A DNA stretch of 44,015 nt from Thiomicrospira sp. (GTDB lineage: Bacteria > Pseudomonadota > Gammaproteobacteria > Thiomicrospirales > Thiomicrospiraceae). Within the stretch, counting starts at the first letter, position 1, and every line of letters begins with the position of its first letter. Positions 1 through 44,015 of the stretch are shown here, piece by piece. Below the pieces are notes generated by a model, which saw only the letters and a program-made list of their open reading frames with translations, was not told the DNA's origin and ran no database searches. The position numbers and the translations under genes were made by a program. The stretch covers positions 1 through 44,015 of the forward strand of contig JAUUDE010000060.1 of the NCBI GenBank assembly GCA_030826915.1, in the 5' to 3' direction.

Positions 1-21
1 ACAACGAGAATATCTGCTTAA

Positions 22-166
22 ACGCCCACCCGAGGGGCTGCGCCAGTTTTCCCTCAACTTCGTTAGAATTTCTTATGTTATCTAGATAGCACTTCAAAAT
101 TCTGCCTTGTTGAGGAAAAGCTGGCTTTGCCATAATTTAAATGAGTTATTCAGAGTCGACTATTTA
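22..166. repeat. Dispersed MITE-like hairpin repeat, family 1, copy A
   Basis: A roughly 145-base stretch that recurs near 23286-23436. Positions 62-150 match 23330-23420 almost base for base, including the TTATCTAGATAGC centre. The unit folds on itself: GCCAGTTTTCCCTCAAC at the left pairs imperfectly with GTTGAGGAAAAGCTGGC at the right. The right end carries AGAGTCGACTATTTAT, the inverse of the left end of copy B, but the left end here is degraded. It has no coding capacity. Seen directly: two copies and the inverted arms. Inferred: a non-autonomous mobile element. Confidence 0.75.
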
Positions 167-339
167 TACAGGCAGAATGAAATGTGTCATTCTTCAAGTC
201 TAAATTTAGTTTGAATTGGCATGCTTTATGCATATGCTCTTTACAAAATATAATTATACAAAACAAACGACAATAAAATGACGGTTCAATATCCTTTGGA
301 TATATGAATTGCAGATAATACTGACACAAGGATTGGAAT

Positions 340-837
340 ATGGCCATTGATTTAAGAGAGGTTGAACCTTTAGGCTCGAAAAGTGTATTGTTAGAACAGG
401 CAATGCGTCGCAAACGTGCAGGTGAAGGTCAGCAAGAGCGTTTTAATGATATAGATATGTCTGATATGATTACGCCTGATTTTGAGTGGTTAAAAGAGGA
501 TAAAAGCGCCATTGAGAGTTTGGTCAAGCAGATGGATGTTTCTATTGGCCAATTAGCTGTTCAGCTGCGGGATTTAGATGAAAAGACAAAGAAATCACGT
601 TTAACTGTGGAAAAAGAACAGCAGTTACTTTTTAAACAGATTAAAACGCTTAACTCATTATTAAAAAAACAAGTCGATATTTTTTCTGCAGTAGAACGTC
701 AAGTATCTGAGATTCAAATTAAACAAGAAAGTTTGATTCTTCAAATAGGAATAGGGTTGATTGCTGGTTTAATGTCAGCCGTGACAATTTTGGCTACAGC
801 GCCATGGTTAACCGTTTTTATGGAAAGCATCAGATAG
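340..837 (+). CDS. Unknown membrane-anchored coiled-coil protein
   Basis: A 165-residue protein I do not recognise. Residues 1-60 are polar and charged. Residues 60-130 are rich in K, E, Q and L with heptad-like spacing, as in a coiled coil. Residues 134-160 form one hydrophobic segment (beginning ILQIGIGLIAGL) with only a few residues after it. The layout is that of a tail-anchored protein with a cytoplasmic coiled coil. The start is supported by AAGGA about 8 bases upstream of the ATG. It lies alone between a repeat and a candidate terminator at 911-936. No enzymatic motif is visible, and I assign no function. Confidence 0.7.
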   Translation: MAIDLREVEPLGSKSVLLEQAMRRKRAGEGQQERFNDIDMSDMITPDFEWLKEDKSAIESLVKQMDVSIGQLAVQLRDLDEKTKKSRLTVEKEQQLLFKQIKTLNSLLKKQVDIFSAVERQVSEIQIKQESLILQIGIGLIAGLMSAVTILATAPWLTVFMESIR

Positions 838-910
838 AGTCCTTTGCATATTTCTTAAGCATAGCTCTTAAAAATTGATAATTTTGTGCGTTATTCATCT
901 TCAGATTAAA

Positions 911-936
911 ACGAATAGGGTCTGTACCTTATTCGT
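911..936 (+). terminator. Candidate terminator hairpin after the coiled-coil gene
   Basis: ACGAATAGGG and CCTTATTCGT pair over 10 positions (one G-U) around a six-base loop. The downstream run is T-rich but interrupted. It lies 74 bases after the preceding stop codon. Confidence 0.45.
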
Positions 937-1062
937 CTCATTTCAGTTTTATTTCATTTAGGCGCTTATTTTTGAAAAGTAAATTTCAGTGTCTTATCCT
1001 ATTATTTTGTTAAAATTTATATCAAAATCTTCACTCGTAAAAACAAATTCAAAGCGATTTTC

Positions 1063-2163
1063 ATGCAATTAACGGTCACAAAAAACTTCTGTATTACCCC
1101 AGATTCAGTTGATAAATCGATTTACTACCTTACTTTAGAACAGCAGAACACATCTATTGAAGAGCCCTTAATTTACCAGCCAGGTGACTGGTTAACTGTT
1201 CAAGCAAAAAACCAGTTAGAACTGGTTGATGAGTTGTTAAATATATTGAATTTAACAGGCCAAGAGCTTATTGAACTTAGACGGGTTGGTAGTGTGAGTG
1301 TCTTGGACGCTTTATTAACCCATTTAGAGCTTACCCAGCTTAACCCTGCTATTTTGAGTAAGTTGCAACGTCAGGTGAATATAGGAGATTGGGCTAGTCG
1401 CCAAGAAATGATGGATTTTGCCCAAGGCAAAGATATTCTTGATTTGTTGGCAATCTTTCCCCAGCTCAAAGAGCAGGGGGTGGCATTTTTAAACTGGCTC
1501 TCTCCGCTTGCTCCACGCTACTATTCAATTTCTTCAGCACCAACTGAATCAGACCAAGTGAGTATTTTATATAAATTAGTTGAGTATGAGAATGCGCATA
1601 GAATTCGTTTTGGTGTGGCAAGTAACTTTCTAAAACAACTTCAGCCAAATGATATATTACATGTACAAATAAAGTCTAACCCAACTTTTAAACTTCCTCC
1701 AGATCCCAAAACACCGATTATGATGATTGGTGCTGGCACAGGTTTAGCACCGTTTATTGGTTTTGTAGAACAGCGTATAACAGAATATAAAAAAGGTTTG
1801 GGGCTGGGAAGAAATTTACTGTTTTTTGGCGAAACCTATCGGCAGACTAACTGCCTATTTTGTGAACAGTTCAAGGTTTGGCAAGAGCAAGGTTATGTTG
1901 AAACCTATTATGCTTTTTCTCGTGATCAGAAAGAGAAAGTCTATGTGCAAAACCGTTTAATGGAACAAGCAGCAGAAATTTGGATATTAATAAATCAAGG
2001 CGGACATCTTTATATTTGTGGTAATCAAACACACCTGGCAAAGTCCGTTAAACAAGCTTTACTTGAAATTATTAAACAGCAGGGAAGTTTCTCTCAAGAT
2101 GAGTCAGAGAAATTTTGGCAAACATTGCGTAAACAAAAACGAATACAAATGGATGTTTATTAA
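1063..2163 (+). CDS. CysJ-like FAD/NADPH oxidoreductase lacking the flavodoxin domain
   Basis: A 366-residue protein resembling the reductase half of sulfite reductase flavoprotein, NADPH-cytochrome P450 reductase and related enzymes. Residues 152-158 (RYYSISS) are the FAD-binding R-x-Y-S motif. Residues 223-230 (GAGTGLAP) are the NADPH pyrophosphate loop, followed by the FFGE and YICG segments of the nucleotide domain. The C-terminus QMDVY resembles the RDVY/RDVW end of CysJ. Full CysJ is about 600 residues with an N-terminal FMN flavodoxin; this protein begins directly at the FAD domain and keeps the helical connecting insertion (about 55-145). It would move electrons from NADPH through FAD to a separate acceptor. 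No cysI or flavodoxin gene is adjacent. The start lacks a strong ribosome site. Fold assignment is secure; the partner is unknown. Confidence 0.8.
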   Translation: MQLTVTKNFCITPDSVDKSIYYLTLEQQNTSIEEPLIYQPGDWLTVQAKNQLELVDELLNILNLTGQELIELRRVGSVSVLDALLTHLELTQLNPAILSKLQRQVNIGDWASRQEMMDFAQGKDILDLLAIFPQLKEQGVAFLNWLSPLAPRYYSISSAPTESDQVSILYKLVEYENAHRIRFGVASNFLKQLQPNDILHVQIKSNPTFKLPPDPKTPIMMIGAGTGLAPFIGFVEQRITEYKKGLGLGRNLLFFGETYRQTNCLFCEQFKVWQEQGYVETYYAFSRDQKEKVYVQNRLMEQAAEIWILINQGGHLYICGNQTHLAKSVKQALLEIIKQQGSFSQDESEKFWQTLRKQKRIQMDVY

Positions 2164-2172
2164 ATTATCTGT

Positions 2173-3696
2173 TTAATCCAATAATTTAAGATTGAAACCA
2201 AATCTATTGACTTGTTTTGCTTCACTTTCTAAATCTAAACGGGTTAATGGATGGTCATTTAGCCAGTTGTCATCAAACTCTAAATATAATGTTTTATCGT
2301 CTGCTATTCTCAAAATAGGGTCAACGTGTTCTAAATCTCTACCACGATGAATTCGGACTGCAAGTCTTAATAAAACCGTTAAATATGGCATAAGAGGTTT
2401 GACGCTTTCATCAATTTCATCAAAGGAATTAGGGTTGTACTTGCCACGTTGGTTTAAAACTAGCGCACTTAAAACTTGCTTCTCTTGCTGGTTAAAACCT
2501 GCCATATCTGCTTGAGCAATAAGGTATGAGCTGTGATGACGTGAGCGTTTGAAACTTATAGAAATGCCGACTTCATGTAAGCGACACGCCCATTTTAATA
2601 ACCGTTTTAAATCATATCCATCAGAGTGAAGGTTCCAGATATTATGGCTTTGTTTATAAAGTGACTGAGCTGTTTGGGCAACCATGTCTGCTTGTTCAGT
2701 GTCCACCTCCATCCATTTTTGCATTGCTTTAACACTGATTTCACGAACATCTTCAGCGTTTAAACGACCTAAGGTGTCGAATATTAAACCTTCACGTAAA
2801 GCGTTTTGAGAAACTTGCATGTGTTCAATATTCAGTTCAATAAAGGTTGCCATTAAAATAGCTAAACCACCAACCAACACTGGACGGCGCTCATCTTTTA
2901 AACCGGCTAATTTAATTGAGTACGCAGAGCCGGCTTTGATGAGGGCCTTGCTAAGTTCATGCATACCTTGGAGAGTTATGCCGGATTCTGACCAACTATT
3001 AATTTCTAATATAATTCCAATAGACTTGATAGAACCCGATGCGCCAATAGCAACATTCCATCCTTTTTTACGAAGTGTTTTTCGATGTGGGCGTAAGATT
3101 TGACGACACTTAGCCGTGGCTTCGTTAAAATTTTCCGCCGTTATTTTACCTTTAGGGAAAAAGTTTTGAGTAATACTAACACAACCCATTTCAGTGCTGG
3201 TTAGATGACTGTTTTCAAATTGCTGTCCAATAATATATTCCGTGCTTCCTCCACCAATATCCATGACTAAACGTTGTTCGTCGCTATTAGGTAAGCCGTG
3301 AGCCACACCTAAATAGATTAAACGAGCCTCTTCTTGGCCTGCAATAATTTGAATACTATGGCCAAGTACATCTTTGGCCTGTTTCAAAAACTCACGACTG
3401 TTTGTGGCGTTTCGTAACGTATTGGTGCCAACTGCACGGACATTTTTACTTGGAATGTCCTTAATTCGCTGTCCAAAACGCTCTAAACAAGCAATGCCGT
3501 CTTGAAACGCTTTATCGGTCAGTTTTCCATTTTTATCCAGGCCTGAACGTAAACGCACCATCTCTTTGTGCTTATCAACCACTTGCATTTGACCATGTGT
3601 CTCACGTGCAATGATCATGTGAAAGCTATTTGAGCCCAAATCAATTGCGGCAAAAAGTTCGTCATTAGAAATAGAAGGCGTTGTAGACTCTGTCAT
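2173..3696 (-). CDS. ppx: Exopolyphosphatase (Ppx/GppA family)
   Basis: A 507-residue enzyme that removes terminal phosphates from polyphosphate, and possibly from pppGpp. The N-terminal ASKHA-type phosphate loop FAAIDLGSNSFHM is at residues 14-26. RAVGTNTLRNA and the second phosphate loop VMDIGGGSTEYI follow. Residues from about 310 onward form the helical HD-like C-terminal domain typical of the long Ppx form. It lies 173 bases downstream of ppk1 on the same strand, the usual polyphosphate kinase-phosphatase pairing. The gap suggests either an internal promoter or a loosely spaced operon. Ppx and GppA are hard to separate by eye; the ppk neighbour favours Ppx. Confidence 0.93.
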   Translation of the reverse strand: MTESTTPSISNDELFAAIDLGSNSFHMIIARETHGQMQVVDKHKEMVRLRSGLDKNGKLTDKAFQDGIACLERFGQRIKDIPSKNVRAVGTNTLRNATNSREFLKQAKDVLGHSIQIIAGQEEARLIYLGVAHGLPNSDEQRLVMDIGGGSTEYIIGQQFENSHLTSTEMGCVSITQNFFPKGKITAENFNEATAKCRQILRPHRKTLRKKGWNVAIGASGSIKSIGIILEINSWSESGITLQGMHELSKALIKAGSAYSIKLAGLKDERRPVLVGGLAILMATFIELNIEHMQVSQNALREGLIFDTLGRLNAEDVREISVKAMQKWMEVDTEQADMVAQTAQSLYKQSHNIWNLHSDGYDLKRLLKWACRLHEVGISISFKRSRHHSSYLIAQADMAGFNQQEKQVLSALVLNQRGKYNPNSFDEIDESVKPLMPYLTVLLRLAVRIHRGRDLEHVDPILRIADDKTLYLEFDDNWLNDHPLTRLDLESEAKQVNRFGFNLKLLD

Positions 3697-3869
3697 AAGG
3701 ATGTAAGCATTTTATTTGTTCAGTGATAACCAGTCATGTTGATTAGTTATGGATATCTTGAATGTATTGAATTTAATTTAGCGGTCAGTTTAACGCTTTT
3801 GAATAGAATTGTCTTTAGAACCACGAACCAATCCTTTGCATTTTTAGGTTTGATTCTTGGTAGCTGTGC

Positions 3870-6008
3870 CTACTGGCTGTATTTGTCAATCAGTAAAGTT
3901 TGAGCATTATAGGCTGGCTTGTTATTTCTCTGCTTTTTAAGGTAGCTACCGTCAGGTTGTAACAACCATGCACCTGTGTTGTCTTGGAGGTACATAGCAA
4001 GTCCTTCGGTATAAACTTGCTGGAAACACTCATCATCCAGAATCGGAAAACACGTCTCTACACGAGCAAGAAGGTTGCGCTTCATCCAGTCGGCGCTGGA
4101 ACAAAACAGTTCAGGTTTTGCACCACTGTTTTCAAAATAGTAGATACGGTGATGTTCTAAAAATCGACCAATAATAGATGTAACGGTAATATTTTCTGAA
4201 AGGCCCTTAATGCCAGGTCTAAGACTGCAGATACCACGGACGATTAGGTCTATTTTTACACCTGCTTGAGATGCTTTATAGAGTGATTCAATAATGTCGC
4301 GTTCTTCCAATCCGTTCATTTTAGCAATGATGCGTGCCGGTTTTCCTTGTTCAGCGTGTTTAGCCTCTCGTTCAATACGTTCAATCATGACACTTTTTAG
4401 GGTAAAGGGAGATTGGAGAACAACTTCTAAATCTTTTGTATCGCCAAGACTAGTCAACTGTTGAAAGATTTTAGAGGCATCTCGTCCTATTTGAGGATTG
4501 GCCGTCATTAAACCAAAGTCTGAATAAAAACGTGTGGTGATATGGTGATAATTCCCTGTTCCCATGTGGGTATAGTGATTGATTCGATCGCCTTCACGGC
4601 GCACGACTAGAATCATTTTTGCATGGGTTTTATAACCCACGACTCCGTAGACTACATGTACACCAGCGTCTTGAAGACGAGTAGCTTGTAGTATGTTGTT
4701 GTCTTCATCAAAACGAGCCCTTAACTCAACGACAGCGGTAACCTCTTTGCCGTTTTGTGCGGCTTTTTCCAGAGCTGCAATAATCGCTGAATTTTCTCCA
4801 GTACGATATAAGGTCATACGAATCGCTAAAACGTTAGGGTCTTTAGAAGCTTGTTTCAAAAAATCAATAACAGGGGAGAATGAGTCGTATGGGTGGTGTA
4901 GCAGTATGTCTTTGCTTTTGATTTTATCAAACAGGTTTTCGGGCTCTTTATGGCGTGTGAAAAACTTAAAAGCATTTTTGGATGGGCGTTTTTTAGCCAG
5001 TAAAGATTTTTGTGTATAAGGTTTAAATAGTAAATCAGGGCGCTCAGCCATCGCTGGAACTGTATCTAAACGGTGTAAATTAACAGGGCCGTGGACCCTA
5101 TAAAGTGCACTCTTATCTAAATTAAAGCGATCTAATAGATAGTCAATCATGTGCTGTGGGCAGTTATCGGCTACCTCTAAGCGAATGGCACCACCATATT
5201 GTCGACCTGTTAACTCGCCTCTTAAAGCACTCATTAAGTCATCGACTTCTTCTTCATCAATAAAGAGGTTGGTGTTACGAGTTACTCGAAATTGGTAGCA
5301 TCCGGTTACCGTCATGCCAGGAAAAAGCCGAGAGACATTGGCGTGTAATATAGAGGATAGGAAAACAAAGTCGTTTTCACCATTAGTAGCCTCTTTAGGG
5401 AGCTTAATAATACGAGGCAAAGACCTTGGAACCGGCACAATTGCTAGGCCGCTAGTTCGACCAAATGCATCTTTACCTTCTAAAGAAACAATAAAGTTCA
5501 GTGTTTTATTGAGTACTTTTGGAAAAGGATGAGAAGGGTCTAAGCCAACCGCACTTAATACTGGCTGCAAAGATTCGGTAAAATAATTGGCTATCCAGTT
5601 GCGGTGCTGATCAGTCCAGTGATTGCGTCGTACAAAACGAATATTCTCTTTTTCAAGTGCAGGAATAAGGACATGGTTTAGGGTTTGATATTGTTCATCA
5701 ACGATTTCATGCGCTGTTTTTGATAGACATTCAATGACCTTGGTTGGTGGCTGTTCATCAGGTTGAGTTAAGGCATTTAAATCTTTCGTTAGTTCTAATA
5801 AACTTGCCAAACGCACTTCAAAAAACTCATCCATGTTACTACTAGAAATACATAAGTACTTAAGTCGCTCCAGTAAAGGAATTTCACTGTTATTCGCTTG
5901 CGCTAAAACTCGACGATTAAACTCAAGTAAGCTATGTTCACGGTTGATAAATCGTGGGTATTCAGAGTGATTACTGGCGTGGTTTTTGATAGTTTGTGAT
6001 GATGACAT
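3870..6008 (-). CDS. ppk1: Polyphosphate kinase 1
   Basis: A 712-residue enzyme that polymerises the ATP gamma-phosphate into polyphosphate, of the family's usual length. The N-terminal helical domain begins YPRFINREHSLLEFNRRVL. The phospholipase-D-like catalytic domains contain HHPYDSFSPVIDF, RMTLYRTG, and GYKTHAKMILV with His462, which by alignment to E. coli His435 is the phosphorylated histidine. HMGTGNYH and SSADWMKRNLLARVE follow near the C-terminus. It precedes ppx on the minus strand. No recognisable PhoB box was seen upstream. Its upstream neighbour yidD is 243 bases away on the same strand. Confidence 0.97.
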   Translation of the reverse strand: MSSSQTIKNHASNHSEYPRFINREHSLLEFNRRVLAQANNSEIPLLERLKYLCISSSNMDEFFEVRLASLLELTKDLNALTQPDEQPPTKVIECLSKTAHEIVDEQYQTLNHVLIPALEKENIRFVRRNHWTDQHRNWIANYFTESLQPVLSAVGLDPSHPFPKVLNKTLNFIVSLEGKDAFGRTSGLAIVPVPRSLPRIIKLPKEATNGENDFVFLSSILHANVSRLFPGMTVTGCYQFRVTRNTNLFIDEEEVDDLMSALRGELTGRQYGGAIRLEVADNCPQHMIDYLLDRFNLDKSALYRVHGPVNLHRLDTVPAMAERPDLLFKPYTQKSLLAKKRPSKNAFKFFTRHKEPENLFDKIKSKDILLHHPYDSFSPVIDFLKQASKDPNVLAIRMTLYRTGENSAIIAALEKAAQNGKEVTAVVELRARFDEDNNILQATRLQDAGVHVVYGVVGYKTHAKMILVVRREGDRINHYTHMGTGNYHHITTRFYSDFGLMTANPQIGRDASKIFQQLTSLGDTKDLEVVLQSPFTLKSVMIERIEREAKHAEQGKPARIIAKMNGLEERDIIESLYKASQAGVKIDLIVRGICSLRPGIKGLSENITVTSIIGRFLEHHRIYYFENSGAKPELFCSSADWMKRNLLARVETCFPILDDECFQQVYTEGLAMYLQDNTGAWLLQPDGSYLKKQRNNKPAYNAQTLLIDKYSQ

Positions 6009-6251
6009 ACTGTTTCTCTAAAAACGATAAATTTAAGTGCAAAATTAACTGTTTATTGTAGCTTTTTTGGGGAACGATTTGAGCAATGTACAAGAATTTA
6101 TTGTGATAGTTTTGTGAATTAGTTGGTTAGAAAAAATTAGGTTGGCTCACAATTAAGACATTTAGACGTTTTTTTGAAACCTATGTGTTAGAGATTGATA
6201 AAGCTTGTGGTTGAGACCACTGCTATGCGCAGATTAGCCTGGCATGCTATC

Positions 6252-6551
6252 TTATTTCTTGTCAGATTGGTTTTCTTTTATTTCTGTATTTTGCGGCTTG
6301 TCTTGCGATTTGCACCCGCAGGGTGGAACAGGGTCTACACCACCAGGGTTGCCTGGATGGCAACGACTAATACGTTTAACAGCTAACCAAGAACCTCGTA
6401 AAACCCCATGTTTTTGAATCGCTTCGATTGTGTAGTGGGAACATGTAGGGTAAAAACGACACCTTGGCCCAATTAACGGGCTTATAAATAATTGATAGAA
6501 CCTCACTAAGATAATAATTAGCCACGCAAAGGGATTAGGGATTTTATTCAT
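6252..6551 (-). CDS. yidD: Membrane protein insertion efficiency factor YidD
   Basis: A 99-residue inner-membrane-associated protein thought to assist YidC and Sec insertion. The family pattern is complete: [50 protein letters not shown] and [10 protein letters not shown] chose the ATG at 6549-6551, which gives the standard N-terminus ([10 protein letters not shown]); the longer reading adds residues unlike the family. This start overlaps the stop codon of the upstream EAL remnant by 8 bases, so translation may be coupled to that broken gene. yidD normally sits in rpmH-rnpA-yidD-yidC, so this location is unusual. Confidence 0.93.
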
Positions 6552-7062
6552 GAGTCTGTTTGATTGGAGGCACTGGATTAGTATTGAAGAAATTTGCATT
6601 ATTATTCATTAGCCAATCTTCTAAGTCTTTAACAGGTAGAGGTCTGCTTACGTAATAACCTTGAACAAAATCACATTGCAAGCTTTGTAGGTACTGCAAT
6701 TGTTCAACAGTTTCAACACCTTCGGCAACGACTTGAATATTCAAACTATGAGCTAAGTTTAAAATTGCAGTTGCGATACTGATGTCTTCCTCTTCTGTTG
6801 GAATGCCATCCTGCCATGCATAACCAGGTGAATAAGAGGCGATATAAGCACATACAGGTAAGTTTGGAGTAAGGGCTTTCTTTTGTTCTTCTGCAAACGC
6901 AAGTGAAGTGAGAGAAGATATTAGGCTGATAATAAATAGAGTAAGTTTAGGATGTGGAATTTTAAACAAACACGAAATGCCGTTCAACATAGGTGTTGAT
7001 TGTAATAATGAGTAAAATGATTTAAATCTATTTGCGCGGTAATGCAATGGTAGATTTGGCAT
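6544..7062 (-). pseudogene. Internally deleted sensor-EAL protein remnant
   Basis: An open 172-codon reading frame joining two unrelated ends. Residues about 25-57 form a signal peptide (hydrophobic TLFIISLISSLTSLAFA, then AEEQ). Residues 70-86 (VCAYIASYSPGYAWQDGI) look like the start of a periplasmic substrate-binding-like sensor domain. Residues 90-150 (EEEDISIATAILNLAHSL, then VVAEGVET and CDFVQGYYVSRPLP) are the last third of an EAL phosphodiesterase domain. The membrane segment, any PAS or GGDEF domains and the EAL active site between them are missing, yet the frame stays open. The simplest reading is an in-frame internal deletion at about residues 86-90. A phosphodiesterase lacking the EAL motif and exported by a signal peptide cannot be active. 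Confidence 0.8.
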
Positions 7063-7601
7063 TTTTATTGGAATCCCGTTTAGGCTAATAACTAATTTTT
7101 TTATTCAACTTTAGAAGGTAATCGTACCTTTTATAGCGTTTGCCACTTTATAAGTCACGCGAAAGTATGTAAAGCATTTTATTTAATATGCTGGCTAACA
7201 TGCTTTCTCAATAGCAGCAAAAACACCACAAAAACTTACTGTTACTCAAAATAGAATAGCAAATAAAATTAAAATTAGTATTATATCGTAAAAATTTTGC
7301 TTCAAACGAATTTGAAAAATATGATTAGGTCGTGTTCAGTCATGCAAATGTTTCTATTTATTTGCTATGATTAATGTAATTGAGAGCTTTACGTGAGTGG
7401 GCACGAAAGAAAAAAAGATACAATTTTTCTGATTGAGACAATAAATACAGATAATAGCTGGCTATTGCCAAGTTGCCGCCCAACGGAAGTACCCTTGGGG
7501 TATAACGAAAAACAGTGAAATTTTAGCCTTTTTAATCCGTGCATTCATCTCGTGTAAAGCGCTCTAATAATTTTTATCGTTATTCAAAACAGGATTAGAA
7601 A
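7063..7601. other. Long AT-rich intergenic region with a GC-rich leader segment
   Basis: 539 bases between divergent genes. Most is very AT-rich with no ORF. A GC-rich patch at about 7455-7505 contains GGCTATTGCCAAGTTGCC and a small TACCC-TTG-GGGTA hairpin, about 100-145 bases before the EAL-HDOD start. This could be a structured leader. I tried to fit it to the cyclic-di-GMP GEMM riboswitch and could not find the conserved tetraloop receptor or the GCAAA segments. Confidence 0.4.
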
Positions 7602-8801
7602 ATGTCAGAAGTGTTTATAGGCAGACAACCAATATTAGACCGAGAAATGCATGTGTTTGCTTACGAACTTCAATTTCATCTTGGTTTAAATCCTAATAAA
7701 CAAACTATTAAAGCGACCATAGAGTTGATAAAGAAAACCGAAGAGGAAATTGGTTTTCAGGCTATAGTCGGCGACCATAGTGCTATGTTGCACCTACCCA
7801 AGGAATTAATTAAGAAAGAAATCTTGCCAGAGCTTAATCCTGATAATCATTTGGTGCTTGAGATACCTAATAATGTCACTAGAGATGTAGATGTTCTTCG
7901 TTCTCTAAAAGAGTTAAAAGCAGATGGCTCTATGATTGCATTAGATGACTTTGTGGATGATGAATCGAGTTTGAAGCTCGCTGGTATCAGTGATTTTGTG
8001 AAGATTGATGTTGATAACTATACCGAAGTTAAGCTCAAAAAAATGCTTGAAGACTTGCACGCTAAAGGCGTTAAAGTGATTGCTGAAAAAGTTGAAACAG
8101 AAGAAAAGTTTCAATATTTAAAGAAACTTGGATTTGATTACTTTCAGGGGTATTTTTTTACTAACCCCATTATTATTAACGGGCAAAAACTTTCTGGTAA
8201 TAAACTCACTTTGCTTCAGCTTTTAGCAAAAGTAAATGATCCAAATACAGATTTTGATGAGCTCTCTGCAATAATTAGCCACGATGTAGCCCTAAGTCAC
8301 AAATTATTAGTGGCAATCAACAACCCTGCCGCAAGGATTCCCATTCGTGTAGAAAGTGTGGCAGATGCACTTAAGTATATGGGGTTAAAACGCCTGAAGT
8401 TTTGGGTGAATATGTTAATGCTTTCCAGTATGAATGATGTCCCACAAGAGTTGTTAACTACTTCTTTAATGCGTGCGAAATTTTGTGAACTATTAGCCGA
8501 GAACTCGGGGTACTCAAGTGATAAAGATAGTTTCTTTTTGGTAGGTTTGTTTTCTAACTTGAGTGCATTTTTCAAAATAAAGATTGAAGAGCTGGTCGCA
8601 GAGATGCCTTTAGCGGATGATCTGGTTGATGCTCTAGTTGATAAAACAGGACCGATGGGTGAAGCTATTAATATACTGATTAGTATGGAAAGGCTAAACG
8701 ATACATTAAGCGCCCTACAATACGATGGTTTAGGCATTGGACAACTTAGCAATAACTTTATGGCTGCCAATGCTTGGGCACAACAAGTTATTGCTGAATA
8801 A
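7602..8801 (+). CDS. EAL-HDOD signalling protein (YuxH-like), probably non-catalytic
   Basis: A 399-residue protein. Residues 1-205 are a reduced EAL-like domain: IGRQPILDREMHVFAYELQF in place of the active E-A/V-L signature, VLEIP, ALDDF, VKIDVD, VIAEKVET and FDYFQGYFF. Residues 205-395 are an HDOD domain (LLQLLAKVNDP, ISHDVALSHKLL, ESVADALKYMGLKRLKFWV, GLFSNLSAF). The first position reads YEL followed by Q and lacks the metal-ligand context of active phosphodiesterases, so it more likely binds than cleaves cyclic-di-GMP. HDOD proteins usually act in signalling or protein interaction. AGGA lies about 7 bases before the ATG. It is divergent from the EAL remnant across a 539-base gap. Confidence 0.9.
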   Translation: MSEVFIGRQPILDREMHVFAYELQFHLGLNPNKQTIKATIELIKKTEEEIGFQAIVGDHSAMLHLPKELIKKEILPELNPDNHLVLEIPNNVTRDVDVLRSLKELKADGSMIALDDFVDDESSLKLAGISDFVKIDVDNYTEVKLKKMLEDLHAKGVKVIAEKVETEEKFQYLKKLGFDYFQGYFFTNPIIINGQKLSGNKLTLLQLLAKVNDPNTDFDELSAIISHDVALSHKLLVAINNPAARIPIRVESVADALKYMGLKRLKFWVNMLMLSSMNDVPQELLTTSLMRAKFCELLAENSGYSSDKDSFFLVGLFSNLSAFFKIKIEELVAEMPLADDLVDALVDKTGPMGEAINILISMERLNDTLSALQYDGLGIGQLSNNFMAANAWAQQVIAE

Positions 8802-8964
8802 AGGCTTTGCGTTTTTTACAAAGCTTTAAGCAAGTTATATTTAACAAAATTTGACTCGTCTTCAATTTGCCTAATGAAAATAATTTAGGTAATTATAAAA
8901 TCTAAAACTGGATTAAGCCGACACCTTTTAAAATGAAGAGAGCAAAATAAACAGGAGAGTTTTT

Positions 8965-10335
8965 GTGACAATGCAGTCAATTAACCCAGCAAATGGAGAG
9001 TTGCTGATTGAGTTTGATACATGGGATGAAGAAACATTAGATTACGCCTTAACTCAAGCAGGTTATATGTTTGATGATTGGTCAAAATTAACTCCGATTG
9101 AAGACCGTTGTACGATGATTAAACGGGTTGCAGAGATCTTAAGGGATGATCTTGAACCACTGGCGGAACTGATTACCATTGAAATGGGCAAAACTTACGC
9201 TGAAGCCCAAGCTGAAATTGAAAAGTGTGCTTGGGTGTGTGATTTTTATGCTGAAAATGGGCCAAAGTATTTGGCAGATGAAGTCATTGAAACGGATGCC
9301 TCTAAAAGCTATGTGGCTTACTTACCTTTGGGTGTTGTTCTTGCTGTTATGCCATGGAATTTCCCATTTTGGCAGGTGTTCCGCTTTGCCGCCCCTGCAT
9401 TGATAGCAGGCAATATTGCTGTGCTTAAACACGCTTCCAATGTTCCTCAGTGTGCTTTGGCTATGGAGGAAGTTTTTCGTAAAGCCGGTTTCCCTGACCA
9501 TATCTTTTCAAACCTAATGATTGGTTCCGATTTGGTAGAAAATGCCATTAGGCATCCAGCCGTTCAAGCCGTAACGCTAACTGGTAGTGAGAATGCAGGT
9601 CGTAAAGTAGCGAGCATTGCCGGTTCTGAACTGAAGAAAACTGTCCTAGAATTAGGTGGTTCAGATGCGTTTATAGTTTTGGAGAGTGCAAATATGAAGC
9701 AGGTCATTGAGGGGGCGGTTGCAGGCCGTTTCCTAAATATGGGACAAAGTTGTATTGCTTCAAAACGTTTTATTGTTGACCAGTTTATTGCAGATGATTT
9801 TGTTGAAAAGTTTAAAGTAGCAATAGAAGAGAAGTTTGTTGCTGGTGATCCAATGGATTCAGAAACCACATTGGCGCCTATGGCTCGCCAAGATTTATTG
9901 GATGAACTACATCAACAAGTGATGAAGTCGGTTGAATTGGGTGCAGTTATTGTGACGGGTGGTTACCAACTAGATCGTCCAGGTTGTTATTATGCACCTA
10001 CGATTTTGACAAATGTTACCAGTAATATGCCTGCTTACAATGAAGAGTTTTTTGGACCTGTCGCCATTGTGATTAAAGCCACAGAACCCGCTCATGCATT
10101 AGGTATTGCTAATGGCGTTGATTTTGGCTTGGGAGGTTCTATCTGGACAGATGACATTGCCACAGCAGAAACGATGGCGAGAGGAATGGAATCAGGAGCC
10201 ACTTTTGTCAATAACATCAGTTTTTCTGACCCTAGAATGCCGTTTGGGGGCGTAAAAAATTCAGGTTACGGTCGTGAATTATCTGAACACGGTATTCGCG
10301 AATTCACCAATATAAAATCTATTTGGATTAAGTAG
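8965..10335 (+). CDS. sad: Succinate-semialdehyde dehydrogenase (Sad/YneI type)
   Basis: A 456-residue aldehyde dehydrogenase, oxidising succinate semialdehyde or a similar short aldehyde with NAD(P). The signatures are MPWNFPFWQ (oxyanion Asn), KHASNVPQCA, TLTGSENAGR, ELGGSDAFIV (general base Glu229), GQSCIASKR (nucleophile Cys263), EEFFGPVA and MPFGGVKNSGYGREL. The length and the H-A-x-N-V and GGSD variants match the E. coli Sad (YneI) branch better than GabD. I chose the GTG at 8965 because AGGAG lies 7 bases upstream; the ATG two codons later would be too far. It is followed after 30 bases by the EI24 gene and may be cotranscribed. Substrate is inferred from family only. Confidence 0.9.
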   Translation: MTMQSINPANGELLIEFDTWDEETLDYALTQAGYMFDDWSKLTPIEDRCTMIKRVAEILRDDLEPLAELITIEMGKTYAEAQAEIEKCAWVCDFYAENGPKYLADEVIETDASKSYVAYLPLGVVLAVMPWNFPFWQVFRFAAPALIAGNIAVLKHASNVPQCALAMEEVFRKAGFPDHIFSNLMIGSDLVENAIRHPAVQAVTLTGSENAGRKVASIAGSELKKTVLELGGSDAFIVLESANMKQVIEGAVAGRFLNMGQSCIASKRFIVDQFIADDFVEKFKVAIEEKFVAGDPMDSETTLAPMARQDLLDELHQQVMKSVELGAVIVTGGYQLDRPGCYYAPTILTNVTSNMPAYNEEFFGPVAIVIKATEPAHALGIANGVDFGLGGSIWTDDIATAETMARGMESGATFVNNISFSDPRMPFGGVKNSGYGRELSEHGIREFTNIKSIWIK

Positions 10336-10365
10336 AGTGATTTCTAATAGGCCTAAAGGTTAATT

Positions 10366-11133
10366 ATGTTTGATTTGCTGTTAAAAACGCTCGCGGATTT
10401 AAAAGAACCTGCTATTTTATGGCGTCTTTTTGTGCCGTTTGTTGCCGCTATTATTTTAGTGTCGTTAATGGGTTATGGTATTTTTGGTGTGTTTTTGGTG
10501 AGCGATTTTGTCACTCAAAGCCCATTTGTCCAAGAGATGGGCGTGTGGACATCGGAAGCCGAGCAAAGTATTGGCGCTATTCCATTTATAGGCGGTGTGT
10601 TAATTTGGATTGTTGGGATGGTTTTTGCCGTTATTGCAGGTATTTTAGGAGTGCTTTTAGGGAGCTATCTTATTCTTTTGTTTGCAATGATTATTACTGG
10701 TTTTATGACAGACAGTTTGGTTAAGGCGGTACATGATAAACATTACCCTAACACAGATTATTTTGGGCACGGAACGATGACGGGCATGATATGGAAATTG
10801 CTGGTTTATGGCTTTTTATTATTGCTACTGTTTATCGTGACCATTCCAATGTTGTTTATTCCTTTAGTGAATGTAGTATGGTTTTGGTTGCTTGGGTTTA
10901 TGTTTTTTAGATATTCAATTGTTTTGGATGTTGGGCAAGTGATATTACCTGAGAAGATGTTTAATGAAGTCAAACACATGACAAATTGGACACCAACTTC
11001 GGCTGTAGCGGCACTCTTTTTAATGAGTACTCTTCCGTTGATTGGTCTGTTTGTTCCAGTTCTAGCGGTTATCGCTTTGTCGCATTATTACTTTGATTAT
11101 CTTTCTAGTATGCCTGCAAGGGAAGAGATTTAA
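10366..11133 (+). CDS. EI24 domain (CysZ-like) membrane protein
   Basis: A 255-residue integral membrane protein with four to six hydrophobic stretches: about 20-48, 72-120, 144-178 and 212-240. The pattern of a leading amphipathic helix followed by paired long helices and the polar loop around VHDKHYPNTDYFG is that of the EI24 family, which includes the sulfate permease CysZ. CysZ itself is slightly longer and better conserved, so sulfate transport is not claimed. It starts 30 bases after the aldehyde dehydrogenase and converges with the helicase gene. A hairpin at 11155-11189 follows it. Confidence 0.75.
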   Translation: MFDLLLKTLADLKEPAILWRLFVPFVAAIILVSLMGYGIFGVFLVSDFVTQSPFVQEMGVWTSEAEQSIGAIPFIGGVLIWIVGMVFAVIAGILGVLLGSYLILLFAMIITGFMTDSLVKAVHDKHYPNTDYFGHGTMTGMIWKLLVYGFLLLLLFIVTIPMLFIPLVNVVWFWLLGFMFFRYSIVLDVGQVILPEKMFNEVKHMTNWTPTSAVAALFLMSTLPLIGLFVPVLAVIALSHYYFDYLSSMPAREEI

Positions 11134-11154
11134 TCATTGAATAAGGGTAAATTT

Positions 11155-11189
11155 AAGGTTTTGCTTATTTATTGTTAAAGCGAAACCTT
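11155..11189. terminator. Hairpin between convergent EI24 and helicase genes
   Basis: AAGGTTTTGCTT and AAGCGAAACCTT pair over 12 positions (one G-U) around a 10-base loop. There is no good T-run on either side, so it may be a weak bidirectional terminator. A CCAGGCCTGG palindrome follows at 11202-11211. Confidence 0.45.
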
Positions 11190-11222
11190 AAAAGAACTTA
11201 ACCAGGCCTGGTTATCTTGTAG

Positions 11223-12458
11223 TTAACGCTTTTTCTTAAAGGCTTTTTTAGCCTTTTTCTTTTTGACGCTTTTCTTTGCTTTTTTCTTAGTTGCGAGCTT
11301 TTTCATTGCATCTTTAATGGTAAAGCTTGGTTCTAATCCTGCAATCTTCTCTACAGGCAGTTTTTGCTTAAGATGATATTCGATGCGTTCAAGGTTTTTA
11401 ATGTCATGGCGTTCAACGAGGTTGATTGCAATACCGACTTGTTGTGCTCTACCTGTACGTCCAATGCGGTGAATATACATGTCGCCTCTAAAAGGCATGT
11501 CGTAGTTAATGACGTGAGTGATATTAAGCATATCCAAACCACGGGCAGCGACATCGGTAGCAACTAGAATTTTGATTTTTCCTGTTTTGAACTTTTGCAT
11601 TTTCTCCATGCGTACGGCTTGAATAAAATCGCCGTGTAGAACTTGAGCAGACAGGTTTTGTGATTGCAAATATTCCGTAACTTCAATAGCCTTTTCTTTT
11701 TTATTGCAGAAAACAATGGCACTTTGACAGCTTGCATCATTAAGGATGTTGGTCATTAAATTGTGTTTATGCGCTTTGTCATTTGCTAGATAGACAGCCT
11801 GCTGAATTTGTATCGATTTTTGGTTAGGCGCATCAATTTGTACCACTTCTGGGTCTTCCAATACTTCAGCAGCAAACTTTTCAATGCCTGAACCACTTAA
11901 AGTTGCCGAGAACAGGCCTGCTTGAAAGTCACTTGGAATTGCTTCAATCAAACTACGTACCGTCGGGCCTTGTCCCATATCAAGCATTCGATCTGCTTCA
12001 TCAATAATGAGCATTTCTACATCAGCCAGATCGACTTCATCTTCTTCCATAATTTTTGCTAGACGACCTGGGGTGGCAACTAAGATATCGCAAGGGTCTC
12101 TTAAATAATCCACTTGTTGACTCATTTTAAATCCACCAGTGATAATCACTGATGGAAAATTGCAGTTGTGACCGAGTTGTTTGACTACTTTGTGAATTTG
12201 AAATGCCAGTTCACGAGTGGGTGCCAAAATAAGAATACGTGGCTGACTGCTACGTTCTGGGTTATCAAGCAGGTGTTGCAGAGCAGGAAGCACAAAAGAA
12301 GCGGTTTTTCCTGTACCTGTTGCCGCACCAGCTAATAAATCTTGACCTTCCATGAAAATTGGAATGGCCGCTTCTTGAATAGGAGTAGGTTTGTGGTATT
12401 TTTGATGTTTAATAGCTTCAAGTAGGGCAGGATCTAAGTCAAAATCTTCAAATGTCAT
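11223..12458 (-). CDS. DEAD-box RNA helicase (RhlE/SrmB-like)
   Basis: A 411-residue ATP-dependent RNA helicase with the full motif set: TFEDFDLDPALLEAI and PTPIQEAAIP (Q motif), AATGTGKT (I), APTRELAFQ (Ia), TPGRL (Ib), IIDEADRML (II), FSATL (III), AIVFCNKK (IV), ATDVAARGLDM (V) and YIHRIGRTGRA (VI). The last 30 residues are almost all Lys and Ala, a basic RNA-binding tail. I chose the ATG at 12456-12458 (MTFEDFDL) because a longer reading would run into the ppnN coding sequence and adds non-family residues. Such helicases act in ribosome assembly or RNA decay; the exact paralogue is not resolvable by eye. Confidence 0.93.
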   Translation of the reverse strand: MTFEDFDLDPALLEAIKHQKYHKPTPIQEAAIPIFMEGQDLLAGAATGTGKTASFVLPALQHLLDNPERSSQPRILILAPTRELAFQIHKVVKQLGHNCNFPSVIITGGFKMSQQVDYLRDPCDILVATPGRLAKIMEEDEVDLADVEMLIIDEADRMLDMGQGPTVRSLIEAIPSDFQAGLFSATLSGSGIEKFAAEVLEDPEVVQIDAPNQKSIQIQQAVYLANDKAHKHNLMTNILNDASCQSAIVFCNKKEKAIEVTEYLQSQNLSAQVLHGDFIQAVRMEKMQKFKTGKIKILVATDVAARGLDMLNITHVINYDMPFRGDMYIHRIGRTGRAQQVGIAINLVERHDIKNLERIEYHLKQKLPVEKIAGLEPSFTIKDAMKKLATKKKAKKSVKKKKAKKAFKKKR

Positions 12459-12534
12459 GCTAATCTCAATATTATTGGCTAGTGAGACCTTATGTATAGG
12501 CCTTCTAGTATTTATTACCAGGTCCGGTAAATAG

Positions 12535-13905
12535 TTATTTATGTATTTTATAACAAGGATTGTAATCACTGGTATCTAGTTTCATACGTTTTTGCGTAAC
12601 GAAACTTTGTAACAAGGTATCTAATGCCTGCATTATGCATTTGTCTCCGTGTAAATCAAACGGACCATTGCGTTGTATTTCTTGAATACCATCCGCTTTT
12701 ACATTCCCTGCAACGATACCTGAAAAAGCCTTACGTAAGTGGCTTGCTAATGTATGTATAGGTTGCTCTTTGTGCAAACTAAGCTTTGCCATATTGATGT
12801 GATTCGGAACAAAAGGTTGCTGGTGTTCTAACTCTAGAGTCAGTTGCCAATTAAAGTAGTAGGCGTCGCTACTGGCTTTACGGTCTTGTCTTACCTCTTC
12901 CATCTGTTCTTTCATGTAGCTGGCAACGTCACGAGGTTTATCAATAATCACATTGAGTTTACTGGTGGCTTCTGAACCAAGGGTGGCATCCAAAAAAGCC
13001 ATAATACCATCAAAGTAAGTTCGACTGCTCTCGCCACCGGTTAATACCACAGGCAGTTTTAAATCTTTGTTTGCGGGGTGCAGAAGGATGCTGAGTAAAT
13101 AGAGCAATTCTTCCATGGTTCCTGGGCCGCCTGGGAAAATAATAATCCCGTGACCAACGCGCACAAATGCCTCTAAACGTTTTTCTATGTCGGGCATAAT
13201 GCAGAGCTCGTTTACAAAGGCATTTGGTGCTTCAGCGGCGATTATGCCAGGTTCCGTCATACCAATATAACGACCTTGGTTGTAACGTTGTTTACCATGA
13301 CCTAAGATGGCACCCTTCATTGGTCCTTTCATAACTCCGGGGCCACAACCTGTACAAATGTCTAGGTTACGTAAGCCCAGCTCATAGCCAAGATGTTTAC
13401 TGTAATGGTATTCTTCATCAGGAATGGAGTGACCACCCCAACAAACAACAATATTAGGCAGAACATTGGGATGCATTAACTGTGCATTGCGGGCGATATG
13501 AAAAACCGCATTGGTAATGCCCTGTGAGGTATTAAGGTTAATTTGTTTGTTAACGAGAATTTCATTGCGAGAGTAGACAAGGTCTCGGACCAACGCAAAA
13601 AGATGGTTTTTTAGACCAATAATGAGTTGGTTGTCAACAAAGGCGTGCCGTGGAGCATTTTTGATAATGAGTTGTACACCTCGGCCCTTAACAACGGCAC
13701 GAATAGAAAAATCAGGGTGTCTTTCTAGCAGAGCTAGTTCATTGTCTACTTCAATACCTGAATTGAGTACGGCGAGTGCACAGCGTTTGAGTACATCATT
13801 TAAACCAATATCGGAAACATCACAAAGCTGTTGTGCTTCTTGGGACGATAGTATTTGAAGCGAACCTTGTGGTCTAATAATGACTTCAGCAGTATTTCTA
13901 TTCAT
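12535..13905 (-). CDS. ppnN: Nucleotide 5'-monophosphate nucleosidase PpnN (YgdH)
   Basis: A 456-residue enzyme that cleaves nucleoside monophosphates to free base and ribose 5-phosphate. In E. coli it is an alarmone target. The N-terminal domain (RPQGSLQILSSQEAQQL, CALAVLNSG, FVDNQLIIGL) matches YgdH. The central LOG-type Rossmann domain carries NIVVCWGGHS, CTGCGPGVMKGPMKGA and PGGPGTMEELL, the P-G-G-x-G-T-x-x-E signature. The length is normal. It is followed on the minus strand by the helicase after 76 bases, so the two may share a transcript. It is divergent from the AI-2E-family permease. Confidence 0.95.
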   Translation of the reverse strand: MNRNTAEVIIRPQGSLQILSSQEAQQLCDVSDIGLNDVLKRCALAVLNSGIEVDNELALLERHPDFSIRAVVKGRGVQLIIKNAPRHAFVDNQLIIGLKNHLFALVRDLVYSRNEILVNKQINLNTSQGITNAVFHIARNAQLMHPNVLPNIVVCWGGHSIPDEEYHYSKHLGYELGLRNLDICTGCGPGVMKGPMKGAILGHGKQRYNQGRYIGMTEPGIIAAEAPNAFVNELCIMPDIEKRLEAFVRVGHGIIIFPGGPGTMEELLYLLSILLHPANKDLKLPVVLTGGESSRTYFDGIMAFLDATLGSEATSKLNVIIDKPRDVASYMKEQMEEVRQDRKASSDAYYFNWQLTLELEHQQPFVPNHINMAKLSLHKEQPIHTLASHLRKAFSGIVAGNVKADGIQEIQRNGPFDLHGDKCIMQALDTLLQSFVTQKRMKLDTSDYNPCYKIHK

Positions 13906-13948
13906 GGTAGGGTACTCTTAATTCAATCTTAATTAAATGAGGTTTATT

Positions 13949-15052
13949 ATGCGTGACAAAGCTCCTTATGAGGAAGGTTTTTTAATCATTTTGTTGGTTT
14001 TAGCAATAGTCGGAACCATTTGGTTGTTTGCACCATTTTTAGAAGCGCTGTTTTTTGCCATGATATTAGCCACTGCGAGTTACAAAGGTTATCAGTTATT
14101 ATTACCGCATTGTAAAAACTCTAAAACCATGGCCGCTTCTGTTATGAGTGCTGGTATATTTGTAGGTGTTATTGCACCTGTTACCTATTTATTGGTAGAG
14201 GTAAGTCTCCAAGTCAGCAGTCTTTATGGAAGTGCACAGTCTTGGTTGGCAGCTCAAGATGCTGAAAGTTTAGCTCAGTTTAACCAGTCATTATTAACTC
14301 ATTTACCAATTAACGAAGCTACTCAAGTAAGTATTTTAGAGCAAATAAAACAGCACTCTCAAAAAATACTAGGGTTGGTTCAACAAACCACGGTATTTCT
14401 GTTAGAGGGGGTGTTGGGAACAACATCTTCATTTGTAACCTTTATTGGTTTATCGGTATTTGCACTTTTCTTTTTTTATCGTGATGGTCATGCTATAGCG
14501 CATCATTTAAAAGTACTTTCACCGCTAGAAAACGTGTATGACCAGATGATTATGGATCGCTTCTCTTCTTTATCCACCGTATTAACGTTAAGCGTGGTTG
14601 GTATTGCCTTAATGCAGGGCGTGTCATTTGCCATTGTTTCTTGGTTGTTAGGGTTACCAGGCCTGTTTATTGGTATGGCCATTGCCGTCACTTCTTTTAT
14701 ACCTGTAGTGGGCGCGGCACTGGTATGGATTCCCATTGTGATTTACGCTCTTATTCAGGGCGATTATCTTACCGCTGTGGTGATAGCTCTTTGGGGAATT
14801 GTGATTACAGGCTTTGTGATTGATAATGTTATGCGCCCCTTGATGATTAACCGATTAACCAAAAGCTTGGGCGTAGCAGGAGAGGGCTTACAGGTTGCCA
14901 ATCATACATTAATTACGGTGTTATCGACATTTGCAGGGCTTATACATTTTGGTGTAATTGGACTATTTTTTGGCCCTGTTATTGCCGCAATGGCCATAAC
15001 TATTTTTGACGTTTATGAACATAAAAATTCTCATTCACTCGATAGAACTTAG
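13949..15052 (+). CDS. AI-2E family transporter (YdiK/PerM-like permease)
   Basis: A 367-residue polytopic membrane protein of the AI-2 exporter/PerM superfamily. It has seven to eight hydrophobic segments and the family motif GLPGLFIGMAIAVTSFIPVVGAALVWIP. Other marks are DNVMRPLMI and GVIGLFFGPVIAAM near the C-terminus. Substrate cannot be told from sequence; family members have been linked to signal export and to ion transport. I chose the ATG at 13949 because GAGG precedes it by 6 bases; an ATG four codons upstream has no ribosome site. A CAGGCCTG palindrome (14658-14665) lies inside the conserved LPGLF codons. Confidence 0.88.
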   Translation: MRDKAPYEEGFLIILLVLAIVGTIWLFAPFLEALFFAMILATASYKGYQLLLPHCKNSKTMAASVMSAGIFVGVIAPVTYLLVEVSLQVSSLYGSAQSWLAAQDAESLAQFNQSLLTHLPINEATQVSILEQIKQHSQKILGLVQQTTVFLLEGVLGTTSSFVTFIGLSVFALFFFYRDGHAIAHHLKVLSPLENVYDQMIMDRFSSLSTVLTLSVVGIALMQGVSFAIVSWLLGLPGLFIGMAIAVTSFIPVVGAALVWIPIVIYALIQGDYLTAVVIALWGIVITGFVIDNVMRPLMINRLTKSLGVAGEGLQVANHTLITVLSTFAGLIHFGVIGLFFGPVIAAMAITIFDVYEHKNSHSLDRT

Positions 15053-15112
15053 TAATGAGTGTTGTTTTGGTTATAGTGTTATGATTGCATCAAGCTATAG
15101 AGGATATGTAAA

Positions 15113-16195
15113 ATGAAAAAATTAATATTCACAGCCATTTTATCCACGCTGACAGTGGGTGCTTCAGCACAACAAGATTTATATGTCGAAGGATTTGAAG
15201 CCTGGGCTCAAGAACTAAAAGCTTATGGTGATGAAATTTCCAGTCATGCTGCAGAAGCTTATGTTAAAGATGCGAATGGCTTGATTAAAAAACAAGGATA
15301 CATTGGAGAAGAACTCCCTATTCCTAAAGCGACCAAAGTCATGGACGGGGTATACACCATTGTAGGTAGTCAAATTTGGCACAATCCATCTAACTTTGGT
15401 TTAAATAACAATATTTCATTTATCATTTTTAAAGATGGAGTGTTTATTTTTAATGCCGGTGCTAACCCTGCTATTGCTTATAGTGTGCATCAGCAAATCA
15501 AACGTATTACCGATAAACCCGTCAAATGGTTAGCTGTAGAAAATAACCAAGGTCATGCCTATCTTGGAGCGAGTTACTGGGTGGATGTAGGTGTAAAAAA
15601 CCTCTATTCAAGTTCACAAGCTAACGACCTTTTTAATCGAGCTTTTGAAAGAGAAATTCAAGAGTGGGGAGAGCGTGTGGGGCATTTAATTACACGCGAT
15701 TCACGTAATGTGACAGATAAGTTTACAACCTTTGATGGCAAAATGACTATAGACGTAGGTGGTGGCGAAACGTTAGAGTTAATTGACTTTGGGCCAGGCC
15801 ACACGCCAGCTTCAACCAGTGCTTATGTTCCAAGTAAAAACCTGTTTTTATCAGGTGACCTAGCCTTTAACGAACGTATGCCGGTTATGTTTAATTACAC
15901 CAACAGTTTTGATTGGATGGAATCCTTTGACAATATGATGAAAGTCATTCCAGCCGACGCTAAAGTGATTCCAGGCCATGGAACACCAACCGATATGGCT
16001 ACCGTGAAAAAACAGACCTATGATTATTTCCGTTACCTGCAAAAAGAGATTAAAAAAATCGTAGATGCCGAAGGCACGGTTGAACAAGCAGAAGCCGTAG
16101 ACCAGTCAATGTATAAAGACCGTCCCGTATTTGAGCAGGCAGCAAAGAATAATGCGAGAAGGATTTATAACGAGCTTCAAAACGGTTTCTACTGA
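15113..16195 (+). CDS. Exported SoxH-like metallo-beta-lactamase-fold protein with degenerate metal site
   Basis: A 360-residue protein with a clear signal peptide (MKKLIFTAILSTLTVGASAQ), so it is periplasmic. The body follows the MBL-fold hydrolases of the SoxH and quinoprotein-relay group: MDGVYTIVGSQ, FGLNNNISFIIFKDGVFIFNAG, FGPGHTPAS, LFLSGDLAF and VIPGHGT. The ligands His230, Asp249 and His289 are present. The signature H-x-H-x-D-H, however, reads ENNQGH at residues 143-148: both first His are replaced and the Asp is apparently deleted. A normal two-metal site is therefore unlikely. GAGG precedes the ATG. The gene stands alone and ends before a tandem repeat and a strong bidirectional terminator. 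Confidence 0.85.
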   Translation: MKKLIFTAILSTLTVGASAQQDLYVEGFEAWAQELKAYGDEISSHAAEAYVKDANGLIKKQGYIGEELPIPKATKVMDGVYTIVGSQIWHNPSNFGLNNNISFIIFKDGVFIFNAGANPAIAYSVHQQIKRITDKPVKWLAVENNQGHAYLGASYWVDVGVKNLYSSSQANDLFNRAFEREIQEWGERVGHLITRDSRNVTDKFTTFDGKMTIDVGGGETLELIDFGPGHTPASTSAYVPSKNLFLSGDLAFNERMPVMFNYTNSFDWMESFDNMMKVIPADAKVIPGHGTPTDMATVKKQTYDYFRYLQKEIKKIVDAEGTVEQAEAVDQSMYKDRPVFEQAAKNNARRIYNELQNGFY

Positions 16196-16216
16196 TTTGG
16201 GGCTTATTTTGCGCAC

Positions 16217-16406
16217 TTCTTCGTTAAAACCTAACTCATTTGGTGTACTCAAAATTCGTTAAGTTTTGCCTTGAATTGCATCAAAATAATCTCCCACATT
16301 TCGTTTGGCTTATCTTGTGTGTTTCTTCGTTAAAACTTAACTCATTGGGTGTACTCAAACTTCGTTAAATTTTGCCTTGAATTGCATCAGAATAATCACC
16401 CAAATC
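16217..16406. repeat. Two direct copies of an ~84-base intergenic repeat
   Basis: Unit 1 (about 16217-16300) and unit 2 (about 16323-16406) are offset by 106 bases. They share TTCTTCGTTAAAAC, GGTGTACTCAAA, TTCGTTAA and TTTTGCCTTGAATTGCATCA with few differences. The CTTCGTT...TTTTGCCTTG theme also occurs in the family 1 repeat at 62-110 and 23330-23380, so they may be distant relatives. There is no ORF. Confidence 0.75.
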
Positions 16407-16491
16407 CTGATGTTTTTTTGAATACTGTGTGAGGGTATTGCTAAACTTTCGCATGAACTTAAAGAGTCATCTGATTTTGTATTAACCATAA

Positions 16492-16527
16492 AAAAGCCAG
16501 TTTAGGATTGCTCTTAAACTGGCTTTT
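16492..16527. terminator. Bidirectional terminator
   Basis: A perfect 13-base stem (AAAAGCCAGTTTA / TAAACTGGCTTTT) with a 10-base loop. It is flanked by A-rich sequence on one side and T-rich on the other, so it serves both strands. It sits between the convergent SoxH-like gene and folE2. Confidence 0.88.
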
Positions 16528-16553
16528 GGTTTTCTGACGTTATAAAAACGTGA

Positions 16554-17504
16554 TTACATTGGGTCCATTAAATTTGGGTCATCGATGTAACCGTTATCAA
16601 TACCTTTAGTTACGATAGCAACGGCATCATGCGGATGCAGGCTTTCTAGATGGTTGACTCGAATCCAGAAATCTAAATATTCGGTATTACTTTCAAAAGC
16701 GTTTTGCAGTCTACGGCTGGCATCTTCACAGAACATTAAGTTAGACGCATTTAATCGAGCAAATTCTTGTTCGTCTTCACGTTTAACTACCGCTTGTACA
16801 GGTGTTTGTAGAGCACTTTCAATTTGATTAATAATGTTTGAAAGTGCGAGTTCATCAGATTCTGCAATTTTCACTTTTACTTGGGCATATGAGCGCTGAC
16901 TGTGCGGTGTTGCACAAATACCTTCAGGCGTGCCTAACCAATCCATTATGGTTTGGAAATCGATCTCTTTGCTTGAAAATTGTTTTTCAAATGCTTCTTG
17001 TATTAACTGACGAGAAAGTGCCGCTGAACAAGGGCAGGTTGAAGAATAGGGTACTTCAATAGAAAGTTCGCAACTGAATTGACCTTGACGCATTTCACCA
17101 CGAACGGTTGCAGGGTAGTGTTTCCAACCACTATTATCACTCAATAAAGAATCACGGCGCTCATAGTAATCAAATTTAAACTCAACAAATGCCTGTGTGC
17201 TTAATCCTTGATGAGATTCAATGAAGGCTTCTAAAATTGCTTTTACCCGATTGGAAGACAAAGCTTGTTTACTCGCCATTTGATCTAAATGGAGGTAGAG
17301 ACGTGACATGTGAATGCCTTTGCTTTGTGGATCATTTAAATCGACATAGGCTTGAGCTTTAGAAGAGACTGTAACGATTTGGTTTTTGTCTAAACCTTGT
17401 TGAATTTGAATGGGGAGTTCAATTCCGCTCATTCCTACCCAGTTTAGTTTTCCTTGTGGGCCGTGATGAGGCTGGCAAGCGATATCGGGCATGTGCTTTG
17501 TCAT
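16554..17504 (-). CDS. folE2: GTP cyclohydrolase I type B (FolE2)
   Basis: A 316-residue enzyme converting GTP to dihydroneopterin triphosphate, the first step of folate synthesis. It is the metal-flexible alternative to zinc-dependent FolE. Family marks are GMSGIELPIQI, the SSTCPCSAAL segment with Cys157 and Cys159 (the first being the expected active-site Cys), TPHSQRSYAQVKV and LMFCEDASRRLQ. The length is typical. It lies 152 bases downstream of a COG0523 GTPase on the same strand, a pairing often seen in zinc-limitation regulons. I could not identify a Zur operator in the gap. FolM, acting on a related pterin route, is encoded 3.5 kb away. Confidence 0.95.
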   Translation of the reverse strand: MTKHMPDIACQPHHGPQGKLNWVGMSGIELPIQIQQGLDKNQIVTVSSKAQAYVDLNDPQSKGIHMSRLYLHLDQMASKQALSSNRVKAILEAFIESHQGLSTQAFVEFKFDYYERRDSLLSDNSGWKHYPATVRGEMRQGQFSCELSIEVPYSSTCPCSAALSRQLIQEAFEKQFSSKEIDFQTIMDWLGTPEGICATPHSQRSYAQVKVKIAESDELALSNIINQIESALQTPVQAVVKREDEQEFARLNASNLMFCEDASRRLQNAFESNTEYLDFWIRVNHLESLHPHDAVAIVTKGIDNGYIDDPNLMDPM

Positions 17505-17656
17505 GCAATTTCCTTCGTCTTTGAGTGAGTTTTTGATATGCGTTTGGTGAAACTGTAAATATCTGTATAACTGACTGAAATTATTAAAAAGTAAAGTACA
17601 ATTTTAGCAAATAATTAAGTGAATTGCTTAGTTAATCCAATAATTCTAAAAAGCAG

Positions 17657-18733
17657 CTAAGAATTGTAGCTGTGAATGGTACTTTGTATCTCTTCTTCCA
17701 GCTTTGTAGGGTGAATTGTTTCAACGGTTTTATTGTGGGTAAATAAACATTCCAATCGACTATCTTGACGCCATGCAATCTCTTCAAAACTTAGAATTCC
17801 GTCACTCCAATTGATTAATTGCCACTCATTACCGGTTTTCATAATGCCTTTTGCTCTAAGTAAATGTGGGGCAAGCTTTTCAAATAATGCCTTTAACTTA
17901 ACACGGTTGAACTGTATTTCATTTGACCATATCCACCCCATGCTTAAAAGCGGCTTTATATCCGCACTATTATCTAAGCTGATATAGCATTGACGTGTCT
18001 TAGGTATCGCTGATTCATAGGGCGTTTGTTGACTGGCTATTTGTTTGTTGTGTGTTAAATCTTCATTTTCGGCTTGATGAGTGTTTTGAATTGAAAGAAT
18101 GTTGATACCTCTCTCAACTCTCTTTTCTAACAAGTTGTCTAGTGGTATTTCACCAAATTGGGTAGCGATAATATCAGGTTTTTCTGGGTAACAATGTTTG
18201 AGTATATTTAATGCTTGAGTTATTTCAAAATCGTTACTTAAATCGGTTTTGTTTAGAATAATCGTATCGGCCAATGTGACTAAATCTCGCATAACTTTGG
18301 ATTTTTGCCAACGCTGTGGAGTGAGTTGTTGAGGTGTGATGATACAACTGATTTTTTGCAAAGAAAGCGCACGAAGAAAGGGGCTTTTTTGTAAAGCATC
18401 TATGATTTTAGCAGGGTGCCCTAGGCCTGTTGGTTCAATCCAAATTCGGTCGATTTTAGTTGTGGTTTGACGAAATAGTTTATTTAGAGTGTTGACTAAG
18501 CCAAGTTGAGCGGTGCAGCAGATACAACCACCTGAAACGGCATGAATATCGATGGTATTGGATGTTGTGTTGGAAACGAGTTGACTGGCGTCAATGTCAA
18601 TTTCACCAAATTCATTAATTAAAATAACCCAGTTTTCATTAACCGGTTTTTGTTGAATTAGGTGTTTTAAGCAGGTGGTTTTTCCACTGCCAAGCAGGCC
18701 TGTTATAAGGTGTACTGGGAGTGTGGAATTCAT
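17657..18733 (-). CDS. COG0523 (CobW/ZNG-type) metal-chaperone GTPase
   Basis: A 358-residue G3E GTPase. The Walker A motif GLLGSGKT is at residues 12-19, the metal-binding CxCC (GGCICC, Cys70, Cys72, Cys73) follows, and then WIEPTGLGHP and the G4 motif NKTD. The C-terminal domain (from about 260) is the usual CobW C-terminal half. I chose the ATG at 18731-18733 because AGGA lies 6 bases upstream; a TTG two codons earlier is less likely. Proximity to folE2 suggests a zinc-handling subgroup rather than cobalamin synthesis; this is inference. An inverted-repeat element ends 8 bases upstream of the start, so the promoter lies in or beyond that element. Confidence 0.9.
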   Translation of the reverse strand: MNSTLPVHLITGLLGSGKTTCLKHLIQQKPVNENWVILINEFGEIDIDASQLVSNTTSNTIDIHAVSGGCICCTAQLGLVNTLNKLFRQTTTKIDRIWIEPTGLGHPAKIIDALQKSPFLRALSLQKISCIITPQQLTPQRWQKSKVMRDLVTLADTIILNKTDLSNDFEITQALNILKHCYPEKPDIIATQFGEIPLDNLLEKRVERGINILSIQNTHQAENEDLTHNKQIASQQTPYESAIPKTRQCYISLDNSADIKPLLSMGWIWSNEIQFNRVKLKALFEKLAPHLLRAKGIMKTGNEWQLINWSDGILSFEEIAWRQDSRLECLFTHNKTVETIHPTKLEEEIQSTIHSYNS

Positions 18734-18741
18734 CTTCAATC

Positions 18742-19011
18742 CTAGGGAAGTGCTGATTAAATAATTTGAGATTCTGCGGGAGCTTTAAGATGGCAGATTC
18801 TAGGCGGGCTTTGCAGGCAATGGTTTGCCCTTGTCAAGAAGCCCAACAACGAAGATGCCCCCTTAAAGTCCCGCCCGAAGGGGACTAAGCCAAATTCCCA
18901 GCCTCTGCGTTGTTTTTTCTTGCCGTATTGACATACGCCTGCGAAAAAACGCCTTGATGCTGAAAATTTGGCTTGTCCAGAAACCAACCTCTTTAATCAG
19001 CCCTTCCCTAG
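18742..19011. mobile_element. MITE-like element, family 2, 270 bases
   Basis: Terminal inverted repeats CTAGGGAAGTGCTGATTAA (18742-18760) and TTAATCAGCCCTTCCCTAG (18993-19011) match at 18 of 19 positions. TA occurs at each edge, as in Tc1/mariner or IS630-type target duplications. The inside has further self-complementary segments (AAGCCAAATT / AATTTGGCTT) and no credible ORF. The first 50 bases are shared with the short element at 35339-35423. Its right edge provides the TAG stop of mqo. Seen: the repeats and the shared ends. Inferred: transposition by a transposase encoded elsewhere. Confidence 0.8.
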
Positions 19012-20354
19012 CGTGGAATATCGGTGCCGCCAAGTAGTTCGTTAACCACACGTTCTTTGTCTAGTTCAATGCCTAAACGTTCAGCAATAATTTGAGCATC
19101 ACGATAAGCATTACCTAAACAAGTGGTTGCGCCTGGTGAGGGGGTCATATTAAAGATTAAGTTCTCTTCTTCAGGAACAATGCTTGCCTCACCTAATTTC
19201 AGTTGCATGGTGGTTTTATCAATGACTTGAGGGCGTAATCCACCAATACCAGATGCATACTCTAAATCCTCTGGCTTCAAGCTAGGAATGATTTTACTGG
19301 CATCTTTGGCAAATAGCTTTTGACGTATTTTAGGAATTTCAAAAGCAAAGTTTCTAAATATATAGTTACGAATCGTGCTGTCTTTCATTAAGTCCCAGAA
19401 CACTCGAATAACCTTAAAGTCTAATTTTAAACTTTTCCAGAAATCCCAGTAAGTGCCACCTGTATAACGTTCTAGTTTTGGTAAAACTAATGCGGTTGGC
19501 CCAAGACGGGTTTTATCCAACTCAATCAAGTCAGGGTCGCCGTGCAAAGCGGCAAAAGGCAGTTTGTCATTTTGCATAGTATAAACCTTGCCGTTCAGCA
19601 TTTTAGGCACATAGTAAAAACTGCCAGCCATAGGCAGAATAGACATATCCATGCCGTGGCCAAGTTGGTTAGCAAGTAATAAACTATGCGCTCCAGCAGA
19701 AACAACCACAAATTTGGCTAGAAAAGTCCCTTGTGGCGTTGTGAGTTCATAGTGATCATCAAATTTAGCGATTTTTTCAACTTCACAGCTTAATGAGACA
19801 TTGATTTCCGTATTAGAATTACGGGCGCTATTAATAAACGATTTTGCCAAATTGCCATAGTTCACCGCTGAATATTCATCAGTACAACCAGAGGCAATAA
19901 TTTTTTCAGGACGTGGCTTACCATCAACTAGAGCTACTGCAGGTTCAACTTCTGCAATACGTTCCGCATCCCAAAGTTCCATATATGGAAAAGCTTCAGA
20001 AAATTCAGTATGTCGTTTTTCTAATCTTTCACACTCGTCATCACCAACGGCTAATATCATCTTTGGGAATTTGTACAGAAAATCATTTTTTTCCACTTGG
20101 TCCGCATAGTGCACAATCATATTGGCTTGTTGCTTAACCAGCTTTGCTTTCTCTAGTGTGTAGTTAGTTTCAATATCACCACAGTGCAATGTCTGACTGT
20201 TTGAGCGGGCATGAGAGTTGAGGGGTGCCAGAGAGCCATATTTTTCTAACATGGCGACTGAACCGACATTTGTGTACTTGGAAAGCATGTAAGTCAGTGC
20301 GCTTCCTGAAATTCCACCGCCAACAATTACCACATCAAATGTACGATTTTTCAT
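19008..20354 (-). CDS. mqo: Malate:quinone oxidoreductase
   Basis: A 448-residue FAD-dependent, membrane-peripheral enzyme that oxidises malate to oxaloacetate and reduces quinone, replacing NAD-malate dehydrogenase in the TCA cycle. The N-terminal dinucleotide fold FDVVIVGGGISGSALTYML is at residues 5-23. NSHARSNSQTLHCGDIETNY follows, and the C-terminal FAD segment is GIGGLRPQVIDK with FNMTPSPGATTCLGNAYRDA. The length suits the shorter Mqo branch. The final codons IPR-stop use the TAG at the edge of the family 2 element. It is transcribed toward the COG0523 gene, but the element between them may act as a terminator. Confidence 0.93.
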   Translation of the reverse strand: MKNRTFDVVIVGGGISGSALTYMLSKYTNVGSVAMLEKYGSLAPLNSHARSNSQTLHCGDIETNYTLEKAKLVKQQANMIVHYADQVEKNDFLYKFPKMILAVGDDECERLEKRHTEFSEAFPYMELWDAERIAEVEPAVALVDGKPRPEKIIASGCTDEYSAVNYGNLAKSFINSARNSNTEINVSLSCEVEKIAKFDDHYELTTPQGTFLAKFVVVSAGAHSLLLANQLGHGMDMSILPMAGSFYYVPKMLNGKVYTMQNDKLPFAALHGDPDLIELDKTRLGPTALVLPKLERYTGGTYWDFWKSLKLDFKVIRVFWDLMKDSTIRNYIFRNFAFEIPKIRQKLFAKDASKIIPSLKPEDLEYASGIGGLRPQVIDKTTMQLKLGEASIVPEEENLIFNMTPSPGATTCLGNAYRDAQIIAERLGIELDKERVVNELLGGTDIPR

Positions 20355-20637
20355 CTATTATTTTTCTCTGTTTTCACGTGTTTAAATTAAATATGTATGC
20401 GAACCCGGTATTATATAAAAAATATTGATGCAACGTCCTGAAAATTAAATATAAACATTTGCTTAAACTTTTACATGCAGTTCTTTGTTTATTAAAGCTT
20501 GGTTTTCTATCTGAAAAAGATTAGATTAATTATATATATTTTTAATTATAAAGTGCGTACATTTTATAAATAATAATATGTAGGTACAATAACGGCAAAT
20601 TAATAGAGATTTATGTTTTATTTGCTCTGGATAGTTT

Positions 20638-20742
20638 ATGTTTAAAGCCTTTACATCCTATTTGGCGTCAGTACCAGTGATACAGTTAGTTATTTTATGT
20701 TCAGCTGGATTGATTATTTTTTTACAGTCGCATGGTCATTAG
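20638..20742 (+). CDS. Tiny single-span membrane ORF (34 aa)
   Basis: An ATG-to-TAG reading frame encoding one hydrophobic helix. It begins MFKAFTSYLASVPVIQL, continues with a Cys-Ser-Ala-Gly-Leu-Ile-Ile-Phe stretch and ends QSHGH. The arrangement Y-L-x-x-x-P-V ... A-G-L-I-I recalls photosystem I subunit IX (PsaJ). That is only a resemblance over about 25 hydrophobic residues. The ribosome site is weak (GGAT 6 bases upstream). It overlaps the next small ORF in another frame. It is plausible as a real small membrane protein, but coding status is unproven. Confidence 0.4.
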   Translation: MFKAFTSYLASVPVIQLVILCSAGLIIFLQSHGH

Positions 20743-20858
20743 CTGAACTTACTCTTACAACCTTTGAGTTTCTCTATATGGTAGTGGTACCTCTCATCTA
20801 TATTGTTATTGTGCCAGTCACTTCTGTTTTAGTTTTTTTAAATTCTAAAAAACGCTAG
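20697..20858 (+). CDS. Small membrane ORF (53 aa) overlapping the preceding one
   Basis: ATG at 20697, TAG at 20856-20858. The frame reads MFSWIDYFFTVAWSLAELTL, then a second hydrophobic run (YMVVVPLIYIVIVPVTSVLVF) and a basic end NSKKR. The predicted topology is one or two membrane spans with a positive C-terminal tail. It begins inside the 34-residue ORF in the -1 frame, the kind of overlap seen in translationally coupled pairs. No ribosome site is visible, so translation would depend on coupling. I do not recognise a family. Confidence 0.4.
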   Translation: MFSWIDYFFTVAWSLAELTLTTFEFLYMVVVPLIYIVIVPVTSVLVFLNSKKR

Positions 20859-20999
20859 TTGAATTACAATTCAGCTAAGCTTTATCTCATTATTCAATTA
20901 CCTTGTCTTGACACAAAAGGGCTACAATATTTGTACATGGCTGAAATCACTTTTTGAAAGTTATTTGGCCAATAAGTTAACCTTTATTGAGAAAGAAAG

Positions 21000-21722
21000 A
21001 TGTCACAAGTTAAAAATGCAGTATTGATTACTGGCGGTGGACAGCGTATTGGGGCTTATTTGGTTCGCCAGTTTATTCAGCAAACAGACTACCCTGTTGT
21101 ATTTACTTATCGAACACCTAGAGCAGAAGTACATGAGTTGGTTTCATTGGGTGCTATAGCAATACAATGTGACTTTACTGCTCAAGAGGCTTTACCAGGC
21201 CTGGTTGAAATCATAAAAGAAAAGGTTGTTAGTATTCGAGCGATTATTCACAATGCTTCATTGTGGTTAAATGACAAACAAGCTCCGCCTTTCTCTGAGG
21301 AATATCGTGCCCTATTTAAAGTGCATGTTGAAGCGCCTATCTTTCTCAATCAAAATTTACATTCATTACTATTGGCATCAAACGATAAATTTAAAGATAT
21401 TATTTCTTTGTCTGATTACAGTGTTAGCCGAGTGACAGATTCACATATTGCTTATTTGTCTAGTAAGTCTGCTTTACAGACAGTCAGTAAGGGATTTGCA
21501 AAGCAATTTGCACCTAATATTAAGGTGAATGATATTGCACCAGCCCTAATTCAGTTTAATCAAAACGATGATGAAGAGTATAAGAAAAAACGTTTAAATC
21601 AATCAGCCATTCCGATTGAACCAGGAGCAGAAGTTATTTGGCAGGCTGTTGATTACTTGATGAACAGCTCTTATACAACGGGGTCTATTTTGCAGTTAGA
21701 TGGTGGTCGTCATCTATTATGA
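21000..21722 (+). CDS. folM: Dihydromonapterin reductase FolM
   Basis: A 240-residue short-chain dehydrogenase that reduces dihydromonapterin (and dihydrofolate weakly) with NADPH. The cofactor loop TGGGQRIG is at residues 11-18, NAS at 85-87, and catalytic Tyr152 and Lys156 lie in HIAYLSSKSAL. It ends with the FolM-specific NDIAPALIQFNQNDDEEY and LQLDGGRHLL. The overall match to E. coli FolM is strong. GAGAAAG precedes the ATG. It is separated from folE2 by about 3.5 kb, so pterin genes cluster loosely here. A CAGGCCTG palindrome lies in its Pro66-Gly-Leu codons. Confidence 0.92.
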   Translation: MSQVKNAVLITGGGQRIGAYLVRQFIQQTDYPVVFTYRTPRAEVHELVSLGAIAIQCDFTAQEALPGLVEIIKEKVVSIRAIIHNASLWLNDKQAPPFSEEYRALFKVHVEAPIFLNQNLHSLLLASNDKFKDIISLSDYSVSRVTDSHIAYLSSKSALQTVSKGFAKQFAPNIKVNDIAPALIQFNQNDDEEYKKKRLNQSAIPIEPGAEVIWQAVDYLMNSSYTTGSILQLDGGRHLL

Positions 21723-21757
21723 GGTCAATAGTGTTTCAGGTTGATTCACATATGATT

Positions 21758-23010
21758 TTAACCAGTATGGCAATATATTTTTACTTGATTACGCCCTAAA
21801 TTTTTAGCTTGATATAGTGCCGTATCCGCAAGCCGTAATAGTTCACCGCTTTCAATCCCTTTGTGGTCTTGTGTACTTGTTATGCCTGCGCTAAATGTCA
21901 CTTTAATGGTGTTTTCTAGGTGTTTTATTGTCATTTCTGAAACATTTTTCTTCAGTTTTTCAATGGAATCATAGGCTGCATCGCTATCACTATTTGGTAG
22001 TAATATTAAAAACTCTTCCCCTCCATACCTAGAAACAATATTGGTTTCGCCTAGATAATATACAAGTGCTTCAGCACATCTTTTAAAACGATATCTCCAC
22101 AATCGTGTCCATAGGTGTCATTTATGTGCTTAAATTTATCTAGATCTAAAATTGCTACCGCGTAATGTTCTTTGCCTTGAAGACTCTTTGTGTGTAATTG
22201 GTTAATTTTCTGTTCAAGTCCACGACGATTTTTTAAACCTGTTAGCGGGTCAGTATTAGAAAGTTTATTGAGCCTTTGATTTGCCTTGCTTAATTTTTTC
22301 GTTTGCTCTTGCACTTCTTTTTCTAAATGTTTTTTGTGATGTTCTCGTTCAAGAAGCGCAGCTTGGACCTCTTTTTTCATTGGTTTGAAAATAAATTGAA
22401 TTTCTAGTGCTAGTGTCAATAAGGTCACAATCCAGAAAAACAACTCCATATATTTTATGGTAGAGGTTCTGGACTCTCCCTCTTTTTGATACTGATTTAC
22501 GATCGTGTTTAAATCAACGAGAAGAGGGTCAAAGTTTTTTGTGATATAAATGTAGTTTGGATTATCAGGTGTCAGTTTTTCTATGGGCGCAGTCAGTAAT
22601 GAATCAATAGACATTATGTACGCGTTGACGCGTTTATTCATTTGTAAATCACCAAAATACATACGGTGTGTTTCAGTTGAATGGTCGGCGGGAATATTAA
22701 GCTCAAGACTTCCTTTAATTAGAGCTAAATGCCCCTTTTTCATTTCATTTACAGTGGCAAGTAATTGACTTTTAATCTTTTGAATATCTTTTTGTAAATT
22801 TGGTGTAACCAATTGCTGGCTAAATAGAGCGGCACGCTGGCTCAGAGCACGCTGCTTACCAGAGGTGTTTACAATAGAGGCGGTTGTTGCATTTTTTTCA
22901 AGTAGAACAACAAAGGTTAAGTAGGTGCTTGTACTTAAAAAAACGATGAAAGTTACGGCGAGTAAGTAGCGATAGGTTATTTTTTGGCTAATGTTGTGGT
23001 TTGAAATCAT
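21758..23010 (-). pseudogene. PilJ-type sensor diguanylate cyclase split by a -1 shift in the GGDEF domain
   Basis: Read through one frame change, this is a 417-residue protein. It has a membrane helix (about 12-36), a periplasmic PilJ/NarX-like helical sensor (NTSGKQRALSQRAALFSQQL), a second helix (about 190-210), a coiled coil and a GGDEF domain. The first frame runs from 23010 to a stop at 22051 and loses homology after GDIVLK. The second frame (to 21758) resumes with RCAEALVYYLGE and RYGGEEFLILLP, so the active site is intact. The junction is TTTTAAAAG: an A may have been lost. T TTA AAA (22081-22087) is also a canonical -1 slippery heptamer, with a small GTGC-TGAA-GCAC hairpin just after it. 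Mutation, sequencing error and programmed frameshifting are all open. The product lacks an RxxD inhibitory site. Confidence 0.85.
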
Positions 23011-23218
23011 ATTTTAAACCTTCACATGATGACATGTTTGTAACTTTATATTGGGTTCATCATAAGATGTTGTCACCACTAAGTATATCTATTTATTTGA
23101 TTTTTTGGTAAGCCAGTTTGGATAAAATTTAAAGAGTGTTTGTTTAACACATTCTGTATTGACAGCTTGCGTAAATTAAACAGGAGATAACTTAGTCAGT
23201 TTATGGAGTTAAAATTCA

Positions 23219-23255
23219 AACAGGCCTGGTAGGTATAATCATCACCAGGCCTGTT
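23219..23255. terminator. Perfect hairpin built from two CAGGCCTG palindromes
   Basis: AACAGGCCTGGT and ACCAGGCCTGTT are exact reverse complements over 12 bases with a 13-base AT-rich loop. Each arm is itself nearly palindromic. It lies between the hemH repeat region and the start side of the split cyclase gene, where no gene ends, so a terminator role is uncertain. Confidence 0.5.
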
Positions 23256-23285
23256 CATTAAGTGGAAGGTATCAAAGAGTTTTAA

Positions 23286-23436
23286 TAAATAGTCGACCCC
23301 GAAGCGGCTACACCAACTTTACCTCAACGGCGTTAGAATTTCTTATGTTATCTAGATAGCACTTCAAAATTTTGCCTTGTTGAGGAAAAACTGGCTTTGC
23401 CATAATTTAAAGTAGTTATTGAGGGACGACTAAATA
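23286..23436. mobile_element. MITE-like hairpin repeat, family 1, copy B
   Basis: A 151-base unit with short terminal inverted repeats (AGTCGACCCC at 23291-23300, GGGACGACT at 23423-23431). Its core, GTTAGAATTTCTTATGTTAT onward, is nearly identical to that of copy A at the window start. Internal arms ACCTCAAC and GTTGAGG pair, so the whole folds into a long imperfect hairpin. It lies just downstream of hemH and may terminate its transcript. No ORF is present. Confidence 0.78.
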
Positions 23437-23448
23437 GGTGTTTTAGCG

Positions 23449-24567
23449 TTAAAACGGGCAGCCCATTGTTTTAGCATTGTTTTTGACTAAATCTCGTTCT
23501 TTTATATCTTCTTCTGCATTAAATCCGTCACGCTCGTACCAGCCTTGGGTATGTTGCAAAATTAAGTCGGCCAGTGCATCGGCATGATCAGGGCGATCAT
23601 TTAAGCATGTAATGTAGCTAAACTTTTCACCACCTGCTTCTTCAAAGTATTCTCGGTTTTCTTCACCAATTTCTTCAATGGTTTCTAAGCAATCGGCTGA
23701 AAAGCCAGGGCAGATGACTTGAATATCCTTAATTCCATCATTAGGCAAGGCTTTCATGGTGGCATCGGTGTAGGGTTTTATCCACTCCTCTTTACCAAAT
23801 AACGATTGGAAAGTAACACGATATTCCTCTTTAGATAACCCCAGTTCCTCAGCAACCAATCGAGAAGTAACGTGACATTCACAGTGATAAGGGTCGCCGT
23901 TATCTAAGTAGCGCTGAGGTACGCCGTGATAAGACATAACAAGAAGTTGCGGTTTGCCATGAATGGCTTGATGTTCTCTAATGCTATTAGCTAACGCTTT
24001 AATATAACCTGGATGGCGGTGGTACTTATTAATGAAGCGCATCTCTGGCAACCAGCGCCAAGTTTGTAGCTCTGCCGTAACCGCATCAAATGTAGAAGCG
24101 GTCGTTGCCGCAGCGTATTGTGGGTAAAGCGGTAAAACCACAATGCGTTGACAACCTTTGTCTTGTAACTCTTTTAAAGCACTGGCAATGGATGGATTGC
24201 CATAACGCATACCTAAAGCAAATTCCACACGTCCAGAAAAATGCGGACGAACACGTTTGGCTACCGCATTGACTTGTCTTTGAGAAATATTAAGAAGCGG
24301 TGCGCCTTCACCTTCACTGTTCCAAACGGTGGCATAAGCTTCAGCAGACTTAGCTGGACGTGTGTTTAAAATAATACCATTCAAGATTAAACGCCATAAC
24401 CAACGAGCTGGTGGTGGCTCTACAACACGAGGATCCATTAAAAATTCTTTTAAATACGGTTTTAATGCCTCTTTGGTTGGTGCATCTGGAGTTCCTAAAT
24501 TTGTCAGTAAAACGCCAGTTGCGCTGTCAGAGCCGTGAGCAAAGTTTTGAATGCCTTGATAATGCAC
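23449..24567 (-). CDS. hemH: Ferrochelatase
   Basis: A 372-residue enzyme inserting Fe2+ into protoporphyrin IX, the last step of heme synthesis, peripheral to the inner membrane. Family motifs are GVLLTNLGTPDAP, MRYGNPSI, VVLPLYPQYAAATTAS, MSYHGVPQRYL (with the conserved metal-site His), LFGKEEWIKPYTD and VICPGFSADCLETIEEI. The length is typical of gammaproteobacterial HemH. It stands as a single gene. The C-terminus GCPF carries one Cys and does not form an obvious 2Fe-2S cluster motif. Confidence 0.97.
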   Translation of the reverse strand: MHYQGIQNFAHGSDSATGVLLTNLGTPDAPTKEALKPYLKEFLMDPRVVEPPPARWLWRLILNGIILNTRPAKSAEAYATVWNSEGEGAPLLNISQRQVNAVAKRVRPHFSGRVEFALGMRYGNPSIASALKELQDKGCQRIVVLPLYPQYAAATTASTFDAVTAELQTWRWLPEMRFINKYHRHPGYIKALANSIREHQAIHGKPQLLVMSYHGVPQRYLDNGDPYHCECHVTSRLVAEELGLSKEEYRVTFQSLFGKEEWIKPYTDATMKALPNDGIKDIQVICPGFSADCLETIEEIGEENREYFEEAGGEKFSYITCLNDRPDHADALADLILQHTQGWYERDGFNAEEDIKERDLVKNNAKTMGCPF

Positions 24568-24728
24568 AAAAATTCCTTTAATGGATATTAACTAATTGGA
24601 TTGATGCTATTTTAGATTAAAGAGAAAAAATTTGGAAAGGATATACAAAGTAGTCAGAAGAATTAGCCTTTAATCTAATAAATTAGAGAAAGTATAGAAG
24701 TTTAGAGCCTGAGTTTATTTGGTTTGTA

Positions 24729-25051
24729 TTACTTATCTAGCTTGCGTAAAGAAGCCGCTTCTTGACGTAGCATTTTTTGGTCTTTTTTCAGCTGCATTTT
24801 GCACACCCTAAAGTTATTTTTCTTAATGCCTGCTTGAATACACATTTGATAATTTTGGATCGCTTGTGCTCTTTTGAAATGACTTTGAATTTCTAGCGGC
24901 ATTAAGTTTTGCGCTTTGGCCAATAAGGTTGTTTGCTCTTCAATGAGTTTTGGGGCTCACCCATTGGCTTGTCTCGTTAGCACTTGCCGTAGATAAAAAT
25001 ATTGAAGAAAGAAGAGTAGCGCTGGCTTTTAAAAGAGCAAATTTTTTTCAT
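24729..25051 (-). pseudogene. Small secreted protein gene with two frameshifts
   Basis: AAAGGA and an ATG at 25049-25051 start a frame that stops after 24 codons. Correcting one extra A in the 7-A run (25042-25048) gives a textbook signal peptide: MKKFALLKASATLLSSIFLS, then TASA and mature NETSQW. That frame also stops, near 24941. Correcting a second +1 at the 24948-24955 homopolymers joins it to an open frame. This frame (LIEEQTTLLAKAQNLMPLEI... to KLDK) extends to 24729 and is rich in K, Q and A with two Cys. The intact product would be a periplasmic protein of about 106 residues, family unknown. Both breaks lie in homopolymers, so sequencing error is a live alternative. Confidence 0.7.
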
Positions 25052-25262
25052 TATTAATTCCTTTGTAAACGACTGTTTCCATTCAGGTTAAAACAGTTAG
25101 AGTTTTAAAGTGATTATTGCAGCGGCGCCAAAGGTGATTTTTTGCTTAAAATTTTTTGTTTAAATTAGGTCGTTTTATGTAAGTAACTCCTGATTTATTT
25201 CTATCTGTTGAGTTAACCTAAAAAATAATAGGCTTTAACTATGATTGAAATGGTGAAAGCCT

Positions 25263-25268
25263 TATAAT
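25263..25268 (+). promoter_or_regulatory. -10 element of the tRNA-Arg promoter
   Basis: A perfect TATAAT 14 bases before the mature tRNA 5' end. No good -35 is visible at 16-18 bases upstream (the best hexamer, TTGAAA, is only 12 bases away). Confidence 0.5.
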
Positions 25269-25282
25269 ACGGGCTCAATTAT

Positions 25283-25359
25283 GCGTTTGTAGCTCAGCTG
25301 GATAGAGCGCTCCCCTCCGGAGGGAGAGGCCGGGGGTTCGAATCCTCTCAAACGCGCCA
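25283..25359 (+). tRNA. tRNA-Arg (anticodon CCG)
   Basis: 77 bases with an encoded CCA. The acceptor arm is GCGTTTG/CAAACGC and the D stem is GCTC/GAGC. The anticodon stem CTCCC/GGGAG encloses loop CTCCGGA, so the anticodon is CCG (reads CGG, Arg). The variable loop is AGGCC. The T arm GGGGG/CCTCT encloses TTCGAAT. The discriminator base is G. All arms pair. Confidence 0.97.
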
Positions 25360-25382
25360 TTTCTTTGTGTTTTCTAGGGCCT

Positions 25383-26729
25383 TTAGTTTGCTTTAACGGT
25401 TAATAACTCTTGCCAGTTTGTTGTATAACGTTTTGAGATTAAATTACGGTTCATTTTCCAACGGTTTTTTTGTAGGCCGCTGCTTGCTAGTTGTAATGTG
25501 TTTTTACCCATCTGTTGATTAATTTTATCGAGTGTTTTCATTAAACGGTCTGATTTTGGATTGCCCGAATACTGCGGATTGGGTGCAAACAAATCGGTTT
25601 GTAAACTGGTTTTGTTTTGAATGTTAGATAACATGACACTGGCTTTTTGATATTGATAGCCAGGTTGCCAAATGTGTTGCAATGCACGTAGCGCAATTTT
25701 GGTCAGCAAGATGGTGCTGTCGGTTGGATAAATAAGTGGCAAGGTGTATTGGTTGCGATATTGTGGTAAACGCGTCTGATAAGGGGGCGTGGTGATAAAA
25801 ACGGTAACGGCTTGGCAAGTGCCATGCTGTTTGCGAAGCTTTTCAGCTGCTGTGGCAACATAACTACTTACGGCTTCTCGCATAACAGAAAACTCAGTGA
25901 CGTTTTGCCCAAATGAACGAGATGAGACAATGTTCTGTTTATTGGCTGGGCTTTCGTGAAAACTTAAGCAGGCCTGCCCATTGAGTTCTAAAGCAATACG
26001 TTCAATATTTACTGAAAAACGTTTTCTTAAACTTTTAGGATCACACTTTATTAAATCATAGGCGGTTTCAATGCCTTGTTCGGTAAGTTGTTGAGAGAGT
26101 TGTCTACCTACTCCCCAGATATTTTTTACTTTTACCTGCTTATACAAAGCGTGTAGCGTGCTTGTTTGCATTTGTGTTAAATCAAGCACGCCATTGGCCT
26201 GTTTTTTAGCTAAGTGATTCGCCAATTTAGCTTGTGTTTTAGAATGGCCAATGCCTACTGCAACCGGAATTCCTATCCATTGAAAAACTCTCTGTTTGAG
26301 TTTGATAGCATGACTTTCTAAGTTTTCTTTAGGCAGGCCTGTAAAGTCCAAAAAACTCTCGTCAATGGAATAGATTTCCTGTCTAAAAGCAAACTGTGCA
26401 CTAATGTTATGCATGCGTTGGCTCATGTCTGCATAGAGTTCGTAATTTGAGCTAAACACGGCAGTATTGTATTTTTTAAGCAGTGGTGCCACTTTAAAAA
26501 ACGGTTGAAACATCATGCTGCTCGGGCTAGCAGCACGATAGCCTCCAGAGCCTAAAGAGTTTGCTGGGGTGTGGGTTAAATCTAAATTTTTTGCAATGCT
26601 GTTGGCCGCAACAATACAGCCGTCATTATTGGATAACACAACGACTGGGCGGTTGATGAGTTCTGGCTGAAAAGCGATTTGGCAGGAGGCATAAAAAGAG
26701 TTGCCGTCCACTAAGGCGTAAATGGGCAT
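25383..26729 (-). CDS. umuC: DNA polymerase V catalytic subunit UmuC-like
   Basis: A 448-residue Y-family translesion polymerase subunit. The catalytic acidic residues sit in YALVDGNSFYASCQ (residues 4-17) and YSIDESFLDFTG. NNDGCIVAAN and the helix-hairpin-helix segment VKNIWGVGRQLSQQL follow. The C-terminal little-finger and UmuC-specific region ends NPKSDRLMKTLDKINQQMG. The length is slightly above E. coli UmuC. It is divergent from umuD across 66 bases instead of forming the usual umuDC operon. A CAGGCCTG site occurs twice inside it (25969, 26334). The gene ends 23 bases from the tRNA-Arg. Confidence 0.95.
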   Translation of the reverse strand: MPIYALVDGNSFYASCQIAFQPELINRPVVVLSNNDGCIVAANSIAKNLDLTHTPANSLGSGGYRAASPSSMMFQPFFKVAPLLKKYNTAVFSSNYELYADMSQRMHNISAQFAFRQEIYSIDESFLDFTGLPKENLESHAIKLKQRVFQWIGIPVAVGIGHSKTQAKLANHLAKKQANGVLDLTQMQTSTLHALYKQVKVKNIWGVGRQLSQQLTEQGIETAYDLIKCDPKSLRKRFSVNIERIALELNGQACLSFHESPANKQNIVSSRSFGQNVTEFSVMREAVSSYVATAAEKLRKQHGTCQAVTVFITTPPYQTRLPQYRNQYTLPLIYPTDSTILLTKIALRALQHIWQPGYQYQKASVMLSNIQNKTSLQTDLFAPNPQYSGNPKSDRLMKTLDKINQQMGKNTLQLASSGLQKNRWKMNRNLISKRYTTNWQELLTVKAN

Positions 26730-26795
26730 AGGTGTTTATTTTATTTTTTGGTAGAATGGCTTTATGAAAAGTGTAACATAAATCAAGAGGCGTGC

Positions 26796-27470
26796 ATGTC
26801 AAAGTCAAAACAGACTCCAAATTTATTATGCAAATCTAAAAAAACAGTTTCGGGTACAAAACACGGAGGGGTTAGAGAGGGTGCAGGGCGAAAAAAAGGT
26901 TCCGGGAAATTTGGTGAGCCAACTAAAGTGATGCGAATTCCACAATCCAAAGTATCGGCTATCCAGGCCTGGTTAAGTTTGCAAAACAGTCAACCTCTCA
27001 AACAATCGCAATCGTATATTCCTTCTAATCAGGCACAAAATGATTCGCCTTTTGTTTGGTATTTGCCAGAAGAGCAAAGTACCACGATGGAGTTGCCGTT
27101 GTATGCACATAAAGTGGTGGCAGGTTTTCCGAGTCCGGCGGAAGACTATATTGAAGCGCGTTTGGATTTAAACGAAAAGTTGATTCACAATAAAGAGGCC
27201 ACTTTTTTACTCTCTGTGCAGGGTGATTCGATGAAAGATGTGGGGATTTTAGATGGCGATATTTTAGTGGTGGATCGAAGTATTCAGCCGCAAGATGGTA
27301 AGATTGTAATTGCCGCTTTAGACGGTGAATTAACAGTTAAGCGCTTGTCGATGAAGTCTACCGGTACTTGGTTGGTACCAGAAAATGAAAATTACCCACC
27401 TATTTTGGTTAGAGAGTCTTCTGATATTGTGATTTGGGGAGTGGTAACCGCAACAATTTCGCAGTTTTAG
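26796..27470 (+). CDS. umuD: UmuD-like self-cleaving SOS protein
   Basis: A 224-residue S24-family protein, longer than E. coli UmuD (139) because of about 85 extra N-terminal residues. These include a basic stretch GGVREGAGRKKGSGKFGEPT and KVMRIPQSKV. The Ala109-Gly110 cleavage site lies in HKVVAGFPSPAEDY, with catalytic Ser145 in VQGDSMKDVGILDGD and Lys182 in GELTVKRL. Such extensions occur in many plasmid and chromosomal UmuD homologues and may bind DNA. I chose the ATG at 26796 (AGAGG 6 bases upstream) over an in-frame ATG 16 codons earlier that would overlap the promoter region. No E. coli-type LexA box (CTGT-N8-ACAG) is present in the intergenic region. Confidence 0.93.
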   Translation: MSKSKQTPNLLCKSKKTVSGTKHGGVREGAGRKKGSGKFGEPTKVMRIPQSKVSAIQAWLSLQNSQPLKQSQSYIPSNQAQNDSPFVWYLPEEQSTTMELPLYAHKVVAGFPSPAEDYIEARLDLNEKLIHNKEATFLLSVQGDSMKDVGILDGDILVVDRSIQPQDGKIVIAALDGELTVKRLSMKSTGTWLVPENENYPPILVRESSDIVIWGVVTATISQF

Positions 27471-27567
27471 AACGGTAGTTTATTAAATAGAAAACTTTAT
27501 GTTTTAGTTATGCAAAGTTCTTTAATGCCCTTAATTGTATAAAGGGTTTGCAACAGAGGAGAAAAAG

Positions 27568-27583
27568 AGAGTCGACTACTTAT
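27568..27583. repeat. Solitary end of a family 1 repeat
   Basis: AGAGTCGACTACTTAT matches the right end of copy A (151-170 region) at 15 of 16 positions and is likewise followed shortly by ATGAAATG. The rest of the repeat is absent. Confidence 0.4.
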
Positions 27584-27674
27584 GCTCTCATGAAATGCCA
27601 GCGAGCGTTTTAAACGTTCAATCTTGCAAGTTTGAAAAGTGTGTCTAGAAGAAACCAAAGGTTTAATATTTATA

Positions 27675-29531
27675 ATGGCTCGTTATAACAAAACATGGCA
27701 AGTCTATTTTGCAACAGTGATGGTTGTGTCATTGTTTATTGCTATTGCTTTTTGGTTTTATGATAACGCCAAAAGCAGAGTGTATGATGAAACCCTGCGC
27801 GCCTATCATCAGTCGCTCTCTCACGATATACAACGTTTGATTGAAAGTCAGCGTGAATCTTCTATGGCGATTGCCTTAAGTCTTTCCACCAACCCTAAAA
27901 TTGAAAAAATTTTATGTCAAAATTGTGTGTTTGCAGAAAAGCCGAAGTTAAATTTTGATAACTTTTTAGAAGACCTTGATTTGTATGCCAACTATAAAAC
28001 GCTATGGATTCAAGTTTTTGATGCAAAAGGGGTGAGTCGCTACCGAAGCTGGACGAATCAAACTGGAGATTTGCTGGTAGAGGTAAGAAAGGATGTTAGA
28101 GAAATGTTGCGTGTGCCCAAGGTGGCAAATAGCCTAAGTGTAGATAGATTTAGCTTAACATTAAAATCTATGGTGCCCATCTTTGATAAAAATCAACATT
28201 TCTTAGGGGCTGTTGAGCTCATTTCACATACTGACCCGCTGATTGAAAAGCTGCAAAAAGAAAAAATGGTGGAATCTGTTGTATTGGTTGATAAACGTTA
28301 CCGAAAACAGTTGATTGAAACGGATGAAAAACGGTTTATTGATGACTATTTTGTTGTTAATGCTCAAGCGAAACCACGTTATATTGCGCTATTAAAACAG
28401 CTTGGTGAGCAAAGCTTTGTAAATAAACAGACGGAAAAGGTTTTAGATGGTTTGGTTCTGACCCAGAATTCAATCTATGACGATAATGGGGTGAGAATTG
28501 GATTGTGGTTTACTTTTGAACCTTTAGAGCAAGTAAGCTTTGCAAACTTAGAACATATTAATCGACAATTTGCAGTTTTATTAGCCGTGTTGATGTTATT
28601 TGCTTCACTGCTTGCTATGTTATACGTGTCTAAAAAGCGTTCTGAAATTGGACGAAGTTATTATCGCCATGTCTTAGATTCCGCTTCAGAAATTATTTTT
28701 GTGTCAAACCACTTACGTATTATTGAAGCCAATCAGCAGTTTTTTGAGTTTTTTTCTCAATTTAGCAGTATTAACGCATTTTTAGAACAATACCCTTGTA
28801 TTTGCGATACCTTTGTTGAAGCAAAAGGTTTTTTACAAAAAGAGATGAACGGACAGTTTTGGTTAGACTGTGTCTTAAATACCCGAGATAAACAGCATAA
28901 AGCACAAATTAAGAAAAACGGTAAGTTATATTATTTTGAAGTGAAAGTAGCGCAAATCGATATTTATGAAAAACCACTTTTTAGTGTCATTATGCACGAT
29001 ATCACTAGCCAAGAACTTTATAAGCAGCAGCTAGAATACCTGTCTGAAACGGATGTTCTAACAGGCGTATCAAATCGATTAGTGTTCAATCGTACGCTAG
29101 TTAAAGAGATACAACGTGCACATAGGTATCATTCAGAGTTGTCTTTATTGATGTTTGATATTGATTTCTTCAAAAATATTAATGATTCATACGGTCATGA
29201 TGTCGGTGACCAAGTATTGATTACATTATGTGAAATTATCAGTCAACTATTACGAGAAACCGATGTTTTTTGCAGAGTCGGGGGCGAGGAATTTGCCATA
29301 ATAATGGTTGAAACGAATTTAGAACAAGCCACACAAACGGCGGAGCGTTTACGCAAAGCAATAGAAGATATGGAAAAAGGTGTATTACCAACGTCATTAA
29401 CAGTGAGTTTTGGTGTGGCAGCCATGACTCGTTGGGACAGTGATAAAACCATTTTTAGACGTGCGGATGAAGCGCTTTATCAAGCTAAAGAGAACGGTAG
29501 AAACCGTGTTGAGGTTGCCCAAGAATCTTGA
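27675..29531 (+). CDS. Membrane sensor diguanylate cyclase
   Basis: A 618-residue protein that should make cyclic-di-GMP from two GTP. Two membrane helices (about 10-30 and 297-320) bracket a 260-residue periplasmic Cache-like sensor. A PAS-like segment follows (RHVLDSASEIIFVSNHLRII and FSVIMHDIT), then a GGDEF domain: SETDVLTGVSNRLVFN, MFDIDFFKNINDSYGHDVGD, GGEEF at 536-540 and ADEALYQAKENGRNRV. An RxxD inhibitory site (RETD, 527-530) sits exactly five residues before GGEEF, so product feedback is expected. I chose the ATG at 27675, which gives a basic start followed by a membrane helix. A GTG 12 codons upstream is possible; neither has a strong ribosome site. Confidence 0.92.
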   Translation: MARYNKTWQVYFATVMVVSLFIAIAFWFYDNAKSRVYDETLRAYHQSLSHDIQRLIESQRESSMAIALSLSTNPKIEKILCQNCVFAEKPKLNFDNFLEDLDLYANYKTLWIQVFDAKGVSRYRSWTNQTGDLLVEVRKDVREMLRVPKVANSLSVDRFSLTLKSMVPIFDKNQHFLGAVELISHTDPLIEKLQKEKMVESVVLVDKRYRKQLIETDEKRFIDDYFVVNAQAKPRYIALLKQLGEQSFVNKQTEKVLDGLVLTQNSIYDDNGVRIGLWFTFEPLEQVSFANLEHINRQFAVLLAVLMLFASLLAMLYVSKKRSEIGRSYYRHVLDSASEIIFVSNHLRIIEANQQFFEFFSQFSSINAFLEQYPCICDTFVEAKGFLQKEMNGQFWLDCVLNTRDKQHKAQIKKNGKLYYFEVKVAQIDIYEKPLFSVIMHDITSQELYKQQLEYLSETDVLTGVSNRLVFNRTLVKEIQRAHRYHSELSLLMFDIDFFKNINDSYGHDVGDQVLITLCEIISQLLRETDVFCRVGGEEFAIIMVETNLEQATQTAERLRKAIEDMEKGVLPTSLTVSFGVAAMTRWDSDKTIFRRADEALYQAKENGRNRVEVAQES

Positions 29532-29910
29532 AAATATTTATTTTATTTTGTGAAGACTTTAAACAAAGTTCATAAAAAACGCTCAAATTGTTCGATATCA
29601 TTTTCACTTACCATTAATTTCACTCTCTCGAGTATAATGGTTTGTGATTAACTCTTTGTTTGCCTAATGCAAAACTCTTTATCTATGAGTATGCGGATTG
29701 TTTGCGAAGGTTTTTGTTATTAAAAGAGGTCTTTTCGCAAGAGGATAGACAAATAAAAACAGTTAAAATTTGCCTGGTTTTCATTCAAAACCTATTGCTA
29801 ATAACTGGCTCTGGCTATTGGCGGGGTTTTGCCTAAATTAGGAAAATTTTTTCATATTTTAATTGTACGCGCCACTGTGCAAAGGACTCTAATGCTAAAA
29901 AGGAAGTTGC
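29532..29910. other. Long leader region before gcvH
   Basis: 379 bases with no ORF. TATAAT at 29633-29638 (best -35 TTACCA, spacing 19) would give a leader of about 265 bases. The leader contains TTGCGAA...TTCGCAA arms near 29700-29742, a GGTTTT-CATTC-AAAACC hairpin near 29777-29793 and a GC-rich patch near 29810-29838. I searched for glycine-riboswitch core segments and did not find them. Confidence 0.4.
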
Positions 29911-30297
29911 ATGAGCATTTTACCCAGCCATTTAAAATATGCAGAAACACATGAATGGGTGTATATAGATGAAAACGGCATTGCTACGGTAGGAATTACG
30001 GATTTTGCTCAAGAATCGCTAGGTGAGTTAATGAGCGTTACCTTTCCTGAGTTGGGTATGGACATTTCAGCGGGTGAAGAGGCGATGTCATTGGAATCGG
30101 TTAAATCGGCATCGGATATATTTGCACCAGTAAGTGGTGAAATTATTGAAATAAATGAAACCTTAGACGATGATCCTGAGCAGATAAATGATGAACCTTA
30201 TGATGGTGGTTGGTTATTTAAAATTGCCGTTCACGATGAAAGTGAGTTGGATGATTTACTTTCGGATGAACAGTACCAAAAAATGATTGACGGTTAG
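29911..30297 (+). CDS. gcvH: Glycine cleavage system H protein
   Basis: A 128-residue lipoyl carrier that shuttles the aminomethyl group between GcvP, GcvT and the L protein. In some bacteria it also serves as a lipoate donor. The lipoylation site is Lys65 in ESVKSASDIFAPVSGEI. The N-terminal LKYAETHEWV and C-terminal GGWLFKI are family marks, and the length is normal. AAGGA precedes the ATG. gcvT and gcvP are not nearby; the H protein stands alone here. A strong terminator follows at 30341-30372. Confidence 0.97.
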   Translation: MSILPSHLKYAETHEWVYIDENGIATVGITDFAQESLGELMSVTFPELGMDISAGEEAMSLESVKSASDIFAPVSGEIIEINETLDDDPEQINDEPYDGGWLFKIAVHDESELDDLLSDEQYQKMIDG

Positions 30298-30340
30298 TTA
30301 TACAAACCGTATTCGGGCATAGGCTCGTTTATAAATTTAG

Positions 30341-30372
30341 AAAGAGGCTTAACCTTATGGCTAAGCCTCTTT
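30341..30372 (+). terminator. Rho-independent terminator after gcvH
   Basis: A perfect 11-base stem AAAGAGGCTTA / TAAGCCTCTTT with a 10-base loop, ending in a T-rich tail (TTTATGTTTT). Confidence 0.85.
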
Positions 30373-30443
30373 TATGTTTTAACAGCAGGTAAAACAGATT
30401 GTTAAAATCGAAAAAAATTAACAGATAAAAAAGAGATACCAAC

Positions 30444-31637
30444 ATGTTAGCCAGTTTACGATTAAAAAAGAACGAAGAACGCCGTATTAAACAAGGGCAT
30501 GTATGGGTTTATAGTAATGAAGTGGATACGCAGGCCACACCGTTAAAAGAATTTGAACCTGGACAGCAGGTGATCATTGAAGCATCTAATGGTAAGCCAT
30601 TAGGTATGGGCTATGTGAATCCTAACACGCTTATCTGTGCACGTATTCTAAGCCGTAGTGCAAAGCTAGATTTTAATATTAAGTTTTTAAAAAAACGTAT
30701 TCAAGCCGCGCAAGAATTGCGTGATTTGCATTTTGATGCGCCTTTTTATCGTTTGGTTTTTGGTGATTCAGATGGTCTACCAGGCCTGGTCATTGACCGT
30801 TTTGGTGATGTGTTTTCTGTGCAAATTACCACTGCGGGTATGGAGGTTGTAAAAGACGATATTATTCAGGTCTTAGAGAACCTCTATCATCCACAAGCCA
30901 TTGTCATGAAAAACGATACCGCCAGCCGCAAGCTTGAAGGGCTTGAATTATATGAAGAGGTCGCATTGGGAGAACTGCCAGAGTCAATTGAGATTATTGA
31001 AAACAATACCAAATTTGAGATTCCTGTAGAAAACGGCCAAAAAACCGGTTGGTTCTATGACCATCGCTGTTCTCGTCAGCGCCTACAAAAATTAGTTAAA
31101 GGTAAACGTGTATTAGATGTATTTAGTTATTTAGGTGGTTGGGGTGTTGCCGCTGCCACTGCAGGTGCAGAGTCGGTTACCTGTGTGGATGCTTCTGAAT
31201 TTGCCTTAGATGGTGTTGACCACAATGCTGTTTTGAATGGCGTTGAAGATAAAATGACGACCATTCAGGGTAATGCGTTTGATGTATTGAATGCACTAAA
31301 AGCCGAAGCACATAAGTTTGACGTGGTGATTGTTGATCCACCGGCATTTATTAAACGTAAAAAAGACTTTAAGCAAGGTTTTGAGGCCTATAGACGCATT
31401 AATGAATTAGCGATGCGAGTATTAGAAAAAAACGGTATTTTGGTCTCAGCGTCTTGCTCTCATCACCTAACACGTGACAACCTCTTGCAAGCAGTGCAGT
31501 CGGCTTCACGTCATATTGATCGTAATGTTCAGTTGTTTGAACAAGGGCATCAAGGACCAGACCATCCAATTCATCCTGCGATTCCAGAAACAGAATACAT
31601 TAAAACGCTGTTCTTTAAAGTGTCTCCAAGCTGGTAA
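30444..31637 (+). CDS. rlmI: 23S rRNA (cytosine1962-C5)-methyltransferase RlmI
   Basis: A 397-residue SAM-dependent methyltransferase. The N-terminal PUA domain (LRLKKNEERRIKQGHVWVYSNEV) is followed by the EEHEE-like central region (YRLVFGDSDGLPGLVIDRFGD). The Rossmann domain has VLDVFSYLGGWGVAAATAGA as the SAM motif, DVVIVDPPAFIKRKKD, and SASCSHHL containing the catalytic-type Cys. The length matches E. coli RlmI (YccW). A CAGGCCTG site (30781-30788) falls in the LPGLV codons. It is followed after 49 bases by an unknown gene that may be cotranscribed. Confidence 0.94.
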   Translation: MLASLRLKKNEERRIKQGHVWVYSNEVDTQATPLKEFEPGQQVIIEASNGKPLGMGYVNPNTLICARILSRSAKLDFNIKFLKKRIQAAQELRDLHFDAPFYRLVFGDSDGLPGLVIDRFGDVFSVQITTAGMEVVKDDIIQVLENLYHPQAIVMKNDTASRKLEGLELYEEVALGELPESIEIIENNTKFEIPVENGQKTGWFYDHRCSRQRLQKLVKGKRVLDVFSYLGGWGVAAATAGAESVTCVDASEFALDGVDHNAVLNGVEDKMTTIQGNAFDVLNALKAEAHKFDVVIVDPPAFIKRKKDFKQGFEAYRRINELAMRVLEKNGILVSASCSHHLTRDNLLQAVQSASRHIDRNVQLFEQGHQGPDHPIHPAIPETEYIKTLFFKVSPSW

Positions 31638-31686
31638 GACAAGTAGGCGATTGAGCGGTCAGAGTAGAGAAGTTGAGAATGAAACC

Positions 31687-32904
31687 ATGAAGTCGCCAGT
31701 CTTGCTGACAGCAACAGATAAAAAACAGCAGCAACTTGCTAAATTTTGCTTTTGGGATGAAGTTGAGCAGTTGCTTTATATTGATGCTCGTAAACTGTTT
31801 CCTAAAGAGGGTGTGGTAAGCATTATCGGTTGGGATAACATGATGATGAATGCCCAGCTAATTCCAAAATACCCAAGTTATTTTAAAATCATGGCTTGGT
31901 CAAATGACCCTCAATTTTCTGATTGGCGTAAACAAATCCCGCAATGGGTGCAAGATAGTTGCGCTCTTTTCCCTTCACATCAAATGACGTTATTGCATTA
32001 TGCAGGCAAATACCCACAAGTTTTAGAATTGCTCGATCATGCGCCTATGTTGGCTTGGCGTTTAATTACATCAAGTTTGCATGAGCCTGAAATTGTGGCT
32101 TTGCTATCAGGTAAAAGAGCGCAAATAGCAGAAACAGTAGGTTGGCCAGGTAAGGCAGAAACCATTAAGTTTTTAACGAATCTACGTTTACGCTGGGTGA
32201 ATACTGAAATTGCTGAACAAATTGAAACTTGTTTGTTAGATGAACAACGTTTAAGTGCTTTGCAATCGTTACCACGCATTAATTCAATGGCATTGTCATT
32301 GGCGGCACGCTTTCCAGAATTGATTGGCAGTCAATTGCATCACGCTTTAGCGCAGTTACCATGTAGACCGATGCAGTGTCAAAGTATGTTGGCTTTGTTA
32401 GAAGATGCGTATCGCGTGGCTGAATTTTTAAATTTAGACAATAAAACTGTGAATAAAATTGGAAACTGCCGTTATTTAGTAGAAGTAACAGAACTCTACC
32501 AGGCCTGGTTACTCCTCACAATTGATAAGCTGAGTCATGCTAAAGTGAAATTACATTCTGCTAATCAAAAGCATTTACAACAAAGATTAACCAATGAACC
32601 TATGATGATTCATGGTTTAGAAGACTGGATGTCTTTGAGCCAAATTCAACAGCATGTTTGGTTAACGGATTATGTAGAAAATGCTCAACAGAGTAACGAA
32701 GCAGTCTTGGTGGCTTGGCAGGATGAAGAAGGTATTTGGGCAGCCTTAACCGAAGCGCATTTACCAGAAAAACCACAAGAGAGTCATCAAACTATGCGAA
32801 TGCACTCTATTGCAAGAGTAAGAGGTTTGGAGAATTGTCTCGCCGGTGCAAAGCAACTTTCTACATTGCATTTATGGCAAGCAAGTCGGGTAAGGCAAGA
32901 TTGA
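31687..32904 (+). CDS. Unknown 405-residue protein
   Basis: I do not recognise this protein. It is soluble, has no signal peptide or membrane span, and is unusually rich in Leu, Gln, Trp and Met. The central part (about 100-280) is helical, with repeated L-x-x-x-L patterns such as EIVALLSGKRAQIAETV and AETIKFLTNLRLRW. The C-terminal part contains VLVAWQDEEGIWAALTEAHL and RVRGLENCLAGAKQLS, which look like a folded domain. I chose the ATG at 31687 (GAGA upstream), just after rlmI, because longer readings overlap rlmI. A distant link to PcfJ-like proteins crossed my mind but is not supported by any clear motif. Confidence 0.7.
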   Translation: MKSPVLLTATDKKQQQLAKFCFWDEVEQLLYIDARKLFPKEGVVSIIGWDNMMMNAQLIPKYPSYFKIMAWSNDPQFSDWRKQIPQWVQDSCALFPSHQMTLLHYAGKYPQVLELLDHAPMLAWRLITSSLHEPEIVALLSGKRAQIAETVGWPGKAETIKFLTNLRLRWVNTEIAEQIETCLLDEQRLSALQSLPRINSMALSLAARFPELIGSQLHHALAQLPCRPMQCQSMLALLEDAYRVAEFLNLDNKTVNKIGNCRYLVEVTELYQAWLLLTIDKLSHAKVKLHSANQKHLQQRLTNEPMMIHGLEDWMSLSQIQQHVWLTDYVENAQQSNEAVLVAWQDEEGIWAALTEAHLPEKPQESHQTMRMHSIARVRGLENCLAGAKQLSTLHLWQASRVRQD

Positions 32905-32967
32905 CGTTGTTTTAGAATGTTCGTCCAAGCTAGATTCGCTGTACGAAATTGACTCGGCTTCAGTTAT

Positions 32968-33017
32968 AAAAGCTTCAACTTAACCTTTTATTACGCAAAA
33001 GTTGAGAAGCCTTTTTA
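32968..33017 (+). terminator. Imperfect terminator between convergent genes
   Basis: AAAAGCTTCAACTT pairs with AAGTTGAGAAGCCTTTT with two bulges, and a run of five T follows. It lies between the unknown gene and the end of lysA. Confidence 0.55.
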
Positions 33018-33074
33018 ATCTAATAACTTCGCCTAGATATTTATACCAGCCTTCCCGTTGCTCTTTTTTTCACT

Positions 33075-34328
33075 TTAGTCTTCAATAAGAATTTCAGAAC
33101 CCATTAAGTCTTGGTAGGTTTCACGTGGACGAATTAACCAGGCCTGTTTATCTTTAACCATAACTTCTGCGGCACGAGGACGTGTGTTGTAGTTTGAACT
33201 CATTGTAAAACCGTAAGCTCCTGCGGATTTAACCGCTAATAAATCTCCGGCCTTTAGGTTTAATGTGCGGTCTTTACCTAAAAAATCACCCGTTTCACAC
33301 ACTGGGCCAACTAAGTCCCAATGCGCTTCTTGGCCATCGGTACGTGGCACAACCGGTACAATTTCTTGGTAGGCTTGGTAGAGTGCAGGGCGAATTAAAT
33401 CATTCATTGCCGCATCAATAATGGCAAAGTTTTTATGTTCTGTTGGTTTTAAATATTCAACTTCAGTAACTAATATACCTGCATTACCTGCGATAGCACG
33501 GCCAGGCTCAATAATGACTTCCACCTCAGAATCGTCAAGTTTGGTGATTAACGCTTGAATATAATCTTTGATTGGCGGTGGTGTTTCATCGGTATATTGA
33601 ATTCCTAAACCACCACCTAAGTCTAAATGGTGAATATCAATGCCCATGTCAGCAAGTTTGGCTTTTAAGGTTAAAACACGTTCTAACGCATCAACAAAAG
33701 GCGTAATTTCAGTTAGCTGAGAACCAATGTGGCAATCAATACCAATAGGATTGACATGAGAGCAGGCACAAGCATCGGCATAGAGTTCAGGTGCGGTGTT
33801 AATGTCTACACCAAACTTATTGTCTTTAAGACCTGTGGAGATATATGGATGGGTTTTTGCATCTACATCAGGATTAACACGAATGGAAATATTGGCAATT
33901 AAATCCATCTCTTTAGCCACGGCTTGAATGCGATCCAGTTCAGCGTGTGATTCTAAGTTAAAACAGCGAATGCCTACTTCTAATGCACGACGAATTTCTA
34001 CAGACTGTTTTGCCACACCTGAGAATACAATTTTTTTAGGATCGCCACCGGCTTTAAGAACACGTTCTAATTCACCGACGGAAACAATATCAAAACCCGC
34101 ACCTAATTTAGCTAATACATTTAGTACGGCAATGTTTGAGTTGGTCTTTACCGCATAACAAACAAGATGAGGCTGAGAGCCAAAGGCTGAGTCGAATGCT
34201 GACCAACGGTTTTCAAACTCGCTACGTGAGTAGATGTAAAGAGGGGTACCGAACTCTTTTGCCAAAGATTCGATATTGACGTTTTCGGCATAAAGGCCAT
34301 CGGTTTTTAAGCTAAATGCTTGAGTCAT
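33075..34328 (-). CDS. lysA: Diaminopimelate decarboxylase
   Basis: A 417-residue PLP enzyme making L-lysine from meso-diaminopimelate. The PLP Lys61 lies in CYAVKTNSN. Also visible are FDIVSVGELERVLKAG, IGCHIGSQ-type IDCHIGSQLTE, HLDLGGGLGIQY, EPGRAIAGNAG and the partner-subunit active-site CETGD. The fold is alanine-racemase-like barrel plus beta domain, and the length is normal. It overlaps the lptM stop codon by four bases, the conserved lptM-lysA arrangement. The usual dapF follower is absent; a convergent gene ends 170 bases downstream. Confidence 0.97.
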   Translation of the reverse strand: MTQAFSLKTDGLYAENVNIESLAKEFGTPLYIYSRSEFENRWSAFDSAFGSQPHLVCYAVKTNSNIAVLNVLAKLGAGFDIVSVGELERVLKAGGDPKKIVFSGVAKQSVEIRRALEVGIRCFNLESHAELDRIQAVAKEMDLIANISIRVNPDVDAKTHPYISTGLKDNKFGVDINTAPELYADACACSHVNPIGIDCHIGSQLTEITPFVDALERVLTLKAKLADMGIDIHHLDLGGGLGIQYTDETPPPIKDYIQALITKLDDSEVEVIIEPGRAIAGNAGILVTEVEYLKPTEHKNFAIIDAAMNDLIRPALYQAYQEIVPVVPRTDGQEAHWDLVGPVCETGDFLGKDRTLNLKAGDLLAVKSAGAYGFTMSSNYNTRPRAAEVMVKDKQAWLIRPRETYQDLMGSEILIED

Positions 34329-34495
34329 GATTCTTCCTGAAGCGGGGTTAGGCGTAATGCATTATGGTTTTCAATATTAGCTTGCTGCTGTTTTTTAGCG
34401 GTAGGCTCGTCCGGCAAATAGAGCGGACCTTTTTTGCCACAAGCGGATAGCAATACTGAGAGCGCGATTAAGCTCACAATGAATGACGTACGCAT
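34325..34495 (-). CDS. lptM: LPS translocon maturation chaperone LptM (YifL)
   Basis: A 56-residue lipoprotein. The signal peptide MRTSFIVSLIALSVLLSAC ends in the lipobox LSAC, and the mature part begins CGKKGPLYLPDEP, the LptM signature. LptM helps LptD disulfide maturation at the outer membrane. The ATG at 34493-34495 gives a compact signal peptide; an alternative ATG at 34528 would add 11 polar residues. Its stop overlaps the lysA start, so the two are translationally coupled. Confidence 0.9.
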   Translation of the reverse strand: MRTSFIVSLIALSVLLSACGKKGPLYLPDEPTAKKQQQANIENHNALRLTPLQEES

Positions 34496-34662
34496 AACGG
34501 TGATTCCATTAGTAATTGGGTTTTTCATTTAGTGGTAAACCCTTTAAAATGGAATTATTTTAGCAGAGCATCGAAAAGAACTCACGATAGATAACAGACA
34601 AAAGCCAATAAAAGTTGGCTTGCTTTGTTATTTTGCTTATTCGTTCATTACAGAGAAATTTC

Positions 34663-35361
34663 ATGAAGCCAAATTTTACCTTGTCAGATTTAGATCCAAG
34701 TATCATTATTGAACCAAAAAACCAAGCCAAATCAGCGGTGATTTGGTTACATGGTTTAGGTGCGGATGGTCATGATTTTGAAGGTATTTTGCCACAATTG
34801 AATCTACCTTTAGAGCATGATATTCGTTTTATCTTTCCTCATGCGCCAGTGCAGCCCGTGACGGTAAATGGAGGAATGGTTATGCGCTCTTGGTATGACA
34901 TTCTTTCAATGAGTATTGCTGATAGAGTTGATATTGAAGGTGTTGAACAATCGAGTGCAATCTTAAATGAATTGATTGAACAGCAGGTAAAAGAGGGGAT
35001 TGCGGCGCAACATATTGTATTAGCAGGGTTCTCACAAGGGGGATTAATCGCGTTACATACAGGATTGAATGCTAAGTATACGTTAGCAGGTGTAATGGCG
35101 TTATCGACATATTATCCTGAAGCCTGCTTGAAATCGGATAAAGTTTTCAAAACAGAGATGCCTATCTTCATGGCACACGGCTCTTATGATCAAGTAATAC
35201 CGCTTAATATCGCCGAGTCCTCTAGCAATTTGTTAATTGAGCAAGGCTATGATGTAGAGTGGCGTACTTATCCAATGGAACATTCCGTTTGTATGGCAGA
35301 AATAGAACAAATTTCAGCTTGGCTGCAAGACAAGTTACTTAAGGAAGTGCTGATTAAATAG
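34663..35361 (+). CDS. Carboxylesterase/phospholipase (alpha/beta hydrolase, COG0400)
   Basis: A 232-residue cytoplasmic serine esterase. HGLGADGHDF forms the oxyanion loop, GFSQGGLIAL carries the nucleophile Ser, GSYDQVIP the Asp and EHSVCMAEI the His. The RSWYDI segment and overall length match bacterial carboxylesterase 2. The natural substrate is unknown. I chose the ATG at 34663 with GAGA upstream. The last six codons (KEVLIK) and the TAG stop are encoded by the left arm of a family 2 inverted-repeat element, so the C-terminus was set by that insertion. Confidence 0.9.
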   Translation: MKPNFTLSDLDPSIIIEPKNQAKSAVIWLHGLGADGHDFEGILPQLNLPLEHDIRFIFPHAPVQPVTVNGGMVMRSWYDILSMSIADRVDIEGVEQSSAILNELIEQQVKEGIAAQHIVLAGFSQGGLIALHTGLNAKYTLAGVMALSTYYPEACLKSDKVFKTEMPIFMAHGSYDQVIPLNIAESSSNLLIEQGYDVEWRTYPMEHSVCMAEIEQISAWLQDKLLKEVLIK

Positions 35362-35423
35362 CTTGAGATTCTGCGGGAGTTTTAAGGGGGCGAAACCAAG
35401 CTATTTAATCAGCACTTCCTTAA
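35339..35423. mobile_element. Minimal family 2 element: perfect 27-base inverted repeat
   Basis: The left arm (35339-35365, TTAAGGAAGTGCTGATTAAA and on) is an exact reverse complement of 35397-35423 over 27 bases. The loop is 31 bases and contains GAGATTCTGCGGGAG, identical to the start of the 270-base element at 18742. It has TA edges like that element. It looks like a deletion derivative or a minimal form. It also gives a very strong hairpin after the esterase gene. Confidence 0.85.
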
Positions 35424-35458
35424 AATAAGTGCTTAATCAAATCACGCGAAAGGTAAAA

Positions 35459-35971
35459 ATGACAAATCAAGAACAGTGCAAAGCATTTTTAGAAACTCGT
35501 AAAACTCTGGTGCTCAGTACTCAGGGACAAAGCGGTGCTTTAGAAACCAGTGTTGCTCCTTGTGTATTGGTAGATGGCAATATTTATATTTTTATCAGTG
35601 AGTTAGCGGTACACACACAAAATTTGTTATGGATGCTTGAACAAAACAAAGAACGGTCAATTGAAGGCTCTATTTTAGCCAGTGGATTGTTTGTAGCCGA
35701 TGAATCAGAAACGGAGCAGATGTTTGCTAGAGAACGTATCACCTTGCAGTTAGTTCCAACAGAAGTCTTTGCAGATGACAGTTTGTACCAATCTGTTTTG
35801 CAAAAAATGACACTGCAGTTTGGTGACGTTATGAATATGTTAACCAGCTTGCCAGACTTTCATTTAATTGAGCTAAAACCAATACAAGGTGGTTACGTAA
35901 AAGGTTTTGGTCAAGCTTTTGCTTTTGAAGGGGGGATTTGTGATTTATTAACCCCGATAACTAAAAAATAA
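35459..35971 (+). CDS. HugZ/HutZ-like split-barrel heme-utilisation protein
   Basis: A 170-residue protein of the pyridoxamine-phosphate-oxidase-like FMN-binding split barrel. The pattern is that of HugZ/HutZ: FLETRKTLVLSTQ, ETSVAPCVLVDGNIYIFISE, LAVHTQNLL, ARERITLQLVP, LPDFHLIELKPIQGGYVKGFGQAF. HugZ relatives bind and may degrade heme. The usual C-terminal DUF2470-like extension is missing. AAAGG precedes the chosen ATG. It begins 36 bases after a family 2 hairpin and is likely transcribed on its own. Confidence 0.82.
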   Translation: MTNQEQCKAFLETRKTLVLSTQGQSGALETSVAPCVLVDGNIYIFISELAVHTQNLLWMLEQNKERSIEGSILASGLFVADESETEQMFARERITLQLVPTEVFADDSLYQSVLQKMTLQFGDVMNMLTSLPDFHLIELKPIQGGYVKGFGQAFAFEGGICDLLTPITKK

Positions 35972-36054
35972 TGATACTTTTGCACAAGTGGACAAGATGA
36001 GACACAGAGATCTGATAATAATAACACTTACAACAGAAACAAGACTCTCTGTTT

Positions 36055-36975
36055 ATGGCTAATGTTCGCCGCTACTTTCGATATGATGTAATTATTCCTA
36101 TGCATTTAGAGGAAGTGAATCGCTATGGCTTACATTTAGGTGCGGAACGCCGCAATCTAATTTCAGAGGAAGAAGAGGCGGAGTTACAAGTCTTGAATTC
36201 TGCGTTAGATAACTATTTAGAAAAAGTGTTTGATGCTAGCTCAAATGCATTGTATGTTTTTTATGTGCTTAACCACAAATTAGATTTTATGTGGTGGTTA
36301 TTGGAGAAACTTATGGAATCTAAGGATCCGCGCCTAGCCGGTGACTATAAATTTCGTTCAAAAGAAGACTCTAAATTTACACCACCAAAAAATAATAGCG
36401 CTTCAAAAATCGCTCCGCTGATTTTAGATCTCTACCAATACATTGATGATTACATAAGCGAGTTACAGCAGGTTGTTGAAAACAGTATTGATGGAAAAAT
36501 TTTTACCTATCCTGCGCCAATGAAAGAGCACTTTAATGACCAAAGTTACGTGACAAACTTGGAGTTTTTACCTGACCAAGGAGTTTTACCCGCGAAGGTT
36601 TTGCGTTTGATGGTGGATAAATTAAATTTGCAAGCAACGGTGTTTGACCGCTTAAAAACCGTTTATAAACAGATATCGCGAGCAGATGAGTGGACACATT
36701 ATAAAGTTAACCTGAGTGCGGGTGGGTTCAGTTTTCTTTCTGAAAAAAGCTATGATCTTTTCAGCCGCATGGATATTTTTATGGGCTTGGATGAAGATAT
36801 TTTGATATGTAGAGGACAGGTTCAGTCTCTAACCAAGTCAGGTAATGAAATCTTTCCGTATCGAATTGGAGTTATGTTTGAGTTATTAACGGTTGAACAG
36901 CAAAGAAAAATTACGCTTTTTGAACAACGCAGAGAATTGAAAGATGCGATGCTTTCAGTGGCACTTCCATTTTAG
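36055..36975 (+). CDS. PilZ-like protein with a ~200-residue insertion between its two motifs
   Basis: A 306-residue soluble protein. Residues 5-9 (RRYFR) fit the PilZ R-x-x-x-R motif. NLSAGG (219-224) fits the D/N-x-S-x-x-G motif and is followed by FSFLSEKSYDLFSRMDIFMGL and IGVMFELL, consistent with PilZ beta strands. Between them lie about 200 mostly helical residues, whereas ordinary PilZ domains keep the two motifs about 20-30 residues apart. It is paralogous to the frameshifted gene at 37465-38412 on the opposite strand. A cyclic-di-GMP receptor role is inference. The ATG lacks a strong ribosome site. Confidence 0.65.
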   Translation: MANVRRYFRYDVIIPMHLEEVNRYGLHLGAERRNLISEEEEAELQVLNSALDNYLEKVFDASSNALYVFYVLNHKLDFMWWLLEKLMESKDPRLAGDYKFRSKEDSKFTPPKNNSASKIAPLILDLYQYIDDYISELQQVVENSIDGKIFTYPAPMKEHFNDQSYVTNLEFLPDQGVLPAKVLRLMVDKLNLQATVFDRLKTVYKQISRADEWTHYKVNLSAGGFSFLSEKSYDLFSRMDIFMGLDEDILICRGQVQSLTKSGNEIFPYRIGVMFELLTVEQQRKITLFEQRRELKDAMLSVALPF

Positions 36976-36991
36976 AGATAGTTTCTTAGCG

Positions 36992-37405
36992 TTAAGCTGA
37001 AGTAAGTCGAATATTTTGTTGCTTAATTTTGATGGCATTTTTTACCCATTGTGCAAAGCGAGGGTGTTCGGCAACTACAGATTGGTATAGGTTCAGAGGG
37101 TTAGCATCAGATAAACCACGAGCAAAACAGGCAATTTCAATCAATTTATCTATGTATCGGTTAGGAAAATTAACCTCTATCTGGAAGTAACTTACTTTTG
37201 TTAAGATGACTGTATTTAGAACCATTTGCCATTGTTCTTGAGTTAGATTAAACCGACTTTCTAAAAGAGGAGTTATTCCCTCTAAACGCATCTCTAGCAT
37301 CTCTTTCAGATTAGAGTAACGAATCAGTTCAAGTCCTGCATCTCGAACAGCAATAGGCAGTTCATCCATAAAGCTCGAGTCAATGTCATGATTACTTCCA
37401 GGCAT
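36992..37405 (-). CDS. Unknown 137-residue helical protein
   Basis: I do not recognise a family. The protein is soluble and helical, with amphipathic segments such as LKEMLEMRLEGITPLLESRF and YIDKLIEIACFARGLSDANP, and no Cys cluster or signal peptide. It lies 59 bases downstream of the frameshifted PilZ-like gene on the same strand and converges with the intact PilZ-like gene. It may be the last gene of the feo-PilZ transcript. A partner role to the PilZ-like proteins is a guess from position only. Confidence 0.65.
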   Translation of the reverse strand: MPGSNHDIDSSFMDELPIAVRDAGLELIRYSNLKEMLEMRLEGITPLLESRFNLTQEQWQMVLNTVILTKVSYFQIEVNFPNRYIDKLIEIACFARGLSDANPLNLYQSVVAEHPRFAQWVKNAIKIKQQNIRLTSA

Positions 37406-37464
37406 TTATTACGTTTCTCTCTATCATTAATGAATATCGCATAACTGTGAATTTGTTGTGTTCT

Positions 37465-38412
37465 TTAAGGGTATAAAACAAATTGCATGCACTCTTTTAC
37501 TTCTTGTTTTTGAATTTCTTGTTGCAAGAAGTTTTGATCGGTTCCATCTGGAAATTCAAAATTGATGGCAATGCGTTCTTTGTGGCTGGCGTCGTCATCA
37601 CGTAAGTCAACAACACTTCCACTAAAGTGAATAGATTTGTTACTGCTATCAAAGTATAAATAGACTTCTACTTTTGAATATAGTTCAAAGCGCTTTTGTA
37701 TCAACACGGCAAGTCCACTTGCACTCACATTGGCCTTTTTTTTTGACCACTCTTGCGGGAATTGTTTGATGTAATTGTCATCATTTATTTGACGGTGAAC
37801 GTCTAAGTAGGCTTCCAAAAACTCTGAAAGGTGCAGTATTGCCTGTATTAAGGGGATTTTTGCAAACCTAGGTTGTTGAAATATGGTCATCATCTCGTCA
37901 ATTTTAAAGCCTACTGGAAGGTAAGAATTTACAAAAAAGTTTTTAGGTGTTGAGCGATTAATACTATTTACTAGCTGGCGCAAATAACTTAAATACTTAT
38001 CTTGGATTAACGAGAGGTATTGAAAAGTTTTAGGCGAAGAGGCCTCTATTTTTTTGATTGAGTGAAAGCCTTCTAGTTTCTGGTTTATGCTTAACCAATA
38101 ACTAGACTCTTTTTTGGGGTTCTGCCCATGTTAAATATCTTGAAGGCACTTGCCATAAAACTCAATATCTTCGATGACATCGGTAAAAATTTCAGTTACA
38201 AGGGCACTTTTCTCCTGAATTTTTCTTACTGAACGTATAACAGCAATTTTGCGTGCTTCAATTAAGTTAGTAATCGGTGTAGGAAAGTAGTCTGCACCAG
38301 ATGCGAATATATCACGGTATCTTATGGGGGAACTAGGCTCAATAAAATAGCGTAATCGCATATCTACACGATGAAACCTTCGGGCATTGCCTTTTCTAAA
38401 CCATTTATTCAT
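37465..38412 (-). pseudogene. PilZ-like paralogue broken by a frameshift
   Basis: The first frame (38412 to a TAA at 38131) encodes an N-terminal half with ARRFHRVDMRLRYFIEP, where R11-x-x-x-R15 is the PilZ arginine motif. From about 38136 another frame is open without interruption to 37465: YLTWAEPKKESSYWLSINQK, then SLIQDKYLSYLRQLVNSIN, NVSASGLAVLIQKRFELYSK and FPDGTDQN. Joined by adding one base, the product would be about 315 residues, the same size and layout as the intact paralogue at 36055. The NVSASG motif survives. No classical slippery site is seen at the junction. It is a disabled gene or a sequencing error. It sits 47 bases after feoC. Confidence 0.78.
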
Positions 38413-38459
38413 TTAAGCCGATTACTCCAGTGCTTGGGTATATTTTTTGTAAGTCCATT

Positions 38460-38738
38460 CTAAATAATTTGTACTTGGATTGATAGAGGTTTAAAAGGCT
38501 TGTCTACCCACTGAAATTCAGAACCTTTAGATACTTGGTGGCAAGTGCTTGAACACTGTCCACTAGAGCAATTACTTGAGTCTGAATTTGTAACGATTTC
38601 TTGAATATAGCCTTGTTGAAGTAAAGGCTCCATTATGCCTATTGCCGCAGTTTCATCTATATCAAAATGATGTCTTATGTCTTGTAAGGTGACACGTTGA
38701 TGCTGCTTAATATATTGTTTTATATTGAGTAGTATCAT
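38460..38738 (-). CDS. feoC: FeoC-like Fe-S regulator
   Basis: A 92-residue protein. Residues 1-50 form a small winged helix (IKQYIKQHQRVTLQDIRHHF, then a second helix ending GYIQEI). Residues 57-66 carry the Cys cluster NCSSGQCSSTC, as in FeoC proteins that bind an oxygen-sensitive Fe-S cluster. FeoC is thought to stabilise or regulate FeoB. It follows feoB by 18 bases in the same operon. Confidence 0.88.
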   Translation of the reverse strand: MILLNIKQYIKQHQRVTLQDIRHHFDIDETAAIGIMEPLLQQGYIQEIVTNSDSSNCSSGQCSSTCHQVSKGSEFQWVDKPFKPLSIQVQII

Positions 38739-38756
38739 CGTACCTCCTTTAATTTG

Positions 38757-41090
38757 TTAATGATTGTTTTTTGTATTATTTCTATAAGGTTTTCCTTGGC
38801 GCCACAGAATGGTATAGAGCAAAATAAAGGCCAGTGTAATTCCGCTTAACCAGGCTAGGGATTGCTGAGGATGTTGAGAGTAAGTCGCGGCTTGATAAAA
38901 ACCAACTGCGACTCCGTATCCTAAAAACATACTCCAACCTCCGCTATATAAAGCCCAACGCCAACCTAGCTCTTGTTTGATTGCGCCAAAAGTAGCAACA
39001 CAAGGAAAGTAGAGTAGAATTAATAAAAGATAGGCGTATGCACCAATTTTTCCATCAAAATATTGCACCATTTTATCCAATGTGGATAGTGTAAATCCTT
39101 GTTCTTCAGCTATGGCACTTTTATCGGCAACATCCTCTATAGATTGCAACCCTAATGGGTCTTGAATATCGTAAAAAATATTCGAGATGTTTTTCGGTAT
39201 AGTGGCTGCTGCTTCATATAAAGCTTCACCAATCTGATAATCGTGTAGGTTTACTTCATCACTGCTGGATTTTTGATACAGAGCGTCTAAAGAACCAACG
39301 ACTACTTCTTTAGCGAGCAGGCCTGTAAACAAACCAACTGTAGCAGGCCAGTTCTCTTCGGTAATGCCTAAAGGTTCAACAACTGGGGTTGCGGCTTTTG
39401 CAACCGTACTCAATACTGAACTAGGTTGGTTTTCGTGCCCAAAGGTTAAGTCAGTACCTAAGCTGTTAAAGAAGTTTAGAACCAATACCACTAATACAAT
39501 GATTTTACCGGCATCTAAAATAAAGCTCTTAAGTTTATTTCTTGTGTTAATCAGCACGTTAATAACGGCAGGTTTATGGTAAGTAGGTAATTCCATTAAT
39601 AGTGGCGGTGCTTCTCCGGGTAGTAATGTTTTCTTAAGCATTAAAGCGGTTAATACAGCGGCAAAAATTCCTACTAAATACAGAGAAAAAACAATGAGTG
39701 CGGCATTATCACTAAAGAAAGCGGTCGCAAATAAGACATAAACGGTTAAACGTGCACTGCATGACATAAATGGTGTCATCATTATTGTCATAATACGATC
39801 GCGTTGATCGGGTAACGTACGGCTTGCTAATACGGCTGGAATATTACAACCAAAACCGACTACTAAAGGAATAAATGCCTGTCCAGATAAACCTAAACGG
39901 CGCATAAGGTTATCCATAATCAATGCGGCACGTTGCATATAGCCGGTTTCTTCCATAATAGAGAGCAGTAAAAAAAGTGCGCCAATAACAGGTATAAAAG
40001 TAGCTACGACCTGCATCCCCCCACCAATGCCTTGTGCCAAAAAGGCAATTAACCAACTAGGAGCGTTAATAGATTGTAATAACGCAGATGGCCCGTCTAC
40101 AAATAACGCTTGAGCACCAAGATCAAAGAAGTCTAAAAAGGCATTTCCAATTGTGATTGAAAGTGCAAACACTAGGTACATAATGATTAAAAAGATAGGC
40201 ATGCCTAATAGAGGGTGAAGTGCCCAACGATCAATTCTATCGGTGGTATTGCGTGTGAATTGGTCGGTGTGCTCTTGACAGCTGTGTGTGGCATCGTGTG
40301 CATACTGGAAATATAAATCAGCCGTAATTAAGGCTAGATCTTCTTGGTAGTGTTTTTCTAGTTTTTTCTTTTCAGCTTCACAAAAACTCACCAATTCTAG
40401 TGGCGCCTGTTTTGGTTCGATTAACATATGTAGTGTTTTCCAACAAGAGTCAGAATTTGGATTTTTCTGTAAGTCTCTTATTGCATGAACCGAAGAGTGC
40501 AGAGCTGCTGGTAGGTCAAAATGTAGGTTGGAATGTTTATTAAGCATTTCTGGTAAATGCTGTTTAAGTTGGTCTATGCCCTTGTTGTAATACGCAGAAA
40601 TTGGAACGACAGGACAGCCAAGAAATTCAGAAAGTTTGTCTACATCAATTCGTAGATTGCGCTCTTTAAGTAAATCCATGCGATTCAGCACCACTACAAC
40701 GGGAAGCCCCATGTGTAGGAGTTGTGCTGTTAAAAATAACTGGCGCTCTAATCTGGTTGCATCAACAACATTTAAGATTAAATCGACTGGTTGGCACTGT
40801 AGGTAGTCAGTAGCCACTTTTTCATCCAGACCAGAATGAGAAAGACGCTCTAAACTGTAAACGCCTGGTAAATCAATAAGGTGGTAAGACTTATCATTGA
40901 GATCAAAATATCCCGATTTTTGTTCTACGGTAACACCGGGCCAGTTTCCTGTTGTTTGTTGTGAGCCGGTCAAACGATTAAATATAGTAGTTTTACCGCA
41001 GTTAGGGCTACCAATTAACCCAATTTGATAGGCGTGTTTACCTGTTTGTGAGTGCTTTTTAAATTTTATTTTTGGCTTAACAACGGTCAT
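38757..41090 (-). CDS. feoB: Ferrous iron transporter FeoB
   Basis: A 777-residue inner-membrane Fe2+ transporter. The N-terminal G domain has GSPNCGKT (27-34), the T-x-x-x-x-GVTVE switch, DLPG and NRMD. A helical GDI-like domain follows, then the membrane region with the two inverted Gate motifs (FIPVIGALFLLLSIMEETGY; FIPLVVGFGCNIPAVLA; TGLLAKEVVVGSLDALY). The length is normal. Its start overlaps the feoA stop by four bases, so the two are coupled. A CAGGCCTG site lies at 39318 in the TGLLAKE codons. Confidence 0.97.
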   Translation of the reverse strand: MTVVKPKIKFKKHSQTGKHAYQIGLIGSPNCGKTTIFNRLTGSQQTTGNWPGVTVEQKSGYFDLNDKSYHLIDLPGVYSLERLSHSGLDEKVATDYLQCQPVDLILNVVDATRLERQLFLTAQLLHMGLPVVVVLNRMDLLKERNLRIDVDKLSEFLGCPVVPISAYYNKGIDQLKQHLPEMLNKHSNLHFDLPAALHSSVHAIRDLQKNPNSDSCWKTLHMLIEPKQAPLELVSFCEAEKKKLEKHYQEDLALITADLYFQYAHDATHSCQEHTDQFTRNTTDRIDRWALHPLLGMPIFLIIMYLVFALSITIGNAFLDFFDLGAQALFVDGPSALLQSINAPSWLIAFLAQGIGGGMQVVATFIPVIGALFLLLSIMEETGYMQRAALIMDNLMRRLGLSGQAFIPLVVGFGCNIPAVLASRTLPDQRDRIMTIMMTPFMSCSARLTVYVLFATAFFSDNAALIVFSLYLVGIFAAVLTALMLKKTLLPGEAPPLLMELPTYHKPAVINVLINTRNKLKSFILDAGKIIVLVVLVLNFFNSLGTDLTFGHENQPSSVLSTVAKAATPVVEPLGITEENWPATVGLFTGLLAKEVVVGSLDALYQKSSSDEVNLHDYQIGEALYEAAATIPKNISNIFYDIQDPLGLQSIEDVADKSAIAEEQGFTLSTLDKMVQYFDGKIGAYAYLLLILLYFPCVATFGAIKQELGWRWALYSGGWSMFLGYGVAVGFYQAATYSQHPQQSLAWLSGITLAFILLYTILWRQGKPYRNNTKNNH

Positions 41091-41329
41091 ACTAAAGGTT
41101 CTACTTGTATATGTTCGGCAATCTGCTTATCAATTGCAAAACGGCTACCATCCACACAAACAACTAGGTTGTGTCCACGTTTCAAAATCATCTCAACAAT
41201 ACTATGGGTATGAAATCCAAGGTTAACTAGGCGCATTTTCATATCCAAATTACCCGTTAAAGCAATAATTTGGCTAACTTGACCTGCATGACATTGAGAA
41301 AGATTGGTTGAGTGAGATGGCGTTAACAT
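41087..41329 (-). CDS. feoA: Ferrous iron transport protein FeoA
   Basis: An 80-residue SH3-like protein required for FeoB activity. Marks are IIALTGNLDMKMRLVNLGFH and SIVEMILKRGHNLVVCVDGSRFAIDKQIAEHI, the standard FeoA core. It is the first gene of feoABC. The region just upstream contains a candidate Fur operator. Confidence 0.93.
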   Translation of the reverse strand: MLTPSHSTNLSQCHAGQVSQIIALTGNLDMKMRLVNLGFHTHSIVEMILKRGHNLVVCVDGSRFAIDKQIAEHIQVEPLV

Positions 41330-41340
41330 AAGATTTTAAA

Positions 41341-41355
41341 TGATAATAGTTTTTA
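41341..41355. promoter_or_regulatory. Candidate Fur box upstream of feoA
   Basis: TGATAATAGTTTTTA matches the 7-1-7 Fur pattern TGATAAT-N-ATTATCA at 11 of 14 positions. It lies 12 bases before the feoA start codon. A weaker second match (GAGAATGGCTTGC, minus strand) is at 41391-41403. Fur control of feo is well established in relatives; these sites are by-eye matches. Confidence 0.45.
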
Positions 41356-41409
41356 TTTAGGTGTAGGTTAACAGAAAAAGATTCCTAAATGCAAGCCATT
41401 CTCAATAAG

Positions 41410-41442
41410 AGCATGGTTTTAGGTTAACAAAAAAACCATGCT
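41410..41442. terminator. Terminator between metW and feoA
   Basis: A perfect 11-base stem AGCATGGTTTT / AAAACCATGCT. A TTTTTAG tail follows on the plus strand and a shorter T-rich tail on the minus strand. It separates the metXW transcript from the feo promoter. Confidence 0.75.
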
Positions 41443-41513
41443 TTTTAGTTTAGAATCGTTGGCTAAGAATACGCTCTAATCTTCTTTTTGTTAAAGCCTA
41501 TAGGAAAAAGCGG

Positions 41514-42125
41514 CTATGATTTTTTTTGCACTTTATAAAGTGCAACTTCACCTAACCAGTTAGGGACAATTCGCATACCAAAAGAACTTTTGTGTTGAGC
41601 GTTAACTACGGTTCTAGCCACTACTTCAAGCCCTTTTTCTTCACATAAATCTTCAAAATCATTAAAGGTACACATGTGGATGTTGGGGGTGTCGTACCAA
41701 TGATAAGGTAGCGTGTCGGTTTCTGGCATGCGGCCTTTAGTAAGTAATTGTATTCGCATACGCCAATGACCAAAGTTAGGGAAGGTGATAATGCATTGTT
41801 TACCAACCGCTAACATATCGTCCAATAATTCATCAGGCCGACTTACCACCTGTAAAGCCTGAGTCATAATGACAAAATCAAATGAATCTTCATCAAAATA
41901 TTCACAGATATCGTGATTGTTTAAATCACTTTGGATAACATTGAGCCCTTTTTCAATGGCCTGTATGTTTTTGTTTGGGTCGATCTCCATCCCGTAGCCA
42001 GTAATCGAGTAGGTATCAATGAGATGTTTGAGTAACTCACCGTCACCGCAACCCAAATCCAGTACACGACTGTTTGGCGTTATCCAATCTGAAATCAATT
42101 TAAATTCTGGAGAAATATGGCTCAT
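41514..42125 (-). CDS. metW: Methionine biosynthesis protein MetW
   Basis: A 203-residue SAM-methyltransferase-fold protein. Marks are [73 protein letters not shown] and [15 protein letters not shown], all MetW-specific. MetW partners MetX in homoserine acylation in many bacteria. Its start overlaps the metX stop by four bases. Confidence 0.96.
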
Positions 42126-43279
42126 AATTGCTTTCCATTTTGACTGGTGGATGGTAAAACATCGACTAACTTTTGCATATAAGCTCTAAACACACCTTCG
42201 TAATGTTCGTTGGGTAATAAGAAAGCATCGTGACCATGCTGTGATTCCACTTCGGCATAACTCACATTGGCATCGTTATCTAATAAAGCCTTAACAATTT
42301 CGTGTGAACGAGCTGGAGAGAAACGCCAGTCGGATGTAAATGAGACAACTAAAAATTGTGCAGTGGCTTTTGCCAAAGTTTTGGATAAATCATGGCCGTA
42401 CTCAGCCGCCGGATCAAAATAGTCTAATGCTTTGGTCATTAACAAGTAGGTGTTGGCATCAAAGTTTTGTTTAGTGGCAAACTTTTCACCTTGGTAACGC
42501 AAATAGCTTTCTACTTGAAACTGAGGGCCATAATTGTATTGAAGCTCTTCTTCACGAAGTTCACGACCAAATTTAGTGCCCATCATATCGTCCGATAGAT
42601 AGGTTAAGTGGCCAAGCATACGCGCTAAGGCTAAGCCCTGCTTAGGAATGGTTCCATGTTCTATAAAGCGACCATCATGAAAATCTGGGTCACTCATAAT
42701 GGCACTGCGAGCCACTGCATTAAAGGCAATGTTCTGAGCAGAAAGCTTAGGTGCGGCAGCAATCACTAAAGCGTGGCGAAGTTTATCAGGGTAATCAATG
42801 GCCCACTGTAAAACCTGCATGCCACCCATGGAGCCGCCAACTAAAGCCGCCCATTGTTCAATGCCTAGATGTTTGCGTAATTCATTTTGGCTATGCACCC
42901 AGTCACGGCAAGTCACCATTGGGAAGTCAGGCCCGTAAACTTTATTGGTTTCAGGATTAATGCTTGCTGGTCCAGTGCTGCCACTACAACCACCTAGGTT
43001 GTTTGAACAGACTACAAAAAAATGATTGGTATCAATCGGTTTACCAGGGCCAATATAACCATTCCACCAGCCAACTTTACCATTCTTATCTTCACCAGCA
43101 ACATGATGGTCACCACTTAAGGCATGACAGATTAAAATGGCATTGGACGCGTCTGCATTTAATTCGCCATAGGTTTCATAAATTAAATCGTAACGTGGCA
43201 GAACCGCGCCACTTGTTAAGGCAAGCGGACTTTCTACTTGCAGTAATTCTGGGGTAATAACACCTAAACTCTGATCCAT
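42122..43279 (-). CDS. metX: Homoserine O-acyltransferase MetX
   Basis: A 385-residue alpha/beta hydrolase-fold enzyme activating homoserine for methionine synthesis. The nucleophile Ser150 lies in [10 protein letters not shown], the Asp in [10 protein letters not shown] and the His in [22 protein letters not shown] and [13 protein letters not shown] are further family marks. MetX enzymes use acetyl- or succinyl-CoA and the donor cannot be told by name; linkage to metW in gammaproteobacteria is often associated with succinyl transfer. It is part of a tight proC-yggT-metX-metW cluster, with only 5 bases between yggT and metX. Confidence 0.96.
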
Positions 43280-43284
43280 TCAAC

Positions 43285-43863
43285 TTAACCTATCATCTGT
43301 TGAGCAATTTGAGTGATAGAACCCACTACGACAATTTGAAATAATTTGATTGCCAATATCGCTACAATCGGCGACAAATCAAAACCACCCATTGGCGGAA
43401 TAATTCTTCTAAATGGCGCTAAGATTGGGTTGGTTAATTGATCAAATATCGCTGTATTAGGGTTGTACCCTGGGGAAATCCAACTCATAACAGCTTGAAT
43501 GATAATCAGCCAGAACATCATATCGAGTAATTGATTAATGATTTCGGTAATGGATGCCAAGGCGATAAATGGCACACTAAAACTACGGTCAGTTAAAGCA
43601 CCAATAATCACCACAAACAGTGCTTGAATGACAACTGCTGTGAGAACACTTGCCCAATCCCACCGACCTTTAGCAGGTATGAGTTTGTTGATTGGTGCGC
43701 ATAGGGGATTGGTAACTTTGGCAATAAATTGCACAATTGGGTGATGCCAATCTGCATAGGTTGCACGCAATAAAAAGCGCAACATTAAAGCAAAAATGAC
43801 AATCCCAACAATAAATTGCAGCAGAAATAAACCGCCTTGTCCTACCGGTGATGTTAATTCCAT
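43285..43863 (-). CDS. yggT: YggT family membrane protein
   Basis: A 192-residue inner-membrane protein with two tandem YGGT units, each a helix pair joined by a conserved turn: HHPIVQFIAKVTNPLCAPINKLIP and FDQLTNPILAPFRRIIPPMG. Four main hydrophobic segments are seen. Function is not established; family members are linked to osmotic or membrane stress. Its start overlaps the proC stop (TAATG), so they are coupled. Confidence 0.93.
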   Translation of the reverse strand: MELTSPVGQGGLFLLQFIVGIVIFALMLRFLLRATYADWHHPIVQFIAKVTNPLCAPINKLIPAKGRWDWASVLTAVVIQALFVVIIGALTDRSFSVPFIALASITEIINQLLDMMFWLIIIQAVMSWISPGYNPNTAIFDQLTNPILAPFRRIIPPMGGFDLSPIVAILAIKLFQIVVVGSITQIAQQMIG

Positions 43864-44015
43864 TATGCTTTACCTCCTAATTCGTCTGCCAGTTCTTTAG
43901 CTCGAGTTTGAGCAGATTGCATCGCTTTTTCAACCATCTCACGTATGCCACTGTTTTCAAAAGTTTGAATGGCTCTCTCTGTTGTGCCATTTGGAGAGGT
44001 AACGTTCTTACGTAA
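43863..44015 (-). CDS. proC: Pyrroline-5-carboxylate reductase, C-terminal end (partial)
   Basis: The last 50 codons of a gene running off the window: LRKNVTSPNGTTERAIQTFE, then a short helix and AQTRAKELADELGGKA. The V-T-S-P-x-G-T-T segment is the ProC signature near the proline/pyrroline site. ProC reduces pyrroline-5-carboxylate to proline. Position before yggT is the common proteobacterial order. Confidence 0.9.
   Translation of the reverse strand, partial: LRKNVTSPNGTTERAIQTFENSGIREMVEKAMQSAQTRAKELADELGGKA

Follow-up and report, generated by a model that had tools for sequence, protein, structure and literature searches.

A gene for a diguanylate cyclase in a 44,015-nucleotide stretch of Thiomicrospira DNA (hereafter the window) is interrupted within its catalytic domain by a -1 change of frame that falls on a canonical slippery heptamer. 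The locus raises the question of whether ribosomes cross this break, by programme or by accident, whether the break is an artefact, or whether the gene has simply been lost. The best reading, which we consider probable, is that this PilJ-GGDEF cyclase was lost by a genuine, recent and unprogrammed one-base frame change, as one of several losses of c-di-GMP genes.

The gene lies on the minus strand. Its N-terminal half (22051..23010) starts with ATG, encodes 319 residues and ends with a TAG codon at 22053-22051; residues 36-109 form a PilJ-type sensor, and Pfam positions 2-66 of the GGDEF domain are encoded in the same frame (frame 0). Pfam positions 59-161 are encoded in the -1 frame, in the C-terminal half (21758..22102), together with the active-site motif GG[DE]EF, present as RYGGEEF. 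The two halves score 70.8 and 72.9 bits against the GGDEF profile (PF00990; cut-off 23.8), and neither frame holds the whole domain. The two open reading frames overlap by 52 bases. Within the overlap lies an in-frame heptamer of the X XXY YYZ form, T TTA AAA (22081..22087), in the codons of V-L-K of the GDxVLK motif: the frames join at GTT TTA AAA, and frame 0 terminates nine codons past the heptamer. The preliminary description had thus placed and characterised the break correctly (22051-22102). The gene has the domain order of PilJ-GGDEF cyclases (PF13675 + PF00990), from which this copy differs by the frame change in the middle of GGDEF.

Both halves had also been described as keeping their conserved residues, including GGEEF, with no other damage, and this is borne out by comparison with the orthologue in a related genome, G009. 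Identity to it is 57% over 315 columns for the first half and 56% over 103 columns for the second, the pattern of changes by codon position is nearly the same in both, and no second lesion was seen in the split cyclase. A single break and equal conservation of the halves fit either a recent loss or an assembly fault. A restart at the TTG codon at 22102, giving a separate working protein, was rejected because the resulting frame is devoid of the first third of GGDEF.

G009 and a second relative, G003, are single-contig genomes of the same genus, and in both the cyclase has the same neighbours as in the window: a short-chain reductase gene (21000..21722, plus strand), which we take to be FolM-like, and a ferrochelatase gene (23449..24567, minus strand), presumably HemH-like. 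With gene names assumed in this way, the order in G009 is ferrochelatase, cyclase, FolM, malate:quinone oxidoreductase (MQO), as in the window. The syntenic cyclase of G009 is one unbroken reading frame of 419 residues, 57% identical over the N-terminal half; that of G003, which has the same HemH, FolM and MQO genes beside it, is likewise unbroken and 47% identical. The preference of the preliminary description for a recent small loss is supported by these unbroken syntenic orthologues. As is usual for a pseudogene, an intact orthologue therefore occupies the same locus in relatives; decay subsequent to the first lesion, another mark of pseudogenes, was not found in the split cyclase. In a scan of genome contigs, none of the 80 matching places retained, out of 232, covered query residues before 160, and no orthologue came out of it. 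Between its UmuC-like and ferrochelatase genes, G009 also carries three genes, for a 971-residue GGDEF-EAL protein and for proteins of 220 and 733 residues; a search of the corresponding gap in the window (24568-25382, 815 bases) with G009 proteins gave a best match of only E 0.057.

The heptamer itself invites a regulatory interpretation, in which programmed -1 frameshifting at T TTA AAA would fix how much truncated sensor is made relative to full-length cyclase. The canonical in-frame heptamer at the break, the -1 direction and the unbroken C-terminal half all recall -1 frameshifting of the dnaX type (reviewed in PMC5009743). Unlike the dnaX type, however, the break and its heptamer are not conserved, the orthologues are unbroken and no significant structure lies downstream. 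At the site the window reads GTT TTA AAA, G009 reads GTC TTA AAA AAG and G003 reads GTC TTG CAG CAT. The conserved break and heptamer for which the preliminary description had suggested looking are thus missing from both syntenic orthologues: T TTA AAA is absent from each, and G003 has no slippery heptamer of any kind at V-L-K. That description had further supposed that, if the gene were merely broken, orthologues would carry more A residues and no slippery site. This holds for G009 as far as its unbroken frame and longer A run are concerned, but the run is itself an in-frame heptamer, A AAA AAG; G003 is both unbroken and free of heptamers. The G009 heptamer lies one codon on from the position of the window's (L131, about 10287-10298), and a -1 slip there would reach a stop after 10 codons. 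It counts towards the slipperiness of the motif, and so lends something to a programmed event beside the site, yet its gene is unbroken and any effect would be opposite in direction.

The wider family gives the same picture. A survey of 62 family genomes, among them that of the window, turned up 12 further homologues of the sensor part, 11 of which are open frames of at least 424 residues. The remaining one, a distant homologue of 372 residues in another genus (G057, L016, about 2420-2470), has a -1 break inside GGDEF. It was considered as a sign of a conserved frameshift and rejected: the break lies about a dozen codons further on, in a different run and sequence, and a similar homologue (L017) is unbroken. 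A homologue of the sensor part occurs in just 8 of the 31 other genomes of the genus, so that the gene looks dispensable.

Canonical heptamers are common in this genome. The base rate was taken from its 392 intact genes with a close orthologue in the compared part of G009. There are 104 in-frame copies of T TTA AAA, spread over 86 of the 392 genes, and 314 of the genes contain some in-frame X XXY YYZ; 9.2% of 17-codon windows in these intact genes hold an in-frame slippery heptamer. Within the 32 listed open reading frames of the window there are 79 in-frame heptamers, eight of them in the N-terminal half of the cyclase, the junction one included; this half has another TTTAAAA at codon 259. 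In simulated one-base losses, 4.8% of 6075 A or T runs of at least four were left with an in-frame heptamer, as were 6.6% of 2113 runs of at least five and 13.2% of 710 runs of at least six; for runs of exactly five A, the count was 31 of 882. To find one in frame at a break of this kind is therefore a mild coincidence, with a chance of about 3.5% to 13% depending on the counting method. The motif provides an explanation for the slippery look of the run, since V-L-K of GDxVLK, written in AT-rich codons, reads GTT TTA AAA. Indeed, T TTA AAA is found at the same V-L-K in seven of 120 distinct unbroken GGDEF sites among the loci compared, two of the seven being in this genome, and 10 of the 120 have some in-frame heptamer at V-L-K-x.

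RNA structure downstream provides no further argument for a programmed event. On the minus strand the heptamer (22087-22081) is followed by GAT and then by the hairpin GTGC-TGAA-GCAC (22066..22077). The small hairpin within three bases of the heptamer, pointed out in the preliminary description, is therefore present, but it is weaker than claimed: it has 4 bp and a folding energy of -4.3 kcal/mol. Four stretches downstream of the heptamer fold no better than their shuffles (z -0.12, -0.28, +0.32 and +0.47, pseudoknots left out), and a fifth, spanning the site, has a z of -1.09, with 33 of 200 shuffles as good. A search of Rfam over 21700-22400 gave no match up to E 1. A GGAG stands 7 bases upstream of the heptamer, and Shine-Dalgarno-like stimulators of bacterial -1 frameshifting are spaced about 10 bases upstream; this GGAG could be counted in favour of a programmed site, though its bases belong to the codons that specify Gly and Asp in the motif. 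Taken with a heptamer that is not conserved and is shared by seven of 120 unbroken sites, the lack of a detected stimulatory structure leaves programmed frameshifting as a means of tuning the cyclase unsupported, and we regard it as very improbable.

A less demanding proposal accepts that the gene is broken but has leaky -1 slippage at T TTA AAA supplying a small amount of active cyclase. Heptamers of the T TTA AAA type can slip. Compensatory frameshifting is also treated in the same review, for 'problem' and 'savior' indels (PMC5009743). Mutated cyclase genes of Shigella, moreover, are described in one study as still giving c-di-GMP, which is ascribed there to several internal start codons (PMC11327459). 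In the three Shigella genes concerned, according to the same study, the stop precedes GGDEF and internal starts suffice (PMC11327459). The break in the window lies inside the domain: the C-terminal half of the cyclase by itself misses the beginning of GGDEF, so that no cyclase would be expected from an internal start. The absence of significant structure downstream also weighs against such rescue, which we hold to be improbable. The same low probability attaches to the extended idea that slippage, in a lineage losing c-di-GMP genes, provides full-length enzyme at a low, fixed level and represents an accidental step towards regulation by frameshifting. A useful full-length protein is presumably not made from the split gene.

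It might also be argued that the organism has an unbroken gene and that the consensus errs at the run. The genome is a draft of 99 contigs, 86% complete; runs of A or T are likewise the site of three other breaks relative to G009, on contigs C56, C46 and C10; and both halves of the cyclase are well conserved. Contig ends carrying common 141-base stretches suggest, on the other side, that the data are short reads. When 90 contig termini were compared, with the right end of the window counted as a putative one, three of six terminal matches were exactly 141 bases long and the others 139, 140 and 122. Short-read de Bruijn assemblies share end stretches of this kind, 141 is the longest word that a common short-read metagenome assembler uses, and short reads seldom err in runs of four; the shared ends are accordingly read as those of a short-read de Bruijn assembly. 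The 122-base match, which is exact, joins the left end of the window and contig C35, and no second copy of the right end of the window was found.

The stronger argument against an assembly fault comes from the distribution of damage over the genome. The comparison covers 444 to 446 orthologue pairs and draws on 826 kb of the 1.79 Mb of this genome and on 1.62 Mb of the 2.52 Mb of G009. Six of 446 pairs showed a frame break in this genome, and none of 424 did so in the reverse comparison (p=0.03); without a case on C17, where the reading frame is apparently antisense to the real gene, the figures are five of 445 and none of 424 (p=0.062). Internal stops were counted in this genome only, and only where similarity continued on both flanks of the stop and neither end was closer than 20 residues; the in-frame stops in BLAST matches were, by eye, mostly near gene ends. 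With breaks and internal stops taken together, three of 10 c-di-GMP genes (those with GGDEF, EAL or PilZ, a group picked after the data had been seen and containing the gene under study) are disrupted, against nine of 434 others (p=0.0016). The three are the split cyclase, a cyclase on C56 and a PilZ gene in the window. When the gene under study is removed, the proportions are two of nine and nine of 434 (p=0.018), and among pairs below 80% identity they are two of eight and six of 131 (p=0.068). At the level of domains, broken GGDEF loci number four of 24 here and four of 107 in G009 and G003 together (p=0.037), or five of 24 here if the C56 gene is included (p=0.010); without the gene under study the values are three of 23 against four of 107 (p=0.105), and four of 23 with the C56 gene (p=0.033). 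In this genome, c-di-GMP genes are more often damaged than others. Since sequencing errors are blind to gene class, this excess speaks against an assembly fault.

The losses also differ in kind. At 6547..7062, on the minus strand, a 172-residue fusion remnant joins the start of a gene like a 388-residue gene of G009 to the end of a GGDEF-EAL gene, of which the last 87 residues are left. At this place G009 carries two full genes, of 388 and 934 residues, and about 3.4 kb of G009 sequence between the fused parts, as estimated from the alignment, is missing in the window. The PilZ-domain gene (37468..38412, minus strand) has an in-frame TAA at 38133-38131; its orthologue in G009 is unbroken, 315 residues long and 67% identical. 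Elsewhere in the genome, the second cyclase, on C56 (L250, about 3526), is broken in an A run, a GGDEF-EAL gene on C57 (L133, about 16440) is out of frame, a GGDEF gene on C33 (L134, 4900-5900) has several stops and an HDOD/EAL-like gene on C42 (L237, 1300-2600) contains a TAA. A GGDEF-EAL piece on C86 (L135, 14100-15378) adjoins a transposase tail, and an identical tail is found at the ends of C52 and C40. Two genes named by eye are damaged as well and unbroken in G009: a rhodanese-like gene on C49 with a short garbled segment (L243, 12690-12830) and, on C40, a CZB-like gene interrupted by an internal TAA (L231, 8728). The fusion remnant, the C33 gene with its stops and the C86 piece beside the transposase tail go beyond homopolymer error, and among the neighbouring losses a stop codon, a large deletion and a transposase junction are unlike one another. 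With the excess among c-di-GMP genes, this makes an assembly fault unlikely, if less so than either form of slippage, and the change in the cyclase would belong to the organism.

Loss of the gene by a genuine frame change thus remains the preferred reading. Most likely, the slip of a single base within a short T4A4 run has removed the catalytic half. Translation would yield mainly a membrane sensor whose GGDEF domain is truncated and lacks GGEEF, presumably an inactive protein. Judged from the pattern of damage in the sequence, relaxed selection on the c-di-GMP network would be the likely cause of loss in this lineage, and it would explain damage of different kinds in several such genes. A parallel is provided by Shigella flexneri, which, according to the study concerned, has lost several GGDEF genes through stops, frameshifts, deletions and an insertion sequence (PMC11327459). 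The likeness lies in a lineage that sheds several GGDEF genes whose intact homologues are kept by its relatives.

No paper treating frameshifting together with a diguanylate cyclase was found in the open-access literature searched, and as far as that literature goes, frameshift rescue of the enzyme, if true, would be new for this family. The site also illustrates how, in an AT-rich genome, the codons for a conserved VLK motif spell out a textbook slippery heptamer, which is readily mistaken for regulation. With damaged c-di-GMP genes and 24 GGDEF loci in an 86% complete draft, against 43 in G009 and 64 in G003, this lineage lends itself to study of how a signalling network is lost.
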